From Isosphaeraceae bacterium EP7 (GTDB lineage Bacteria; Planctomycetota; Planctomycetia; Isosphaerales; Isosphaeraceae), in assembly GCA_038400315.1 (NCBI GenBank), contig CP151667.1, positions 5,591,174-5,655,173 on the forward strand: a stretch of DNA of 64,000 nt. Direction: 5' to 3'. Positions 1-64,000 of this stretch are shown here, in pieces; positions within the stretch are counted from its first letter, which is position 1; every line of letters starts with the position of its first letter. The position numbers and the translations under genes were made by a program. The notes below the pieces were generated by a model, which saw only the letters and a list, made by a program, of their open reading frames with translations, made no database searches and was not told where the DNA came from.

Positions 1-187
1 TACTGACCGGATCGCGGGGCGGTCTGACCGGGCTTCATGGGTTTGGCGGGCACAGCCTGGTTCCTTTCCGGTTGAGCCGAGCGGCTCCTCTCGAGTGCGG
101 GGGGGGGGAGACGACCCCGCCCGCTGTCATGAATGGACTCGCTCAGCTCCGGCCCTCGAACCAAGGAAAACCCGGGCTCGCGCGATT
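1..187. other. left edge, no gene seen
   Basis: I see no convincing coding region here. The stretch lies downstream of the minus-strand peptidase gene that ends at 188 and contains a run of ten G near 101-110. No clear hairpin-plus-T-tract terminator is visible. Confidence 0.4.
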
Positions 188-1003
188 TTAGTGGTCTGAA
201 TCGTGAACCATATAGGTTAGCGTCAGCCCCGTGTTCCCGAGCCGTTGCGCCTCCTCCCAAAGGGTGCCGCGCCGATTCTCGTACCAGACATCCGCTTCTA
301 TCTTGCCTTCAGAGAATTCGTCCGAGCCTTCCACAAGTAGGCGGGCCGTCTTCGACGTCTGCGGCACGCGTGAGCGATGGCGAACGAACCTGTAGCCGAG
401 GCTTTGCATGTCGTAGGACGCGACGTGAAATAGCACCACGCCCTCCCTCGCGAGGACCACGCTGCTAGCCTCGATGTCCAGTTCGCAGTAGCGGCGGACG
501 GTCGCAGTGATCGACGTGCCGAGCCGTTCGGAGAGAGTGATCAGATCCCTGAGCGTACACACCCTCTGCCTGAAGCGTGCTACCGCCGTCCTAAATAGAT
601 CCGCGGGCATCAACAACCCGGCGGAGAAGCGATCGGCCTCCCTCTCCAGCCTGTTGTCGCTGACGAATCCGGTGTGAGAGCCGTGCCAAAGGCCGCTCAG
701 GAGATACTCTTTGTGCTCTTCGAGATAGTAGTGGCCGAGCTCGTGGCCGATGGTGAAGTGAATACGGCCTTCGGTCCGTCCAGTTCGTTTATCCGCGTAG
801 AGGAGCAGGAACCTCCCCTTCTTGCGGTGGAATTCGAGCCTGGCGTCGAATCGCCCCCCGAATATCCCCGGAGCGAGGCGGATGCGCTCGTTCTTGGCGA
901 TCTCGAACGGATCGACCGGGAGCTTATAAAGGCCGTGAGCCTTTAGGATGGACGCGGCATAAGCCTCGATCGCCCGGTCGTCCATCGGCTTTGAGCCGGC
1001 CAT
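188..1003 (-). CDS. ImmA/IrrE-family metallo-endopeptidase (M78)
   Basis: A 271-residue zinc peptidase of the ImmA/IrrE (DUF955) type. The catalytic HELGH motif is at about residues 87-91, and the third-ligand region EREADRFSAGLLMP follows further on. Members of this family cleave repressors or other regulators (ImmA cuts ImmR in ICEBs1; IrrE cuts DdrO in Deinococcus). I chose the ATG at 1003 because a GAGGAG Shine-Dalgarno sits 8 nt upstream; an in-frame start at 1036 would overlap the preceding gene. It is the last gene of a three-gene operon after a sigma factor and a small acidic protein, with a 7-nt gap to the latter. A role in destroying a regulator, perhaps that small protein, is inference. 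Confidence 0.85.
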   Translation of the reverse strand: MAGSKPMDDRAIEAYAASILKAHGLYKLPVDPFEIAKNERIRLAPGIFGGRFDARLEFHRKKGRFLLLYADKRTGRTEGRIHFTIGHELGHYYLEEHKEYLLSGLWHGSHTGFVSDNRLEREADRFSAGLLMPADLFRTAVARFRQRVCTLRDLITLSERLGTSITATVRRYCELDIEASSVVLAREGVVLFHVASYDMQSLGYRFVRHRSRVPQTSKTARLLVEGSDEFSEGKIEADVWYENRRGTLWEEAQRLGNTGLTLTYMVHDSDH

Positions 1004-1010
1004 CGATGCG

Positions 1011-1373
1011 TCACTCCTCGAAGTCCACTTCCTCATCTTCCAGAAGTTCTCGCCGATGTTGTTCGATCTCGTCTAAGACGTCCTGGGGCAGATCGTCGTC
1101 CCCGCGGTGGAGCGCCATGATATCCGGCGAGATCGTTACGGGGCCTGGAGCTTCGATCCAGGAAGGAGGCGCGACAGGCCCCTCCTCCCCAGCCTCCCTC
1201 CTGGCGATGAGCCGGTCGACCAGGTCATCGCCGAGGCCATCGATCGCCTTCCGATCCTCGGCGTCCAAGACGGAGGGGTCGTCAACGTTCCCCACAGCGT
1301 CCTCGGAGCTGATGTGGAAGAACGACGCGATAAGTGCATCAAGTGCTCTCTCCTCCCGCTCTCTGTAGGTCAT
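1011..1373 (-). CDS. small acidic protein between sigma factor and peptidase
   Basis: A 120-residue, strongly acidic protein that I do not recognise. The C-terminus is rich in Asp and Glu and ends DEEVDFEE. Its ATG at 1373 overlaps the sigma-factor stop in an ATGA, indicating translational coupling; a longer in-frame start at 1514 would lie inside the sigma gene and is unlikely. The N-terminus (MTYREREERALDALI) is predicted helical. Because it sits between a sigma factor and an ImmA-like peptidase, it could be an anti-sigma factor or another peptidase substrate. No membrane segment or zinc motif is visible. Confidence 0.7.
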   Translation of the reverse strand: MTYREREERALDALIASFFHISSEDAVGNVDDPSVLDAEDRKAIDGLGDDLVDRLIARREAGEEGPVAPPSWIEAPGPVTISPDIMALHRGDDDLPQDVLDEIEQHRRELLEDEEVDFEE

Positions 1374-2143
1374 GACGCGTCTCCAAAAATCTCGCTGGCC
1401 TGATATCCACGCGTTTCCAGGTGTCGCCGCAGCGAAACCCGGCCGTTGCTCAACGCTCGCTTGACCGAGATGAAGGTGTGGTTCGGTCCGTCCTTCTTGC
1501 GGACCAGTTCGCACAAGTCCTGCTCGCTCGGTCGATCACCGGTCGCCTCAAGCGCTTCGAAGAAAACGCTCCAGACAAGACGCTCTTTGGAGGGCAATTT
1601 TGCGATTGCCATCCGAACCTCGTCGCGGATCTCGCCTCGCACCACCGCTTCGAGCCCCTTCCAGCACACGCCTGCCTCGGTGCCGCCGAGCGACGATCCG
1701 ACGTACTGAATAAACTCGTCATGTCGCCTGGCCCTTCGAAGCCAGTCGACTCCGCGACGGCGGGCGATCGTGAGCAGAAATGGGAGAATCGGTTCGTCAG
1801 GATTGAACGACGTAGATTGGGTAGAAGAGGCGGGCGCATCGAGGATCCGCATGAAGTGGATGAGGACGTCCGAGTAGCATTCGGCCACGTCCTGGGGCCG
1901 CATCCCGGGGAAGTGGGAGCGGAGGCAGGCGCACACCCGCATTCGGTATGCTTCATCCAGTTTGCGCAAACCCTCGTCGCGATCGGTCTTACCCCCGATT
2001 AGCAGGACGGCGATCTCGGTTTCATCGAAGTCGCTGGTCTCGTTCAAGATACGGACTCCCAAACCTGGCCACCTTGAGCAGATCGAGAAGTGGCGCTCCG
2101 TTTGGCTGGAGTATAACTCGCTCGAGATGAACTTTCGGACCAA
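1370..2143 (-). CDS. ECF-like RNA polymerase sigma factor
   Basis: A 257-residue sigma-70-family protein. Region 2 is recognisable around FPGMRPQDVAECYSDVLIHF and FLLTIARRRGVDWLRRARR (the -10-binding helix). Region 4 begins near AKLPSKERLVWSVFFEAL and runs to the C-terminus. It would bind core RNA polymerase and direct it to a small regulon. It is the first gene of an operon with the coupled acidic protein and the ImmA-like peptidase. The first 50 residues are not family-typical, so the true start may be further in. Sigma factors on mobile DNA often control the element's own genes; which promoters it reads cannot be told from here. Confidence 0.75.
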   Translation of the reverse strand: MVRKFISSELYSSQTERHFSICSRWPGLGVRILNETSDFDETEIAVLLIGGKTDRDEGLRKLDEAYRMRVCACLRSHFPGMRPQDVAECYSDVLIHFMRILDAPASSTQSTSFNPDEPILPFLLTIARRRGVDWLRRARRHDEFIQYVGSSLGGTEAGVCWKGLEAVVRGEIRDEVRMAIAKLPSKERLVWSVFFEALEATGDRPSEQDLCELVRKKDGPNHTFISVKRALSNGRVSLRRHLETRGYQASEIFGDAS

Positions 2144-2300
2144 GAGAACAAAAATTCAGTTGCCCCTAATCTCGATCGACCCTACGGGCGGGAGGGGCTG
2201 GAGCAAATCGTCGCCTCTTCCTGGTCCCGTGGCCGCTGGTGTTCCAAGCTCTGTGCCGGTATCTTGGACAAAGTTTCACCAAAGGGCGGGGCGATGAGGC

Positions 2301-3104
2301 ATGGCTGACAAGTCGAAAATCGAATGGACTGACGCAACCTGGAACCCGGTAAGAGGTTGCACCAAGATCAGCCCCGGATGCACCCACTGCTACGCCGAAA
2401 CGTTCGCCGAGCGGTTCCGGGGGGTCCCCGGCCACCCTTACGAGCAAGGGTTCGACCTCCGAACCGTACCCCACAAGCTCGTCGAGCCGCTTCGCTGGTC
2501 GCGCGCGAGGATGATCTTCGTCAACTCGATGAGCGACCTGTTCCACAAGGACGTTTCGGACGCCTATGTCGGGATGGTCGCGGATCTCATGCGCGCCGCG
2601 AACTGGCACACCTATCAGGTCCTGACGAAGCGCTCCGAACGGCTGGCCCAGATGCTACGGTCCGACCTGGCCGGGGCTGCCCAAGAGCCCCACATCTGGT
2701 GGGGGGTGAGCGTCGAGAACCGGAAGCACGGGTTGCCGCGCATCGATCACCTCCGGGATGCGCCTGCCGTCGTGAGGTTCCTCTCGATCGAGCCCCTCCT
2801 CGAAGACCTGGGCCAGATTGACCTGGCGGGGATTTCCTGGGTGATCGTCGGCGGGGAGAGCGGTCACGGTGCGCGGCCGATGCAGCCCGAATGGGTGCGT
2901 AACATCCGCGATCAGTGCAAGGACGCTGGCGTCTCCTTCTTCTTCAAGCAGTGGGGCGGGGTCCACAAGAGCCTCACCGGGCGCGAACTCGACGGCCAGA
3001 CCTACGACGCGATGCCCGAGCTGAGCCCGAACCCGATCGCGCCGGCCTCCGTCCGCGCGGGCCATCAGCGGAGACTCGAATCGCAACTCGCCGCCGCTCT
3101 CTGA
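2301..3104 (+). CDS. DUF5131 / phage Gp37-Gp68 family three-Cys-motif protein
   Basis: A 267-residue protein of the phage Gp37/Gp68 (DUF5131) family. The N-terminus carries the diagnostic cluster GCTKISPGCTHCYAE, with Cys20, Cys27 and Cys30 (C-x6-C-x2-C), which in this family is thought to hold an iron-sulfur cluster in a radical-SAM-like fold. The conserved NSMSDLFH, WWGVSVEN and VGGESG segments follow. The chemistry is unknown. It is followed after 18 nt by its usual partner TcmP. The Gp37/Gp68 name reflects occurrence on phages, consistent with the accessory character of this region. Confidence 0.9.
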   Translation: MADKSKIEWTDATWNPVRGCTKISPGCTHCYAETFAERFRGVPGHPYEQGFDLRTVPHKLVEPLRWSRARMIFVNSMSDLFHKDVSDAYVGMVADLMRAANWHTYQVLTKRSERLAQMLRSDLAGAAQEPHIWWGVSVENRKHGLPRIDHLRDAPAVVRFLSIEPLLEDLGQIDLAGISWVIVGGESGHGARPMQPEWVRNIRDQCKDAGVSFFFKQWGGVHKSLTGRELDGQTYDAMPELSPNPIAPASVRAGHQRRLESQLAAAL

Positions 3105-3122
3105 CGCAGGAAGGGGTGTCCG

Positions 3123-4037
3123 TTGATTCCTTCGTTGCAGAAGTTCGGGGACCGAAGCTGGACCCAGGACAAGCTCGAACGCGTCCGGAAATATCTGGTC
3201 GCCTACAGCAAGATCATGTCGAAACGGCGGTATCCATACGCCTACATCGACGGGTTCGCCGGCACGGGTTACCACGAGCTTGAGCGCGAGGAAAACGAGA
3301 CGGAAAGCCTCTTCCCAGAGTTGGAGGAGCCCGCGGTGGAGGAGTTCCTCGACGGCTCGGCGCGAATCGCCCTCCAGGTCGAGCCGCGATTTCACAAGTA
3401 TATCTTCATCGAAAAGAGCCGGAAGAAGTCGAAGGAACTCGGGAAGCTTCGCGAAGAGTTTCCGGAGCGAGCGGCGGACATCGTCGTCGAGAAGGCGGAG
3501 GCGAACGCCTACCTCCAGAAGCTCTGCCTCGAGCGCTCCTGGTCAGACCGCAGGGCGGTGCTATTCATCGACCCGTTCGGGATGCAGCTCACCTGGGAGA
3601 CGGTCGCCGCCATCGGGACGACGAAGGCCATCGACACCTGGATTCTCTTCCCGGTGAGCGCGGTGAACCGGCTCCTGAAAAAGGACGGTAACATCCCGCC
3701 CTCTTGGCGACGTCGGCTCGACACGATGTTTGGCGAGCCCGCGTGGTTCGACGTCTTCTTCCCGGAGGAGAAGCCGGGCCTGTTCGGGAGCGACATGGTG
3801 GTCCGCCGCAAGATCGCCGGCATGGACCTGATCGGGAAGTATTTCAATCAGCGACTCGCGACGGCTTTCGCCGGGGTCGCCCCGAATCCCTACACCCTGC
3901 GAAATAGCCAAGGCACGCCGCTGTTCCTCCTATGCTTCGCGGCGGCGAACCCGAACGCGGTAGCCCCGGCGATTAAGATTGCCCAGGACATTCTCAAGCG
4001 AGACCCGGCGACGGCGCTCCTTCCTTTGGGTGATTAG
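3123..4037 (+). CDS. tcmP: three-Cys-motif partner protein TcmP
   Basis: A 304-residue protein of the TcmP family, named because it is encoded next to three-Cys-motif (DUF5131) proteins, as it is here. The start is a TTG at 3123 with AGGAAGGGG a few bases upstream. The sequence has a Rossmann-like N-terminus (AYIDGFAGTGY near residue 40) and a central VLFIDPFGMQLTW, resembling the glycine loop and catalytic region of SAM-dependent methyltransferases. Methyltransferase activity is inference from these motifs. Together with the upstream gene it forms a two-gene unit of unknown purpose. Confidence 0.85.
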   Translation: MIPSLQKFGDRSWTQDKLERVRKYLVAYSKIMSKRRYPYAYIDGFAGTGYHELEREENETESLFPELEEPAVEEFLDGSARIALQVEPRFHKYIFIEKSRKKSKELGKLREEFPERAADIVVEKAEANAYLQKLCLERSWSDRRAVLFIDPFGMQLTWETVAAIGTTKAIDTWILFPVSAVNRLLKKDGNIPPSWRRRLDTMFGEPAWFDVFFPEEKPGLFGSDMVVRRKIAGMDLIGKYFNQRLATAFAGVAPNPYTLRNSQGTPLFLLCFAAANPNAVAPAIKIAQDILKRDPATALLPLGD

Positions 4038-4111
4038 CAAGTGATGCGCGTAGCGGCTACTCGCCGACGACCCGCGGCTGGACCCGTGAGTCGCCGGCGA
4101 GGACTGCCGCC

Positions 4112-4378
4112 TCACGAGCCTACCGTCTGCGGCCTCCAGCCGTGCTTTCGGAGGCTGATCAGCCCCTTCAGGATGAAGACTCGACCCAGGCGGGGAGCGT
4201 TGAGCCGTTTCCGCACGGTCGCACAGTAGGTGGCGCTCGTCTCTTTCCCGAAGGCGAGGATCTCGTCGGTGATGTCGGGGTAGAGCTCCGCCTTCACGGC
4301 GGCGAGCGTCTCTCGGAACGTCTCCAGGTCTCCGGCGTAGCCCGACTCCTTCAGAACGTCGGCGTGACGCGGTCGCAT
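4112..4378 (-). CDS. small hypothetical protein with its own promoter/operator
   Basis: An 88-residue protein that I do not recognise (MRPRHADVLKESGYAGDL...). It has mixed charge, no membrane segment and no Cys motif. Support for it being real comes from upstream DNA: GGGAG lies about 9 nt before the ATG, a -35/-10 pair (TTGATT, 16 nt, TAGAAT on the minus strand) lies at 4417-4444, and inverted repeats lie between promoter and RBS. It converges on tcmP. An autoregulated small DNA-binding or antitoxin-like protein is possible, but no fold can be named. Confidence 0.55.
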   Translation of the reverse strand: MRPRHADVLKESGYAGDLETFRETLAAVKAELYPDITDEILAFGKETSATYCATVRKRLNAPRLGRVFILKGLISLRKHGWRPQTVGS

Positions 4379-4392
4379 GGTAGTTGCTCCCG

Positions 4393-4416
4393 GATAGTGA
4401 ATGGATATCCACTATC
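4393..4416 (-). promoter_or_regulatory. putative operator (nested inverted repeats)
   Basis: GATAGTG (4393-4399) and CACTATC (4410-4416) form 7-bp inverted arms. Within them TGGATATCCA (4402-4411) is a perfect 10-bp palindrome. The site covers the expected transcription start of the 88-residue gene. A dimeric repressor site is the simplest reading. Confidence 0.5.
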
Positions 4417-4444
4417 ATTCTAGAAGCCACCAAGCGACAATCAA
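4417..4444 (-). promoter_or_regulatory. putative sigma-70 promoter of the small gene
   Basis: On the minus strand TTGATT (4444-4439) and TAGAAT (4422-4417) are separated by 16 nt and lie 40-65 nt upstream of the ATG at 4378. The match to the consensus is good for such a GC-rich genome. Confidence 0.45.
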
Positions 4445-4491
4445 GTGATCACTTTAGAATCTCAAGCGGCGCGATTTTGCGGTGTCGATAT

Positions 4492-4565
4492 TGGAGAGAG
4501 GGGCGGGATTCGAACCCGCGTGCCCTGGGTTGCAACCAGGTGGCTCGCCTCTTGCCTACCCTCTC
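4492..4565 (-). tRNA. tRNA-Cys(GCA)
   Basis: 74 nt with a complete cloverleaf: acceptor GAGAGGG/CCCTCTC, anticodon stem CCTGG/CCAGG around TTGCAAC (anticodon GCA), T-arm GCGGG-TTCGAAT-CCCGC. The terminal CCA is encoded, unlike in its three neighbours. It is the last gene of a minus-strand array Ser-Ser-Tyr-Cys. Confidence 0.95.
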
Positions 4566-4569
4566 GGAA

Positions 4570-4652
4570 TGGGTGTGGAGGGATTCGAACCCCCTCAGTC
4601 AGGGACACCGCGTTTACAGCGCGGTCCGGCTCTCCAACTCCGGCGCACACCC
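4570..4652 (-). tRNA. tRNA-Tyr(GUA)
   Basis: 83 nt. Acceptor GGGTGTG/CACACCC; anticodon stem CCGCG/CGCGG around CTGTAAA (anticodon GTA); class II variable region of about 13 nt; T-loop TTCGAAT. CCA is not encoded. Position 8 reads C instead of the near-universal U, so the gene is somewhat divergent. It is 4 nt from tRNA-Cys. Confidence 0.9.
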
Positions 4653-4658
4653 ATGGAA

Positions 4659-4741
4659 CGGAAGCGGCAGGATTCGAACCTGCGGTGGTTTCCCACACCT
4701 GGTTAGCAACCAGGCACGATAAGCCTCTCTGACACGCTTCC
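4659..4741 (-). tRNA. tRNA-Ser(GCU)
   Basis: 83 nt. Acceptor GGAAGCG/CGCTTCC; anticodon stem CCTGG/CCAGG around TTGCTAA (anticodon GCT); long variable arm TGTGGGAAACCACC; T-loop TTCGAAT. The D-stem pairs poorly (TCA against TCG), which is unusual. CCA is not encoded. Confidence 0.9.
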
Positions 4742-4747
4742 AGAGAG

Positions 4748-4830
4748 CGGAGGGAGAGGGATTCGAACCCCCAAGTCCTTTCGGACGGCAGTTTTCAAGA
4801 CTGCTGCCTTACCAGTTAGGCTATCCCTCC
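4748..4830 (-). tRNA. tRNA-Ser(UGA)
   Basis: 83 nt. Acceptor GGAGGGA/TCCCTCC; D-stem GCC/GGC; anticodon stem GCAGT/ACTGC around CTTGAAA (anticodon TGA); long variable arm CGTCCGAAAGGACTT; T-loop TTCGAAT. It is the first gene of the four-tRNA array in transcription order. CCA is not encoded. Confidence 0.95.
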
Positions 4831-5181
4831 GTCGGGTCCGAACGAAACGGGCCGAGCGTCCACCGTGGATCAGGCGGGCGATCGAATCGTCTCAGCTACC
4901 GAACGGATTTCTTGGGGATATAGGCCGGAGGGGATCCGGCCACGACGGGCCACGCGTCATTACGACAGGTGGCCCGAACTGGAATACCGCGAACAATAAC
5001 TCGCAAATCGCGCCGGGAGCACGAGGGAGGTGACGAGTTGTTCGGGGTGGGTGGTCATGATTGAGCCGTAGCATAGCTTGGGGACGATGCGCCAGTCGAG
5101 GATTCGACACGGCAACCGCTCGCCAGGTTCGCCGCGAGCCGACGTTTTACGAGATCTCCCGGGCCGTGCTACCCTCGACCC
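4831..5181. other. intergenic, leader of tRNA array and of lipoprotein gene
   Basis: This 350-nt gap separates the divergent tRNA array and the lipoprotein gene and must hold promoters for both. I cannot point to a convincing -35/-10 pair, and the short reading frames in it look non-coding. Confidence 0.4.
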
Positions 5182-5715
5182 ATGGTCAAGAAGCTAGCCC
5201 CTTTCGCCCTCGCCCTCTTCATGTTCGGTTGCGGCAACCCAGCCGACGAGACGGACGACGTCGAAGCCACGCCGTCGCCGACCGTCGAGCCGACTCAGGC
5301 GCCGACTCCCGTGGCGTCGCCTACAGCGACCCCCGTGGCAACGCCCAAGCCCAAGCCGACCATCGCGCCCGCGCTCGTCCCCGATGCCACCTGCACGCGG
5401 ATGAGGACCGGAAAACCGGGGGGCGGGCAGTTCGTGAACAACCCGAACAACGACAAGGGCGTCCTGAAAATCATCTGGCCGAACGAGTACACCAACAAGA
5501 TCGTCGACGTCACGGTCTGGGGCGGGATCCACTTTTACGAGCCGCTCATCCGGAAGACGCCCAACGAGTACAACGACCGCGAGCGTTACTACGGCAAGCT
5601 CCAGGTCCGCGAGTATCCCAAGCCCCTCGTGGTCGGAGCTCGGCTCTACGACGGGAATCGGGTCTGCGTGACTATCCCCGACCCGGCTCAGAGGCTGGAT
5701 CTCAGGCTCGACTAA
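5182..5715 (+). CDS. predicted lipoprotein with Pro/Thr-rich linker
   Basis: 177 residues. The N-terminus is a lipoprotein signal (KK, hydrophobic stretch, then LFMFGC at about residues 12-17, with Cys17 as the lipidated residue). A linker of about 45 residues rich in Pro, Thr, Ala and Val follows (residues 28-68), then a compact domain of about 110 residues with two Cys (near 73 and 164) that could form a disulfide. I do not recognise the C-terminal domain. Location at the outer membrane or cell surface is inferred from the lipobox. It lies between the tRNA array and the peptidyl-tRNA hydrolase gene. Confidence 0.7.
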   Translation: MVKKLAPFALALFMFGCGNPADETDDVEATPSPTVEPTQAPTPVASPTATPVATPKPKPTIAPALVPDATCTRMRTGKPGGGQFVNNPNNDKGVLKIIWPNEYTNKIVDVTVWGGIHFYEPLIRKTPNEYNDRERYYGKLQVREYPKPLVVGARLYDGNRVCVTIPDPAQRLDLRLD

Positions 5716-5776
5716 AACCTGCTTGCGCTTCGCGCCAGGACGAGATACGTTCGGGCCATGAATCATTGCGGCTAAC

Positions 5777-6094
5777 ATTTCCCTGACTCACTACGTCGTC
5801 ATCCGGGCCGATCTTCCGCTCGGCTTCATGGCGGCCCAGATCGTCCACGCTGCCGGAGAGTCCGTCTCCGGCGAAGTTCCACCAAACACGAACGCCGTCG
5901 TTCTCGCCGTCGAAGACGAGACGGAGTTGCACGTCGTCGCGCGAAGGCTTCAGCTTGCTAGCGTGCCGCACATCCTCGTGCGTGAGGTGGACCCGCCCTT
6001 CGATGGGCAATGCACGGCGATCGGGGTTGTGCCGGTGTCGGACCGGGCAAAGGTCCGGCCGATTCTCGGAAAGCTCCCGCTTCTCGGGACGTAA
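5777..6094 (+). CDS. pth2: PTH2-type peptidyl-tRNA hydrolase, no canonical start codon
   Basis: The family fold is recognisable from HYVVIRADLPLGFMAAQIVHAAGES at the N-terminus and PPFDGQCTAIGVVP near the C-terminus, both hallmarks of Pth2 enzymes, which release peptides from stalled peptidyl-tRNA. The first in-frame ATG (5828) lies inside the conserved HYVVIRADLP...AAQ segment and would delete its beta strand. Upstream, to the in-frame stop at 5759, there is no ATG, GTG or TTG; only ATT (5777), CTG (5783) or ATC/ATT near 5762-5765 are available. I place the start at ATT 5777 (105 residues) as the best homology fit. The neighbours are tRNA genes on both sides. Either initiation is non-canonical or the start was lost by mutation. 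Confidence 0.75.
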   Translation: MSLTHYVVIRADLPLGFMAAQIVHAAGESVSGEVPPNTNAVVLAVEDETELHVVARRLQLASVPHILVREVDPPFDGQCTAIGVVPVSDRAKVRPILGKLPLLGT

Positions 6095-6101
6095 TTTTTA
6101 C

Positions 6102-6172
6102 GGGGGAGGGGTGTGTAGACGCACTCCGGGGTCAGCCCGGAGGAGTTGGTTCAATTCCAACCTCCCCCACCA
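6102..6172 (+). tRNA. atypical tRNA, apparent anticodon UCA (reads UGA)
   Basis: 71 nt. Acceptor GGGGGAG/CTCCCCC with encoded ACCA; T-arm GTTGG-TTCAATT-CCAAC; anticodon stem TCCGG/CCGGA around GGTCAGC, which puts TCA at 34-36. Deviations: G instead of U at 33, G at 8, D-loop of only 6 nt without the GG pair, 3-nt variable loop. A UCA anticodon would read UGA; the absence of a long variable arm argues against tRNA-Sec. It may be a mobile-element tRNA or a decayed gene. Confidence 0.6.
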
Positions 6173-6175
6173 TTT

Positions 6176-6251
6176 GCCCCTGTGATGAAACGGCATCATA
6201 CCGAAACTAATGACTTCGGATTTGCGGGTTCAATTCCTGCCAGGGGCTCCA
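6176..6251 (+). tRNA. atypical tRNA with enlarged anticodon loop
   Basis: 76 nt, starting 3 nt after the previous tRNA. Acceptor GCCCCTG/CAGGGGC with encoded CCA; D-arm ATGA-AACGGCA-TCAT; T-arm GCGGG-TTCAATT-CCTGC. The anticodon stem CCGAA/TTCGG encloses a 9-nt loop ACTAATGAC. With an A-C mismatch at the top, the inner 7 nt would give anticodon AAT (Ile), an unusual A34. Identity is uncertain. It ends 13 nt before the stop of the convergent ATPase gene. Confidence 0.6.
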
Positions 6252-6264
6252 TTCCTCGTTTCAA

Positions 6265-7638
6265 TCAGCTCGCTCCCTCGATCCCGTCACTAAAGTCGGG
6301 TGCCGCAACGTGGTTGGGCACCGCCGCCGTTGCAGCCTTAACGGTTTCCCGGTCGATGCTTGTGAGCTTCTTATCGACTGCATACTGAATGACGTTCGCC
6401 GCGCGAGAAAGTGTTGTGCGGGGGTGAACCGAGGTCGGCACGCCCAGCAACTCGTCTAGGCCATCCGTCGTAAACGGCCTGATCGAACCCTTCTCTTTCG
6501 GGTTCATGCGATAGTAATCGAGATGGGCAACGATGATGTCTTTCGCCTGATCCTTACTCGGGAAGGGAAGCTCGACCGAGTTCTGCGAGCCCGGATCGAG
6601 GCGACCGACAGCGGCCAAGCCCGCCTCGCCCCATGCGACAGCCAGGTAGGACGAGGCCTGCTGGTGCGTCGTGAGAACGCACGAGAAGAACTTGTAGGCC
6701 GTATTCGCGTAGCCCGGTCGAACAGTGCAGAGTCCGAATTCCTTAGCGAATTCGATGCGCTGTTTCCGCGCCATCTGATCGACCAAGTTCTCGATGTCGT
6801 CGATGAACAAGTAGCCGCCCCCATAGCCCGCCGCGCGCAGGTAGTTCACCACGTCATCAAAGAGCAGCCTGCGTGAGTATTCGAGGATCTTCGTGTCACG
6901 AGGCATGTAGAGCGGTTCAAGCTGCCCGTCCTTACGCATCGATCGCAGGTAGTCTTCGAAGGTGCCCCGGGCAAGTTGGCGAGCGACCACGGCCTCCACG
7001 CCCCCGGCAGTGAGCGTCTTCGCGACCGTTTCGTCGAGCTTGATTGGATCGACACCATGCTTCGTCAGGATGTGATCTTTGAGCAGATTATCGGCGCTCG
7101 CTTCCCCTTCGGAATCATCGGAGAGCACCAAATCCGTCTTGTCCTCCGGCATCGCATTCAGGCGTAGTACGGCGCGCGAGGCTTCCAGCACGCCGTTCTT
7201 GCAGACATCGACCAGGCCGGAGAGAGCGAGTTGTTCCATGTAGCGACGGTCCACCTGGCTTTTGAAGCCGACGTAGATGACCGCGGCTGAGAACTTGCCA
7301 TTGAATTCCGTGTTGCCCCAGTCCTTGTTGATGCGCTGACGGAAGTACTGGAGTAGAGCCGTCTTGCCGACACCACGACCAGTCTCGCTGTCGCCCTTCG
7401 CCCACAGGTAGGCGAGCTGCGCGCGGTTGGGGAAATCGTCCGGCCGAATTAGCAGGCTCTCGAACTTGGCGATCGTTTCCCTCGCTGTGGACTCCGCGTA
7501 GATGGCCCCGTTGATCTTCGGATCGGGACTGTGCGGGTTCACGAAACCGTTGCTAGGGAACGGCATGTTCGTCAGCCCGAGGGGCGCGTAGATCGAACCA
7601 AGCGAGTCAGAGCTCTTCTTCGGCAGGTTGATAGGCAT
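6265..7638 (-). CDS. AAA+ (ORC/ExeA-like) ATPase of a three-gene operon
   Basis: 457 residues. Walker A is GRGVGKT at about 87-93, Walker B YLFIDDIENL at 276-285, a sensor-1-like FFSCVLTTH at 317-325, and a sensor-2-like HPRTTLSRAANVI at 405-417. The N-terminal PFPSNGF...PDP segment resembles the entry to ExeA/ORC-type AAA+ domains. A helical insert (about 170-250) separates Walker A and B. It is the last gene of an operon; its ATG overlaps the stop of the preceding gene (TAATG at 7640-7636). It probably acts as a nucleotide-driven switch or loader for the upstream nuclease-like protein, which is inference. I cannot match it to a named defence system. Confidence 0.75.
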   Translation of the reverse strand: MPINLPKKSSDSLGSIYAPLGLTNMPFPSNGFVNPHSPDPKINGAIYAESTARETIAKFESLLIRPDDFPNRAQLAYLWAKGDSETGRGVGKTALLQYFRQRINKDWGNTEFNGKFSAAVIYVGFKSQVDRRYMEQLALSGLVDVCKNGVLEASRAVLRLNAMPEDKTDLVLSDDSEGEASADNLLKDHILTKHGVDPIKLDETVAKTLTAGGVEAVVARQLARGTFEDYLRSMRKDGQLEPLYMPRDTKILEYSRRLLFDDVVNYLRAAGYGGGYLFIDDIENLVDQMARKQRIEFAKEFGLCTVRPGYANTAYKFFSCVLTTHQQASSYLAVAWGEAGLAAVGRLDPGSQNSVELPFPSKDQAKDIIVAHLDYYRMNPKEKGSIRPFTTDGLDELLGVPTSVHPRTTLSRAANVIQYAVDKKLTSIDRETVKAATAAVPNHVAAPDFSDGIEGAS

Positions 7639-8720
7639 TAGGCCCTCGTGATCAAGTTGAAAATCTGTGTGTTTTCACGCGCGCGAACCAGCGGCTTGCG
7701 TCGCCCTGTGATTCGGTCATATGTCAGCCCGAGTGTCACGGGAGGCTGCTTCATGTCGAGAAGAGCGTTAATGCCCTCGTCGAACGCCGCTTCCGGGATC
7801 AGCAGATTTTGACAGACAAGATCCCTCACGTCCGGCAAATCGTAATATCCCGCTTGCGATTTCAGCGCGTCGAATGCCGTCATCACACCCGCAAGAAATT
7901 CTCCCCTGGTGGTCCGGTCCGCCATGTCAGGCTCGCTAAGGTAGATCGTGTAATGGCCGTAATTCGGAATCGTCACCTCCATTGAGTTGTGCCACCGCCT
8001 GTTGTCTGCACCCTCGGTGCATGGCGAATAGCTTTTGGAAAACTCACCGCTCTCGTTCGTGACCCGCATAATGTTGAGCAAACGTAAACTGATGAGTCGA
8101 TCCCCCATCGCACGGAAGATCGGGAGCTTGAGCCCCGGAACGGCCTTGTCGAGAATCCGTTCTCGAAGAGCGTTTTCGAGGGCCTTCGGCGAATCTCTGT
8201 CTATTTGCTGGAGGAGTTGGGCCGCCTCCGTTTTGGCGGCGCCGTCGAAACTTGGAGTCAGAAGGCCCTCAATGTATTGAACGTCCCCCTGTCTCCCTGT
8301 CTCCACGATCGGGCTCAGGAGGCCGCCGAGAGCGATGTGCGAGTGGACGACGGCGAATAGGTTCGAGTAGGTCCGCAGATGAACGGCCGCCATCGTGCGT
8401 CGCAGCTCAACAAACTCCTTGTTTTCGAGGAGCGCCAAGACACGCGAGCCCTCGTCGGTGAGCGTGTACCCCTTATTACGGACGGGATCTGCGAAATTGA
8501 AGTGGGCAAGCTCCTGACAGATCTTATCTCCCAAGGATTCGTAGTTGCTCTTTGGCTCGGGCAGCATAAGGCGGATCGCCTTGTCGCGCGAAAACTTCAA
8601 CACGCTTCGCGAGATCGTTTGCGTTTGCTCCTCGCGCGTAGCCGTGGGCATCGCCGCGACAACTCGCAGCCCGATGTAGTGATAACCAACATCGGTCACG
8701 TTGAAGCTGGTGATTTTCAT
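7638..8720 (-). CDS. unrecognised protein with winged-helix-like segment
   Basis: 360 residues, no family recognised. A segment near residues 75-105 (GYTLTDEGSRVLALLENKEF) looks like the wing and recognition helix of a winged-helix domain, so DNA binding is possible. The rest is mixed alpha/beta without membrane segments or visible catalytic motifs. It is coupled on both sides: its ATG overlaps the nuclease-like gene's stop (ATGA at 8720-8717) and its stop overlaps the ATPase ATG. This strict coupling suggests that the three proteins work in one complex, with this one as the specificity or bridging subunit. Confidence 0.65.
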   Translation of the reverse strand: MKITSFNVTDVGYHYIGLRVVAAMPTATREEQTQTISRSVLKFSRDKAIRLMLPEPKSNYESLGDKICQELAHFNFADPVRNKGYTLTDEGSRVLALLENKEFVELRRTMAAVHLRTYSNLFAVVHSHIALGGLLSPIVETGRQGDVQYIEGLLTPSFDGAAKTEAAQLLQQIDRDSPKALENALRERILDKAVPGLKLPIFRAMGDRLISLRLLNIMRVTNESGEFSKSYSPCTEGADNRRWHNSMEVTIPNYGHYTIYLSEPDMADRTTRGEFLAGVMTAFDALKSQAGYYDLPDVRDLVCQNLLIPEAAFDEGINALLDMKQPPVTLGLTYDRITGRRKPLVRARENTQIFNLITRA

Positions 8721-9562
8721 GAAGTTCTCCTGACGGTGGCCGTTTTAACCACTTCTATCAGGCGAGAGCATTCCGCGTTCACGGCACGCAACTGGTCACC
8801 GATTTCCACGGTCTGACTCATCTTCGTGGCGCGGATCGTGATCGTTTCTTCGTTGAGAGAGTCGCACCGTCTGTTGAGGTCGGCTGGCGAAAGGAGAGCC
8901 GATAAGCGATTCAGCTCTACGCAAAAATCCTCGTATGCGTCCCACTCACCCTCGGGGAGCGCGAGCCCCTTGTCCCGCTCCGCCCCCATGCAACGCGCGT
9001 TGTGAACGAGCAGGGGTAGGGGTCTCAGGCCGGGAGCCACGGGATGGATGCCAAGACCGATGCACGCGGCGAGTCCGGTGTACTCGAACGCGAAAGCCGA
9101 CATGAACACCGGCACCAAGGTCTGCTTGAGCAGGCTCGGGTTGACGCACAGGTAGTCCAGGATCTTCGCGAAGAACACGATCACGTCGTTTTTCTCGGGC
9201 GGAAAATCCTGCCGGTTCTTTAGCTCGAAGATGCACCTAAGCGGTTCGTTCTGGGCTACAAGATCGATTTCGTGGAGCACGCCCGACGAGGTGGTGAGCA
9301 CGCTGCCGAGGTTCAGCTCGCGGTGCTGAGAGATGACCCAGCCCGGCTGAAGGCAGCTTTCTCGAAATCGCTCCTCGAAGCCCTGATCGGGAATCGGCTC
9401 GCGTTTCATGTGCTGCCAGCGTTCGGTAACGAACAGGTAGGTGTGACGAAGGAGAGCCACTCCACCTTGAGGTAATTCGTTTTCGATGCGAAGCGTCATG
9501 CGAAGCCGGGCCCCCAACCGCCACGAGATCGCCTTTGGCGTCCCGCGAACAGGGACCGACAC
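8717..9562 (-). CDS. PD-(D/E)XK nuclease-like protein
   Basis: 281 residues from a GTG at 9562; an ATG at 9499 is an alternative start (260 residues). It has the residue pattern of PD-(D/E)XK endonucleases: Glu64 in FEERF, Asp100 in GVLHEIDL, and Glu113/Lys115 in CIFELKNR, with spacing usual for the fold. The catalytic set appears intact. The C-terminal 60 residues are helical, possibly coiled coil. It is the first gene of the operon with the winged-helix-like protein and the AAA+ ATPase. Restriction-type or invader-directed DNA cleavage is inferred from fold and location. No methyltransferase is coupled to it. Confidence 0.65.
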   Translation of the reverse strand: MSVPVRGTPKAISWRLGARLRMTLRIENELPQGGVALLRHTYLFVTERWQHMKREPIPDQGFEERFRESCLQPGWVISQHRELNLGSVLTTSSGVLHEIDLVAQNEPLRCIFELKNRQDFPPEKNDVIVFFAKILDYLCVNPSLLKQTLVPVFMSAFAFEYTGLAACIGLGIHPVAPGLRPLPLLVHNARCMGAERDKGLALPEGEWDAYEDFCVELNRLSALLSPADLNRRCDSLNEETITIRATKMSQTVEIGDQLRAVNAECSRLIEVVKTATVRRTS

Positions 9563-9636
9563 ACGATCTCGCTATCCAGGTATATTGTAGGATTTTGCGA
9601 CGCTACGCGACAGGTCAGTAGGCGGCGAAAAAACGC

Positions 9637-9648
9637 CGTCACGTGACG
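9637..9648. promoter_or_regulatory. perfect 12-bp palindrome upstream of the nuclease operon
   Basis: CGTCACGTGACG lies 75 nt upstream of the GTG start of the nuclease-like gene, next to a small GCGGCG...CGCCGT hairpin (about 9622-9639). It could be an operator for the three-gene operon. No clear -35/-10 pair was found nearby. Confidence 0.35.
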
Positions 9649-9687
9649 GAATTCCAGAGACGGGCTCCAAGGCCTGACCGCCGCTCC

Positions 9688-9805
9688 TGTCCCCGTTTGT
9701 CCCCGATTTGTCCCCGAGCCTATTGCAAGACGATCAAAAGCCTGTAGAATTCTGCGAACCGGCCGGTCGTCGCTGAGGTTTCTCTGCGGGGACATGTCGG
9801 GGACA
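9688..9805. repeat. five copies of TGTCCCCG in convergent orientation
   Basis: TGTCCCCG occurs directly at 9688-9695, 9698-9705 and 9709-9716 (steps of 10 and 11 bp, one helical turn). It occurs inverted at 9787-9794 and 9798-9805 (step of 11 bp). The helical phasing and the position just before a tRNA 3' fragment fit arm-type binding sites of a tyrosine recombinase or a related DNA-binding protein. Confidence 0.5.
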
Positions 9806-9865
9806 AAACCCCGCAAGGCTTGCACTTACGGTTACGGCAGAAGCCAAAAAGCTGAGTTAAACCAG

Positions 9866-9911
9866 CTGTCTACGGAACCGAAGGTTATAGGTTCGAATCC
9901 TATCGGGTGCA
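9866..9911 (+). other. tRNA-Arg(ACG)-like 3' half, putative attachment site
   Basis: From the anticodon loop (CTACGGA, about 9870-9876) to 9911 the sequence reads as the 3' half of a class I tRNA-Arg: ACCGA stem, AAGGT variable loop, T-arm ATAGG-TTCGAAT-CCTAT, then acceptor CGGGTGC and A. The matching 5' acceptor GCACCCG and a proper anticodon 5' strand are missing upstream. This is what an integrative element leaves at one end after inserting into a tRNA 3' half. It marks the likely right boundary of the accessory region. Confidence 0.5.
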
Positions 9912-10279
9912 CTCAAAGTCCCTGCCGTTACGCGGTTAATAGGGCACGCAGTTCGATCTCGGTGCGAAGTACTTCGAGATCGAATTGATCGGTTAGGATC
10001 TCATCAACATGCCGTCCCGGATGGCTTCAGCCCCCCGAAATTGGGCTGAACGTCCGATCGTTGTTCCTTCATCGGCCCACCGAGACTGTTGTCGATCGGC
10101 CGGCTGACCTGGGTGACGCTCACGGTCTGTATGGGTCGTTTTGTCGCGGGGATTTTCAGGCAGCTTGGCTCGGGCCGCGACCTCTCTGCCCATCAATTCA
10201 AGGCACGCCAGGCGGCGCGAAGCTTGTTGAAGAGATCCGCGCCGCGTGGGGAGATTCGTGCCGGGCTCCGACGACGACC
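9912..10279. other. intergenic, possible terminator at 10026-10050
   Basis: I see no gene in these 368 nt. TTCAGCCC (10026-10033) and GGGCTGAA (10043-10050) form an 8-bp perfect hairpin without a T-tract. It lies about 230 nt past the end of the sulfate operon and could stop its transcription. No integrase fragment is recognisable. Confidence 0.4.
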
Positions 10280-12103
10280 TCAGGCGATGTGGCCGTGCGG
10301 CAGGATGTAGCCCAATTCGAGGAGCTTGTCGATGATCACGTCGGCGCACTCCTTGGCGCCGAGCGTGCTCGTGTCGATCGTGACCTCGGCGTTGAGTGGT
10401 GCTTCGTAGGGATCATCGACGCCCGTGAAGCCCTTGATCTCGCCGGCGCGGGCCTTGGCGTACAGGCCTTTGACGTCACGCTTCTCGCAGACCTCAATCG
10501 GCGTGTCGCAGAAGACCTCGACGAAGTTTCCCTTCGACAGCTTGCGGGCATTGTCCCGGGTGTGGCGGTAGGGGCTGATGACCGAGCAGAGGGTCGTCCC
10601 GCCATGGGAAGCGACGAGGCCAGCCACGTAGCCGACGCGGTTGATGTTCGCGTCGCGGTCTTCCTTGCTGAAGCCGAGGCCCTTCGAAAGGTGCGTGCGG
10701 ATCTCGTCGCCGTCGAGGAACGAGACGTTGCGGCCGAACTCGGCCAGACGCTCGACCAGGGCGTGGGCGACGGTGCTCTTGCCCGACCCGGACAGGCCGG
10801 TGAACCAGATCGTCAATCCCTGTCGGAACCTGGGCGGACTGGCTTCGTTCAGGATCGCGGCGACGGCCGGGCGGCTGAACCACTCGGGCAGAGGGATGCC
10901 CTTGGCCAGGTAGTCGTCGCGCACCTGGGTGCCGGAGAGCCCGGCGGTCTTCGCCCCATCGGGGACCTCGTCGACGGCGCTGTAGCGGTCTTCGTCGGGC
11001 AGATAGACCATCGGCTTGACGTCGACGATGCCCATGCCGATCTCGTCTTTGTACCTGGCCATCGCCTCACGGGCCTCATCGGGACCGTAGAAAGGCTTGC
11101 CCTTGCTGTCGGCACCCGGGCCGGCGTGGTCGCGTCCGACGATGAAGTCGGTGCAGCCATAGTTGCGGCGGATAATCGCGTGCTGCAGAGCCTCGCGCGG
11201 GCCGGCCATGCGCACCGCCAGCGGCAGCAGGCTGAGCACCACGGAACCGGGCGTGTAGGCGGTATCCACCAGCGCGCGATAGCAGCGGATGCGAGTGTAA
11301 TGATCCACATCGCCGGGCTTGGTCATGCCGACGACCGGGTGAATCAGGAGACCGCCGCCGATCTGCTTCGCGGCTCGCTTGGTCAGCTCTTCGTGAGCCC
11401 TGTGTAGCGGTTCGCTGGTCTGGAAGGCGACGACCTTCTTCCAGCCGAGGCTCTCGAAGTGCTCGCGAAGCTTCGAGGGGGTCAGGCGTAGGTCGACGAA
11501 GTCGAAGTGCGGCGGGACGCGGATGACTTCCAGGCGGCCCGCCGCGTAATGGTCGGCCGACCGGTCGAGGTAGGCGACAGACGGGTGCCTGGAGTCATTG
11601 GTGCCGTACGCGCCTCTGGCCTCGACCGCCTTGTCGTAAGCGTAGATTTCCTCGATGTGGAGGAACGCGAGGAGGTTGCCGTAGACGTCTCTGAGCGCGA
11701 GGGTCTTGCCCACCTCGACGCCGTCGCCGGGCTCGACCGGCAGGGTCACCGGCAGCGGCCAGAGGGTGCCGTCGGCCAGCCGAGCCTCGGCAACCACGCG
11801 ATCGTAATCGGCCTTGCCGAGAAAGCCGGTCAGGGGACTGAACCCTCCGATGGCCAGCAGTTCCAGGTCGCACAGGGTACGCTCGTCGAGCGTCAGGGTT
11901 GCGAAATCTTTCGCGGTGGCCTTCATCTCGCCGGCGCGGGCATCGGAGACGATCAGGTTGACGAGCTTGCCACCATACGGGGAGTTCAGTCCGGTGGCCG
12001 GGATCGCTGTGCCGGAAATGGGAAGGCTCCTTGAATCCGCCAATGGAGAGGGGTTGGCGCATCGTGGCGCCCGAGTTCGGCGATTCGGGGCGTTCTCGAC
12101 CAT
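10280..12103 (-). CDS. sat/cysC: bifunctional ATP sulfurylase / APS kinase
   Basis: 607 residues from the ATG at 12103 (an in-frame ATG at 12166 lies inside the preceding gene). The N-terminal two thirds is a homomeric ATP sulfurylase with the HxxH-type signature QTSEPLHRAHEEL and GRDHAGPG. The C-terminal 200 residues are an APS kinase with P-loop GLSGSGKST and the typical RVGYVAGLVASHGG region. Together they convert sulfate to APS and then PAPS in the cytoplasm. It is third in an operon with cysH and an Rrf2 regulator, 50 nt after the latter. The first 30 residues are poorly conserved, so the true start may be slightly downstream. Confidence 0.93.
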   Translation of the reverse strand: MVENAPNRRTRAPRCANPSPLADSRSLPISGTAIPATGLNSPYGGKLVNLIVSDARAGEMKATAKDFATLTLDERTLCDLELLAIGGFSPLTGFLGKADYDRVVAEARLADGTLWPLPVTLPVEPGDGVEVGKTLALRDVYGNLLAFLHIEEIYAYDKAVEARGAYGTNDSRHPSVAYLDRSADHYAAGRLEVIRVPPHFDFVDLRLTPSKLREHFESLGWKKVVAFQTSEPLHRAHEELTKRAAKQIGGGLLIHPVVGMTKPGDVDHYTRIRCYRALVDTAYTPGSVVLSLLPLAVRMAGPREALQHAIIRRNYGCTDFIVGRDHAGPGADSKGKPFYGPDEAREAMARYKDEIGMGIVDVKPMVYLPDEDRYSAVDEVPDGAKTAGLSGTQVRDDYLAKGIPLPEWFSRPAVAAILNEASPPRFRQGLTIWFTGLSGSGKSTVAHALVERLAEFGRNVSFLDGDEIRTHLSKGLGFSKEDRDANINRVGYVAGLVASHGGTTLCSVISPYRHTRDNARKLSKGNFVEVFCDTPIEVCEKRDVKGLYAKARAGEIKGFTGVDDPYEAPLNAEVTIDTSTLGAKECADVIIDKLLELGYILPHGHIA

Positions 12104-12153
12104 CGCGTGAGCACGCCCAACGGCCGCCATAGCATGTCGGTCCGAGATCGAGC

Positions 12154-12573
12154 TTAGATGACCCAATCAGGGGGAGACGGAGGCGCGGCCAATTGGGCGA
12201 TCGATGTGGAGTCGAGCACCGACCGTTCCGCGGCGCGGATCGCGGCCCAGACGGCGGCCAGGGATCGGGCGGACGGGCCATCCCCTTCCTCGCGCTCTCG
12301 CTGGGCCAGGTCCGGGCCGTCGATGGCCGAGAGGACTTGCCCCAGGGTCATTAGCTCGGCGGGCCTGGCCAGGCGATAGCCGCCGGCGGCTCCCCGGGTG
12401 CTGACCACCAAGCCGGCCCCCTTCAATTGCAGCAGGATTTGCACGAGATAGCGCTCGGGAATCGCGTGCGACTCGGAAATCTCCCGGATGCGCAGGGGCG
12501 GCTGATCCTCGCGTCGTCTGGCCAGCGCCAGCACGGCCAGACAGGCGTACTCAGCCTTGGCGGAGATCCGCAT
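12154..12573 (-). CDS. Rrf2-family transcriptional regulator
   Basis: 139 residues from the ATG at 12573 (MRISAKAEYACLAVLAL is the classical Rrf2 start). The winged helix-turn-helix includes IREISESHAIPERYLVQILLQLK and the wing STRGAAGGYRLARP. The Cys triad that ligates an iron-sulfur cluster in IscR/NsrR is absent, so it is more like CymR, a regulator of sulfur metabolism. It lies between cysH and the sulfurylase/kinase gene and probably represses this operon. Confidence 0.88.
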   Translation of the reverse strand: MRISAKAEYACLAVLALARRREDQPPLRIREISESHAIPERYLVQILLQLKGAGLVVSTRGAAGGYRLARPAELMTLGQVLSAIDGPDLAQREREEGDGPSARSLAAVWAAIRAAERSVLDSTSIAQLAAPPSPPDWVI

Positions 12574-12631
12574 CGAAAACGCCCCCACCCTCAAGGCCCC
12601 AAGTGTGGGACCCTGAGGGACCTGCCTTGGT

Positions 12632-13351
12632 TCAGAGTTGGCTGCTGTCCAGGGAATGCAGCCCGCATTCGGTCTTGGCCTGTCCGGCCCAGCGGCCAGC
12701 CCGTTCATCGGTCTCGCCCGAGCCGACCGCCCTCGTGCAGGGCCAGCAACCAATCGACGGGTAACCCTGGTCGTGCAACGGGTTGTACGGCACGTCGTGG
12801 GTCACGATGAACGCCCAGACGTCGCGTTTCGTCCAGTTCAGGAGCGGATTGATCTTGGCCAGCTCGAACTTCTTGTCCCAGCCGACGACGCTCGTTTTGG
12901 CCCGGTGCGCCGACTGCTCGGCCCGGATGGCCGAGATCCAGGCGTCGTACCCGGCCACGGCCCGCCGCAGCGGCACGAGCTTGCGGTCGTTGCAGCACTG
13001 GTCGGAATTGGTCACGTACAACGGCCCGCCGTTCTTCGCCTCGTACTCGGCCACCGAATCATCGGCCCCGACCAGCTCGACCTCGATCCCGTACCGGGCC
13101 GCGATCTTGTCGCGTAGCTGCAAGGTCTCGGCGAACTGATAGCCGGTGTCGAGGTTGAAGACCCGCACCGTCGGATCGATCTCCGAGAGCATGTGCAGGA
13201 TGATACATCCCTCGGGTCCGAACGCCGTCGCCATCGTCAGCCTGGAGGAATAGGTCTCCACAGCCCATCGCAACACGTCCTGGGGCGAGGCCCCGGCTAG
13301 TTGCTGTGCTGCCGATTCCAGATTGACGCGAGAGACGACTTCGATGGCCAT
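12632..13351 (-). CDS. cysH: adenylyl-/phosphoadenylyl-sulfate reductase CysH
   Basis: 239 residues from the ATG at 13351, with GGAGGGG upstream (an earlier in-frame ATG at 13411 lies in the promoter). It reduces APS or PAPS to sulfite. The Cys pairs CCNDRK and GCWPCTR are those of the 4Fe-4S assimilatory reductases, which prefer APS, and the C-terminal KTECGLH carries the catalytic Cys. It is the first gene of the operon with the Rrf2 regulator and sulfurylase/kinase, behind the promoter at 13383-13411. Confidence 0.93.
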   Translation of the reverse strand: MAIEVVSRVNLESAAQQLAGASPQDVLRWAVETYSSRLTMATAFGPEGCIILHMLSEIDPTVRVFNLDTGYQFAETLQLRDKIAARYGIEVELVGADDSVAEYEAKNGGPLYVTNSDQCCNDRKLVPLRRAVAGYDAWISAIRAEQSAHRAKTSVVGWDKKFELAKINPLLNWTKRDVWAFIVTHDVPYNPLHDQGYPSIGCWPCTRAVGSGETDERAGRWAGQAKTECGLHSLDSSQL

Positions 13352-13382
13352 CGACCGATCCCCTCCAGATTGAGTTACCACA

Positions 13383-13411
13383 ATCTTACTCATCATACAC
13401 AACGAAGTCAA
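13383..13411 (-). promoter_or_regulatory. sigma-70 promoter of the sulfate operon
   Basis: On the minus strand TTGACT (13411-13406), 17 nt, TAAGAT (13388-13383): near-consensus with ideal spacing. An interrupted inverted repeat TGAGT...ACTCA overlaps the -10 region and is a candidate Rrf2 operator. Confidence 0.65.
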
Positions 13412-13463
13412 CTTAGTCGGATTTAAGTGCCCTGTCTTTTCGGCCCTGAGCGAAGTGGGCGGT

Positions 13464-14165
13464 TCAGGGAGTCGGTCGGGCCTTCTTCGAGTTGGCAGGC
13501 TTGATGTCGCGCGGCTTGAGGAACATGAGGACGAACGTGCCCTCCTTGGGGATGGCCGCGGTGTTCGCCTCGAACGTTCGATTGGCGTCCTGGTCCGAGC
13601 TGGCGAAGGGAAGGTCGAGTAAGGAGCTGGGGAAGTTGACCACGGTGATCAGGTCTCCGTCATCGGCACCGTAGATCATTCGCTTGGAGTCGGGGTCCTG
13701 CCAGAGCTCGCTGCCGGTGAAGACCCAGTCGGTCTCCAGCGTGCCACCGGACTTGAGGTCCTTGATCCAGCTTCGTGCATTGGCCGTCTTCGATTTGCCG
13801 TCCTCGACCCAACTCAGCTCGATCGCCATCGGCGTCCCCTTGGGCGGGACGAAAGCGGGACGGAAGCGGACGGTGCTCCCCTTCTCCGCGCCGGTGAGCA
13901 GGATCGCGGCGTGAATGGCCCGCGCGGGGGCATCGGTGGCCAGCACCGACTCGTGCTCCTTGGTCCCCTTCAAGCAGAGCAGATGCTCGAGGGGCCCCTC
14001 ACGGAGGGCGACGCGGGCGCGTACGACCACCCGACGTGCGGCGGGATCGAACCAGAGATTGGTCCCCAGGCTCTTCCAACCCGGCTCGGGCTGGAACGCG
14101 TCCTTGGCGGGCTCCTGCCCCCCGGCCTGGGCCAGGACGGCTGCCAGCAGCAGTGTCAACGTCAT
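13464..14165 (-). CDS. secreted YdjY-domain protein
   Basis: 233 residues from the ATG at 14165, which gives a short signal peptide (MTLTLLLAAVLAQAGG). The YdjY-type domain is recognisable from REGPLEHLLCLKGTKEHESVL and the later IYGADDGDLITVVNFPSSLLDLP. The family is common and multicopy in planctomycetes and its function is unknown. It sits between the sulfate operon and the HU gene on the same strand, probably as its own unit. Confidence 0.75.
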   Translation of the reverse strand: MTLTLLLAAVLAQAGGQEPAKDAFQPEPGWKSLGTNLWFDPAARRVVVRARVALREGPLEHLLCLKGTKEHESVLATDAPARAIHAAILLTGAEKGSTVRFRPAFVPPKGTPMAIELSWVEDGKSKTANARSWIKDLKSGGTLETDWVFTGSELWQDPDSKRMIYGADDGDLITVVNFPSSLLDLPFASSDQDANRTFEANTAAIPKEGTFVLMFLKPRDIKPANSKKARPTP

Positions 14166-14365
14166 TGGTGCCTCGCAAGGTGGAAAGTGGGGCAGGTGGA
14201 CCATCGGCAAGGTTGCGTGCGGAGCGTGGGAACCGGCCCTCGTGGACGTTCGATTCTATGCGACCTGCCTTCGACTTCGAAGGATGAGGCGGCGCATTGC
14301 CCACCTGACTTCGGAACCTACGCGGATCATCGGCGACTCGCTGGGCAGGAACTTTGGGAATGAAA

Positions 14366-14417
14366 ACGAGCGTCGCCCGTCGGGCTGGGGTTCAGCCGAC
14401 GGGCGACGCCCGCTCGT
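14366..14417 (-). terminator. rho-independent terminator of the HU gene
   Basis: A long GC-rich hairpin (arms about 20 bp built on CGTCGCCCGTCGG and CCGACGGGCGACG), followed on the minus strand by GTTTTCATT. It lies 58 nt past the HU stop. Confidence 0.7.
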
Positions 14418-14474
14418 TCCGGCCACAATCGTCGGTGGACTCGGCATCCATCGCGGCGTTGGAGTCGTCCGACC

Positions 14475-14873
14475 TCAGACCAGGTCCTTCAGCGCCTTCA
14501 AGGGCAGAGCCTTGATCGCGCGGCGGGCGGGCTTGGCCTTGATGGTCATCGGCTCCTTGGTGAACGGGTTGACGCCCTGCTTGGCCTTGGTGGCGGGCTT
14601 GTTGACGATCTTCAGCTTGAGCAAGCCGGGCAGGACGAAGAGGCCGGGGCCCTTCTTGCCAAGCTGGGCGGTGATCAGCTCGCTCATGGCGTCGAAGACG
14701 CTGGTGATTTCCTTCTTGCTCAGGCCGGTCTTCTCGGCGAGCTTCGTGTAGACCTCGCCCTTGGTCGCGGCTTTGACGCGCGGGGCGGACTTGGCGGGCT
14801 TTTCCGCGGGGGCCGGGGCGGGGGCCGGGGCGGCTTTGGATTCGGCGGCCTTGGGCGCGGCTTTCTTGGCCAT
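14475..14873 (-). CDS. HU-family DNA-binding protein with Lys/Ala/Pro-rich tail
   Basis: 132 residues from the ATG at 14873. Residues 1-38 are a Lys/Ala/Pro-rich tail like a histone H1 terminus. Residues 40-132 form the HU/IHF fold (GEVYTKLAEKTGLSKKEITSVFDAM, then GLFVLPGLLKLKIVNKP). The usual RNPRTG tip of the DNA-binding arm reads VNPFTKEP. It bends or compacts DNA in the nucleoid. Tailed HU proteins are common in planctomycetes and actinobacteria. A terminator follows at 14366-14417. Confidence 0.9.
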   Translation of the reverse strand: MAKKAAPKAAESKAAPAPAPAPAEKPAKSAPRVKAATKGEVYTKLAEKTGLSKKEITSVFDAMSELITAQLGKKGPGLFVLPGLLKLKIVNKPATKAKQGVNPFTKEPMTIKAKPARRAIKALPLKALKDLV

Positions 14874-15257
14874 GGGTCGAGAACTCCTCCTGCAGCGGCG
14901 TGCTCGTCGATCGGCGGACCCGCCGGCCACCAACTTCCCATCGAAGGTGGCGCCGTGATCCCTGCCGAATTTTTCGGCCCGGACGCTGGAAACATACAGG
15001 AAAAAACGAGGATGTGCCCCTGGAACCCCAAATTTCCCCGGAAAATGCCGCCGGAGGGCGTCTCAATGGGGAAAACAGGCCACGTCGACCGCTCCGAGAG
15101 GCCTCACGCGAGGTTTTTCGACCACCGACGTCGGACGGCGGAACGGGGGTGACATTGACCAAATGTCGATCCGGAGACACCATGTCCGCGCGGGCTGGGC
15201 ATAGGCCGTCGATGGATCGCCGCCGGGCCCGGCCCCCCCACGGCAAGGATGCCCGCG
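14874..15257. other. intergenic between divergent HU and glycosyltransferase genes
   Basis: These 384 nt carry the leader regions of both flanking genes. No RNA gene or clear promoter consensus was recognised. Confidence 0.4.
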
Positions 15258-16175
15258 ATGCCCCAGGCGACAACGATCTCCGCCGCCCCACGCCTCTCGG
15301 TCATCATCGCCGCGGTCAACGGCTGGGACCTGCTGGGGCCGACGCTCGAAGCCCTGGATGGCCAGCCGGAGCGAGCCTCGATCGAGATCATCGTCGTGGC
15401 GAAGTTCGCCGACCAGGTCCGCGAGCCCCTGGCCGCGGGGCCCTGGCCGGTCAGGCTCATCGAGGGAACGGCCGGCGCCACGATCCCGGCGCTGCGGCAT
15501 CAAGGGGTTGTCGCTAGCCGGGCCGATGTCGTGGCCATCCTCGAGGACCACGTCCGGGTCGGTCCCGACTGGGCCGGCGGGATGCTCGATGCCCATGCCA
15601 GCGGAGCATGGGGAGCCGTGGGCGGGGCGGTCGAAAACGGCCGGGAAGGGCTGGTCAACTGGGCCGCATTCCTCTGCGAATACGCCAAATATATGGGCCC
15701 TCGGGCCGACGAGGCGACCGACGACCTTCCAGGTAACAATATCTCTTATCAACGTTCCCACCTCCTGCGGCATGCCCACCTGCTGGCCGAGGGGAAGTGG
15801 GAATCCTGGATCAACGACCAGCTGCGTGCCGACGGCATCCCCCTCCGGGGCTCGAGCCGGGCCGAGGTCCGCCACATCAAGCCTTTCAAACTGGCACACT
15901 TCCTCGTCCAGCGGTTCCACTTCTGCCGATCGTATGCCGGGATGCGTCGGCCCGACCAATCTTGGGCCCGCCGACTGATCTACGGAGCCGGCTCGACCGC
16001 CCTGCCTGCCCTGCTCACGCTGAGGCTGGTCCGGACGGTCCTGGAGAAGGGCCGACACCGTCTGAAGCTGGCGGCCGCTCTACCGCTGATCGCCGTCTTT
16101 TTCGCGGTCGGGGCGACGGGCGAGATGCTCGGATACTTGATCGGGCCGGGGCGAAGCCTCGAACTGGTCGAATGA
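15258..16175 (+). CDS. GT2-family glycosyltransferase
   Basis: 305 residues. AAGGA lies 8 nt before the ATG at 15258; an ATG at 15249 is possible. The GT-A domain starts at LSVIIAAVNGWDLLGPTLEAL. The metal-binding position appears as AILEDHVRVG (ED-H instead of DxD), which is usual in this group of bacterial GT2 proteins. The C-terminal 80 residues contain two hydrophobic segments (about 255-270 and 280-297), so it is probably membrane-bound. The substrate is unknown; polysaccharide or glycolipid synthesis is likely. Its stop overlaps the next gene's ATG (ATGA at 16172). Confidence 0.8.
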   Translation: MPQATTISAAPRLSVIIAAVNGWDLLGPTLEALDGQPERASIEIIVVAKFADQVREPLAAGPWPVRLIEGTAGATIPALRHQGVVASRADVVAILEDHVRVGPDWAGGMLDAHASGAWGAVGGAVENGREGLVNWAAFLCEYAKYMGPRADEATDDLPGNNISYQRSHLLRHAHLLAEGKWESWINDQLRADGIPLRGSSRAEVRHIKPFKLAHFLVQRFHFCRSYAGMRRPDQSWARRLIYGAGSTALPALLTLRLVRTVLEKGRHRLKLAAALPLIAVFFAVGATGEMLGYLIGPGRSLELVE

Positions 16176-17149
16176 GCGGCCCAACGCCCGAAATCCCGGC
16201 CCTCTCGGTGGTTGTCATCGCCGGCGGTTCGGCCAAGGCCGTCGACCGACTCATCGCCTCATTCGGCGCTAGAACGACCGCTCGGGTCGAGGTCATCGTC
16301 GTTGCCGATTCGGTCCTCGGCTTTAATGGCGACGCTCGGGAAGTCGTTTGCCATCCGGGCACCGCGGCCCCGGCGATGCGGATTCAGGGGATGAGGTCGG
16401 CACGATCCCCGTTCGTGGTCTTCGTGGAAGATACGTCGGTCTGCGATCCAGGTTGGCTCGAAGCCTGGATGGACTCAGCCCGGGATGAAGGGATTGTGGC
16501 GGCCAGCGGGCCGGTCTCGCTCGATCCAGGCGCCTCGGCCGTCACCTCCTCGGTCTATTTCTGCGAATACGCCCGGTACTCCCCCGGGAGCCTCCCCTGC
16601 CCGGCGGGCCATCTGGCGGGCAACCATTTCGGCGTCCGCCGGCTCGCGATCCTGGACGTTGAGGCGATCCACGAAACCGAGCTGGCCGATAGTCTGCGAA
16701 GAGCCGGCCTCGCTCCGGCCTGGATCAACACCGCACGAGTGCGACACGTCGAGTCCGCCGGATTCGCCCGAGCCGCCCGGGATCGGCTCCGATTCGGCTT
16801 CGACTTCGGCCTGGGTCGCGGCCGTCACGACCGATCGAGCGGTCGCTGGCTGGGTCCGCTGGTCGGCCTCGGGATCTGGCCCATCCAGGTTGCAAGGCTG
16901 ACCGTGCTTGCGGCCCGCTCCGAGCAGCCCTGGCCGCTCGGGCGATTCGTGACCTTTTTCCCGCTCACGCTCCTGCTGCTCGCCCTCTGGAGCCTGGGCG
17001 AGTGGGCAGGATGGACGATTGGACTGGCGGGCTCGGCCGCTCGACGACCGCGTGCAGGATCGGCCCGATCCGCCTTGCGAGCCACTGGCCAGCCCAGGTC
17101 GAGGCCAGGCGGTTGTACAACTGGCCCAGGCGGCGTTTCAGCGGGCTGA
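16172..17149 (+). CDS. second GT2-like glycosyltransferase, paralogue of the first
   Basis: 325 residues, translationally coupled to the preceding gene. It repeats that gene's layout: ALSVVVIAGGSAKAVDRLIAS at the N-terminus, VVFVEDTSVCDPGWLEAW at the active-site position, SVYFCEYARYSPG and LAGNHFGVRRLAIL in the middle, and a hydrophobic C-terminal segment around 275-292. It looks like a tandem duplication. The last 40 residues (Arg/Ala/Gly-rich) do not look conserved and lie antisense to the end of the convergent methyltransferase gene, a 185-nt overlap. This suggests that an earlier stop was lost. Confidence 0.7.
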   Translation: MSGPTPEIPALSVVVIAGGSAKAVDRLIASFGARTTARVEVIVVADSVLGFNGDAREVVCHPGTAAPAMRIQGMRSARSPFVVFVEDTSVCDPGWLEAWMDSARDEGIVAASGPVSLDPGASAVTSSVYFCEYARYSPGSLPCPAGHLAGNHFGVRRLAILDVEAIHETELADSLRRAGLAPAWINTARVRHVESAGFARAARDRLRFGFDFGLGRGRHDRSSGRWLGPLVGLGIWPIQVARLTVLAARSEQPWPLGRFVTFFPLTLLLLALWSLGEWAGWTIGLAGSAARRPRAGSARSALRATGQPRSRPGGCTTGPGGVSAG

Positions 17150-18044
17150 AGTGGGCGAGGTCGGCGGCCGGTAGGAGTGGGGCCAAGATCGAGCCCCCGC
17201 CGAACGGGCTGGATTTGAGAAGCTGGCTGAACTCCCCCGCCCCGAGGTTGCGGATCGCCCGGTAATCCCGACCGGTCCATACCCTGACATACCAGCCCAT
17301 CCAGGCCCGCGGCAGATAACCGACCCCGAAGACCCCGACATGCGGTTCGGCCCCGAGACTGAAGCGGTTAGGGGTGGCGAACATCGCCCGGCCTCCAGGC
17401 TTCAGCACTCGGAAGGTCTCCCCGATCGTGGCAGCCTGGTCGCGGACGTGTTCGATCACGTCGCCCGAGACGAGCGCCGCGAACTGGCCGTCGGCGAACG
17501 GGAGCCGCTCCGAGCCGCCGCAGACGAGCCTGGCCCGATGGAGTCCCCCCTCGTCGAGACGCTTGCGAGCGACGAGCAGCCAACGCATCGCGATGTCCAC
17601 CCCCACCCAGGTTCGACCCGTTGCCTGAGCGGACGCCAGGAACGAGCCGCTTCCGCAACCCAGATCGAGGCCCGCCCCCTCGCCGACCTCGCCCAGAGGA
17701 CCGATCCAGCCGCCGACCCTGCCCGGCGCCGTCCTGATGTGCCGGGCGTAGCGGGATCGATCGGCCTCGGGCACGTCACCTGAGAGCTCGAAGAATCGGG
17801 CGAGCAGGCCGTCGAAGTCGTGGCGGTCGAACTCGGCATCCAGGGCTTCGGCGATGGCCCAGTCGGCTTCGTTGTCGAGGTAGACGTCGTCCTCGATGCG
17901 TAAATCCGGGATGCCCCGAAGGCCGCGGTACGTCGCCGAGCATCCGTCGCACGTCCAGGACTGGGGTGTCGTGGCTTGCAGCGGGGTTCGGCAGGCCGGG
18001 CAGAGGATTTGGACTTCGAGGTGTGGCGGAGCTTCCGAGCTCAC
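16965..18044 (-). CDS. class I SAM methyltransferase with zinc ribbon
   Basis: 359 residues. An N-terminal zinc ribbon (CPAC near 15 and CDGC near 32) precedes a Methyltransf_11 domain with motif I LDLGCGSGSF, VGVDIAMRW, the PFADGQFAALVSGDVIEHV region and LKPGGRAMFATPN. The substrate is unknown; this architecture is often found with polysaccharide or lipid synthesis genes, matching the convergent glycosyltransferases. Its ATG overlaps the S9 peptidase stop (ATGA at 18044-18041). The last 30 residues overlap the opposing gene. Confidence 0.8.
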   Translation of the reverse strand: MSSEAPPHLEVQILCPACRTPLQATTPQSWTCDGCSATYRGLRGIPDLRIEDDVYLDNEADWAIAEALDAEFDRHDFDGLLARFFELSGDVPEADRSRYARHIRTAPGRVGGWIGPLGEVGEGAGLDLGCGSGSFLASAQATGRTWVGVDIAMRWLLVARKRLDEGGLHRARLVCGGSERLPFADGQFAALVSGDVIEHVRDQAATIGETFRVLKPGGRAMFATPNRFSLGAEPHVGVFGVGYLPRAWMGWYVRVWTGRDYRAIRNLGAGEFSQLLKSSPFGGGSILAPLLPAADLAHFSPLKRRLGQLYNRLASTWAGQWLARRIGPILHAVVERPSPPVQSSILPTRPGSRGRAAGA

Positions 18045-20401
18045 TTCGCCCCCGCATCCTTCGTCCCGGCAAGGGTCCGTCGGAAGAACTCGACCGTCCT
18101 GTCCAGCTCGTATTTCCGACCGCTCTCGCGCCTCGATGAGTGGCGATCTTCGGGCAGCGGGATGAGCTCGAACGACTTGCCGGCGGCGATCAACGCTGTG
18201 GTCAGCCTGGCCGTGTGGCGGAAGTGGACGTTCTCGTCGAGCATGCCGTGGATGACGAGCAGCGACCCCCGCAGCCGATCGACGCGGGTCAGGACCGTCG
18301 ACGCTTTGTAGCCGGCGGGATTCTCCTGAGGCGTACCCATGTATCGCTCGGTGTAGCCGGTGTCATAACCGTCCCAGTCCGTGACCGGCGCATTGGCCAC
18401 CCCGGCCTGGAAGACCTCGGGGGCCTCCGTCAGGCATCGGAGAGTCATGTAGCCGCCATAACTGGAACCCGTCACACCGACGCGCGACAGATCGACCTCT
18501 GGCTTGATCGTCTTGAGGAACGCGACGCCGTCGACCTGGTCCCGGACCTCGACGGAACCCATGTCGCGCGAGAGGGCAGCCTCGAACACGACCCCTCGGC
18601 GTGATGACCCGCGATTGTCCATCTTCCAGACGGCGAAACCTTCGCTCGCGAGGAGTTGGGCCTTCATATCGGCCGTCAGCGTCCAAGAGTCAGTCACGGT
18701 CTGGACGTGCGGGCCGCCGTAGAGCATCACGACCACCGGGACACCCGCGCCTGAGCGTAACGCCTCGGACCTCGGAGCGTAATAGGCCCCGAACAGGCGA
18801 ACACCATCCCGCCCACGGAACTCGAGAAGCTCCGGGGCTGGAAGATTCATCGCGGCGATCCTGGAATCGGAGTCGCCGCGACCAAGCTCGGCACGGACCG
18901 CACCCGCCCGATCAAGTAGTCGGGCGACCGGAGGGTGGCTGCGGTCCGAGGAGACCACAACGCGGTGCTCGCCGTCGGGGGAGACCGCCGCGGCGTGCGT
19001 TCCTGCATCATTGGTCATGCATTCGACGGGACCGCCATCGAGCGAGACCCGGTACAGGTGCGACTCCAGGGGCGACTCGCGATTGCCCTGGAACCAGGCC
19101 TCACGTCGAGCCGAGTCGAGGGCCACAACGCCGCGCGACCCGGCATGCGTCGCGGTCGGGTCGACGGCCCAGTCCCCCTCGGTGAGGGTCCGCACGAGCT
19201 TGCCATTCTTGTCACGCAACTCCAGGTGGCGGAAGCCGCTGCGCTCGGTGGACCAGAGCAGCTCGCCGGTCCCCTCGACGATGCGCAGATCGTCGTGCAG
19301 ATTGATCCAGTGTTCGGCCCGCTCCTCGATAAGCACCTGCCTCGATCCGTCGTCGAGACGATGGCGGGCCAGGATCGTCTGTTTCTGGTCACGCGAGAGG
19401 GTCTGCACGAGCAGGCTCAGCGGCGACTCCCAGGTCACCCGGGCGAGGTAGAAATCTTCGGTCGGGACCACCAACTCCAGCCAGCGAGTCGACCCGCCGC
19501 CGGCCCCCACGATGCCAAGCTTGACCCTTGCGTTGGCCTTGCCTGGGAACGGGTAGCGGTGCGTCTCGACCGAGACCTCGGTGCCTCCCTGATGAACGAT
19601 CGGATAAGGCGGGATGTGCCGCTCGTCTGTCTCCTGATAGGCGATCGTCTTGCCGTCGGGCGACCACCAGTAGCCGCTGAACCGATCCAGCTCCTCCTGC
19701 GCGATGAACTCGGCCAGGCCGTGGGTCAGGCCATCCGCCGCCCTCGTGGTCAGGCGGGTCTCGGCCAGGGTCGCCAGATCGAGGACGTAGAGGTCGCCCT
19801 CGCGGACAAACGCGACGCGCGTGGCCGCGGCGTCGAGCTTTGGGTCGAGTTCCGGGCTGGGCGTGCTCGTCAGGCGAGTCAGCTCCCCTTCCCCTCTCTG
19901 GAGATAGAGGTCGCCGTTGATCGGGATGAGGGTCGCATCGGCGGCGCTCGCGCGGACGACCTGGGCCAGCCCCGTCGCCGTCTGCCGTTGCCGCTCGCGT
20001 CTCAGCGCCTCCTCGGGCGAGACGGTTCGCTCGGACACCCCCTCGCCGGGGGCCCGGGCGATGACCCGCGGCTTGCCGCCGGCCAGGTCGACTTTCCAGA
20101 GGACCTTGGCCAGGCTCGCCCCTTCGGGCTTCAGATAGGTCAGCGACTTTCCGTCGGGGGTGAAGCCGAAGGAGTCGGGCATCGCGACCCCCGGGAACGG
20201 CCTGCGGGCCGCCTCGATGGGCTCGACTCGATGCATCTCGGGCTCCTGTGCGGGACGGGGCGGCGCCTGCGCCGCGGCGACCGAAGCCAATCCGACCCAG
20301 GCCCAGGCGGAGGCCAGCGCGATCAAGCGGGCATTCAACGGGGTGCGCCTCCGGGGTGAACTCTCGGCCGGGCGCAAACCGCCCAGCCAAAGGGTAATCA
20401 C
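18041..20401 (-). CDS. S9 (dipeptidyl-peptidase IV-like) serine peptidase
   Basis: 786 residues from a GTG at 20401, followed by a signal peptide (LNARLIALASAWAWVGLASVAAAQ). The N-terminal beta-propeller carries AEFIAQEELDR, the double-Glu loop that binds the substrate amino terminus in DPP-IV enzymes. The C-terminal alpha/beta-hydrolase has nucleophile GSSYGG, Asp in HGMLDENVHF and His in PEDRHSS. It is secreted and removes dipeptides from peptides. Upstream in-frame starts lie inside the isomerase gene. It is coupled to the downstream methyltransferase. Confidence 0.88.
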   Translation of the reverse strand: MITLWLGGLRPAESSPRRRTPLNARLIALASAWAWVGLASVAAAQAPPRPAQEPEMHRVEPIEAARRPFPGVAMPDSFGFTPDGKSLTYLKPEGASLAKVLWKVDLAGGKPRVIARAPGEGVSERTVSPEEALRRERQRQTATGLAQVVRASAADATLIPINGDLYLQRGEGELTRLTSTPSPELDPKLDAAATRVAFVREGDLYVLDLATLAETRLTTRAADGLTHGLAEFIAQEELDRFSGYWWSPDGKTIAYQETDERHIPPYPIVHQGGTEVSVETHRYPFPGKANARVKLGIVGAGGGSTRWLELVVPTEDFYLARVTWESPLSLLVQTLSRDQKQTILARHRLDDGSRQVLIEERAEHWINLHDDLRIVEGTGELLWSTERSGFRHLELRDKNGKLVRTLTEGDWAVDPTATHAGSRGVVALDSARREAWFQGNRESPLESHLYRVSLDGGPVECMTNDAGTHAAAVSPDGEHRVVVSSDRSHPPVARLLDRAGAVRAELGRGDSDSRIAAMNLPAPELLEFRGRDGVRLFGAYYAPRSEALRSGAGVPVVVMLYGGPHVQTVTDSWTLTADMKAQLLASEGFAVWKMDNRGSSRRGVVFEAALSRDMGSVEVRDQVDGVAFLKTIKPEVDLSRVGVTGSSYGGYMTLRCLTEAPEVFQAGVANAPVTDWDGYDTGYTERYMGTPQENPAGYKASTVLTRVDRLRGSLLVIHGMLDENVHFRHTARLTTALIAAGKSFELIPLPEDRHSSRRESGRKYELDRTVEFFRRTLAGTKDAGAK

Positions 20402-20423
20402 CGGCGGGTCGCCGACCAACCCC

Positions 20424-21200
20424 TCACTGCCCGTCGACACGCGGCTGATAGGCCAGCCAGAGTGAGCGGAAGTACGCCAGGACGCGCTCGGGGTCAGAGC
20501 TCCCGGGGATCTCCGCGAGCGTGAACCCGTCATAGCCCGCCTGGTTCAGCAGGGCGAACAGGTCACGCCAGGGATAGGCCTCGTCGGTCAGGTCCCGCAG
20601 GTGGACCTCACGGATCTTGGGGGCCACCAGCTTGAACGTCTCGCGGATCGAGCCATCCTTCAAGTCGGTCGGGTTGGAATTCCAGCAGACGTAGACATTG
20701 GGATGGTCGGCGTAGTCGATGATCTTGGCGAGGTTGCCAAGATCCTGAGTCACGGCCCCGTGCACCTCGACGCGAATCTGGACACCGAACCCGTCGGCAT
20801 CCTCGCCCACCTCATGTAAGGCCCGGCCGATCTGCCGCAGGGTCGCGTCCAGGTCGGCCCCACGCGGGATTCCGTTGGGCCGGACCTTCACGCCAGGCGA
20901 GCCGATGTCGTGGGCCAGGCGAACGTACTCCTTGGTCCCCTCGACATTCTTCTTGACCTCGGCGGGATCAGTCGCCTGATACTCGAACGCGCTACCGAGG
21001 CCCGCCAGCTTCACCGGGCTGTCGTCGAACCGCTTGCGAACCTCGGCGCGTTGAGCGGGCGTGAGGGAGACCTCAACGCCGTGTTTATGGGTCGTCCGAA
21101 GTTCGACCCCTTCGTACTTCAGGACCGCCAGCTTGGTCAGGAGCGTCGGCAGGTCCCAATCCTTGGCGATATTGTAGGTGATCGTCCCGAGTTGGAGCAT
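20424..21200 (-). CDS. sugar phosphate isomerase/epimerase-like TIM barrel
   Basis: 258 residues of the AP-endonuclease-2/xylose-isomerase-like TIM-barrel superfamily: YEGVELRTTH, IRVEVHG, NVYVCWNSNPTD, REVHLRDL and GYDGFTLAEI are the metal-site strands (Glu, His, Asp, Glu). It probably isomerises or dehydrates a small sugar or related compound in the cytoplasm. The substrate is unknown. It starts a minus-strand run with the S9 peptidase 22 nt downstream. Confidence 0.8.
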   Translation of the reverse strand: MLQLGTITYNIAKDWDLPTLLTKLAVLKYEGVELRTTHKHGVEVSLTPAQRAEVRKRFDDSPVKLAGLGSAFEYQATDPAEVKKNVEGTKEYVRLAHDIGSPGVKVRPNGIPRGADLDATLRQIGRALHEVGEDADGFGVQIRVEVHGAVTQDLGNLAKIIDYADHPNVYVCWNSNPTDLKDGSIRETFKLVAPKIREVHLRDLTDEAYPWRDLFALLNQAGYDGFTLAEIPGSSDPERVLAYFRSLWLAYQPRVDGQ

Positions 21201-21294
21201 CGCGGAAGTCCCCCGACCTGGCGCATTCGACCCGACGTAGGCATCAAGTTCCTGGGAACCTTACTCGCACGGCGGGTCGTACGCCAGCGGGGGC

Positions 21295-22665
21295 TCAGCC
21301 CATCTCGGGGATGAACAGACCGTCGGATCCGAGCGTGATGGGGCGGCCGGCCCGGTTGGGGAAGGCCAGCTCGGTGTCGATCCCGAGCTTCCGGTAAATC
21401 GAGGCGGACAGGTCTTGCGGTCGCAATGGGCGGTCCTTCGGGACCTCGCCTCGGGCATTCGAGGCCCCGATCGTCTGGCCGCCCGGCACGCCCCCGCCGG
21501 CGACGAGCACGCTCATGACGTCGCCCCAATGGTCGCGGCCGGGAGTAGGGTCCTGCGGCAACCCCTTGTTGATCCGGGGAGTCCGTCCGAACTCGCCCAT
21601 CACGAGCACCATCGTCGTGTCGAGCATCCCGCGCCGGTCGAGGTCGGAAATGAGCGTCCCGACCGCATGATCCAGGACGGGGAGGACGTCGTGCATCCCC
21701 TTATCAAGGTTTGCGTGCCAATCCCAGCCGCCATACGTGAGCGTGACAAAGCGGACGCCGGCCTCGACCAGCCTGCGGCCGAGCAGGGCACTCTGCCCCC
21801 AGAGGTGGCGTCCGTAGCGATCGCGGAGCCGAGGGTCTTCCTTAGACAGGTCGAACGCAGCCCGCGCGGCGGGACCGGTCACCATATCGAAGGCTTCGCG
21901 CTGGAAACCGTCGAGCCCTTCCATCAGGCCCGACCCGTCGGCATCGCGACGCATCGTGTCGAAGGAGTTGAGCAGGCCCCTGCGGTCGTCCAGCCGGGGC
22001 GAGTCAACACCGCTCAACAGGTCGAGGTTGGGCACCCGGTAATCGGGGTTGTTGGGGTCGCCGTCGGCGTTGAACGGATTGTAGCCAACCCCAAGGTAGG
22101 CCCCTCCGTGATAGCCCGGGGCCAGGCCCACCGAGTGCGTGTTCGGCAGCCCGACATACGCCGGCATGCCCGGACGCCGAGTCCCCTTGACCTTGGAGAT
22201 CACCGAACCGATCGAGGGGTACTGCGCCGCCAGGTTCGCCGAGTTCGAGCCGAGGTAGCCCGTCAGCATCCAGTGGGCGGCGGCGAAGTGATCGCCATTG
22301 GAGTGGGCCATCGACCGGATCAGGGCGATCTTATCCATCTGCGCCGCATGCAGAGGCAATAATTCGGAGAGGTGGATGCCCGGCACCTTGGTGGGCATCG
22401 CCTTCAGGGGGCCGCGGAATTCGATCGGCGCATCGGGCTTGGGATCGTAGGTCTCGTGCTGCGGCGGCCCGCCGTCGAGCCAGATGAGGATGACCGAGAT
22501 GTCCTCGGTCTTGGGCCTGGCCGCGGAGCCCGCCGCGAACGCCGCCTTGGCTCGCAGCAAATCGGGCAGGGCCAGGCCTCCGATGCCGAGCGTCCCCACC
22601 TTGAGGAACTGTCGACGCGAGACGCCGCTGCAATTCCCGAACGTACGATCGCCGAGTCCGATCAT
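21295..22665 (-). CDS. DUF1501 secreted protein (Tat signal)
   Basis: 456 residues. The Tat signal is SRRQFLKVGTLGIGGLALP at about 16-34. The DUF1501 domain (sulfatase/phosphatase-like fold) shows VILIWLDGGPPQHETYDPKPD, MVLVMGEFGRTPRIN and GRDHWGDVMSVLVAGGG. DUF1501 genes are numerous in planctomycetes and nearly always paired with a DUF1549/DUF1553 cytochrome-like gene, as here (82 nt upstream). The reaction is unknown; export of a folded, metal-containing enzyme of polymer turnover is a common suggestion. Confidence 0.93.
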   Translation of the reverse strand: MIGLGDRTFGNCSGVSRRQFLKVGTLGIGGLALPDLLRAKAAFAAGSAARPKTEDISVILIWLDGGPPQHETYDPKPDAPIEFRGPLKAMPTKVPGIHLSELLPLHAAQMDKIALIRSMAHSNGDHFAAAHWMLTGYLGSNSANLAAQYPSIGSVISKVKGTRRPGMPAYVGLPNTHSVGLAPGYHGGAYLGVGYNPFNADGDPNNPDYRVPNLDLLSGVDSPRLDDRRGLLNSFDTMRRDADGSGLMEGLDGFQREAFDMVTGPAARAAFDLSKEDPRLRDRYGRHLWGQSALLGRRLVEAGVRFVTLTYGGWDWHANLDKGMHDVLPVLDHAVGTLISDLDRRGMLDTTMVLVMGEFGRTPRINKGLPQDPTPGRDHWGDVMSVLVAGGGVPGGQTIGASNARGEVPKDRPLRPQDLSASIYRKLGIDTELAFPNRAGRPITLGSDGLFIPEMG

Positions 22666-22747
22666 GGCAGCCTCCTCTTAAGCCTCCCGAGGCCCCGGAC
22701 GGGGCGACGAGGCGCGGGCCAGCTTGGCCCGACGGTTGGATCGTATG

Positions 22748-25210
22748 TCAGTCGTTGAACTGAAATTCCTTGGAATTGACCAGGGCCCAGAGGATGTCCT
22801 CGAAGGCCTCGCCACGCTTCGTCGCGTGCGATTCCAGATAGCTCGTCGCGCCGGCCGACTCACCCGTCGTCGGGGCCCGGCCGAACGCCGCCCAGAAGAG
22901 TTCGTCGACCTTCACGACATCGGGCCTGGGATCGGCGGCGAGCGCGATCGCCCTGCCTCCGGCGGCGGCCAGTTTCGACTGCACCTCGCCGGAATTCAGC
23001 AGCATCAGGCTCTGGCCGAGGCTGGCGTCGGTCACCCGTTCGCACTCGCACGATGTGTCCCGCTTGGGGCGACCGAAGACGTCCAGGAACGTCGAGGCGA
23101 TGCTCTCGTCGGGCAGTTCCACCGCCCTGGTCCCCGCCGGCATCCCGCCGAACGGGGTAGCCACGCCGGTCAGTTCCGAGATCGCGTCGAGCAGCACCTC
23201 GGCCGTCATCCGCCGCGGATAGTGCCGGGCGAAGCTCTGCTTGTCCTTCGCGTTGAACTCATTGGGGATGCTGGAAAGGGCATACGTCCGGCTCGTGCAG
23301 ATCAGCCGCACAAGCGCCTTCAGGTCGTACCCGCTCTCCTTGAATCGCGAAGACAAGGCGTCGAGAAGCTCCGGGTTCGACGGCGGGTTCGTCAGCCTGA
23401 GGTCGTCCATCGGCTCGACGATCCCCCGGCCGAAGAAGTGCGACCAGTATCGATTGACGAGCGCCCGGGCGAAGAACGGGTTGTCCGGATTCGTCATCCA
23501 GTCGACCAGGTTTTTCCGCGGGTCGGCCGTCGCCGCCAGCTTCAATTCAGGGCCGCCCAGCCCGCGAGGAACCATCACTTTGCCCGTCTTCGGGTGAGTG
23601 ACGGCCCCCTGCCTCGCGTTGAAGATGACCTCCTCGGCAGGAGCGACTCCGGGCGCGGGCGGTAGACCGAACGGCTTTCGACCGATCTTGGCGAAGAAGG
23701 CCGCGAAGCCGTAATAGTCGTCCTGGCTCCACTTTTCGAACGGATGGTGATGGCACTTGGCGCACTGGAGTCGCATGCCCAGGAAGACCTGCGCCGAGTC
23801 ATCCACGAACGCGTCGGCCTGCCTCAACCTGCGGAACCACTGGACGGGCGGGGCCGTCTCCGGAGTGCCCGTGGCGGAGAGGATCGACCTCACGAACTTG
23901 TCATAGGGGACATTCGTGTCCAGGCTCTCGCGGATCCAGTCGTGGAAGCTGAACGACCCACGCTGATAGAGCGGATTTCCCTCACGCTTGTTGCGCAGGA
24001 CATCGGCCCACTTCAGGGCGAAGAACGACGCATACTCGGGGCTCGCCAGCAGTCGATCGACGAGAGCGCGACGCTTCTCCGGGTCGGTGTCCGCCGTGAA
24101 CTCCTTGATCTCCGCCGCTTTCGGCAGCGCACCGGTGATGTCGAGGCTCGCCCTGCGGATGAACTCGGAGTCGGAACAAGGCCCCGACGGGGTCACCCCG
24201 AGTGCCTGCCACTGATTGCGTGTCGCGGCGTCGATCGGATTGGAGGAGTCGAACTCCGCAGCGACTACGGCCCCCTTGCGGAGCGGGACCGTGGCGCGAA
24301 AGACGGCGACGTTGCCCTGGTAGCGGGCCATGATTGCCGCCTGACCCGACATCTCGCGAGCCCGGGCCACGCCCCCCTGGGCGACCTCGGCCACGTCGAC
24401 GTCGTTCGACTGATACTGGGCCCAGCGGGTCACGTCCTCGGTCGCCCCGTCCGTGTAATGGGCGGTGACGATGACTTGCTGCGTCTGTCCGGCCGACATC
24501 ACCCGGGCGTCGGGATAGATCTCAACCTTGGCGACCACCGGGTCGGTCGACTTCCCGAACGGCATCCCCGCCCCGATCCAGCGGGCGATGACGCGATATT
24601 CGTGCGACCCCCGCTCCATCTTTCGACCGCCACCGTGGGGCACCTCGGCCACGGCCTTCTGAAGCAGCAAGCTCCGCTCCGGGTTCGCCGGGAAGAGGCG
24701 CCGCCCCCGGCCTTCCTTCACGAGCGTCTCGTAATCCAGGGGAGGATCGAAACCGAAGAGGCTCAGCTTGAACCCGTTCTGGCCCGTCGCCTTGCCGTGG
24801 CAACCGCCCGAGTTGCAGCCGAGCTTGGTGAAGATCGGGACGACCTGATTGCTGAAATTGGTCGGCGTGGTGCCGGCGAAGTCCTTGACCTCGACGGGCA
24901 CAACCTCGGTACGCCCCGCCGCTGTCACCCGGATCGATGCCTTGCCGTCCCCCTTCGCGGTCACCGTCCCGGCCGCGTCCACCGTGGCCACCGCCTCGTC
25001 CGAAGACGCGAAGATCGCCGCCGCCGTCACGTCTCCATGATTCTGGAGGTTCTCGACGGCGAGTTGTTGAACCGAGTCGGGACCGCGCAACGTCGCCTTG
25101 GGGGGGATAACTCCGATGCCCGGCTCCTCAGAGGCAGCAACGCCGGCGATTCCGGAGATGCAAGCGACCAAGACCAGGCAACAGAGGCGTCGAAGGTGCG
25201 ATGGGTGCAT
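22748..25210 (-). CDS. DUF1549/DUF1553 protein with Ig-like and heme-like motifs
   Basis: 820 residues with a signal peptide (about 1-27). Order: bacterial Ig-like domain (about 35-110), a cytochrome-like GCNSGGCHGK motif near 132, a second Ig-like segment (about 230-310), DUF1549 (about 340-520) with the second heme-type motif CAKCHHHPF, and DUF1553 (about 570-810) with NPFFARALVNRYWSHFFGRG. It probably acts as a periplasmic multi-heme electron carrier or oxidoreductase. The operon partner DUF1501 follows. The gene is read away from tRNA-Lys. Confidence 0.92.
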   Translation of the reverse strand: MHPSHLRRLCCLVLVACISGIAGVAASEEPGIGVIPPKATLRGPDSVQQLAVENLQNHGDVTAAAIFASSDEAVATVDAAGTVTAKGDGKASIRVTAAGRTEVVPVEVKDFAGTTPTNFSNQVVPIFTKLGCNSGGCHGKATGQNGFKLSLFGFDPPLDYETLVKEGRGRRLFPANPERSLLLQKAVAEVPHGGGRKMERGSHEYRVIARWIGAGMPFGKSTDPVVAKVEIYPDARVMSAGQTQQVIVTAHYTDGATEDVTRWAQYQSNDVDVAEVAQGGVARAREMSGQAAIMARYQGNVAVFRATVPLRKGAVVAAEFDSSNPIDAATRNQWQALGVTPSGPCSDSEFIRRASLDITGALPKAAEIKEFTADTDPEKRRALVDRLLASPEYASFFALKWADVLRNKREGNPLYQRGSFSFHDWIRESLDTNVPYDKFVRSILSATGTPETAPPVQWFRRLRQADAFVDDSAQVFLGMRLQCAKCHHHPFEKWSQDDYYGFAAFFAKIGRKPFGLPPAPGVAPAEEVIFNARQGAVTHPKTGKVMVPRGLGGPELKLAATADPRKNLVDWMTNPDNPFFARALVNRYWSHFFGRGIVEPMDDLRLTNPPSNPELLDALSSRFKESGYDLKALVRLICTSRTYALSSIPNEFNAKDKQSFARHYPRRMTAEVLLDAISELTGVATPFGGMPAGTRAVELPDESIASTFLDVFGRPKRDTSCECERVTDASLGQSLMLLNSGEVQSKLAAAGGRAIALAADPRPDVVKVDELFWAAFGRAPTTGESAGATSYLESHATKRGEAFEDILWALVNSKEFQFND

Positions 25211-25484
25211 GGTGAGATTTCCGCGGTTCGGGCGGCCATCGCCCCTGGAATCAGTCTGGCGGATCGGGCAACCCTTACCCCGGCCGTCGAGTCTCCGGCC
25301 GAACTCTATTCAATGTGTACTCGATTTACAAAGTGCATTGTTGGATATTTCTTGGAAATCGCTCGTCGTGGTGCGATTTTTCCACCAACCTTCCGCGACC
25401 AACCGGCCTGAACCCTGGACGGAGGGACGATGTCGGGTTAAGGTATCAGTCGATCGCCGGGGCCTCGTGCTCCTGCGGCCGGAT

Positions 25485-25889
25485 GACCGGGTAGCTCAGT
25501 CGGTAGAGCAACGGACTTGAAGGCATCGCAAGATGCAATCGGAGCCTCGCGCGGGAAGAAATCGAACTGCGCGAGTGCATGCCGCAGTATGCTGGGACGC
25601 CCTGAGAGCGGACGACACCACAGCGTGGCCGGTAACGGCGAGCGCGACGGTCGAAAAGGCGTCCGATTGGGTAATCAGCAGGCAAGGGACCGCCCACTCA
25701 AGCGGCCCCGGCCCCAGAGACTAGACGCGGCACGCCTGCGATGGCGAAGGGATAGTCCAGACTTGCAACAACCCAGCCCCAAGTCGGAATGACCTCAAAC
25801 GTCTTCCTTCCTTAAAGCTGAAGTTGGTCGGTGAAAGCCGAAGCGGTATGTTAATCCGTTGGTCCTGGGTTCGAGTCCCAGCCCGGTCA
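25485..25889 (+). tRNA. tRNA-Lys(UUU), interrupted by an intron
   Basis: Exon 1 25485-25518 and exon 2 25851-25889 join to a canonical 73-nt tRNA: acceptor GACCGGG/CCCGGTC, D-arm GCTC-AGTCGGTA-GAGC, anticodon stem ACGGA/TCCGT around CTTTTAA (anticodon TTT), T-arm CTGGG-TTCGAGT-CCCAG, discriminator A. CCA is not encoded. The break falls between positions 34 and 35, the same place as the group I intron of tRNA-Leu(UAA) in cyanobacteria and plastids. Confidence 0.88.
25519..25850 (+). ncRNA. group I self-splicing intron in tRNA-Lys
   Basis: 332 nt. The 5' splice site follows a U, and the intron ends in G (omega-G). Core signatures are present: Q-like AATCAGCAGGCAAGG, R-like CAGAGACTAGACG and S-like AAGGGATAGTCCAGA, close to the IC3 subgroup (Azoarcus tRNA-Ile type). 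The intron is far too short for a homing endonuclease and has no credible reading frame, so it depends on RNA catalysis alone. Confidence 0.88.
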
Positions 25890-25963
25890 CTTTTCAACAC
25901 CCCACTTCCCCCTCTCCTCTCCCGCCTTCGAACTCGCCACTTCGTTCTCGGTCGCTCGCCAGG

Positions 25964-27514
25964 ATGATGGCAATGACGAGGAACCCGGCCGAGATCCTCA
26001 TCATCGGTGCGGGGCCCACCGGTCTGACGCTCGCCCTCTGGCTGGCGAGGCTGGGGGTTCCGTCACGGATCGTCGAGAAGAACAGCGGCCCCGGTCTGCA
26101 ATCGAGGGCCATGGTCGTTCAGGCCAGGACGCTGGAGTTCTACCGCCAGCTTGGTTTCGCCGAAGAAACGATCGAACGAGGCTTCAAGCTCGACTCGGTC
26201 CATCTCCGCCGGGGAGGGGCCGAGGTGACCCACTTCCGAATCGGCGAGATCGGGGTGGGGCTCAGCCCTTTTCCGTTCGTCCTTAGCTTCCCCCAGGACG
26301 ACCACGAGCGGCTCCTCATCGAGCAACTCTCCGATGCAGGAGTTGAGGTCGAGTGGGGCACCGAGCTGACGCGCTTCCGGGAGGAAGACGGTCGCGTCCG
26401 CGCAATCTTGCGGCACGAGGGATGCGAGGAAGTCGTCGAGACCTCGTACCTCTGCGGCTGCGACGGGGCCAAGAGCACGGTTCGACAGGGGCTCGATCTG
26501 GACTTCCCGGGCGGCACTTACGCTCAGACCTTCTTCGTCGCCGACACGGTTGCAACCTGCCCCAGCGGCGAGCGCGATGTCACGCTCTTCCTGGGCGATC
26601 GCGATTTCTTCGTGATCTTCCCGATCCGGAGCAGCGGCATGCGCCGGGCGATCGGGATTTTCCCTCCCGAGGTCGAAGGGCGAGAGGAGCCCTCCTTCGA
26701 GGACGTCAGACCCAGGCTGGAAGCCGTCGCCGAACTTCGGGTGTCTAAGGTGAACTGGTTCTCGACGTACCGCGTTCATCACCGGGTCACCGACCGATTC
26801 CGCATCGGCCGAGTCTTCATCGCCGGCGATGCGGGGCACGTTCACAGCCCGGCGGGCGGCCAGGGGATGAATACAGGGATCGGCGACGCGGTCAACCTCG
26901 CCTGGAAGCTGGCGGCCGTGCTCCAGAATCGCGCCTCGCCGGCCCTCCTCGAGACCTACGAGGCCGAACGACTCCCCTTCGCCAGGCTCCTCGTCTCCAC
27001 CACGGACACCGCGTTCCGGTTTCTCGTGGGCAAGGGCGTGCTCGGGAAGGCGTTTCGGACGCTGGTGATGCCTCGTCTCGTTCCCTCCCTTCTGCGCATC
27101 GAGTTCGTCCGGACCCTGGCCTTCAAGGTCGTCTCCCAGACCCGCATTCACTACCGGAAGAGTCCCCTTTCGAGCGGCCACGTTGGGAAGGTCAGGGCCG
27201 GCGATCGGCTCCCCTGGCTCGCCGAGGATGACAATTTCGCGCCGCTCGAATCGCTGGATTGGCAAGTTCACATCTATGGTGACGTTGCCCCGCACGTGAG
27301 GCGGCACATCCTCGCGACGGGCCTCCCTCTCCATATTTTCTCCTATACGGAAAAAACTCGGGCCACCGGATTGGCACGTGACGCTCTTTATCTCGTCCGT
27401 CCCGACGGCCACATTGCGCTCGCGGACACCGGACAGGACCCAAGTCGACTCGATACCTACCTCTCCCGCTTCGCAATTCGTCCCGCCAATCGATCGATCC
27501 TCCCGACGGCCTGA
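25964..27514 (+). CDS. FAD-dependent aromatic monooxygenase (PheA/TfdB-like)
   Basis: 516 residues from the ATG at 25964; ATGs at 25967 and 25973 are alternatives, and AGGA at 25961 favours 25973. Dinucleotide-binding IIGAGPTGLTLALWLARLG, the DG motif CGCDGAKSTVRQG, and the GD motif FIAGDAGHVHSPAGGQGMN are those of class A flavin hydroxylases. The C-terminal thioredoxin-like domain fits phenol- or polyketide-type hydroxylases. It uses NAD(P)H and O2 to hydroxylate a substrate that cannot be named from sequence. It begins about 75 nt after tRNA-Lys and stands alone. Confidence 0.85.
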   Translation: MMAMTRNPAEILIIGAGPTGLTLALWLARLGVPSRIVEKNSGPGLQSRAMVVQARTLEFYRQLGFAEETIERGFKLDSVHLRRGGAEVTHFRIGEIGVGLSPFPFVLSFPQDDHERLLIEQLSDAGVEVEWGTELTRFREEDGRVRAILRHEGCEEVVETSYLCGCDGAKSTVRQGLDLDFPGGTYAQTFFVADTVATCPSGERDVTLFLGDRDFFVIFPIRSSGMRRAIGIFPPEVEGREEPSFEDVRPRLEAVAELRVSKVNWFSTYRVHHRVTDRFRIGRVFIAGDAGHVHSPAGGQGMNTGIGDAVNLAWKLAAVLQNRASPALLETYEAERLPFARLLVSTTDTAFRFLVGKGVLGKAFRTLVMPRLVPSLLRIEFVRTLAFKVVSQTRIHYRKSPLSSGHVGKVRAGDRLPWLAEDDNFAPLESLDWQVHIYGDVAPHVRRHILATGLPLHIFSYTEKTRATGLARDALYLVRPDGHIALADTGQDPSRLDTYLSRFAIRPANRSILPTA

Positions 27515-27710
27515 TGGCCGAGCCTCGACCGAGTCGGCCGGGATTTCTTGACGTAACTTCTTGCAGAAAAAAGATGTTCCGACCTGAATCGTGCGTAGAA
27601 GGCCGGCATGCCCGTCCCCGGGTTCACGCATGCCTAGAATGGTTCGTTGCGAGGTTCCAGCCCCGGCTCACTCGAACGTCGACCTCCTCTTGTTGAGAGC
27701 GATCAAGACG

Positions 27711-30029
27711 ATGATGACGATCCGTTTGAACCGACTGGGGTGTGCCTTCATCGTCCTCTGGATGGGAGCTGGCCTGTCTCCGACGTTCGGGGCGGAACCG
27801 GGGGCCAAGGATGCCTACCGGGACAAGATTCTCCCCCTTCTCGAGCGGTTCTGCATCGACTGCCACTCGAAAGACTATTCGGAGGGGGGGGTCGTCCTCG
27901 ATCTCTTCGAGTCGCAGGACGCGGCCATCAAGGACGGGCAGACCTGGCTGCGGGTCAGAGACGCCATTGAAGGGCGGATCATGCCGCCGGTGGATTCCGA
28001 TCAGCCCACGCTGGAGGAATTCGACGCAATGATCGGCTGGATCGAGAACGACTTCCTCGCCGCCCAGTGCGGGACGAGGGAGAGTTCGGCCTCGGTCGTA
28101 ATCCGTCGCCTGAATAAGCAGGAATACAATAACACGATCCGGGACTTGCTCGGCCTGGACCTGAAGCTAGGCGATTCGTTCCCGGCGGACGACATCGGTT
28201 TCGGTTACGACAACGTCGGTTCGGCGCTGAACATCTCCCCGGTGCACGTCGAGAAATATCTCGACGCTGCCGAGCTGGCGATGGGCAAGGCGATCATGCT
28301 GCCCGATGCCGAAGGGCATCCGCCGATTGAGCTGATCGGCCTGAAGACGTATCCGCTGAAGCCGAAGGAGCCGGTCGAGTTCAAGCACACCCTGAAGCCG
28401 GGTCGGTACATGGCCGACTTCAGCCTCGTGCGGGTGGGGATCCCCGAATCGGTCCCCGCCCCCCGAATGCTGATCGGCCTCGGCAAGGACAGGCGGACCG
28501 TGGAGGCCGTGCAGATCCAGGATGAGACGGTCGTCTATCGGTTCTGGATCCAGGTCGCTGAAGGCGACGATACCGTCCATGTCGAGATTGCACCGGGACC
28601 GATCGCCCCCCCCAAGGACGCCAAGCTCGGGGATGTCGCCGACAACGTGAGCGGGGACAAGCGGTACGGCAATGACCGCGGCCTGCACGTCGATTCGATC
28701 GTCGTCCGCGGCCCGGTGGTTCTTGCGGCCAACTCGGCCCCTGAGTCTCATCGCAAGATCCTGGTCCGGATGCCCGAATACGGCGACCAGTCGCGGCTGG
28801 ACGCAGGCCGCGAGGTCATCACAGGCTTCGCGACGAAGGCATTCCGCAGGCCGGTTCAGAACGATGAAGTTGACCGCATCCTCACGGTCTTCAGTCTGGC
28901 CGATGACCGCGGCGAGAGCTTCGAGCGTGCGATCCAGGTGGCCCTGACGACGGTCCTCGCGTCGCCCGAGTTCCTGTTCCTGGTCGAGCCCGATGAATCC
29001 AGCAAGGATCGCCCCCTGACGGAGTTCGAGCTTGCCAGCAGGCTTTCTTACTTCCTCTGGAGCAGCATGCCGGACGAGGAGCTGTCACGCGAAGCCGGGA
29101 CATCGACGCTGCGAGCGAACCTGAGGAAGCAGGTCGTCCGGATGCTGGATGACCCGAAGTCGGGCGAGTTCGTTGGGAATTTCGCCGGCCAGTGGCTTCA
29201 GCTACGCAGGCTGGCGGGGGTCGCACCCGACCCGAACCTGTTCCCTGGGTTCGACGACACGCTCCGCGACGCGATGCGTAAGGAAACCGAGCAATACTTC
29301 GGGGCGATCCTCCGAGGCAATGGCAGCGTGCTGGAGCTGCTCGACTCGGACTACACCTACGTCAACGAAGCATTGGCAAAGCACTACGAGATCGAAGGGG
29401 TCAAAGGGGATGAGTTCCGTCGTGTCTCGTTGACAGACCGGCGTCGCGGTGGGGTCCTGACGCAGGCGAGCGTGCTCACCCTGACGTCGAACCCGAACCG
29501 GACCTCGCCGGTGAAGCGTGGCCAGTGGATCCTGCAACAACTGCTGGGAACCCCGCCCCCCCCTCCCCCGGCCGACGTCCCAAAGCTGGACGACAGCGAG
29601 CAGGCCTCGGGCGTCTCGTCATTGCGCGAGCGTATGGAGCTGCATCGGAGCAATCCTCAGTGCGCCTCGTGCCACCAGCAGATGGACCCGCTCGGGTTCG
29701 CCCTGGAGAATTTCGACGCGGTGGGTCGCTGGCGAACGAAGGACGGGGACTTCAAGGTTGACGCCTCCGGCGAGCTGACCGGCGGACGGAAATTCTCCGA
29801 CATCAAGGAGTTGAAGCAAGTCCTCGGGTCGACCGCGACGAAGAAATTCTCGAGGACCCTGATCGAGAACATGCTAACGTACGGGCTGGGTCGCGGGCTC
29901 GAGCCCTATGACTTCTGCACGGTCGAGGAGATCCGTGGGCGGCTGACCGCCGACGATTATCGAATCCGGAACATCCTCTTCGGGATCGTGGAGAGCCGAT
30001 CGTTCCAGTATCGGGGTGCGGCCGAATAG
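27711..30029 (+). CDS. DUF1587/DUF1592/DUF1588/DUF1585 cytochrome-like protein
   Basis: 772 residues from the ATG at 27711, with a signal peptide (about 1-25). Order: cytochrome-like domain with FCIDCHSKDY near 50, DUF1587 (SVVIRRLNKQEYNNTIRDLLGLD), a carbohydrate-binding-like middle region, DUF1592 (ASRLSYFLWSSMPDEEL), DUF1588 (GVLTQASVLTLTSNPNRTSPV and the CASCHQQMDPLGFALENFD heme motif) and DUF1585 at the C-terminus. The combination is typical of planctomycete secreted multi-domain proteins. It is followed by its usual DUF1552 partner. Confidence 0.92.
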   Translation: MMTIRLNRLGCAFIVLWMGAGLSPTFGAEPGAKDAYRDKILPLLERFCIDCHSKDYSEGGVVLDLFESQDAAIKDGQTWLRVRDAIEGRIMPPVDSDQPTLEEFDAMIGWIENDFLAAQCGTRESSASVVIRRLNKQEYNNTIRDLLGLDLKLGDSFPADDIGFGYDNVGSALNISPVHVEKYLDAAELAMGKAIMLPDAEGHPPIELIGLKTYPLKPKEPVEFKHTLKPGRYMADFSLVRVGIPESVPAPRMLIGLGKDRRTVEAVQIQDETVVYRFWIQVAEGDDTVHVEIAPGPIAPPKDAKLGDVADNVSGDKRYGNDRGLHVDSIVVRGPVVLAANSAPESHRKILVRMPEYGDQSRLDAGREVITGFATKAFRRPVQNDEVDRILTVFSLADDRGESFERAIQVALTTVLASPEFLFLVEPDESSKDRPLTEFELASRLSYFLWSSMPDEELSREAGTSTLRANLRKQVVRMLDDPKSGEFVGNFAGQWLQLRRLAGVAPDPNLFPGFDDTLRDAMRKETEQYFGAILRGNGSVLELLDSDYTYVNEALAKHYEIEGVKGDEFRRVSLTDRRRGGVLTQASVLTLTSNPNRTSPVKRGQWILQQLLGTPPPPPPADVPKLDDSEQASGVSSLRERMELHRSNPQCASCHQQMDPLGFALENFDAVGRWRTKDGDFKVDASGELTGGRKFSDIKELKQVLGSTATKKFSRTLIENMLTYGLGRGLEPYDFCTVEEIRGRLTADDYRIRNILFGIVESRSFQYRGAAE

Positions 30030-30124
30030 CGATTGCACCGCCCGAGCGCTCCTCGGAATCTCACATGCCAATGCGATGGTGACTGCAACCTTCGCGAATC
30101 GCGCCCGGCTCAAACGAGGTCATG

Positions 30125-31462
30125 ATGATTCAGCCGACACGTCGGACGATGCTTCGCGGGATGGGCGCGGCCCTGGCCCTCCCCTGGATGGAGAGCTTCT
30201 CGGGCGTGGCCCGCGGGGCGGCCAAGGCGGCTGTCAAGCCTCCGGTGCGGATGTGCTGCTGGTATGTCCCCAATGGCGTGCACCTGCCGACCTGGTTCCC
30301 GCAGAACGAGGGGACGCTCGTCGACCTGCCCGACACCCTGAAGCCGCTCTCATTCGCCCGCGAGTACCTCAATTGCTTCCACGGGCTGACGCATAACTCG
30401 GCCATGACCAACGGCGACACCGAGGGATGCGGCCACGGCCAGGGCTCGGCAAGCTTCTTGACCGGCTCCCAGGCGTACAAAACGCAGGATGCCGTCAAGG
30501 TCGACATCTCGGTCGACCAGCTCTACGCCAGACATGTCGGCAACGCCACTCGCTTCCCGAGCCTGGAGCTGGGCTGCGAGTCGGCCCGGTCGGGCAATGC
30601 GTTCGGATACAGCGGGACCTACAAGACTCACATCTCCTGGCGCACTCCGACCTCGCCTGCCCCCTATGAGATGAATCCGAAAGTGGTGTTCGACCGGCTG
30701 TTCACCAAGGGAAGCAGCAGCCTCACCCAGGCGACGGTGGCCGATCGCGACTTCTACCGCAAGAGCATGATCGACTACGTTCTGGCGGACGCCAATCGGA
30801 TCCGCAGCCGGGTGGCCAAGGCAGACCAGCGCAAGCTCGACCAGTATCTGACGGGAGTCCGCGAAGTCGAGCGGCGGATTCAGCATGTCGCAACCTCGTC
30901 GGAGCAACCGGGGGCCGAGTTCCCCAGGCCCGCGGGCATCCCGGAAGACTTCGACGACCACCTGAAGCTGATGTGCGACCTGATGGTGCTCGCCTTCCAG
31001 ACCGACAGCACCCGGGCGTCGACCTTCATGCTGACCAAAGAGGCCAGCGACCGGAACTATCCCTGGCTCGGCTTCACCGACGGCCACCACGAGCTGTCGC
31101 ATCACGGCGGCGAGGCGGAGAAGAACCGCAAGCTGCGTGAAATCGACCGGTATCACATCTCGATCCTCGGCTACATGGTCGAGAAGATGATGGGTGTCGA
31201 GGAAGCCGACGGCTCGACCTTGCTGGACAACTCCTTGGTCCTCTTCGGCAGCGGGATCAGCGACGGCGACCGCCACGACCACGTCAACCTGCCGGCCATC
31301 TTGCTGGGCAAGGGGGGCGGGACGATGCGTGCCGGGCAGCATCAGAAGCTCCGGGCGGAAACCCCGATGTCCAACCTCCTACTCGCCATGCTCCAGCAGG
31401 CCGGCGTCCCCATCGACCGATTCGGCGACAGCACCGAGCCGATCTCGGGCCTGCTCGCCTGA
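30125..31462 (+). CDS. DUF1552 secreted protein (Tat signal)
   Basis: 445 residues. GAGG lies 5 nt before the ATG at 30125; the adjacent ATG at 30122 is too close to it. The Tat signal is TRRTMLRGMGAALALPWME. The DUF1552 domain includes WYVPNGVHLPTWFP, GCGHGQGSASFLTG and GFTDGHHELSHHGG; it is related to DUF1501 and has a similar alkaline-phosphatase-like layout. It forms a two-gene operon with the DUF1592 gene (95 nt apart) and ends at a strong hairpin. Confidence 0.92.
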   Translation: MIQPTRRTMLRGMGAALALPWMESFSGVARGAAKAAVKPPVRMCCWYVPNGVHLPTWFPQNEGTLVDLPDTLKPLSFAREYLNCFHGLTHNSAMTNGDTEGCGHGQGSASFLTGSQAYKTQDAVKVDISVDQLYARHVGNATRFPSLELGCESARSGNAFGYSGTYKTHISWRTPTSPAPYEMNPKVVFDRLFTKGSSSLTQATVADRDFYRKSMIDYVLADANRIRSRVAKADQRKLDQYLTGVREVERRIQHVATSSEQPGAEFPRPAGIPEDFDDHLKLMCDLMVLAFQTDSTRASTFMLTKEASDRNYPWLGFTDGHHELSHHGGEAEKNRKLREIDRYHISILGYMVEKMMGVEEADGSTLLDNSLVLFGSGISDGDRHDHVNLPAILLGKGGGTMRAGQHQKLRAETPMSNLLLAMLQQAGVPIDRFGDSTEPISGLLA

Positions 31463-31482
31463 GCGACCCGGGCTTCAATGCT

Positions 31483-31515
31483 CTCCCCTCGCCGGATCAC
31501 AACGGGCGAGGGGAG
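31483..31515 (+). terminator. hairpin terminator after the DUF1552 gene
   Basis: CTCCCCTCGCC (31483-31493) and GGCGAGGGGAG (31505-31515) form an 11-bp perfect stem 20 nt past the stop. There is no T-tract, as is common in this genome. Confidence 0.55.
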
Positions 31516-31665
31516 GGACGCGCCAGGGAGTCAGACCAACCCGCGAGAACGCCTCACCGAATCTGAGCGGCCGAACGAGGATCCGACCATCCCCTCACCA
31601 CGAAGGGCCGAGTGCGGATGCCCCTCCCAGGCAACCTCGAATGCGCCACGAGTAGGAGCTTCGCC

Positions 31666-33828
31666 GTGTGCATTCGTCGCCCCATCCGGGCCATTGCCAT
31701 CGTCGCCTGCGTCATCGGATACGGACCTTTCGCCTCGCCGGGTTGGGCTGTCGAGCCCACGGCCGCTCTCCTCGAACATCTGCGATCGGGCGAGGTCGAG
31801 GTGCGTCGTGATGCGGCGGCCAAGATCCGGCTGGCGGAGAAGAACGTCCAGCGAGAGGCACTTCCCGTCCTGATCGAACTCTTGCAAAAAGAGAAGGATG
31901 GCCAGGTACGGCTGGCGGTGCTCGACACGGTTACCTACCTCGGCCCCGACGCCGAACCCGCCGTCCCGGCGCTCGTCCAGACCCTGCGATCCGACTACGG
32001 AGGCCTGGGAAAAGAGGAGCTGCACCAGGATTATCGGTCGGCCCTGGCCCTTGCGACCGTGGGCAAACCGGCCGTCGAAGGGCTCCGCGGCCTCCTCTCG
32101 GAGAAGAAGGAGAGTGTGAGGGCCGAGGCGGTGATGGCCCTGGGCCGAATCGGGCCCAATGCCGAGGCGGCCGTGAAGGACCTGATCCCGCTGCTCGGTC
32201 ATACGTCTGAACGGATTCGACGGGAGGCCTCGCTGGCGCTGGGTCGGATCGGCAAGCCCGCGATAGGACCTCTGGTCGACGCCGCATCGGGCGAGAATCT
32301 GCAGGTCCGAGCCCTGGCGGTCGATGCACTCGGGCACCTTCCCGCGACCGACGACATGACCCGAGGAGCGGTCCTCGCGGCGGCCCATGATGGCTCGCCC
32401 GAAGTCAGGGCGGCCTCGACGAGGTCGCTGGCCAGACTCGGGCTGCCCGAGGACGTCGTGCTACCGATCATCAAGGAGAATCTCCGGGACGAGGACGAAC
32501 TTGTCAGGTTGGCAACGGTCGACCTCCTGGTTGGTCGACCGGCATTGCTCCAGCCTTTGGTGGCGGACCTGGAACAGCTGCTGACGTCCAAAAACCCGGG
32601 GATCTCTCGCCACGCCGCTCTCCTCTTGCGTCGAGTCGGGCCGGATTCCGCCCGTCTGCTTCTCAATGCCCTGGCCCGCAAGGAGAGCCGGATCGATCAG
32701 ATTGCCGAGGCGTTGGGGCAGGTCGGCCGTCCGGCGGTGAGCCAACTCGTGACATCACTCCAGGACCCCGAGCCCCGCGTTCGCCGGGGCGCGGCCCTGG
32801 CACTCGGACAGGTCCGGCCGCTGGCGCCTGGCGTCGTGCAACTCTTGACGGCCGGACTCAATTCGGACGATCCAGAAATGAAAGCCTCGTTCCTTGCCGC
32901 CATCGGCTCACTCGGCCCGGGCGCCGCGGAGGCCGTCCCTGCGGTGCGAGGCTTGCTGAAGGACGAGTCCGAGGAGATCCGACTCCAGGCAATCTCCATA
33001 CTGTCCCGGTCCGCACCGCGCGACGAGCGTCAGGTCGGCGACCTTGCGGGCTTGCTTGGAGACCCGAGTCCCCGGGTCCAGCGCCTATCGATCGAGACGA
33101 TCCGCGCGCTAGGACCGCTGGGCCGCAAAGCGCTGGGACAGGTTATCGAGTTGCTGAAGAGCCCCAGCACGGATGTTCGCCTGGCCTCGGCCGAATTCAT
33201 CGGCAGCCACGGGCAGTCGGCCGAATCGGCCGTCCCGTCGCTTCTCACGCTACTCGACGACCCGACTCCCGCTGTCCGGTCGATGTCCGCCAAGACGCTG
33301 GGCTCGCTCGGAAAGGCGTCGCAACCGGCCCTTCATCGGCTCGCTTCGTTGCTTGATGACGGCCAGGCGGAAGTCCGTTCGGCCGCAGCCCTGACCCTCG
33401 GGAGCCTGGAACTCGAGCCCGAAGCGATCCGTCCCCACCTGGCCAAGGCCCTCAGAGATACCGATCCTGACGTTCGGAAGTCGGCGATGGGGGCGATCCA
33501 GCGCCTGGGACCTCCGGGTGCAATGTTCATCCCGGACATCATCCTGATGGCCGAGAAGAAGGAGAACGTCGGCGCGGTTCAGCGCATGCTGCGCCGGTTC
33601 GAACGCAAAGGCCCGGACGCCCGCTCGGTGCCGGAACTCGTCAAGCAGTTGGATCACCAGCAGGAACCGGTGCGGCTCCTGGCGGCGAAATTCCTCGGCC
33701 TCGCCGGCACTCATGCCCAGGATGCGATCCCCATCCTGGAAAAGATGCGGGACGACCCGAGCACCGAGATTCGAAAGCAGGCCGAGGCTTCGATCGAGCA
33801 GATCAAGAAGGGCTCGGCCCCGAGCTGA
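31666..33828 (+). CDS. secreted HEAT-repeat protein
   Basis: 720 residues from a GTG at 31666, chosen because AGGAG lies 7 nt upstream; an in-frame GTG at 31612 would give 738. A signal peptide (RPIRAIAIVACVIGYGPF...) is followed by HEAT/PBS-lyase-like repeats to the end, roughly 16 or more units of 35-40 residues built on patterns such as VPALVQTLRSD, AVMALGRIGPNAEAAV and EVRSAAALTLG. Such solenoids are protein-binding scaffolds. Planctomycetes have many. No enzymatic domain is attached. Confidence 0.82.
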   Translation: MCIRRPIRAIAIVACVIGYGPFASPGWAVEPTAALLEHLRSGEVEVRRDAAAKIRLAEKNVQREALPVLIELLQKEKDGQVRLAVLDTVTYLGPDAEPAVPALVQTLRSDYGGLGKEELHQDYRSALALATVGKPAVEGLRGLLSEKKESVRAEAVMALGRIGPNAEAAVKDLIPLLGHTSERIRREASLALGRIGKPAIGPLVDAASGENLQVRALAVDALGHLPATDDMTRGAVLAAAHDGSPEVRAASTRSLARLGLPEDVVLPIIKENLRDEDELVRLATVDLLVGRPALLQPLVADLEQLLTSKNPGISRHAALLLRRVGPDSARLLLNALARKESRIDQIAEALGQVGRPAVSQLVTSLQDPEPRVRRGAALALGQVRPLAPGVVQLLTAGLNSDDPEMKASFLAAIGSLGPGAAEAVPAVRGLLKDESEEIRLQAISILSRSAPRDERQVGDLAGLLGDPSPRVQRLSIETIRALGPLGRKALGQVIELLKSPSTDVRLASAEFIGSHGQSAESAVPSLLTLLDDPTPAVRSMSAKTLGSLGKASQPALHRLASLLDDGQAEVRSAAALTLGSLELEPEAIRPHLAKALRDTDPDVRKSAMGAIQRLGPPGAMFIPDIILMAEKKENVGAVQRMLRRFERKGPDARSVPELVKQLDHQQEPVRLLAAKFLGLAGTHAQDAIPILEKMRDDPSTEIRKQAEASIEQIKKGSAPS

Positions 33829-33965
33829 GATCGAAGCGTCTGGGGACGATCCGGCGACAGCCTTGCCGGCGAAGTCCGGCAGGGCTGATGCGCTTCGAGC
33901 AGCCCTGAGCCCTCGAGCGCTCGCAGGTGACGAGCGGAATCGTTCAACAGGATCATGCGTCGACG

Positions 33966-33986
33966 AAAAAAGGGGCCCGAGGCCCC
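33966..33986 (-). terminator. rho-independent terminator of tRNA-Ala
   Basis: On the minus strand GGGGCC-TCG-GGCCCC is followed by six T (33971-33966). It lies about 48 nt downstream of tRNA-Ala and about 138 nt past the stop of the convergent HEAT gene. Confidence 0.8.
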
Positions 33987-34033
33987 TTGATTGAACGTTC
34001 AGTGGAATGGCTGTCGTGAACCATTCCGGGTAG

Positions 34034-34603
<570 letters not shown>

Positions 34604-37600
34604 ATGCAGGGTTCCGAGTTCGGGCACCCCCAGGGACATCCGGAGGCAACCGGGTCGTGGCGACCGGCTGCGGCCGACGAGGCTCCCGAGATCGGGGCCG
34701 ATCCCCCCACGGTCCGATCGGGCAACTCCGGCTCGACCAATGTCCGCAAAGGCGGGCCCGTACCCGACCCGACCCCGCTGCCCAAGCCCGGCGAGTCGCT
34801 GGACCAGTTCGTACTGGAGGACGGCATCGGCGTCGGCGGCATGGGGGCGGTCTATCGGGCCCTCGATGCCCAGCTCGATCGCTACGTTGCGCTGAAGATC
34901 CTGCCACCCGAACAGGCGGTCGACCCCGAGGTCGTCCAGCGGTTCTATCAGGAAGGGCGGGCCGCGGCCCGGCTCGACCACGAGAATATCGCCAGGGTCT
35001 ATTCCATCGGGCACGACGCGGCGATCCATTACATCGCGTTCGAGTACATTGACGGCACGACGATCCGCCAGCGAGTCGACGCCACAGGGCCCCTGCCGGT
35101 CGGCGAGGCGGTCAATTTCACGCTCCAGATCGCCAATGCGCTGATCCACGCCTCGGAACGCGGGGTCGTGCACCGCGACATCAAGCCGTCGAACATCATC
35201 GTGACGCACCAGGGGCGAGCCAAGCTTGTCGACATGGGCCTGGCGCGAAGGTTCGAGCGCGGGGGCGATGAAGGGCTCACCCAGAGCGGGATGACGCTCG
35301 GGACGTTCGACTACATCAGCCCCGAGCAGGCCCGCGACCCGCGCGACGTGGACGTCCGCAGCGACCTCTACTCGCTGGGCTGCACCCTATTCCACATGCT
35401 CGCCGGGCGTCCCCCGTTCGCCGAGGGAACCGTTCTTCAGAAGCTGATCCAGCATCAGGAAGAGCCGGTCCCCGAGATCCGCGACATTAACCCGGATGTC
35501 CCTTCCGAACTGTCGGCCATCCTTAACAGGCTGATGGCCAAGGACCGAGACAATCGCTTCCAGACCCCCGAGCAACTGGTCCGAGATCTCCTGATCGTCG
35601 CCGGGAGCATGGGATTGCGGTCGACGAGCCCCGAGGGCCTCATCTGGATGGCCCCGATTCAGTCGCCCGCCTGGCAACGGCACGCCGCCTGGGCCCTTCC
35701 CACCGCAGGGCTCGTCGCGTGCCTTTGCTACCTCCTGCTCAGGCCCGAACCGGTCATCATCCCCGAAACTCAGCCGAGTCAGGCCATCCCCAAGGTCGCC
35801 GATTCGGGCGCGAAGACCCAGGCCGTGACCAAACTGGTCGAGGAGCCCACGAGCCCCCGCGTGGGCGCAAGCCTCGGCTCAACACTTCCGGGCCTTCCCG
35901 GCGAGATCTCGGTCGATTCGAGCCAGGATCTCTGGGCGTCACTGGTCCGCGCCCCGGCAGGTTCCGTGGTGGTGCTCGTCGACGACGGCCCATACCTGCT
36001 CAAGCCGATGCCGAGCGACCCCGACCTGCCGGCGCGACTGGAGTCTCCCGACCTGACGATCCGTGCCGGTGAGGGAGTCTCCCCCTTGATCCGGCTGGAC
36101 CACACCGGCGAGCCGTTCGACTTCGCCCCGAGCGAGGCGGTGCTCAACGTCAAGGGCGGCCGCCTCAATCTCGAAGGCCTGACGATCCAGATCGACGGGG
36201 GTAGGCCCGAGCAAGATGGGCAGATCTCGGCCCTCCAGGCCGTTGACGTGGACCTGACCGTCCGCCGCTGCTCGTTCCGCCGGAAAGGACCGACCTCGCC
36301 GGGCGACCGATCCGTGGGGATCTCGCTCACCGCAACGAAGCGGCCGACCGCCGAGATGAAACGCCCCCCAGACGTCGAGATCGAATCCTGCCACATCGAA
36401 GGGGCATCTGCGGCGATCCACGCGACAGGTCCGGTCGACCTGACCATGCACGACTGCACGGTCGCGGCCGTCGAGAGCATCCTCTCCGCCGAGAATTTCG
36501 ACCAGACGCCCACCGCGGCCGAATTCCGCCTCAAACACGTCAGTATCGCGGCCGGGACCCGGCCCGTTTTCGTTTTCATCGGTGAATCACCCAGAGTTCG
36601 GCTCGATGATTCCGTGATTGCACCCTCTCAAAGTCGCGACCCGATGATCGACGGCCCGCTCGTGCTGGTCGCCGCCGACCATCCCGAGCAGCTCGACTGG
36701 CGCGGGCGGAACAATCTTTATTCCAAGATCGACACTTACCTGCTCCCCTCCAGGGGGGCTGGCGTCCTCACATTCAAGGATTGGCTGGCCTACGGGCCTT
36801 CGACCCGCGAATCCAACTCGATTGCCCGGCAGGGCCCCGACTGGCGCGTGGGCAACCCGCTGGAGACGCTCGCCCGGACAGACCGCGACACCACGCACGC
36901 CTTTCAGCTTGTTGACGTCCCGGTCAAGCTGCCCGGTGTCGGCGTGACTCGCGGACCGCACGCCACGGCCGAGGCGGTGGCTTCGACGGCCCGCGATGCG
37001 ACGTCCGACGCCCGTAATCCGAGGGCCGGGGGCACCTCGCAGCCCGCCTCGCTGAAGGACAGGATTCTCGCGGCGATCCCCACCGGAGCCCTTCTCCCCG
37101 ACACACAGCCGAGCAAGACGGTTATCCGGGACAATCCGATCGGCGACGCGGGCGCCAAGGGCTCTCCGAGTCCGCCCACGGTCCCCATCGAACCCGGCGG
37201 GGGCGTCCTGGGGGCATCGGAGCCAGAGGCCGGCCGCACCGAGACGACGATCCGCCCGGATGGGTCGTCTCGGAAAGTTCCTCCGGGACTTACGCCCCCA
37301 TCCCCCCGGCCAGGTGCAATCGTCCGCACCGATCGAGGGGCTCTTGCCGGCGTGGAGCCCGCTTCGGACTACCCCTTGATCCGCACGGCAGAGCAATTCG
37401 TCGAGCTGCTCGGACGCCCCGAGGCTCGCGGGGGGACGGTGATGATCGCGTCGAACGCGAACCTGGAGCTCCCCAGCACGACGGTCCGGGCCAGCGGCTC
37501 CTGGAAGATCCGCGGAGAAGCGGGCAAGACAAGGCCGAGGTTCACGTTCCGTCCGGAGCCCGGAGACGCCGCCAAGGGAGCCGTCTGGCCCGCCTGGCTC

Positions 37601-38470
37601 CACCTGGTATCCGGCAGGCTGAAGCTGGAAGGGATCGACATCGTGCTACCCGATGTCGCCGCCGACGGCATCAAGCGGGGGGTCTTCAGCGTCGCACCCG
37701 GCACCGACCTGACCCTGGACGTATGCACGATCACCGTCGAGGGGACCCGCGGCCCCTCGGCCGTCTTCCTCATCCACGGCGAAGGCCCCACGCGCGACGC
37801 GGCCACGGAGCCCGAGCCGCCGGCCGCGACCGTCGGTGTCAGCAATAGCCTGATCCGAACCGGCGGAGTCCTCGTCGACGTGGCCGCGGGCCGACGCGTC
37901 GATCTTGAGTTGAACAACTCGGTCGTCGGCACCGGAGGCCCGATGGTCGCTGGCCACGGCCTTCCCCGCGGCAAGCCGGTCGAGCGGATCAAGATCGAGC
38001 TGCGCCAGGTCACCGCCCGCGCCATCGGCGGCCTGGTTGAGCTCAAGGGAACCGATCAGGACCCCGAGCTGCCGACCGCCGACGTCCTAGCACGCGACTC
38101 CATCCTGGCCACCACGTCTGAGGGCGACCCCCTCTTCCGCGTCAGCGGCCCGGACAGCCTGGAGATGCTCCGCGATCGGATTAAGTGGGAGGGGCACGCC
38201 GTCGCTTATCACCAGATCCGAACCTACCGGATCGACGAATCGCTCAAGCCCGGCGGCCAGCCCAAGTTCTACGACCGAACGGGGTGGGACGACGCCGTGT
38301 CCCTTTCCGACTCGGCGCCCTCGCACGACAAGCTCAAATTCACCGGCGACTGGGACTCGGGCCAGCCTCCCTGGAGCCTCAGGCTCGACGACGTCAAGCT
38401 CGCGCCCGGCGCCACGATGGCAACTTCTGGCCCGGAACTCCAGCGAATCCCCAGCCCGCCCGCACGCTGA
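34604..38470 (+). CDS. giant membrane Ser/Thr protein kinase with beta-helix-like ectodomain
   Basis: 1,288 residues from the ATG at 34604 (GGTGAG 8 nt upstream; an in-frame ATG at 34436 is possible). The Hanks-type kinase spans about 68-335: glycine loop IGVGGMGAVY (75-84), Lys98 in VALKIL, HRDIKPSN (190-197), DMG instead of DFG at 210-212, and SPEQA at 239-243. One transmembrane segment lies at about 361-379. The remaining 900 residues lie outside the cytoplasm: two similar blocks (about 470-750 and 970-1,200) made of repeated LNVKGGRLNLEGLTI-type strands, like right-handed beta-helices, joined by a Pro/Ser/Thr-rich linker. It probably senses a cell-surface ligand. No partner phosphatase is adjacent. 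Confidence 0.85.
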   Translation: MQGSEFGHPQGHPEATGSWRPAAADEAPEIGADPPTVRSGNSGSTNVRKGGPVPDPTPLPKPGESLDQFVLEDGIGVGGMGAVYRALDAQLDRYVALKILPPEQAVDPEVVQRFYQEGRAAARLDHENIARVYSIGHDAAIHYIAFEYIDGTTIRQRVDATGPLPVGEAVNFTLQIANALIHASERGVVHRDIKPSNIIVTHQGRAKLVDMGLARRFERGGDEGLTQSGMTLGTFDYISPEQARDPRDVDVRSDLYSLGCTLFHMLAGRPPFAEGTVLQKLIQHQEEPVPEIRDINPDVPSELSAILNRLMAKDRDNRFQTPEQLVRDLLIVAGSMGLRSTSPEGLIWMAPIQSPAWQRHAAWALPTAGLVACLCYLLLRPEPVIIPETQPSQAIPKVADSGAKTQAVTKLVEEPTSPRVGASLGSTLPGLPGEISVDSSQDLWASLVRAPAGSVVVLVDDGPYLLKPMPSDPDLPARLESPDLTIRAGEGVSPLIRLDHTGEPFDFAPSEAVLNVKGGRLNLEGLTIQIDGGRPEQDGQISALQAVDVDLTVRRCSFRRKGPTSPGDRSVGISLTATKRPTAEMKRPPDVEIESCHIEGASAAIHATGPVDLTMHDCTVAAVESILSAENFDQTPTAAEFRLKHVSIAAGTRPVFVFIGESPRVRLDDSVIAPSQSRDPMIDGPLVLVAADHPEQLDWRGRNNLYSKIDTYLLPSRGAGVLTFKDWLAYGPSTRESNSIARQGPDWRVGNPLETLARTDRDTTHAFQLVDVPVKLPGVGVTRGPHATAEAVASTARDATSDARNPRAGGTSQPASLKDRILAAIPTGALLPDTQPSKTVIRDNPIGDAGAKGSPSPPTVPIEPGGGVLGASEPEAGRTETTIRPDGSSRKVPPGLTPPSPRPGAIVRTDRGALAGVEPASDYPLIRTAEQFVELLGRPEARGGTVMIASNANLELPSTTVRASGSWKIRGEAGKTRPRFTFRPEPGDAAKGAVWPAWLHLVSGRLKLEGIDIVLPDVAADGIKRGVFSVAPGTDLTLDVCTITVEGTRGPSAVFLIHGEGPTRDAATEPEPPAATVGVSNSLIRTGGVLVDVAAGRRVDLELNNSVVGTGGPMVAGHGLPRGKPVERIKIELRQVTARAIGGLVELKGTDQDPELPTADVLARDSILATTSEGDPLFRVSGPDSLEMLRDRIKWEGHAVAYHQIRTYRIDESLKPGGQPKFYDRTGWDDAVSLSDSAPSHDKLKFTGDWDSGQPPWSLRLDDVKLAPGATMATSGPELQRIPSPPAR

Positions 38471-38514
38471 GGCGAACCCGGCCCCAGGGGTCGACGACTC
38501 TCGACGCGGCCCGT

Positions 38515-40293
38515 TCAACGCGGTTGCTTGAGCCGCTCGCGCACGAGATCGGGCAGATACTTAACCGGCAAGGTGCCGTGCGACATCACGGCCTCGTGGA
38601 AGCGCCCCAGCTCGAAGGCGTCGCCTTGCTCACGCTGCACCTTCTGCCGGAGCCGGTAGAACGCGGTTCGTCCGGCGAAATAGGTCGAGAGCTGCGTCGA
38701 GGACTGCTTCGATCGGATGACTTTCCCGAGGGCCTCCCCCTCGCTCTGGAAGGCTCGGCCTACGAGCAGCTCCATCGCTTGCGTGTCGGTCATGGTCTCG
38801 CAATGCATCCTGTGGTCGAGGATCGCGTTGACCACGGCTCGCAGGTAGAACTTCAATTGCTGGAGCCTGAGCTTCAGGTCGCCGTCACCAAACCCCTGGT
38901 CAAGCATCATCTGCTCGGTGTAGACGGCCCATCCCTCCGCGAATGTCCCCGATGAGAGGATCAGGCGGATGGGCGACGGGCACCGGTTCGCATATTCGAG
39001 CTGCACGTAGTGGCCGGGATAGGCCTCGTGGATGGTCAGGATCTTGAGCATCGCCCGGTTGTATTCTTCCAGATAGCTACGCACCTGCCGCTCATTCCAG
39101 CCCGACGGGGGTGGGCTGATGGCGTACTCGCTGGGTGCCTCGCGATCGAGCGGCGGGGCCGACTCCAGGTAGGCCACCGAATTGCCCCGCTTGAACTCGG
39201 GCATCTCCAGAATCTTGCAGCGGTCGGGTTCGGGGAGGCGGAGGATGTCTTTCGTGGTGATAAACCGCTTGATCGCGTCGACGGTGGAGCGAGCGTCGCG
39301 CACCAATTCCTCGGGCGTGCCGTGATCCCTGGCGATCTCGGCCAGGACGCGCCGGGTCATCGCGCGCCGACCCTCCTCGTCATCGGGAGGGACCGCCTCG
39401 ATCGGGAACATCGAAGACCAGAGCACCCGAGCGATGACGGCCATCTCGCGCTCGACCCGGGTGGCCTCGGAAAGCGCCTCGGCCAGCAGGTCGTCGGCCG
39501 TGATGCCGGCGTCGATCTCCAGATCCAACTTGCGGGCGAACTTCTCCTTGCCGAGCCTCCAGTCTTCGGTCGCCCGGGCCAGCACGTCTCCTTCCAGGTT
39601 GCGCTGATGCGTCTTGAGGGCTTCGACGATCGCGTTCGCCCGCTGACCCAGCTCGCCTTGCCCGGCGGGCTCTCCGGCCAGCGTGAACAGCTCGCCTTGA
39701 TAGAAGCCGATTGCCCCCTTGGTCTGGCGGATGGCCGTCTCCACCATCACGCGCGGGGCCTTGCCGATGGTTGAACGGGCCACGTCGACCAGGGCCGGGA
39801 TCTTCTCCATCCTCGACAGCACGTTGCGAAGCTTGATCTCTCGCGGCTGTGTCGACTGGCTCAAGATCAGGTAGACGCTGTCCGAGAAATAGTCGCCATA
39901 GATCCGCGGATCTTCGACGAACGGATCGGTGTTCTCGGCAAGCCAGATGTTCCGAACGAGATGATGTTCGAGGATGTCGAAGTCGACCCGGCCGTCGCCC
40001 GAGAGGCTGGCGCGGTCGACGAGCGTCGGCAAGTCGGCCAGCATCGTCCGGTCGCGTTCGACGTTCGACTTGCGGGCCTCGGGGCTCAGATCATCGAGTT
40101 CTGAGTCGAATCGACGATCACCTAGGCGGGTCGCCAGCAGGGGCTCGGCGCGGAAGACCCGCTCGAGATAGTCGCGGAACACGCTCGCGAGCTTGGCGTC
40201 TTCGGGCGTGGCGACGCCCGCTATCGCGGCCGGATTGACGATCATCGCCCACCCTCCAAGCAGCAGACAACACGCGGCAAGTCGACGCGGCAT
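38515..40293 (-). CDS. secreted DUF885 metallopeptidase-like protein
   Basis: 592 residues from the ATG at 40293, which starts a signal peptide (MPRRLAACCLLLGGWAMIVNP). The DUF885 family is related to M32/M3-type gluzincins. HEAYPGHYVQ holds the two zinc His and the catalytic Glu, followed by GTFAEGWAVYTEQMM with the third ligand. It is probably a periplasmic or exported peptidase. It lies convergent to the kinase gene, 44 nt from its stop, and 73 nt after the GTPase gene. Confidence 0.85.
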   Translation of the reverse strand: MPRRLAACCLLLGGWAMIVNPAAIAGVATPEDAKLASVFRDYLERVFRAEPLLATRLGDRRFDSELDDLSPEARKSNVERDRTMLADLPTLVDRASLSGDGRVDFDILEHHLVRNIWLAENTDPFVEDPRIYGDYFSDSVYLILSQSTQPREIKLRNVLSRMEKIPALVDVARSTIGKAPRVMVETAIRQTKGAIGFYQGELFTLAGEPAGQGELGQRANAIVEALKTHQRNLEGDVLARATEDWRLGKEKFARKLDLEIDAGITADDLLAEALSEATRVEREMAVIARVLWSSMFPIEAVPPDDEEGRRAMTRRVLAEIARDHGTPEELVRDARSTVDAIKRFITTKDILRLPEPDRCKILEMPEFKRGNSVAYLESAPPLDREAPSEYAISPPPSGWNERQVRSYLEEYNRAMLKILTIHEAYPGHYVQLEYANRCPSPIRLILSSGTFAEGWAVYTEQMMLDQGFGDGDLKLRLQQLKFYLRAVVNAILDHRMHCETMTDTQAMELLVGRAFQSEGEALGKVIRSKQSSTQLSTYFAGRTAFYRLRQKVQREQGDAFELGRFHEAVMSHGTLPVKYLPDLVRERLKQPR

Positions 40294-40366
40294 GGCATCC
40301 CTTCGATGGATCCGAAGCCCGGCCCACGCGTCCGACCGGCCGGCCGTCGTCATTCCGGGCAGGCGG

Positions 40367-41533
40367 CTACTGTAACGCGACCGGTCCCGTCGGCGTACCC
40401 GCCATCAATCCGTCCAGTGTTTCGATCGCCGCGGCCTGGTTCCCTTCGGAAAGATGGATCGAGGCCCGTCTCAGCGCGTCCACATGCTCGACCCGAAACG
40501 GCACGGCATCCCTCGCTCCAGGGGCATTCATGGTCAGGCGGGCGGCGATGGCTTCGATCAGCGCGGGGAGCCCTTCGCCGGTCGCGGCCGAGACGGCGAG
40601 GGCGTCGACTTGTCCTTCATCCCAGGCGGCGGGCAGGTCGGACTTGTTAGCCACAATCAGGGAGCCGGGAACCTCTGGTTCGCAGTCATCACGGGGAAAC
40701 GACCGATCGAGGACCACTACGACGAGGTCGGCCCTAGCGTGCCAGCTCCTGGCCGCGACGACCCCGGCCGCCTCGATCGCGTCGCCCGTAAGGCGCAGCC
40801 CCGCGGTATCGGCCAGCTCGACGGGCCAACCAACCAGGGACGTCGCCGCGGTCACCACGTCGCGCGTCGTGCCGGGCGTCGGGTCGACGATGGATCGGTC
40901 GTAGCCCGCAAGCGCGTTGAGAAGGCGGCTCTTGCCGACGTTGGGACGGCCCGCCAGCGCGACTCGCCAGCCCGTGATGAGCCGGGTGCCGACCTCGGCC
41001 CGCTCGATGAGGCGAGCCAGATGGTGCGCGGCAGCCACCGGATCGTGGGAGACCAGGTCGATGATCAGTCGAATTTCGCGGTCCAGCGCCCCGTCGACCT
41101 GATCCATCAGGATCTCGGCGGCCCGAGCCGTGGAGGCCGCGGCCAGATCCAGCTCGGCCTGGACGGCAAGCGGCGAGGCTTGACGACTCACGAGCCAGTC
41201 GGAGGGAGCCGCCAGCGCGACGCCGGAATCGACGAGCGCGTCGAGCACCAGCGATAACGCGGCCGGCCCGCCGTGGGTGTGGATCTCGACCTCGCAAGCC
41301 GCGCCGGGAACGATCGAGACGACCACTTCATCGCCCAGGCCCCGACCGATGCGTCCGAGCCGGGGGCGTCCGGGGTCCGTCCGCGTGAGAGCCCGAGCTC
41401 GGTCGGGGCGGAACGCAGAGTCGACCGCGTCGACGGCCCCGTTTCCCCAGACCCGGACGACGGCCAGGGCCCCTCGCCCATCGGCGGTCAGGACGCATGC
41501 GCGGGAACCGGCGTCCTGCTCGGACGGGTTCAC
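40367..41533 (-). CDS. MnmE/TrmE-like GTPase lacking the C-terminal Cys motif
   Basis: 388 residues against about 450 for MnmE. The N-terminal TrmE domain (VLTADGRGALAVVRVWG, CEVEIHTHGG), the helical domain and the inserted G domain are in the MnmE order; G1 GRPNVGKS, G2 PGTTRD, G3 DTAG, G4 NKSD. The C-terminus ends TPTGPVALQ, without the CIGK-type motif whose Cys is needed for tRNA wobble-uridine modification. It may be a divergent paralogue rather than the housekeeping enzyme. Its ATG overlaps the coaX stop, so it is coupled to coaX, obg and probably rpmA. Confidence 0.8.
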   Translation of the reverse strand: MNPSEQDAGSRACVLTADGRGALAVVRVWGNGAVDAVDSAFRPDRARALTRTDPGRPRLGRIGRGLGDEVVVSIVPGAACEVEIHTHGGPAALSLVLDALVDSGVALAAPSDWLVSRQASPLAVQAELDLAAASTARAAEILMDQVDGALDREIRLIIDLVSHDPVAAAHHLARLIERAEVGTRLITGWRVALAGRPNVGKSRLLNALAGYDRSIVDPTPGTTRDVVTAATSLVGWPVELADTAGLRLTGDAIEAAGVVAARSWHARADLVVVVLDRSFPRDDCEPEVPGSLIVANKSDLPAAWDEGQVDALAVSAATGEGLPALIEAIAARLTMNAPGARDAVPFRVEHVDALRRASIHLSEGNQAAAIETLDGLMAGTPTGPVALQ

Positions 41534-42291
41534 GGCCGGGCCCCGCGGGCGAGGATCGCCAGGCCTTCGAGGACCAAGTCGGGGGCGACCTCGATTCTCG
41601 AGTCGCCCAAACCGGCGGCGATGGTGACGGCATCGCCGCCGCAGAAGACGATCCAGGGAGTGCCCTCGGACTCCTCCGCCTGGCGGGTGAGAAGCTCGCG
41701 GGCGATGCCCACGGCCCCCCAGTAGATCCCCGCTTCCATCGCCGGGCGGGTCGAGTCGCCCGATGGTGGCGGCGAGCTCACGGGCGTGATCTGGGGGAGC
41801 TGATCGGTTCGCTCTCCCAATGCCCTCGCCATCATGTTCAGGCCCGCCGCGATCGCACCACCGCGCCAGATTCCGTGGTCATCGATCGTCTCCACCGTGA
41901 TCGCCGTCCCGCAGCAGACGACCTGGCCCGGCCCGCCGACCGGGTGAGCGGCCAGGGCCGCGAGCACCGCCAAGGCCCGGTCGACCCCGGTCGAATCGGG
42001 CCTGGCCAACGCGTGGCGGACCTGGACATCAGATGCCGAGGTGAGGAACGTCGTCTGGCCCACGCCCCGGCGCTCCAGGAAGGCGCGGAAGCGGGCCATC
42101 ACGGGTCGATTCACCGAGGCGACGGTCCACTGCAACTCTTCGGGATCGCAGGGGCAGAAATCGTCCCAGGCGTCGTCCCAGGTGCATGGGTCGTCGAAGA
42201 CCAGGGCCCTGACGTCGACGAGGCGCCCGGCCTCGTCGAGTCGGCCCCACTTGAGCCGCGAGTTGCCCAGATCGGCCACCAGGTGGGGCAA
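41530..42291 (-). CDS. coaX: type III pantothenate kinase
   Basis: 253 residues. ASKHA-fold phosphate-binding DLGNSRLKWG near residue 7, TGVDRALAVLAA, CGTAITVETID and GGAIAAGLNMMARAL are the CoaX motifs. It catalyses the first step of coenzyme A synthesis. It lies 3 nt after obg and overlaps the MnmE-like gene. Confidence 0.93.
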   Translation of the reverse strand: MPHLVADLGNSRLKWGRLDEAGRLVDVRALVFDDPCTWDDAWDDFCPCDPEELQWTVASVNRPVMARFRAFLERRGVGQTTFLTSASDVQVRHALARPDSTGVDRALAVLAALAAHPVGGPGQVVCCGTAITVETIDDHGIWRGGAIAAGLNMMARALGERTDQLPQITPVSSPPPSGDSTRPAMEAGIYWGAVGIARELLTRQAEESEGTPWIVFCGGDAVTIAAGLGDSRIEVAPDLVLEGLAILARGARP

Positions 42292-42294
42292 CGC

Positions 42295-43386
42295 TCAGAC
42301 CCCCATCGGGGCGGTCGTGTCATCCGTCAGGGACGAGATTTCGCCGCCGGCATCGGTGTCGTGGTCGGCCGGAAGTTCTTCGGGGATCTCGATCTGAGTC
42401 AGCTCGGCAAGCCTCGATGTGATCGTGCGGATCAGTTCGGGGATCCCCTTGCCAGTCACGGCGGAGATCGACAGCGGCTCGACCCCGAGCTCGGCGGCGA
42501 ACCGGTCCCGGGCCTCTTCCGATCCCGTCAGGTCGAGCTTGGTGACGATCAGGAGCTCGGGCCTGGACGAGAGCGCGGGGCTGTAAAGCTCCAGCTCCTT
42601 GCGAATCGTCCGGTAGTTAACGATCGGGTCCGAGCCGTCCATCGGCATGGCGTCGACCAGATGGACCAGCAGCCTGGTCCGTTCGACGTGCCTGAGGAAT
42701 TCATGGCCGAGGCCGTGACCCGAGTGAGCCCCCTCGATCAGGCCGGGGATGTCGGCCACGACGAACGCCTGGTCGCCGTCCCCGTGCACTGTGCCGAGGT
42801 TGGGATACTTGGTCGTGAACGGATAATCGGCGATCTCGGGGTGGGCCCGGGAGATGCGCGAGAGCAAGGTCGACTTGCCGGCATTGGGCAGGCCAAGCAG
42901 GCCGACGTCGGCGATGACCTTCAATTCGAGCGAGATCTTCCGCTCCTCGCCAACCTGCCCCTGCTCATGCTGGCGTGGGGCACGATTGGTGGACGACTTG
43001 AAGTGGGCATTGCCGTGCCCACCTCGACCGCCGCGGGCCGCAATGACTTGGTCGCCGGGGACCTTAAGATCCTTGAGGATGTGCTGGCGTTCCTGGTCGC
43101 GGACGATGGTGCCGACGGGGACGTTGATGATGAGGTCGTCGGCCCCCCGCCCCGAGCAGTCGGAGCCCGACCCGTTATCGCCTTTTTCGGCCCGCCAGTG
43201 CCGCTGGCTGGAAAGGTGGGCGAGGTTGGTGAGCCCATCGGCGGCGCGGATGATCACGCTGCCGCCGCCCCCGCCGTCGCCACCATTGGGGCCGCCCTTG
43301 GGCGCGTATTTCTCGCGACGGAAGGCCAAAGCCCCGTTGCCACCGTCTCCGGCCTTGACGTAGATGGCCACGCGATCGACGAACAT
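42295..43386 (-). CDS. obg: Obg-family GTPase
   Basis: 363 residues. The glycine-rich Obg fold (VKAGDGGNGALAFRREKY, GGDGGGGGSV, GGRGGHGNAHF) precedes the G domain with GLPNAGKSTLL, DIPGLIEGA and TKLD. It is a ribosome-assembly and stress GTPase. It follows rpmA by 161 nt, as in many bacteria. Confidence 0.97.
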   Translation of the reverse strand: MFVDRVAIYVKAGDGGNGALAFRREKYAPKGGPNGGDGGGGGSVIIRAADGLTNLAHLSSQRHWRAEKGDNGSGSDCSGRGADDLIINVPVGTIVRDQERQHILKDLKVPGDQVIAARGGRGGHGNAHFKSSTNRAPRQHEQGQVGEERKISLELKVIADVGLLGLPNAGKSTLLSRISRAHPEIADYPFTTKYPNLGTVHGDGDQAFVVADIPGLIEGAHSGHGLGHEFLRHVERTRLLVHLVDAMPMDGSDPIVNYRTIRKELELYSPALSSRPELLIVTKLDLTGSEEARDRFAAELGVEPLSISAVTGKGIPELIRTITSRLAELTQIEIPEELPADHDTDAGGEISSLTDDTTAPMGV

Positions 43387-43547
43387 GGGAGCACTCTCGC
43401 CAGAGGGAGCGGATTCGCTCGACTTCGAGGCGACCTGGAGACGTGAACGAGGTGCCGGAGGTCCGACCCTAAGTTAGGCCGGCTCCCGCACCTCATGGAA
43501 GATCAGACGGATCGATCGGGCGGGATTCGCCCGGATGCGACCCTTGA

Positions 43548-43826
43548 TCAGACGGCGACTGCGGCGACGGGGGCATCTTCCAGGATCGGATCGACGTTGA
43601 TCCGGCGGCCGTCGCGATCGAACCGGACCGTGCCGTCGATCAGCGTGAAGATCGTGAAGTCGCGGCCCAGGCCCACGTTCTTGCCGGGGGTCCAGCGCGT
43701 GCCACGCTGGCGGCAGATGATGCTGCCGGCGCGGGCAAACTGGCCGCCGTACAGCTTGATGCCCAGCATCTTCGGATTCGAGTCGCGGCCGTTGCGGCTT
43801 GATCCCTGACCCTTTTTATGTGCCAT
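43548..43826 (-). CDS. rpmA: 50S ribosomal protein bL27
   Basis: 92 residues, starting [16 protein letters not shown] with RLGVK-like LGIKLYGGQ and the usual [19 protein letters not shown]. The N-terminus reaches the peptidyl-transferase centre. The usual upstream neighbour rplU (bL21) is not present; a dehydrogenase gene on the same strand lies there instead. Confidence 0.97.
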
Positions 43827-43964
43827 CGACGAAACACCCTCGTTCTCGGACTCTCAGGCGGCCATACCCGGCTCGCCGTGGGCGCAATGCGGTCTCGCCC
43901 AGCGGCGGAACGGTAAACCCCGAGCATACCCAAGTCTCACGAATGCTGGCAACCCACGTCGACT

Positions 43965-44957
43965 TCAGATTCGCGACCTGGGATTGCGCAAGACCTCGCG
44001 ATTCACCAGGTTCCTGGGGGCTTCCCCGGACAGGATCCGGCGGGCTTCCTGGGCCGCCTTGGTCCGCATCTCCACGAATCCTTCCCCGCTGTAGAACGCC
44101 GAATGCGGCGTCAGGATGACCTCGGGGTGCGACCTCAGTCGATCGTCGTCCAGCGGCTCGCGTTCGAAGACGTCGATGCCCGCGCCCGAAAGGTGCCCGG
44201 ACTCGAGCGCGGCGATGAGTGCCTCCTGGTCCACCAGGCCGCCGCGAGCCGTGTTTAACAGGATCGCGCCCGGGGGCAGAAGGGCGAGCGTCCGCGCATT
44301 GATGATGTGATGGCTCGTGTGGTCCAGGTAGCAATGCAGGCTGAGGAATTGACTCTGGGCCAGTAGCGAGTCCAGGTCGTACTCGCGGCGGATGCCCAAC
44401 GCCTTCTCCATGCCCGGCGGCTGCACCGGATCATAGAAGACGACGTCCAGCCCGAAGGCCTTGGCCCGCAGCGCCGTGGCGATGCCGATCCGGCCGCAGC
44501 CGATCAGCCCCAGGGTCTTGCCACGCAGCCTGGGGGCCGACTGCCCCACCTTGTAATCCCAGACGCCGGCCCGCATCGACGCGTCGAGGTGCAGGAGCTT
44601 TCGAGTGGTCGCAAGCAGCAACATGATCGCGTGATCGGCGACCTCTTCGGTGCCGTAATCGGGCACGTTGCAGACGAGGATCCCGCGCTCGCCGGCCGCC
44701 TTCCAGTCGACATTGTTGTAGCCGACCCCCGCGCGGATCACGGCCTTGCAACGCTCGGCCTTTGCGAAGGTGGCGTCGGTCAGGGCCGCGATGTCGTGGA
44801 AGATGATGATGACATCGGCGTCGCGGCAGAGTTCCTCGATGTCGCGCTCGTGCGTCGCGTGGCCGAGCACCAGGTCGGCCAGGCCGGAAAGTTCGGGAGC
44901 TTCGAGCGTCGTCTCTTCGAGGAAGTCGGTGATCAGAACTCGCTTCGGGCCAGCCAT
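43965..44957 (-). CDS. D-2-hydroxyacid dehydrogenase (C-terminal-binding-protein-like)
   Basis: 330 residues from the ATG at 44957. NAD-binding GLIGCGRIGIATALRAKAFG, catalytic Arg in LNTARGGLVD, Glu in DVFEREPLD and His in LTPHSAF form the family's active site. It reduces 2-keto acids or oxidises D-2-hydroxyacids. The substrate is unknown; it resembles phosphoglycerate-dehydrogenase/CtBP-type enzymes. It overlaps the end of the upstream membrane-protein gene by 25 nt. Confidence 0.88.
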   Translation of the reverse strand: MAGPKRVLITDFLEETTLEAPELSGLADLVLGHATHERDIEELCRDADVIIIFHDIAALTDATFAKAERCKAVIRAGVGYNNVDWKAAGERGILVCNVPDYGTEEVADHAIMLLLATTRKLLHLDASMRAGVWDYKVGQSAPRLRGKTLGLIGCGRIGIATALRAKAFGLDVVFYDPVQPPGMEKALGIRREYDLDSLLAQSQFLSLHCYLDHTSHHIINARTLALLPPGAILLNTARGGLVDQEALIAALESGHLSGAGIDVFEREPLDDDRLRSHPEVILTPHSAFYSGEGFVEMRTKAAQEARRILSGEAPRNLVNREVLRNPRSRI

Positions 44958-45661
44958 CGTTGTTCGTCCTTCGGAGGGAGAGGGTCGTTGCGTTCGGCCC
45001 GCCGGGCCGGGGCCCGATCGGTGACCAGGTCTGCGTTCGCGTCGAGCCAGGCGACCGTGCCCCCGGGGTCGGCAAGGGCGAAGATCTCCTCGACTCCGTC
45101 GCGTCGAGTGAGTCGGACGTAGTCCGGTAGATCTCGGACCATCCCGAGGAACATCCGCGGAGCTTCGACGACCTTGACATCGGACCAATCGCCGGCGGGC
45201 AGGCAGAGGGGTTCGTGGTCCGACGAGTCGGGGAAGAACCAGAGACGCGTGTTGGTGCGGACGAGCATCCCCGGCCCCCACGACCAACCGCCACGTCGCC
45301 GCGCGGGGCTCGAGCCGATGACCGACTCGAACGCACCCAGGTGGAACGACGCCGCCTCTCCGCCTGAGGACGGCGCGTGCCAGCGTAAGACCGCGGGACG
45401 GATGATGAGCCGGACGATCAGGTCGGCCGCGATCGTACAGCCGGCGGCCACCATGAATGCGATGAAGAGGAACCGGGGCGAATAGAAGAAGAAGATCGCC
45501 CACCGGGGCAGGGCCGGCGGGTTCGCCAGCTTGCCCGCCTCGCTCCAGAGGGCCATCTCCACAAGCAGGAAGAGGACCATCGAGAGGCGAAACAGGAGGC
45601 GTGCGAAGGCCAGGCGAACTTTGGGCCTCGATCTGGCCGCAGGCTCGGTCTCGTTCGACAT
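44933..45661 (-). CDS. predicted membrane protein
   Basis: 242 residues from the ATG at 45661. Two hydrophobic segments near the N-terminus (about 20-40, and 52-80 with FFFYSPRFLFIAFMVAAGC) are followed by a soluble domain of about 150 residues. I do not recognise the family. It overlaps the dehydrogenase start, so the two genes are probably co-expressed. It is divergent from the aldolase gene. Confidence 0.6.
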   Translation of the reverse strand: MSNETEPAARSRPKVRLAFARLLFRLSMVLFLLVEMALWSEAGKLANPPALPRWAIFFFYSPRFLFIAFMVAAGCTIAADLIVRLIIRPAVLRWHAPSSGGEAASFHLGAFESVIGSSPARRRGGWSWGPGMLVRTNTRLWFFPDSSDHEPLCLPAGDWSDVKVVEAPRMFLGMVRDLPDYVRLTRRDGVEEIFALADPGGTVAWLDANADLVTDRAPARRAERNDPLPPKDEQRWLARSEF

Positions 45662-45788
45662 GGAGACGGACCTCAATGACCCGCAGCTCGCTCGTTTGAC
45701 CCGGCCGGGGCGCCGCTTCGTTATCGCCGACCGGACGTGTACGATCAAGTCTCTGAGCGATCGACCCCAGACGAGACGAGGGCCGCCC

Positions 45789-46562
45789 ATGCTCCGGATC
45801 AAGCCGCTACTAGCCGAGGGGAAGGTCGTCCGCCTCTTCGGCGTCGGCCAGCTGTTCCTCCCCAAACTGGTCGAGATCGTCGGCCGCCACTCCGGCTTCG
45901 ACGGCCTCTGGATCGACGCCGAGCACGCGGGCCTGACGATGAAGGAGATCGAGCTGGCCACCCTGGCGGCCGACGCGGCGGGGCTCGATCACTTCGTCCG
46001 GATGCCCGCGACCGACTATGCCTCGGTCATGCGGGCGCTCGAAGCGGGCGCGCACGGCATCATGGTGAGCATGGTCCGGGAGGCGGCCGACGCCGAGCAG
46101 GCGGTGCGCTGGGCCAAGTTCTGGCCGAGGGGCGAGCGCGGCATGAATGGAGGCAATCGGGATGGCCGGTTCGGGCTGACCCCGCTTTCCGAGTATGTGG
46201 TCGACGCTAACGCGGAGACGTTCGTCGGCATCCAGATCGAGACCGCCTCGGCGATTGAGCAGATCGACGCAATCGCCGCGGTGCCCGACGTCGACCTCCT
46301 GTTCGTCGGCCCCGCCGACCTCAGCCAGGTCCTGGGCGTGCCCGGCCAGTTCGAGCATCCGAAGTGCCTGGCGGCGATCGAGAAGATCGCCGAGGCCTGT
46401 GCCCGCGCGGGCAAACCCTGGGGGACCGTGCCGCGTGGGCCCGAATATGCCGCGAGGATGGAGGCCCTGGGCTGCCGGATGTTCGTCATCGGCATCGATA
46501 TCCACGTCGTCCACGCCGGGATCCGGGCCGCGCTGGAGCGGTACGCGACACTTGGCACCTGA
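45789..46562 (+). CDS. HpcH/HpaI-type class II aldolase
   Basis: 257 residues from the ATG at 45789. GLWIDAEHAGLTMKEIE, MVSMVREAADAEQAV and VGIQIETASAIEQID mark the metal-binding Glu and Asp (in FVGPADLSQVLG) of the HpaI family (4-hydroxy-2-oxovalerate/2-keto-3-deoxyacid aldolases). It cleaves a 2-keto acid to pyruvate and an aldehyde. It is followed by an RraA-family gene, a plausible functional partner since some RraA relatives are aldolases of keto acids. Confidence 0.85.
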   Translation: MLRIKPLLAEGKVVRLFGVGQLFLPKLVEIVGRHSGFDGLWIDAEHAGLTMKEIELATLAADAAGLDHFVRMPATDYASVMRALEAGAHGIMVSMVREAADAEQAVRWAKFWPRGERGMNGGNRDGRFGLTPLSEYVVDANAETFVGIQIETASAIEQIDAIAAVPDVDLLFVGPADLSQVLGVPGQFEHPKCLAAIEKIAEACARAGKPWGTVPRGPEYAARMEALGCRMFVIGIDIHVVHAGIRAALERYATLGT

Positions 46563-46688
46563 TCGCCGACCTCAGGCCCTGGCCACTTCAGAGGCGAGAG
46601 GCGATTGACGCGGCCCGGCATCTAATTAGAGTAGGGGCCCCAGAGCCGGGTCGGGCGTTCCTCTCTTGCAGCGACGAGGCAGAGTTTC

Positions 46689-47399
46689 ATGGCGACAGCG
46701 ATCCTCAATGAGACGCAGCTCGAAGAGCTGCGCCGGTACAACACGCCGACGATCGCGAACGCGATCGAGATCTTCGACGTCCGCCCGCGCCATGTTGGCT
46801 TCCTGCCTCATGAGATCCGCTGCCTCCTGCCCGAGATAGGCCCGATCATCGGCTACGCGGTGACGTCGCAGACCAGGGCGCTGCCCAGGCAAGACGATGA
46901 GCCGACGGCTGACCTGCTCGGAGACTATCTCCGCTACGTCGCCGCCCAGCCAGGTCCGAAGATCGCCGTGGGGAGTGACCTCGACGATCCGCCGGGTCTT
47001 GGAGCCCAGTTCGGCGAGGTGACGGCCACGATCCACAAGAAGCTCGGCTGCGTGGGGCACATCACCGACGGCTGTCCGCGCGACCTCGACGAGGTGGCCA
47101 ATCTGGACTTCGCCCTCTTCGGCCGCAACCCCTGCGTCAGCCACGGCTACGTCCGCCTGGTCGGCTACGGCAAGCCTGTCCGCCTCGCGGGCGTCGAGAT
47201 CAAGCCCGGCGACCTTCTGCACGCCGATAAGCACGGCGTCTGCATCATCCCGCATGAAATCGCCTCCAGGCTCGCCGCGGCCTGCGCCGCCGTCGAGGCC
47301 ATGGAGCGACCGCTGCTGAACGCCTGCACGACCGAGAACTTCTCGCTGGAAAACTACATCGACTTGCGGAACGAGGCCAAGGTGACGATCCGTGAGTGA
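46689..47399 (+). CDS. RraA-family protein (HMG aldolase-like)
   Basis: 236 residues with the RraA fold. GHITDGCPRDLDEV resembles the GxxxDGxxRD signature of RraA-related aldolases, and LLHADKHGVCIIP supplies the conserved DxxGV segment. Members act as 4-hydroxy-4-methyl-2-oxoglutarate aldolases/oxaloacetate decarboxylases, or as RNase E regulators (E. coli RraA). Next to an HpaI-type aldolase, the enzymatic role is more likely. Confidence 0.82.
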   Translation: MATAILNETQLEELRRYNTPTIANAIEIFDVRPRHVGFLPHEIRCLLPEIGPIIGYAVTSQTRALPRQDDEPTADLLGDYLRYVAAQPGPKIAVGSDLDDPPGLGAQFGEVTATIHKKLGCVGHITDGCPRDLDEVANLDFALFGRNPCVSHGYVRLVGYGKPVRLAGVEIKPGDLLHADKHGVCIIPHEIASRLAAACAAVEAMERPLLNACTTENFSLENYIDLRNEAKVTIRE

Positions 47400-47447
47400 G
47401 ACCCGCCAGGTTTCACCCCGACCTCCGTCCGTCGAGGACCGGGCCCG

Positions 47448-48923
47448 ATGACCCATCCGCCCTCCATACTGACGCGGCTCGTCGTCCTTGGGATCGTCCT
47501 CGCGCCCCCGTCACCCCTTCGCGGCGACTTGTTGTACTTCAAAGGGGGGGGACGGGCGCAGGTCGCGGCTCGCGTCGAGGGCGATTCGGTCATTGTCGAC
47601 GCCCCGATGGGGAAGCTCGCCTTCCTGCGATCGGATTTCTTGAAGCTCGTCCCGGGGTTCGACCCCCGGGGGGCCTGGCCGGCACGACGCGAGGCCGTCC
47701 GCGACGCGCCGGCCGAGGCCCAATTCCGCGAGGCCTGGTGGGCCCTGGAAAACGGCCTGCCGCGCGAGGCCGTCGCCCTGCTTCGCGACCTTCATGTCGG
47801 GCACCCCGATCATCAGCCCACGGCCCGGATGATCGCCGCCTATGACAGGCTCTGCGTCCCCATCGAAGATCCCGACCTCTCCTCGCTCACGCCGGCCCTG
47901 GCCCAGGTCGGCCGCCCGCATCGCACGGCTCATCTCCTTCTGTATCATGAAGGGCCCCCCGAGGAGGTCGCCGAACGGGCCGAGATGCTCGAGGACGTGG
48001 TCTCGGCCTACCAGCTGATCCTGACCGGTTGGGGACTCGACCTGAAGCCTCCCGCGCATCGGCTCCCCTCGATCTATCTGAAGTCGCGAGCGAACTATCT
48101 CGAACTCCTCGGGCAGCAGGGCTCGGCGGCGTTCGCCACCACCCGGGGCTATTACCACCCGACGCTCAGAGTCGTCTTCGCCTACGACACCCGGGGCGAC
48201 GAGGCCCAGGCCCGATCCAGGTCGCGGATCGCGGCCGTGCAACGCCAAGTTGACGGCTTCGAGACCATGCTGTCGCGAGTTCCGGAATCGGGTCGGGTGC
48301 TCATCGAGGCGACCGGTGCCGACGGCAGCCGGAGAGTCACCAAGGCGGAAGCCGGCCGGGTCCTCGACGACAAGGTGCGCGACCTCCGGCGCCTTCGGAT
48401 GCTGGCCGATCTCGACTGGCGCGCAATCGACCTGGGGATTGCCGCCCACGAGACGATCCATCAGCTGGCCGTCGAGACCGGGCTCGTCCGCCGCTTCGAC
48501 GACCTGCCGACCTGGCTGCACGAAGGGTTGGCCGCGCAATTCGAGGTCGTCCGGGGTGGCCGCTGGGCCGGATTCCGCAGGGCCCACGACCTGAGGCTCC
48601 CCGATGCCCGCAAGCTCTCGCCCCCGCCTCCGCTGGAACCCCTCGTCCGGGGTCGAGGTTTCGGGCCCGGCTACGACCGCGACCGCTATGCCGCCGCCTG
48701 GTCGCTCGTCGACTTCCTCGCCAATGAAGCCCCCGTGGGCTTCGTCTCGTTCCTCGAGATCCTTCGCACCTCGCCCCCGAAGTTAGCCGATGATCGGGGC
48801 GATCGGGCCTGGAACGCCTTCAAGCTCAGCCTGACCGCTCCGACATCGGACCTTCAGCGAGACTGGCATCGCCACCTGAACGATCGCCGGACACCCCTCG
48901 AAGAGGAAGCCCCGCCCCCATAG
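47448..48923 (+). CDS. secreted DUF1570 protein (gluzincin-like)
   Basis: 491 residues with a signal peptide (about 1-25). The DUF1570 region (about 330-400) holds AAHETIHQLAVETG and PTWLHEGLAAQFE, the layout of a gluzincin zinc site (HExxH replaced by HETIH, with Glu in WLHEG as third ligand). DUF1570 proteins are planctomycete-rich and uncharacterised. It starts 48 nt after the RraA-family gene. Confidence 0.8.
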   Translation: MTHPPSILTRLVVLGIVLAPPSPLRGDLLYFKGGGRAQVAARVEGDSVIVDAPMGKLAFLRSDFLKLVPGFDPRGAWPARREAVRDAPAEAQFREAWWALENGLPREAVALLRDLHVGHPDHQPTARMIAAYDRLCVPIEDPDLSSLTPALAQVGRPHRTAHLLLYHEGPPEEVAERAEMLEDVVSAYQLILTGWGLDLKPPAHRLPSIYLKSRANYLELLGQQGSAAFATTRGYYHPTLRVVFAYDTRGDEAQARSRSRIAAVQRQVDGFETMLSRVPESGRVLIEATGADGSRRVTKAEAGRVLDDKVRDLRRLRMLADLDWRAIDLGIAAHETIHQLAVETGLVRRFDDLPTWLHEGLAAQFEVVRGGRWAGFRRAHDLRLPDARKLSPPPPLEPLVRGRGFGPGYDRDRYAAAWSLVDFLANEAPVGFVSFLEILRTSPPKLADDRGDRAWNAFKLSLTAPTSDLQRDWHRHLNDRRTPLEEEAPPP

Positions 48924-49381
48924 ACTCCTTCTCGGAACATTTTGAAGACCGGAAACCCCGGACAGGCCCGAAGTTTCGCCGAATTCCTCGATAACAAGAC
49001 ATTTTGTCTAAGCGAATGTTGCTCCCGGGCAACACGCCGAGGTCGTCCTCAAAAAATGCGTGAGCAAATGACCCTTTACGTAAAGGAAGACGGGAAGGCC
49101 ACTTAATGCATCCATCCAGCTAAACATCGGCAGGAACGATTGTCCGGCATTTTCCGGCCGCATCGTCGCCCCTACCATGCTTAAGTACGATCTTTCTCGT
49201 GCGTCACGGGCTCGCTAGACTAGAGTAAATCTATCGTAAGTTGGCAGGACGCAGATCGTCATCAAGGGCTTGAGTCGCGATGTTCAGGCGGCTCGTGCGA
49301 CGAGATTTTCCGGGATGCCGGCCCGCGATGTGATCTGCGGCCCGGTCGCTAACTTCCTTCTCGTGGCGAAAGTACGAATCC
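48924..49381. promoter_or_regulatory. leader region with three inverted repeats
   Basis: No gene is seen in these 458 nt. Three inverted repeats lie within 90 nt: AGACA-TTT-TGTCT (48997-49009), GTTGC-TCCCGG-GCAAC (49018-49033) and the perfect 14-bp CCTTTACGTAAAGG (49073-49086). They lie upstream of the HTH/S24-like regulator and may be its operators. Confidence 0.45.
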
Positions 49382-50206
49382 ATGGCCCGCGCGAAAAACT
49401 CTCCCGAGGCGGTCAGGACAAAACATTCCTTGGCGGAACGCTTACGTACGCTGAGGATCGAACTGTATGGCGAGCGTGGCGGCCCCGAGCTGGCGCGTAG
49501 CCTGGGGATCCCGGTGCGGACCTGGTACAACTACGAGGCGGGCGTGACCGTCCCGGCCGAGGTCGCCCTGAAGATCGTCGAGCTGACGTCCGTGGAGCCG
49601 CTCTGGCTGCTGCGGGGCACAGGCGTGAAGTTCCGCGAGGAGTCGGGCCCGGGCGAGACCCGTCGTGAGACCAGCGTCGCAGGCCTGCTGCGCCAGGCCA
49701 TCGAACGGCTCGAGCAAGGCAGGGACTCAAACAGGGCCGAGGGCGAACAGGGGCGCTCCGTCCACGAGCTTCCCGGCACCCCCGAAGACCACGTCGAAGA
49801 TGGCTCGGACTTCGTCCTGATCGCGGTCGAGGACGAAGGCCGGGTGGCACTTTCGCGAGTCTCGGGGCCGCGTTACATCGCCGCCAGGCGCGAATGGCTC
49901 TCGGCCGAGCGCGACTGCCGATGCGTCCAGGTCGAGGGAGATGCCATGGCGCCGATCATCTCGGCAGGCGCCTACGTCGCATTCGCCGAGGCCGAGGAAG
50001 CCGCCTCGACGCTCGACGGAAAGCTCGTGGTCGTCTGGATCGAGGGGCAGCCGATGGTCCGCTGGTTCCAGTACAGCGGCCAGTTCGCCCTGCTGAAGAC
50101 GGAGAATACCTCCGCCGAGATGGCCACCACGCTCGTCGAGCTCGACGCGATCCGCGCCTCAGGCCGGGGCATCCGCCGGGTCCTCTGGATCAACACACCT
50201 CATTGA
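49382..50206 (+). CDS. HTH regulator with inactive S24/LexA-like domain
   Basis: 274 residues. An N-terminal helix-turn-helix (about 31-65: ELARSLGIPVRTWYNYEAG) is joined by an acidic linker to a LexA/CI-type S24 domain at about 165-265. The autocleavage site reads GDAM (186-189) where active members have GDSM, so the nucleophilic Ser is Ala. The region of the general-base Lys reads MVRWF with Arg227. It should therefore bind DNA but not self-cleave. Its 3' end overlaps the convergent P-II gene by 48 nt. Confidence 0.82.
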   Translation: MARAKNSPEAVRTKHSLAERLRTLRIELYGERGGPELARSLGIPVRTWYNYEAGVTVPAEVALKIVELTSVEPLWLLRGTGVKFREESGPGETRRETSVAGLLRQAIERLEQGRDSNRAEGEQGRSVHELPGTPEDHVEDGSDFVLIAVEDEGRVALSRVSGPRYIAARREWLSAERDCRCVQVEGDAMAPIISAGAYVAFAEAEEAASTLDGKLVVVWIEGQPMVRWFQYSGQFALLKTENTSAEMATTLVELDAIRASGRGIRRVLWINTPH

Positions 50207-50536
50207 CCCGCCGTCATCGGGGCCCCAGATGACCGCCTCGCCCAGGCAGGGGACGATCATGATCTTGCCGTCGCCGATTCGACCCGTGCGGGCCTGCCCC
50301 TGAATGGCCCGCACGGCCGCCTCGGCATCCACGGCCCGCACGAAGAGGGTCAATTCCACCTTGGGCAGGAACGACGAGTTATACTCGCTGCCCAGATAGC
50401 GGCTCAGCCGGTTCTTCTGCCGGCCATAGCCCATCGCCTCGCGGACGGTCCCTCCCAGGATCTCGACCCCTTCCAGGGCCGCCAGAACCGCCTGGGCTCG
50501 ATACGGCTTGACCGTCGCGATGATGCAGACCAACAC
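50159..50536 (-). CDS. divergent P-II family signalling protein
   Basis: 125 residues. The P-II core is clear: GGTVREAMGYGRQK, T-loop RYLGSEYNSSFLPKVEL with the Tyr of the EY pair kept, and ARTGRIGDGKIMIVPC. T-loop Arg47 is replaced by Leu, and the C-terminal RTGE ATP-contact segment is absent; instead there is a 20-residue acidic tail. No ammonium transporter or glutamine synthetase gene is adjacent. It may be a specialised PII-like sensor. Confidence 0.82.
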   Translation of the reverse strand: MLVCIIATVKPYRAQAVLAALEGVEILGGTVREAMGYGRQKNRLSRYLGSEYNSSFLPKVELTLFVRAVDAEAAVRAIQGQARTGRIGDGKIMIVPCLGEAVIWGPDDGGSMRCVDPEDPADAPA

Positions 50537-50704
50537 TCACCTCGGATCGTCCCGGCGAACACCCGGCCCGACACCCGAGCCGCGTCCACGAGTTGTACGG
50601 GGCGGGGCGTCTGCTTGACAAGGCGATTGAGGGAGCGGAGATTTGAAGGGACGTGCCCCGGCGATCCGATCCGGGGCCTGCCCTCTTGCGGTTCGAGGTG
50701 ACGC

Positions 50705-51457
50705 ATGCGACGGGTCTCGGTCTTGCTCTTCTCCGCGTCACTACTCGTCGCGACCGGCTGCGGCCTGAAGCGCTATGAGCAGCGCATGGACCTCAGCTTA
50801 GAAAAGCTCAAATACGAGAAGCGCCTCGCCGACAATCTGGCCCCGCCGCCCACCGATCCCAGGTTCCAGGAGCTGGGCATCTACGTCCGCCCGCCCAAAG
50901 GGCTGGAGCTGACCAAGGTCTTCCAGCTAGGCGACGTGCCGCCCGGCCTCTATGACGTGGAAGCCAGCTTCATCGAACCACAGAAGCAGCAGATGCACAT
51001 CGTCGCCCGCAACAAGCAGGCCGCCAAGAAGGCCGTCCCCAAGGGCCAGGCAGCCCCGCCCAAGGCGGCACGCAACGACTTTAATGCCGACGTGCTGCAG
51101 GGCATGCTGGGCCCGGTCTACGGCGTGACCGAAGAGGTTCAGCTCACGAAGCTCAAGGATGAGACCAAGAAGGCACCCCCGGGTGTCGGGGCGGGCAACA
51201 AGTTCAAGCGTCTTCTGTTCCAGGTGGCGACGGGCGCGACCACCAGCGACGTCCAGGTCTACATCTACAAGCAGGACCCGTACGACGTCGCCTTCGTCTT
51301 CGTCTTTCCCACCGGTGACGCCAATAAAGCGGCTTCCAAGATTGAGCTGACCCTCGAATCGTTCGCGGTCGGCGAGCGTGCCAGGCGTATCTTCTCGGGC
51401 GGCAGCGCCGACGAGGAGGGAGAAGGCGTGGAGACCGGCGGCGGGGTCGCCTTCTGA
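50705..51457 (+). CDS. predicted lipoprotein
   Basis: 250 residues. Signal peptide with lipobox LLVATGC (Cys19). The mature protein has no family I can name; it starts with a helical charged segment (KRYEQRMDLSLEKLKYEKRL) and ends Gly/Glu-rich. It probably lies in the periplasm, anchored to a membrane. It is transcribed divergently from the P-II gene and ends before a shared terminator. Confidence 0.72.
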   Translation: MRRVSVLLFSASLLVATGCGLKRYEQRMDLSLEKLKYEKRLADNLAPPPTDPRFQELGIYVRPPKGLELTKVFQLGDVPPGLYDVEASFIEPQKQQMHIVARNKQAAKKAVPKGQAAPPKAARNDFNADVLQGMLGPVYGVTEEVQLTKLKDETKKAPPGVGAGNKFKRLLFQVATGATTSDVQVYIYKQDPYDVAFVFVFPTGDANKAASKIELTLESFAVGERARRIFSGGSADEEGEGVETGGGVAF

Positions 51458-51529
51458 CCGGCCGTTCGATCGCTCATCCCATCCTGTCCATCGCGTCCGA
51501 CGGCCTGCGTCGGCACGCGATCGGGCCCT

Positions 51530-51558
51530 GGGCTGATCCCTCTCTCAGGGATCAGCCC
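51530..51558. terminator. bidirectional terminator hairpin
   Basis: GGGCTGATCCCT and AGGGATCAGCCC form a 12-bp perfect stem with a 5-nt loop, between the convergent lipoprotein (stop 51457) and csrA (stop 51560). No long T-tract. Confidence 0.7.
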
Positions 51559-51559
51559 G

Positions 51560-51775
51560 TCAGGAACCGCTGCCGGTCAGGGTCACGCTCTCACGCCAGG
51601 CCTTGCGAGCCTCCAGGTCTTCGACATCACCCAACAGTTCTTCGCGGATGATGGAGATGCCCTGGGGGGCCTCGATCCCGAGCCTGACCTGATTCTTGTC
51701 GAGCTTGACGACGATGATCCGGATGTCGTCGCCGATCAAAATCCGTTCCGACCGCTTGCGGCTGAGTACGAGCAT
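51560..51775 (-). CDS. csrA: carbon storage regulator CsrA
   Basis: 71 residues from the ATG at 51775, with AGGAGG 5 nt upstream. MLVLSRKRSERILIGDDI and VRLGIEAPQGISIIREEL are the RNA-binding strands. It binds GGA motifs in mRNA leaders. It stands alone, with a terminator immediately after it. Confidence 0.96.
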   Translation of the reverse strand: MLVLSRKRSERILIGDDIRIIVVKLDKNQVRLGIEAPQGISIIREELLGDVEDLEARKAWRESVTLTGSGS

Positions 51776-51922
51776 CGTCGCCTCCTGGTGTCTCCGGGGC
51801 CCATCCCTTGGGCATCCCGGTCCGTGGTCTTCATCCTGCAACCACTAAGACTTCGCGTTTCAAGCCCGATCCACGACAGAGATTCGCCGATCCTGGGCCA
51901 AACTTGAACGGTTCCGCAAAAA

Positions 51923-53029
51923 TCAATCAATTCGACCCGCACGGCCGGCCCCCTTGGGTCGCTTCAACCTGAACGGGATCATCCAGTTAAGGGCGAAATG
52001 ATTGAGCCTGCGAGTGTCAAGCAATTCGTGAATTCCGGTCCCGCGGCAGACCTCTCCGGTCGCCTCGCGGATCTCCCAGTCCGAGATCCATCGCAGGTAG
52101 AACGGCCCTGAATCGACGAGCGAGCGAGGACGGACAAGGATCTCGGCCCCGTCGGCGGAGATCCGGATCAGGCCCGGGAATGGGATGCCGAACCCGGACC
52201 GAGCGGGTTCGTCCATGATAATGGCGGCGGGGCTGCTGGACTCGGATTGAGCCTCGCCGGCGTGGGATAGCCAGAGCGATCGATGGTTCCCGTCCTCGGT
52301 CATCGAGTCGTAATAGACGCAGGTCCGATCGCCCAGATGGGCCCGTCCCCAGCCCCATCGGCGCACCGAGACGGAAAGCTCGTGGGCACCGGCGTTGTGA
52401 TCGTGATAGCCACGCCCTCGGAATTCCAGGGGAGGCGTGCCGTCGATGACGATCTCCCCCTCAACCCGGCAGTCGGCGGCCGCCAGGATCCAGGTATGGG
52501 GCGAGCCCGGGGTGCCCAGTTCTGACTCGAAGGGCACGGTGGCCGCCGCGGGCCGGAATCGAAGCTTGGCTCGGATTCGCCTGCGGCCGTCGACATCCGG
52601 GACATCGACCTTGATCAAATAGCCTTCGTCGTCCCGCGACACGACGCTCCCGGCCACATCAACGCGGAATGGGCGGGCGGTCTGAGTAAAATCGTCGCGT
52701 CGATGGACATTGAGCGCGAACGCCCGTGTTTCCGCGCCGGGCTGGCCAGGCCAACGCCGGGGCGGCCCAGGCTCACCCGGGCGATACCAGCTGATCCCGA
52801 CCGCGCAGTGGTCGAGCGGATCGGGCGCCACCCCTCGCCCCGTGCGGAGGACTTTCCGCGATGGGACCCCATAGGCGGGGTCGAACGGACATCCCGCGTA
52901 GAAGATGATCACGACAGCGTCGCGGCCGTCGTCGGAGATGGCGTCGAAGTACCACCACTCCTGAGAGCCAGGCGTCTTCCTCGCGAAGAAGCGGTCGGGG
53001 TCGGGCGTCAAGGCCGCCGGTTCGTTCAA
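51923..53029 (-). CDS. CrtC-like carotenoid 1,2-hydratase family protein
   Basis: 368 residues. GSQEWWYFDAIS near the N-terminus and GRGYHDHNAG in the middle are the lipocalin-like CrtC hallmarks (hydration of the psi end group of acyclic carotenoids). It is last in the minus-strand run GGPP synthase-crtI-crtB-crtC, 35 nt after crtB. This context makes a carotenoid role likely. Confidence 0.8.
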   Translation of the reverse strand: MNEPAALTPDPDRFFARKTPGSQEWWYFDAISDDGRDAVVIIFYAGCPFDPAYGVPSRKVLRTGRGVAPDPLDHCAVGISWYRPGEPGPPRRWPGQPGAETRAFALNVHRRDDFTQTARPFRVDVAGSVVSRDDEGYLIKVDVPDVDGRRRIRAKLRFRPAAATVPFESELGTPGSPHTWILAAADCRVEGEIVIDGTPPLEFRGRGYHDHNAGAHELSVSVRRWGWGRAHLGDRTCVYYDSMTEDGNHRSLWLSHAGEAQSESSSPAAIIMDEPARSGFGIPFPGLIRISADGAEILVRPRSLVDSGPFYLRWISDWEIREATGEVCRGTGIHELLDTRRLNHFALNWMIPFRLKRPKGAGRAGRID

Positions 53030-53064
53030 GGGACGTTCCGCCTCTTGCTCGCGGGAGTTGAGAT

Positions 53065-53964
53065 TCAGAGCCAGAACCGGCGAGCCGCATCAGCCCACCC
53101 CTCGCCCTGGCAGGCGGCCAGCGTGGCGAGTTTTCGGGCCCCCGACACCCGGGCCCGCGACCGGAACACATCCAGGCCTTGCCGCTCGATCGCCCCCAGG
53201 ATCCCGCCGTAGAGCCGCCCCATCACCCGGACCGTCAAGCGACTCGACGCCCCTTCCAACCAGGCCACGCCCGCCTCGGCCTCGGCGTAATAGTGCCTGG
53301 CACGCCCGATCTGGAACGTCATCAAGTCGCGGAATCCGTCGTTGACGTCCCCTCGTGCAATCTGAGCTTCGGTCACGCCAAACCGACGAAGCTCATCCTG
53401 CGGCAGATAGACGCGGCCCATCGCCGAGTCCTCGCCCACGTCACGCAGGATATTGGTGAGCTGCATCGCGGTGCCGAGCGCCAGAGCCTGGGGGAAGCAG
53501 CGGTCGTCGCGATAGCCGAAGAGATGGGTCATCATCAGGCCGACGACTCCGGCCACTCGGTAGCAGTAGAGGTCGAGCGCGGCGAAATCCTCGTATTGGC
53601 GGACGGTCAGGTCCATTTCCATGCCGTCGAGCAGGTCGTCGAACAGCGGCCGGGGAATCGAACGCTCGCGGACGGTCCGGCGGAACGCGGACAATCCGGG
53701 CGCGACCGGCCCTCGTCCATAAGCATCGTCGAGCGAGGCCCGAGCGAAGTCCAGCCGCGCGACGGCCTCGGCCGGGCTCGCGGCGTCGTCGACCCCATTA
53801 TCCGCCCAGCGGCAGAAACCGTACACGGCATAGGCATGGGCGCGGGTCTTACGAGGCAGGCAGGTCGAGGCGAAGTAGAAGGTTTTGGCGTACGACCGGG
53901 TCACCCGCCGGCAGACGCGCGTCCCGCGCTCGTTGGCCTCGTCGGTGCAGGTCTTGACGCTCAA
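53065..53964 (-). CDS. crtB: phytoene/squalene synthase family (CrtB)
   Basis: 299 residues. RSYAKTFYFASTCLPRKTR and YAVYGFCRWADNGVDD start the family domain. The two DxxxD motifs are DNGVD (first) and DVGED in NILRDVGED (second). It condenses two GGPP to phytoene. Its ATG overlaps the crtI stop (ATGA at 53964-53961). Confidence 0.9.
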   Translation of the reverse strand: MSVKTCTDEANERGTRVCRRVTRSYAKTFYFASTCLPRKTRAHAYAVYGFCRWADNGVDDAASPAEAVARLDFARASLDDAYGRGPVAPGLSAFRRTVRERSIPRPLFDDLLDGMEMDLTVRQYEDFAALDLYCYRVAGVVGLMMTHLFGYRDDRCFPQALALGTAMQLTNILRDVGEDSAMGRVYLPQDELRRFGVTEAQIARGDVNDGFRDLMTFQIGRARHYYAEAEAGVAWLEGASSRLTVRVMGRLYGGILGAIERQGLDVFRSRARVSGARKLATLAACQGEGWADAARRFWL

Positions 53965-55499
53965 AGGAACCGCTCCAGCACCTTCGCGCTGCTGATGACT
54001 CCGGGCAGGCCCGCGCCAGGGTGCGTCCCCGCGCCGACGAAGTAGAGCCCGTTCACATCCTCGCTCCGGTTATGAGGCCGGAACCAGGCGGATTGAGTCA
54101 GCGTCGGCTCGAACTGGAATGCGGAACCCTGGTAGGCGTCGAGCTGCGTCTCGAAGTCTTTGGGCGTGAAGGTGATCTTCGAGATGACATGCTTGCGGAC
54201 GTCCGGGAGCAGGTGCTCGCGTTCGAGCGAGGCCAGGATCCGATCGGCGTATTCATCCTTGATGGCGTCCCAATCCTGGCCGCCCCCCAGGTGCGGCACC
54301 GGGCTGAGGACGTAGAAGCACTCGCAGCCCGGTGGCGCCAGGCTCGGGTCGGTCCGGGTCGGGGCATGCAGGTAGAGCGAGAAGTCCTCGGCCACCACCT
54401 TCGCGTCGAAGATGTCGCCGAGCAGCCCCTGGTACCTCGGCCCCAGGATAATCGAGTGGTGAGGCATGTGCTCGTAGGTCCGATCCGTGCCGAAGTAGAG
54501 CACGAAGAGCGACATGGCATACTTCATCTTCTCGATCCGCCGGTCGGTCCACTTCCGCCGGTGCTCGGGCTTGATCAGCTTGCGGTAGGTGTTTGCCACG
54601 TCGCCGTTGGAGACGACCACATCGGCCGTCAGCCGCTCGCCCCCCTGCACTCGCACGCCCGAAACATGCCCGTTCTCGATCTCGATCTCCTCGACACGAC
54701 GGTTCAGCTCGATCGTGCCGCCCAGGTCTTCGAACAGCCGGACCAGGCCGCGGACGAGCGCCCCGGTCCCACCCATGGCGAAGTGGACGCCCCAGGTCCG
54801 TTCGAGGAAGTGGATCATCGAGTAGATCGACGACGAGCGGAGCGGGTTGCCGCCGATCAGCAGCGGCTCGAAGCTGAAGACCTGCCGCAGCGCGGGGTCC
54901 TTGATGAACTTCGACACCTGGGCATACACCGAACGATCGGCGCGGAGGCGGATGAGGTCGGGCGCGACCTTGGCCATCTCCCAGATCGAGTGGAACGAGT
55001 GATCGGCCAGGTCGGTGAAGGCCCGGTCGAAGATGCGACGGCTGTAGTCGAGGAACGCCCGATAGCCGGCCACGTCGTCGGGGTTGAACCGGGCGATCTC
55101 GCCTTCGAGTCGCTCCGTGTCTCCGTTGTAGTCGAAGGTCCGGCCATCATCGAAGAAGATCCGGTAGAACGGGTCGCATGGGACGATCGTGGCGTAATCG
55201 GCGATCGTCCGGCCGGCCAGGGCCGCGAGCTCGTCGAGGACGAACGGGACGGTCACGATGGTGGGGCCCGCGTCGTAGGTGAAGCCGTTGTCCTCGTAGA
55301 CGTAGGCCCGGCCGCCCGGCTTGTCTCTCATCTCCAGGATGGTCGTCCCGTACCCTTTGGCCGCCAGCCTGATGCCCGCGGCCAGGCCGCCGAAGCCACT
55401 GCCGATGACGACCGCCGTCTTGCCCTGGCCGGTTTGCCGGGCCTTCGACTCCAGGCGTTTTCGCGGGGCGACGTCCTGGGTGGCGAAATCGAGGGGCAT
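53961..55499 (-). CDS. crtI: phytoene desaturase (CrtI-type)
   Basis: 512 residues from the ATG at 55499. Rossmann VVIGSGFGGLAAGIRLAAKG near 30, GGRAYVYEDNGFTYDAGPT, and C-terminal GLYFVGAGTHPGAGLPGVI with a second flavin contact are CrtI hallmarks. It introduces double bonds into phytoene, using FAD. It is coupled to crtB and lies 35 nt after the polyprenyl synthase gene. Confidence 0.92.
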   Translation of the reverse strand: MPLDFATQDVAPRKRLESKARQTGQGKTAVVIGSGFGGLAAGIRLAAKGYGTTILEMRDKPGGRAYVYEDNGFTYDAGPTIVTVPFVLDELAALAGRTIADYATIVPCDPFYRIFFDDGRTFDYNGDTERLEGEIARFNPDDVAGYRAFLDYSRRIFDRAFTDLADHSFHSIWEMAKVAPDLIRLRADRSVYAQVSKFIKDPALRQVFSFEPLLIGGNPLRSSSIYSMIHFLERTWGVHFAMGGTGALVRGLVRLFEDLGGTIELNRRVEEIEIENGHVSGVRVQGGERLTADVVVSNGDVANTYRKLIKPEHRRKWTDRRIEKMKYAMSLFVLYFGTDRTYEHMPHHSIILGPRYQGLLGDIFDAKVVAEDFSLYLHAPTRTDPSLAPPGCECFYVLSPVPHLGGGQDWDAIKDEYADRILASLEREHLLPDVRKHVISKITFTPKDFETQLDAYQGSAFQFEPTLTQSAWFRPHNRSEDVNGLYFVGAGTHPGAGLPGVISSAKVLERFL

Positions 55500-55534
55500 C
55501 AGGTCGTCGTTCCTGGCATGGGGCCGGTTCTGAT

Positions 55535-56686
55535 TCAGGTGACCGTCACCGGGCAAGGCTCGCCGATCACCGAAGCAGGGGTGGCCTGCGGCGGCGTCGG
55601 GAAGCCGAAAAGGTCCATCAGGGCGACGAAGGAACGCCGCTGGGCCGGCTCGATTGACGAGGCCCGGAGCGCCTCGACCGCTTCTCGCTGGAGATTCATG
55701 AGCGTGTCGCGGCTCGACTCGATGGCCCCGCTGTTGCGGATCAGGGCCAGCAGGCGATGCCGCCTCAGGACTCCCGCGGGTGCCTCCAGTGCGTCTTCGA
55801 TGGCGCGTCGACCGCGCTCCGTCGAGGCCCGATAGGCACGCATCAGAACGTACGTTCGCTTGCCCGAGTCGAGGTCCGCGTGATCGCCGGACGTCTCGTC
55901 GGCCTCGAGCCCCTCCAGGTCGTTGCGCACCTGGTAGCCGAAGCCGAGCAGGTCGCCGAACTTGTCGAGCGCCCGGCAGACCGAGGAAGGCGCCCCGGCC
56001 AGGACGGCCCCCAGGACCAGGGGGCCCGAGACGCTGTAGCGGGCGGTCTTACGCAGGTAGGCCTCGACGACATGTTCCTCGTCGAGCGTGTCGAGTGGGC
56101 AATTGCCATAGAGGACGTCGAGCGCCTCGCCCAGTCCCGTCTCCAGCATCATGTCGGCGACCAGCCGATGGACGCGGCCAAGCCGCGAGTCGTCGAGGCC
56201 CGACCGGGCGATGAGCCGCAGGCCCAGCGAGCAGAGCAGGTCGCCGGAGATCAGGGCCAGGTCGGCGGCCGATTTCCGGGTGGTGGGGCACTCGGGCGTG
56301 CTCGACCGGAGGCGAAGGTCTTCGTGCAGGGTCGCCCGGTCGCGCCTGAGCAGGCTGGCGTCGATCAGGTCATCGTGCACGAGCATGAAGGCGTGGAGGA
56401 TCTCCAGGCTCGCGGCGCAGAGCCAGACCGGCCTGGGCGGAGGCTCGCTCCCGCCTTGCAAGATCCGGTAGCTGGCCAGGCAGAGACGGGGCCTGAGCCG
56501 CTTGCCCCCCCGCACCACGAACTCCGAGGCCGCCTCGTACAGCGGCCGGACGTGGGGGTTGGAGGCGTACTTCCGCCCGGTCTGGGCGAGGAACGCCGTC
56601 AAATAACGGTCGACCCGCTCGCGATCGCGGGCGGGCGAGACTTCCGCCGATGCCGAGCACGTCGCGGAACTTGCAAGCTCGGGCAT
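55535..56686 (-). CDS. polyprenyl diphosphate synthase (GGPP synthase-like)
   Basis: 383 residues. The first Asp-rich motif is HDDLID near 104; GGKRLRPRL precedes it. The second Asp-rich motif is altered to RNDLEGLEAD, losing the first Asp of DDxxD. As the first gene of the carotenoid operon it should make GGPP for CrtB. The changed second motif may reduce metal binding but is tolerated in some trans-prenyltransferases. Confidence 0.85.
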   Translation of the reverse strand: MPELASSATCSASAEVSPARDRERVDRYLTAFLAQTGRKYASNPHVRPLYEAASEFVVRGGKRLRPRLCLASYRILQGGSEPPPRPVWLCAASLEILHAFMLVHDDLIDASLLRRDRATLHEDLRLRSSTPECPTTRKSAADLALISGDLLCSLGLRLIARSGLDDSRLGRVHRLVADMMLETGLGEALDVLYGNCPLDTLDEEHVVEAYLRKTARYSVSGPLVLGAVLAGAPSSVCRALDKFGDLLGFGYQVRNDLEGLEADETSGDHADLDSGKRTYVLMRAYRASTERGRRAIEDALEAPAGVLRRHRLLALIRNSGAIESSRDTLMNLQREAVEALRASSIEPAQRRSFVALMDLFGFPTPPQATPASVIGEPCPVTVT

Positions 56687-56940
56687 GGATCCGACCCCCG
56701 CGACTCGAGACGACCACCAGGGGTCGCAGCCCAGCCCTCGACACGCCGGAGATCCGGCGTCATCCCGGGATTTCGTCGGGCTCGATTCAATCCCTGAGCA
56801 TTGTACTCCCCCGGATAGGGGGCAATGACGAAGGGTCTCGACTCAGGAACGGGGGCGAGTCGAGACGTCCGCAGGGAGGATGACGGGGGCCCGTCGCGCG
56901 CCCGAGAGAGGTGCGCGACGGGGGCGGGCAAGGCGGCGTT

Positions 56941-57546
56941 TCAGTCGTCCTCGTCGATCTTCAGGTCGAGCAGGAAGTCGGCGACGGCGTCCTCACCGAT
57001 CGCGGCTTCCTTCTGGAGCGGGATCACGTCGACGTCGGTCTCGGGCGCCTTCTTCGGGGGCGAGCCCGTGACCGTCTTGGGTGGATCGACTCCCGGGATG
57101 GTGGTCGGCTCCTCGCCGAAGTCGAGCTCGAAGGTCTCGTCGTCGATGCTGTCGTCGATGAGGGCCTCGCTGATCGCCGTGTCGCCCGGCGCGGCGGCCC
57201 TGACCGAGGCGACCTTCACCGGAGTCCTGGAGGCGAGCTCGCTGATCTGATCAATCCGGAACTTGATCGGGCCGACGGTGAGGGTGTCGCCGTTCTTCAG
57301 CGCGACGGGCTTCTCCACCTTCTGGCCGTTGACGAGCGTGCCGTTGGAGCTGCCCAGGTCCTTGACCATGAGCTTCCCCTTGCTCTCGTACAGCTCGCAG
57401 TGCCTGCGGCTGACCTGAGAAGAGTTGATACGGAGCTGGCAGTCTTCCTGCCGCCCGACCGTGGTCACGCCCCCGGCTAGTTTGACCACGTTCGAAGCGC
57501 TCCGTCCCTTCAGGACGGATAGCTGATAATCCATAGTCGAGATCAT
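56941..57546 (-). CDS. FHA-domain protein
   Basis: 201 residues (an ATG at 57534 is an alternative start). The FHA domain spans about 6-100, with TTVGRQEDCQLRI, SRRHCELYE and DLGSSNGTLVNG, so it should bind phosphothreonine peptides. The C-terminal half is acidic and low in order. It stands alone between the carotenoid and ggt genes. It may be a target of the many Ser/Thr kinases. Confidence 0.88.
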   Translation of the reverse strand: MISTMDYQLSVLKGRSASNVVKLAGGVTTVGRQEDCQLRINSSQVSRRHCELYESKGKLMVKDLGSSNGTLVNGQKVEKPVALKNGDTLTVGPIKFRIDQISELASRTPVKVASVRAAAPGDTAISEALIDDSIDDETFELDFGEEPTTIPGVDPPKTVTGSPPKKAPETDVDVIPLQKEAAIGEDAVADFLLDLKIDEDD

Positions 57547-57724
57547 CCTGCTCGGGAACCGCGATCGGTCAGTGAACCCCGGGCCCCCCGCGCGTGGGCC
57601 GAGACGACATTCTGCCCCTAGCTTAACTCATGGATTCGGCCCGTCGCAATCATCCGCGCCACGCTTCGCGATGACGAACTCGTCGGCCCGCCTCGGAGGT
57701 TGCGTCTTGGGCACACCGAGTCGA

Positions 57725-59440
<1,716 letters not shown>

Positions 59441-59502
59441 CGGGTCACCTCGGTCGGTTCGCAACGGGCGTTCATGCGTGCGAAGCCGGCCGATGACAAC
59501 GC

Positions 59503-59534
59503 GCCCCCCGACCCGAGTCAAGCGGTCGGGGGGC
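59503..59534 (-). terminator. hairpin terminator after the RND genes
   Basis: GCCCCCCGAC (59503-59512) and GTCGGGGGGC (59525-59534) form a 10-bp perfect stem just past the RND stop at 59548. Confidence 0.6.
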
Positions 59535-59547
59535 GCGGCTACTCCGA

Positions 59548-62500
59548 TCAGTGGGAGACGACAAGCTCGGTCTCGACCAGGTTGGCGTCGTCGGATTCCG
59601 CCGACTCCCTGACCGGCCGGCGCCACTCGGCCAGGCGCTGCATCACGACGTAGAAGACGGGGACGAAGAAGACGGCCAGGAAGGTCGCCGCGATCATCCC
59701 GCCGAAGACGGCCGTGCCCAGCGAGCGGCGGCTGGCGGCACCGGCCCCGGTGGCGTTGACCAGGGGGTAGATCCCCAGGATGAACGCGAACGAGGTCATC
59801 AGGATCGGCCTGAACCGCATCCGGGAGGCCTTGATCGCCGCGTCGACGATCGAGAGGCCCTGGGCCCTCAGCTCGCGGGCGAACTCGACGATCAGGATCG
59901 CGTTCTTGCTCGCCAGCGCGATGATGAGCACGATACCGATCTGCGTATAGATATTATTATCCATCCCGCGATACGACACCGCGGCCACGGTCCCCAGCAG
60001 GGCCAAAGGGACGACCAGGATCACCGCGGCCGGCATCGTCCAGCTCTCGTACTGGGCGGCGAGCACCAGGTAGACCATCAGGACGCCAAAGGCGAAGACA
60101 TAGATGGCCTGGCCGCCGACGCGCTTCTCCTGGTACGACATCCCGGTCCACTCGTAGCCCATCGAGCCGGGGAGCTTGCGCTCGGCCATCTGCTCCATGA
60201 GCAACATGGCCTGGCCCGAGCTGAACCCCGGCGCGGCCTGCCCCTGCACGGTCGCGGCCGGGTAGAGGTTGTACCTGGGGATGATCTGCGGGCCGTTGGA
60301 CCGCTCGACGTTGGCGACCGTGCTCAGCGGGATCATCTGGCCGTTGAGGTTGCGCACCTCCAGCCGGCGAATGTCCTCGGGATTACGGCGGAACTTCTGG
60401 TCGGCCTGAACCCGGACCTGCCAGGTGCGGCCGAACTTGTTGAAGTCATTGACATAGGCCGACCCCAGCGAGGCCTGCAAGGTGTTGTAGAGTCGGGCCA
60501 GGGGGATGCCCAGGCTCTTGGCCTTCTCGCGGTCGATGTTGGCGTAGATCTGCGGGACGCCCGATCGGAACGAGGTCTGCAAGGCGGTCAGGCCGGTCTG
60601 GGAATTGCCGTCTCGGACCATCTCCTCGGCCACCTGCTGCATCTCGGCCAGGCCGGTGCCCCCCTTGTCTTCCAGCTTCAGCTCGAAGCCGCCCGCCGTC
60701 CCCAGGCCCATGATGGCCGGAGGCGGGAAGGCGAAGATCATCGCCTCGGGGATCTTCTGGGCCTCGGTCATGAAGTGGGTGAGGATCCCCTGCAGGCTCT
60801 TCTCGGGGTGCGGCGTCCGCTCTTCGAACGGCTCCAGGTCGAGGTAATACGTGGCCGCGTTGGGCAGCGCGGCGCCGTCGAGCAGCGAGTTGCCGCCGTT
60901 CATGAACCAGCCGCGGACCCCTGGGGTCCCTTCGAGAATCTTGTTGACCTTGGCGATGACGGCGCGGGTGCGCTCCTCGGAGGCCGCGTCGGGGAGCTGG
61001 ATGCCCATGATCGCATAGCCCTGGTCCTCGGTCGGCAGGAACCCGGTCGGCAGCTTGGTGAACCACCAGCCGGTCAGGGCCACCAGGGCGAGGAACAGGG
61101 TCATCATCGGCAGGGTATGCCGCACCGCGCGGGTGACGATCGACGCGTAGATGGCCTCGCATCGGTCGTAGATGCGGTTGAACCAGGTGAAGAACCAGTT
61201 CTTCTTCTCCGCGGTCGGCCGCAGGTAGACGGCGCACTGCGCGGGCTTGAGCGTCACGGCGTTGATGGCGCTGATGATGGCCGTGGCGGCGATGGTCAGC
61301 GAGAACTGGCGGTAGAGCTGCCCGGTGATCCCGCCCAGGAACGAGGCGGGGAGGAACACGGCCATCAGGACGAGCGTGATGCCGATGACCGGCCCGATCA
61401 CCTCGCCCATCGCCTTGATCGTCGCGTCCTTGGGGCTCAGCTTGCCGCGGTCGATGTGATGGACGGCGTTCTCGACGATGACGATGGCGTCGTCGACCAC
61501 GATGCCGATGGCCAGCACCAGGCCGAAGAGGGTGAGCATGTTGATCGAGAAGCCCATCGCCGCCATCGCGGCGAAGGCGCCGATGATCGTCACCGGCACG
61601 GTGGTCGCTGGGATCAGGACCGCCCGCCAGTCTTGCAGGAAGACCATGATGACGATGAGGACCAGGATGCCGGCCTCGAAGAGGGTCTTGTAGACCTCGT
61701 GGATGGCCTCGTCGACGAACGCGGTCGGGTTGAACGGGGTGCTGTACTCGACCCCCTCGGGCAGCCTGGCCTTGATGACCTGCATGGCCGCATCGATCCG
61801 CTTGGCCACGTCGAGGGCGTTGGCTCCCGGGAGCTGGAAGACGCCGATGCCGGCGGCCGGCTTGCCGCGGATCTCGACCCACTGGTCGTACGACTGGGCG
61901 CCCAGCTCGATGCGTGCGATATCCTTGATGCGCGTCAGCCGCATGCGGGAGGGCTGGTCCTCGACGGCCTTGACGATGATGTTGCCGAACTGCTCCGGCT
62001 CGCTCAGCCGCCCCATGGTGGTCACGGTGAACTGGAAGTTCTGGCCCTCGGACGTTGGCGACTGGCCAACCTGGCCGGCGGCGACCTGGACGTTCTGCTC
62101 GGAGATCGACGCCAGAACATCCTCGGTGGTGAGGTTACGGGCCTTGAGCTTCTCCGGGTCGAGCCAGATACGCATGCCATAGCTGGAGCCGCCGAAGACC
62201 ATGATGTCGCCGACCCCGGTGATTCGGCTCAGCGCATCCTTGACGTACAGCGTGGCGTAATTGCTGAGGAAGAGGCTGTCGTACCGTCGGTCGGGCGAGG
62301 TGAGGGCGACGACCATGATGATGCTGGTCGACTGCTTCTTGGTCGTGACCCCCTGCCGCTGAACTTCCTGCGGAAGCCTCGGCTGGGCGATGGCAACCCG
62401 GTTCTGCACCAGGACCTGGGCCCGGTCCAGGTCGGTGCCGACCTCGAAGGTGACCGTCAGGCTGTACGCCCCGTTGGAGGCGCAGCTCGAGTTCATGTAG

Positions 62501-62730
62501 AGCATGCCCTCGACGCCGTTGATCTCCTGCTCGATGGGAGAGGCCACGGTATCGGAGAGCACCTGGGCGTCGGCGCCAGGGTAGGCGGCGACGACCATGA
62601 CCGTCGGCGGCGTGATCGAGGGGTATTGCTCGATCGGCAGGTTATACATCATGACCGCGCCCACGAGCATCGTCATGATGGCGATGACGTTGGCGAAGAT
62701 CGGCCGTTCGATGAAGAATTTCGAGAACAT
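59548..62730 (-). CDS. RND efflux pump inner-membrane subunit (AcrB/HAE1 family)
   Basis: 1,060 residues from the ATG at 62730 (MFSKFFIERPIFANVIAIM is the classic start). Twelve membrane segments and two large periplasmic loops are evident, with the proton-relay Asp pair in GIVVDDAIVIVEN. It exports hydrophobic compounds by proton antiport. It follows its adaptor gene by 31 nt. No outer-membrane TolC-like gene is within the window. Confidence 0.94.
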   Translation of the reverse strand: MFSKFFIERPIFANVIAIMTMLVGAVMMYNLPIEQYPSITPPTVMVVAAYPGADAQVLSDTVASPIEQEINGVEGMLYMNSSCASNGAYSLTVTFEVGTDLDRAQVLVQNRVAIAQPRLPQEVQRQGVTTKKQSTSIIMVVALTSPDRRYDSLFLSNYATLYVKDALSRITGVGDIMVFGGSSYGMRIWLDPEKLKARNLTTEDVLASISEQNVQVAAGQVGQSPTSEGQNFQFTVTTMGRLSEPEQFGNIIVKAVEDQPSRMRLTRIKDIARIELGAQSYDQWVEIRGKPAAGIGVFQLPGANALDVAKRIDAAMQVIKARLPEGVEYSTPFNPTAFVDEAIHEVYKTLFEAGILVLIVIMVFLQDWRAVLIPATTVPVTIIGAFAAMAAMGFSINMLTLFGLVLAIGIVVDDAIVIVENAVHHIDRGKLSPKDATIKAMGEVIGPVIGITLVLMAVFLPASFLGGITGQLYRQFSLTIAATAIISAINAVTLKPAQCAVYLRPTAEKKNWFFTWFNRIYDRCEAIYASIVTRAVRHTLPMMTLFLALVALTGWWFTKLPTGFLPTEDQGYAIMGIQLPDAASEERTRAVIAKVNKILEGTPGVRGWFMNGGNSLLDGAALPNAATYYLDLEPFEERTPHPEKSLQGILTHFMTEAQKIPEAMIFAFPPPAIMGLGTAGGFELKLEDKGGTGLAEMQQVAEEMVRDGNSQTGLTALQTSFRSGVPQIYANIDREKAKSLGIPLARLYNTLQASLGSAYVNDFNKFGRTWQVRVQADQKFRRNPEDIRRLEVRNLNGQMIPLSTVANVERSNGPQIIPRYNLYPAATVQGQAAPGFSSGQAMLLMEQMAERKLPGSMGYEWTGMSYQEKRVGGQAIYVFAFGVLMVYLVLAAQYESWTMPAAVILVVPLALLGTVAAVSYRGMDNNIYTQIGIVLIIALASKNAILIVEFARELRAQGLSIVDAAIKASRMRFRPILMTSFAFILGIYPLVNATGAGAASRRSLGTAVFGGMIAATFLAVFFVPVFYVVMQRLAEWRRPVRESAESDDANLVETELVVSH

Positions 62731-62761
62731 GTGGGGGTCTGCCCGTCGGCCTCTGGAGTGT

Positions 62762-64000
62762 TCAGTTGGGACGGGCAGCGGGCGCATCGCCCGCGTCTTC
62801 GTGCCTGGCCACGGCGGCCGCGGCCTCCTGGTCGAGCTTCGGGCTGACCTTCAGGCCGGGCCTGGCTCGCAGCAGGCCGTCGACCACGATCCGGTCGTCG
62901 GCGCCGATCTTGCCGGTGACCTCGCGGAGGCCGCCATCCTCGATCCCGAGCTTCACCTGCCGCCTCTCGACCTTGTCTTCCTTGCCCACGGCCAGGAGAT
63001 AGGCCCCTTGCTGGTCGGAACCCAGGGCACGCTCGGGCACCATCAGGGCATTCTGGCGGCTCTCGAACGGCATCCGGACGCGGACGAACTGGCCCGGCGT
63101 GATGATGCCCTCGGTGTTGGTGAAGAGGCCTCGGGTGCGCCTGGTTCCGGTGCCGGTGTCGACCATGGGGTCGATGTAATCGACCTTGCCTTTGTGCGGA
63201 TAGCCATCCTCATTGCCCAGGCCAAGCTCCATGGTCAGGGTCGCCTCGCGATAGTCGCGCTGCTTGCCCGCGCGGATCATGTCCTGGACGCGGAGCATGT
63301 CGTCCTCGCTGACGCTGACGTAGGCGTAGACCGGGTCGATCTTGACGACCGTGGCCAGGGTCGTGGCCGTCCCCTCGCCGACGTAGTTGCCCACGTCGAA
63401 GTCTCGGTTATTGATCCGGCCGTCGATGGGCGACGAGATCCGGCAGTAGCTCAGGTCGAGCTCCGCATTGCGAACGGCCGCCCTGGCCCCTTCCAGGCTC
63501 GACCTGGCCGAGAGGATGTTGATCTCGTAGTCGGCGGTCGACTGCTCGATGGCGGCGAGGTCGGCATCCATCTGGGCCTCGCTCTTCTTGCGGGTGGCCT
63601 CGGCGCGGTCGAGGTCCTCGCGAGAGGCGGAGTTGCGCGCGACGAGGGCCCTGGTGCGTGCCTCCTCCAGCTTGGAGAGCGAGAGCTGCGAGTTGTCCAG
63701 CTCGTGCTGCGCCTTGGCGATCTCACGCCCCTTGGATCGCTCGGCCTTGGCCAACCCCGCCTCGGCCTCGGCGAGCTTGGCCTTGGCCTGCTCCAGGCCG
63801 ACCTTGAACGGCTCCTCGTCGATGACGAACAGCACCTCGCCCGCCTTGACGTCGGCCCCGTCCTGGAACAGGCGTTCCTTGAGGAACCCCTTCACCCTCG
63901 CCCGCAACTCGACCTTCGAGGTCGGCTGGGCGGTGCCGGTGTATTCCAGGTAGCTGGTCACCCCGCGCAGGACCGGCTTGGCCACGATCACCTCGGGCGG
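62762..64000 (-). CDS. RND periplasmic adaptor (membrane-fusion protein), 5' end outside the window
   Basis: The visible part is 413 residues and open to the right edge, so the N-terminus and signal peptide are missing; the GTG at 63991 is internal. A lipoyl-like half (KVELRARVKGFLKERLFQDGADVKAGEVLFVIDEEPF), a long coiled-coil hairpin rich in Ala, Glu and Lys (about 65-145), the second lipoyl half and a beta-barrel (RISSPIDGRINNRDFDVGNYV) are in the usual order. It bridges the pump and the outer-membrane channel. Confidence 0.9.
   Translation of the reverse strand, partial: PPEVIVAKPVLRGVTSYLEYTGTAQPTSKVELRARVKGFLKERLFQDGADVKAGEVLFVIDEEPFKVGLEQAKAKLAEAEAGLAKAERSKGREIAKAQHELDNSQLSLSKLEEARTRALVARNSASREDLDRAEATRKKSEAQMDADLAAIEQSTADYEINILSARSSLEGARAAVRNAELDLSYCRISSPIDGRINNRDFDVGNYVGEGTATTLATVVKIDPVYAYVSVSEDDMLRVQDMIRAGKQRDYREATLTMELGLGNEDGYPHKGKVDYIDPMVDTGTGTRRTRGLFTNTEGIITPGQFVRVRMPFESRQNALMVPERALGSDQQGAYLLAVGKEDKVERRQVKLGIEDGGLREVTGKIGADDRIVVDGLLRARPGLKVSPKLDQEAAAAVARHEDAGDAPAARPN

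What the first reader, a model, noticed from the sequence alone, without database searches (positions are those of the whole stretch)
6265..9562. Coupled nuclease / winged-helix-like / AAA+ ATPase operon, candidate new defence system
Three genes overlap stop-to-start (ATGA, TAATG), so they are translated together and probably form one complex. The first has an intact PD-(D/E)XK residue set (Glu64, Asp100, Glu113-x-Lys115), the third has full Walker A/B and sensor motifs of an ORC/ExeA-type AAA+ protein, and the middle one has no family I recognise but a winged-helix-like segment. They lie at the end of an accessory region, next to an attachment-site-like tRNA fragment. I cannot assign them to BREX, Wadjet, Gabija or another named system.
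Basis: partly seen in the sequence, partly recalled or inferred. Interest (0 to 1): 0.75.

Follow-up and report, generated by a model that had tools for sequence, protein, structure and literature searches.

The report
Unnamed nuclease, DNA-reader and ATPase trio
A compact three-gene unit (a DNA-cutting enzyme, a DNA-binding protein and an ATP-driven protein) has spread between distantly related bacteria and into a virus, in about half the cases looked at beside anti-virus-type genes; it looks like an undescribed version of a recently predicted kind of restriction machine, but I found no test of it.

Summary
Three minus-strand genes overlap stop-to-start: PD-(D/E)XK nuclease NUC (8717-9499; ATG 9499, not GTG 9562), wHTH protein MID (7638-8720) and AAA+ ATPase (6265-7638). 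No model of Pfam, NCBIfam, PADLOC or PHROGs claims them. The triplet recurs in the same order in 8 of 10 scanned loci from several phyla (7 intact), and in another order in a head-tail virus contig and one divergent genome. NUC folds as PD-(D/E)XK with invariant D79, E92, K94. MID has an N-terminal wHTH and a modest match to FokI's DNA-reading region. AAA is linked, through an intermediate, to BrxC/BrxD. The triplet ends an apparent 88-kb tRNA-Arg island; 5 of 9 other bacterial loci probed have defence-type neighbours. Best reading: an ATP-dependent restriction-like complex without its own modification enzyme. An Orc/Cdc6 + triple-wHTH + nuclease design was already predicted in print (PMC10853773); here I see no ASCH domain on the nuclease. 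New variant of a known, predicted kind. Defence is inferred, not shown.

The parts
8717..9499 (-). NUC: PD-(D/E)XK nuclease, 260 aa, first gene of the operon
   Evidence: AF2 model pLDDT 86, pTM 0.87; AF1548 Z 10.8 (rmsd 2.6, 110 aligned) and 2vld Z 9.6; D79/E92/K94 invariant in 9 of 9 aligned sequences
   Evidence: homologue matches begin at residue 21-34 of the longer reading; some relatives do have longer open frames
9218..9265 (-). NUC catalytic motif D79 ... E92-x-K94
   Evidence: coordinates computed from ATG 9499
7638..8720 (-). MID: wHTH DNA-binding-type protein, 360 aa, probably several wHTH units
   Evidence: AF2 pLDDT 85, pTM 0.81; wHTH at residues about 9-102 (TubR/MarR/PadR rows, Z up to 9.4) and FokI 1fok Z 9.0, rmsd 5.1, 202 aligned over model residues 1-257
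6265..7638 (-). AAA: AAA+ ATPase, 457 aa
   Evidence: Walker A GRGxGK[TS], Walker B LFIDDIE and C-terminal HPR conserved in the close set, one exception at G91 in L011; weak AAA_16 and ORC-CDC6-like matches below cut-off; link to PF10923 through L043
7357..7380 (-). Walker A of AAA (residues 87-94)
6790..6810 (-). Walker B of AAA (residues 277-283)
9868..9909 (+). attachment-site-like copy of the tRNA-Arg(ACG) 3' half, end of the apparent 88-kb island
   Evidence: 95% over 42 nt to genome C1:5513177-5513218, E 3.7e-12
6176..6251 (+). tRNA-Ile(AAT) directly downstream of AAA
2301..3104 (+). PDC-M41B-like gene (DUF5131), neighbouring candidate defence gene
   Evidence: PADLOC 7e-103, Pfam DUF5131 5.7e-101
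3123..4037 (+). PDC-M41A-like gene, neighbouring candidate defence gene
   Evidence: PADLOC 1.4e-105; no Pfam match
188..1036 (-). capP-like M78 peptidase
   Evidence: PADLOC capP 5.6e-49, Pfam Peptidase_M78 1.5e-9

Best explanation
The three genes encode one ATP-dependent, restriction-like nuclease complex against incoming DNA. MID, a wHTH protein in the style of the FokI/SspB/DndG DNA readers, binds DNA and supplies target recognition. AAA, probably an Orc/Cdc6-type ATPase distantly related to BrxC/BrxD, assembles on the DNA and licenses the complex with ATP. NUC, a PD-(D/E)XK nuclease, then cuts. No modification enzyme travels with the three genes, so self must be spared by something else: a foreign DNA feature or modification that MID reads, an unlinked host mark, or ATP-gated activation. 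Shown by computation: the coupled operon, joint inheritance of the three genes, conserved catalytic motifs, the nuclease fold, the N-terminal wHTH, patchy distribution across phyla and an island-end position. Inferred: complex formation, DNA binding, cleavage, the target, and defence.
For: Triplet in the same order in 8 of 10 scanned loci (7 intact, 1 cut by a contig end) and in another order in a virus contig and a divergent genome. One NUC match, at the triplet, in 9 of 11 carrier records. Coupled junctions and correlated distances. PD-(D/E)XK fold with invariant D, E, K. MID wHTH and FokI match. AAA motifs and link to BrxC/BrxD. Patchy: 1 of 392 genomes of its phylum sample, its own. Lower G+C than 10280-64000, 58.3 vs 66.3%, and the end of a tRNA-Arg island. 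Defence-type genes beside 5 of 9 other bacterial loci probed and in the window. Carriage between head and tail genes of a virus contig. A like design predicted as counter-invader in PMC10853773 (section 22 read).
Against: No functional data. None of the flanking proteins probed beside L003, L007, L008 and L011 is a defence gene that I accept. The control was small: of 6 non-island window proteins, one matched PADLOC at 1.1e-23. Foldseek gave no E <= 0.001 for either model; Z near 9 over 202 residues at rmsd 5.1 is only a little above the 7-8 that the tool calls typical for models without a clear match; designed coiled coils also reach Z 8.8 against the NUC C-terminal part. In the divergent genome L023 the MID comparison is weak (hhalign probability 31%, E 5e-4). 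L011 breaks the Walker A glycine 91 and L024 lacks the Walker B glutamate. No structure was predicted for AAA. With so few loci, enrichment in defence islands was not measured.
Confidence: 0.6

Rival explanations
1. An abortive (self-directed) nuclease: AAA and MID sense an infection cue and release NUC on host DNA, killing or stalling the infected cell, instead of restricting incoming DNA by sequence or modification.
For: No modification gene is shared by the loci; neighbours of mixed defence types; NUC also aligns to the CRISPR-ancillary nucleases Can2, Card1 and Cdn1, best Z 7.5-8.2.
Against: A conserved wHTH protein argues for DNA reading; no sensor domain was recognised in AAA or MID by the family scans (only a CARF model at 0.039 for MID); the Can2/Card1 match is of the common nuclease core.
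Confidence: 0.18
2. A transposition or replication module of mobile elements: Orc/Cdc6-type ATPase with a DNA-binding protein and a TnsA-like end-cutting nuclease.
For: Orc/Cdc6-type ATPases also serve transposons (stated in PMC10853773); the triplet is mobile and sits at the end of an integrative island and in a virus contig.
Against: No fourth gene is shared by more than two loci (local BLASTP, E <= 1e-5); the neighbours differ each time and, in the virus, are head and tail genes; the island has its own integrase ORF; no transposase in Pfam scans of five window neighbours. Not every flanking gene was scanned.
Confidence: 0.1
3. A housekeeping DNA-repair or chromosome-maintenance complex.
For: NUC is closest in fold to an archaeal protein AF1548 and a Pyrococcus repair endonuclease.
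Against: Very patchy: only the own genome among 59 relatives and 392 phylum genomes; spread across phyla; 1 of 10 loci decayed (L004).
Confidence: 0.05

Closest known systems
Orc/Cdc6 + REase(-ASCH) + DndG-like triple-wHTH mobile neighbourhoods predicted in PMC10853773 (NAR 2024)
   Same: an AAA+ ATPase of probable Orc/Cdc6 type, a PD-(D/E)XK nuclease and a wHTH protein with a FokI-like match in one mobile operon
   Different: no ASCH-like part is visible in the NUC model; AAA ends about 50 residues after its HPR motif, too short for the C-terminal wHTH described there (inference); whether these exact families are in that paper's supplement could not be checked
BREX BrxC/BrxD ATPases (PF10923)
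   Same: distant link of AAA through the L043 homologue; BrxD is likewise described as a standalone ATPase (PMC12839542 passages)
   Different: AAA itself has no PF10923 match; no PglZ, methyltransferase or BrxC among the window genes scanned
SspB-SspC of the Ssp phosphorothioation system
   Same: an Orc/Cdc6 ATPase paired with a triple-wHTH protein (as described in PMC10853773)
   Different: no modification gene is shared by the triplet loci, and a nuclease is part of the operon
FokI / BspD6I restriction enzymes
   Same: wHTH recognition region plus PD-(D/E)XK cleavage domain; MID and NUC each align to them
   Different: split into two proteins, with an added ATPase and no linked methyltransferase in the window
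McrBC
   Same: AAA+ NTPase plus PD-(D/E)XK subunit; NUC aligns to an McrBC chain at Z 7.3
   Different: here a third, separate wHTH protein is always with them; relation of AAA to McrB was not tested

Membership tests
Orc/Cdc6 + triple-wHTH + REase modules (PMC10853773) | AAA+ ATPase with intact Walker motifs | tested here: met
   Walker A and B conserved in the close set; exceptions L011 (Walker A) and L024 (Walker B)
Orc/Cdc6 + triple-wHTH + REase modules (PMC10853773) | ATPase is of the Orc/Cdc6 clade | tested here: inconclusive
   transitive only: A7 vs L043 AAA hhalign E 1.5e-8, probability 95.5, over Walker B to lid; L043 AAA vs PF10923 39.2 bits, cut-off 22.2; own ORC-CDC6-like match E 0.2; not modelled
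Orc/Cdc6 + triple-wHTH + REase modules (PMC10853773) | DndG/SspB/FokI-like triple wHTH protein | tested here: inconclusive
   first wHTH clear; FokI Z 9.0 over 202 residues, rmsd 5.1; further wHTH units read by me from DSSP elements only
Orc/Cdc6 + triple-wHTH + REase modules (PMC10853773) | PD-(D/E)XK nuclease with catalytic residues in the operon | tested here: met
   activity not tested
Orc/Cdc6 + triple-wHTH + REase modules (PMC10853773) | ASCH domain fused to the nuclease | tested here: not met
   NUC residues 160-260 are helices with two short strands in the model (block pLDDT 77-97), and no Pfam match
BREX | PglZ, methyltransferase and BrxC in the locus | tested here: not met
   none among 8 window proteins scanned with Pfam and PADLOC; no fourth gene shared by more than two loci. 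L005 does have a PglX-like neighbour
BREX | AAA belongs to the BrxC/BrxD family (PF10923) | tested here: inconclusive
   window AAA has no PF10923 match; only a transitive link
Ssp/Dnd phosphorothioation | modification genes linked to the operon | tested here: not met
   none among 8 window proteins scanned; no shared fourth gene; the rest of the genome was not searched for them
Tn7-like transposition | transposase beside the ATPase and nuclease | tested here: inconclusive
   no transposase in Pfam scans of 8 window proteins and no shared fourth gene, but not all flanking genes of the other loci were scanned
PADLOC-described defence systems | match to a component model | tested here: not met
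   window NUC (231-aa form) and AAA none at E <= 1, MID only a CARF model at 0.039; L023 and L024 proteins none at 0.5

The most novel reading that the evidence does not exclude
The triplet is the type member of an unnamed, deeply divergent family of three-part, modification-independent restriction machines in which recognition (multi-wHTH), ATP licensing (Orc/Cdc6-type ring) and cutting (PD-(D/E)XK) are separate subunits. A virus also carries it, presumably against rivals. A related form (L043) adds a DNA methyltransferase, which suggests a route between methylation-coupled and methylation-free versions.
Probability: 0.35. Interest if true: 0.68.

Novelty: new variant of a known kind. Interest (0 to 1): 0.52.

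Why it matters
Orc/Cdc6 ATPases linked to wHTH proteins and nucleases have been proposed as anti-invader machines, but in the section I read (PMC10853773, section 22) the mobile versions rest on gene neighbourhoods. This triplet is small (about 3.2 kb), self-contained and conserved across phyla, with clear catalytic residues, so it is a convenient minimal test of whether such a trio protects cells and how it spares host DNA without a modification enzyme of its own.

Tried and rejected
Named-system assignment: Pfam, PADLOC, NCBIfam and PHROGs gave nothing over a cut-off for the three proteins. In those four calls NUC was given from an internal ATG (9412; 231 aa), without the first 29 residues of the form described here; the catalytic core was included. 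Sequence searches of solved structures gave no relevant match at E <= 10 for A1, A2, A3, A7, A6 or the L043 ATPase. Plasmid and phage collections: no match with the window or virus ATPase; the L023 ATPase found only an orphan homologue in Azospirillum without a detected MID or NUC nearby, none in phages; the L024 ATPase none in plasmids; the Azospirillum one only itself. Further virus scans found the same contig or nothing. The viral Foldseek library gave no E <= 0.001 for MID.

A shared fourth gene was sought and not found beyond one 30% pair between L005 and L009. The LeoA-like match beside L003 was rejected because Pfam reads that protein as an EngA-type GTPase, and the C3a156 match beside L008 because it is a luciferase-like oxidoreductase. 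The L006 helicase (ZorD/DpdE-like) was counted as defence-type but may be an ordinary SNF2 helicase. A nested element between tRNA-Ile and the attachment copy was considered; one search showed no supporting repeat. Homology of the L043 wHTH-like protein and nuclease to MID and NUC was tested and not supported, nor that of the L024 gene upstream of its ATPase to MID (hhalign E 0.28). The empty site of the island in a relative was not looked for.

Rows left out: L012 (AAA cut by the contig end) from all alignments; L004 from the MID and NUC alignments (half a MID, no NUC); L011 from the NUC alignments (cut; its AAA frame also ends at 413 aa); L007 and L011 from A7; the junction count covers the window and the seven intact loci only. 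A PADLOC scan of every flanking gene and a matched random control were not run; the 20 flanking proteins scanned outside the window were picked by size and position.
Full report
What is there. On the minus strand three genes run NUC (9499 to 8717), MID (8720 to 7638) and AAA (7638 to 6265), joined by ATGA and TAATG overlaps. None of the three proteins reaches a cut-off in Pfam, NCBIfam, PADLOC or PHROGs; AAA has only weak AAA_16 (E 0.0038) and ORC-CDC6-like (E 0.2) matches and MID a CARF model at 0.039 (NUC was given there as a 231-aa form from an internal ATG).

Relatives. A scan of the genome collection with AAA gave 10 loci, by record title from Planctomycetes, Verrucomicrobia, Acidobacteria, Entotheonella, Pseudomonadota, Chloroflexi and an unnamed bacterium. 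AAA is 57-72% identical over nearly the whole length, or over the part held where the contig or frame is cut. Seven loci hold the intact triplet in the same order. L011 holds it with NUC cut by the contig end and an AAA frame of 413 aa. L004 keeps AAA and the C-terminal half of MID, with no NUC match in its genome. L012 starts inside AAA. Among ORFs of 90 aa or more no further gene is shared by the neighbourhoods (BLASTP E <= 1e-5) apart from one 30% pair between L005 and L009. NUC gives one match, at the triplet, in 9 of 11 carrier genomes or records; the misses are those of L004 and L012, and L011's is partial. MID-AAA junctions overlap in 7 of 7 intact loci and NUC-MID in 5 of 7. Pairwise distances of the three proteins correlate (r 0.93-0.98 with the virus, n = 9; 0.63-0.87 without, n = 8; permutation p <= 0.008).

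Distant versions. A virus contig (L014) carries MID, AAA and NUC in that order. Against the window proteins, in a local search of that locus alone, AAA is 32% identical (E 6e-70), MID 20% (E 9e-9) and NUC 29% over 166 residues (E 4e-15). Of nine neighbouring virus proteins scanned with PHROGs four matched: two head-type proteins before the triplet, a minor tail and a neck-type protein after it. The host is unknown. A genome in the phylum sample around L008 (record title Chloroflexi), G556 (L023), carries MID, AAA and NUC in the same order as the virus: local profile search 8e-5, 3e-22 and 5e-6; hhalign E 5e-4 (probability 31), 5e-18 (99) and 3.5e-6 (88) for MID, AAA and NUC. G619 (L024) has the ATPase at a contig end and an upstream gene whose relation to MID is not significant. 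A still more distant ATPase in G1514 (L043) matches PF10923 BrxC_BrxD above cut-off; it stands in a run of methyltransferase, Csa1/Cas4-like nuclease, wHTH-like protein (my reading; no Pfam match) and ATPase. Those nuclease and wHTH-like genes are not demonstrable homologues of NUC and MID.

How rare it is. Searches hit 1 of 59 genomes among relatives (E <= 1e-3), 1 of 392 of the phylum (E <= 1e-8), 3 of 301, 1 of 217, 1 of 194 and 1 of 249 in four other phylum samples (E <= 1e-6), and 2 of 132 and 2 of 281 with the broader profile A7 (E <= 1e-5). In these counts the centre genome is included, and all hits are genomes already known to carry a homologue except G556, G619 (both first found) and G1514; sample the same phylum. 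Plasmid and phage records hold no match to the window ATPase at E <= 1e-5.

Structure. NUC models well (pLDDT 86, pTM 0.87) and its core aligns to PD-(D/E)XK proteins: AF1548 Z 10.8, rmsd 2.6, 110 residues; a Pyrococcus repair endonuclease Z 9.6; Can2, Card1, McrBC and FokI chains at about 7-8; its helical C-terminal part also draws designed coiled coils at Z 8.8. D79, E92 and K94 are invariant in 9 of 9 aligned sequences and the equivalent D, E and K are present in L023; E42 is Q in the virus. MID (pLDDT 85, pTM 0.81) has an N-terminal wHTH (about residues 9-102, Z up to 9.4) and aligns over 202 residues to FokI (Z 9.0, rmsd 5.1), with MarR, PadR and MukBEF chains below. The tool warns that Z below 8 is common without relationship. 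Foldseek alone gave no E <= 0.001 for either model. From the DSSP elements I read two further wHTH-like units (about 178-231 and 244-334); that reading is mine and not a search result. AAA was not modelled. Its C-terminus after HPR (405-407) is about 50 residues, enough for the AAA+ lid and too short for an added wHTH (inference).

Setting. The 42-nt copy of a tRNA-Arg 3' half at 9868-9909 matches an intact tRNA-Arg(ACG) at genome C1:5513147-5513220 with two differences that preserve the T-stem pairing. An ORF that matches the C-terminal 45 residues of the phage-integrase family (37.7 bits, cut-off 27.1) begins 26 bases after that tRNA. The triplet is therefore the last operon of an apparent island of about 88 kb; that the whole span is one element is an inference, and no empty site was looked for. 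The triplet is 58.3% G+C against 66.3% for 10280-64000. The same island end carries a PDC-M41A/B-like pair and a capP-like peptidase. Twenty flanking proteins from nine other bacterial triplet loci were scanned with PADLOC. Defence-type matches occur beside L005 (type IIG/PglX-like 1.9e-123 and an SNF2-type helicase 4.1e-22), L006 (ZorD/DpdE-like helicase 9.7e-79, possibly an ordinary SNF2 helicase), L009 (OLD/GajA-like ATPase 9.1e-40, ending 9 bases before the open frame of NUC), L010 (type IIG 5.1e-77, and a PrimPol-type protein 1.8e-87) and L023 (HmaC 6.5e-91). Beside L003, L007, L008 and L011 none that I accept was found. As a control, 1 of 6 non-island window proteins matched, at 1.1e-23.

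Comparison with print. Section 22 of PMC10853773 (read whole; [quoted passage not shown] PMC12839542 (abstract and outline, passages, section 36) describes BrxC and BrxD as Orc/Cdc6 ATPases, BrxD standing alone. In the listings (searches listed nothing) I saw no title or abstract start that describes this triplet; subscription papers, preprints and supplements were not searched.

Verdict. Restriction-like defence is the best-supported function, at about 0.6; complex formation, cleavage, target and self-protection are inferred. It is an undescribed variant of a predicted kind, worth a bench test.

Noticed in passing
genome C1:5513147-5514599 and window 9868-9909: An intact tRNA-Arg(ACG) followed by an integrase-type ORF, and an 88-kb-distant copy of its 3' half with two compensatory T-stem differences, as if the element brought its attachment site from another host's tRNA.
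   Followed up: partly
window 4492-4830 and 6176-6251: Four tRNA genes (Cys, Tyr, Ser, Ser) in tandem plus a tRNA-Ile with an AAT anticodon (unusual, from recall) inside the island.
   Followed up: no
window 2301-4037: A PDC-M41B/PDC-M41A-like pair (DUF5131 and partner), a PADLOC candidate defence system, 2.2 kb from the triplet.
   Followed up: partly
window 188-2143: capP-like M78 peptidase, a small gene and a weakly sigma-70-like gene in a row.
   Followed up: partly
L043:6742-11160 (G1514): Run of DNA methyltransferase, Csa1/Cas4-like nuclease, wHTH-like protein and BrxC/BrxD-family ATPase: a possible restriction-modification counterpart of the triplet.
   Followed up: partly
L009:4337-6067: OLD/GajA/AriA-like ATPase gene ending 9 bases before the open frame of NUC, perhaps co-transcribed in this one locus.
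   Followed up: no
L038:8800-10110 (Azospirillum brasilense plasmid p1): Orphan distant AAA homologue near IS66-like ORFs (my reading by eye), without a detected MID or NUC.
   Followed up: partly
window 31612-33828: 738-aa protein with HEAT-repeat-type PADLOC matches (1.1e-23) outside the island.
   Followed up: no
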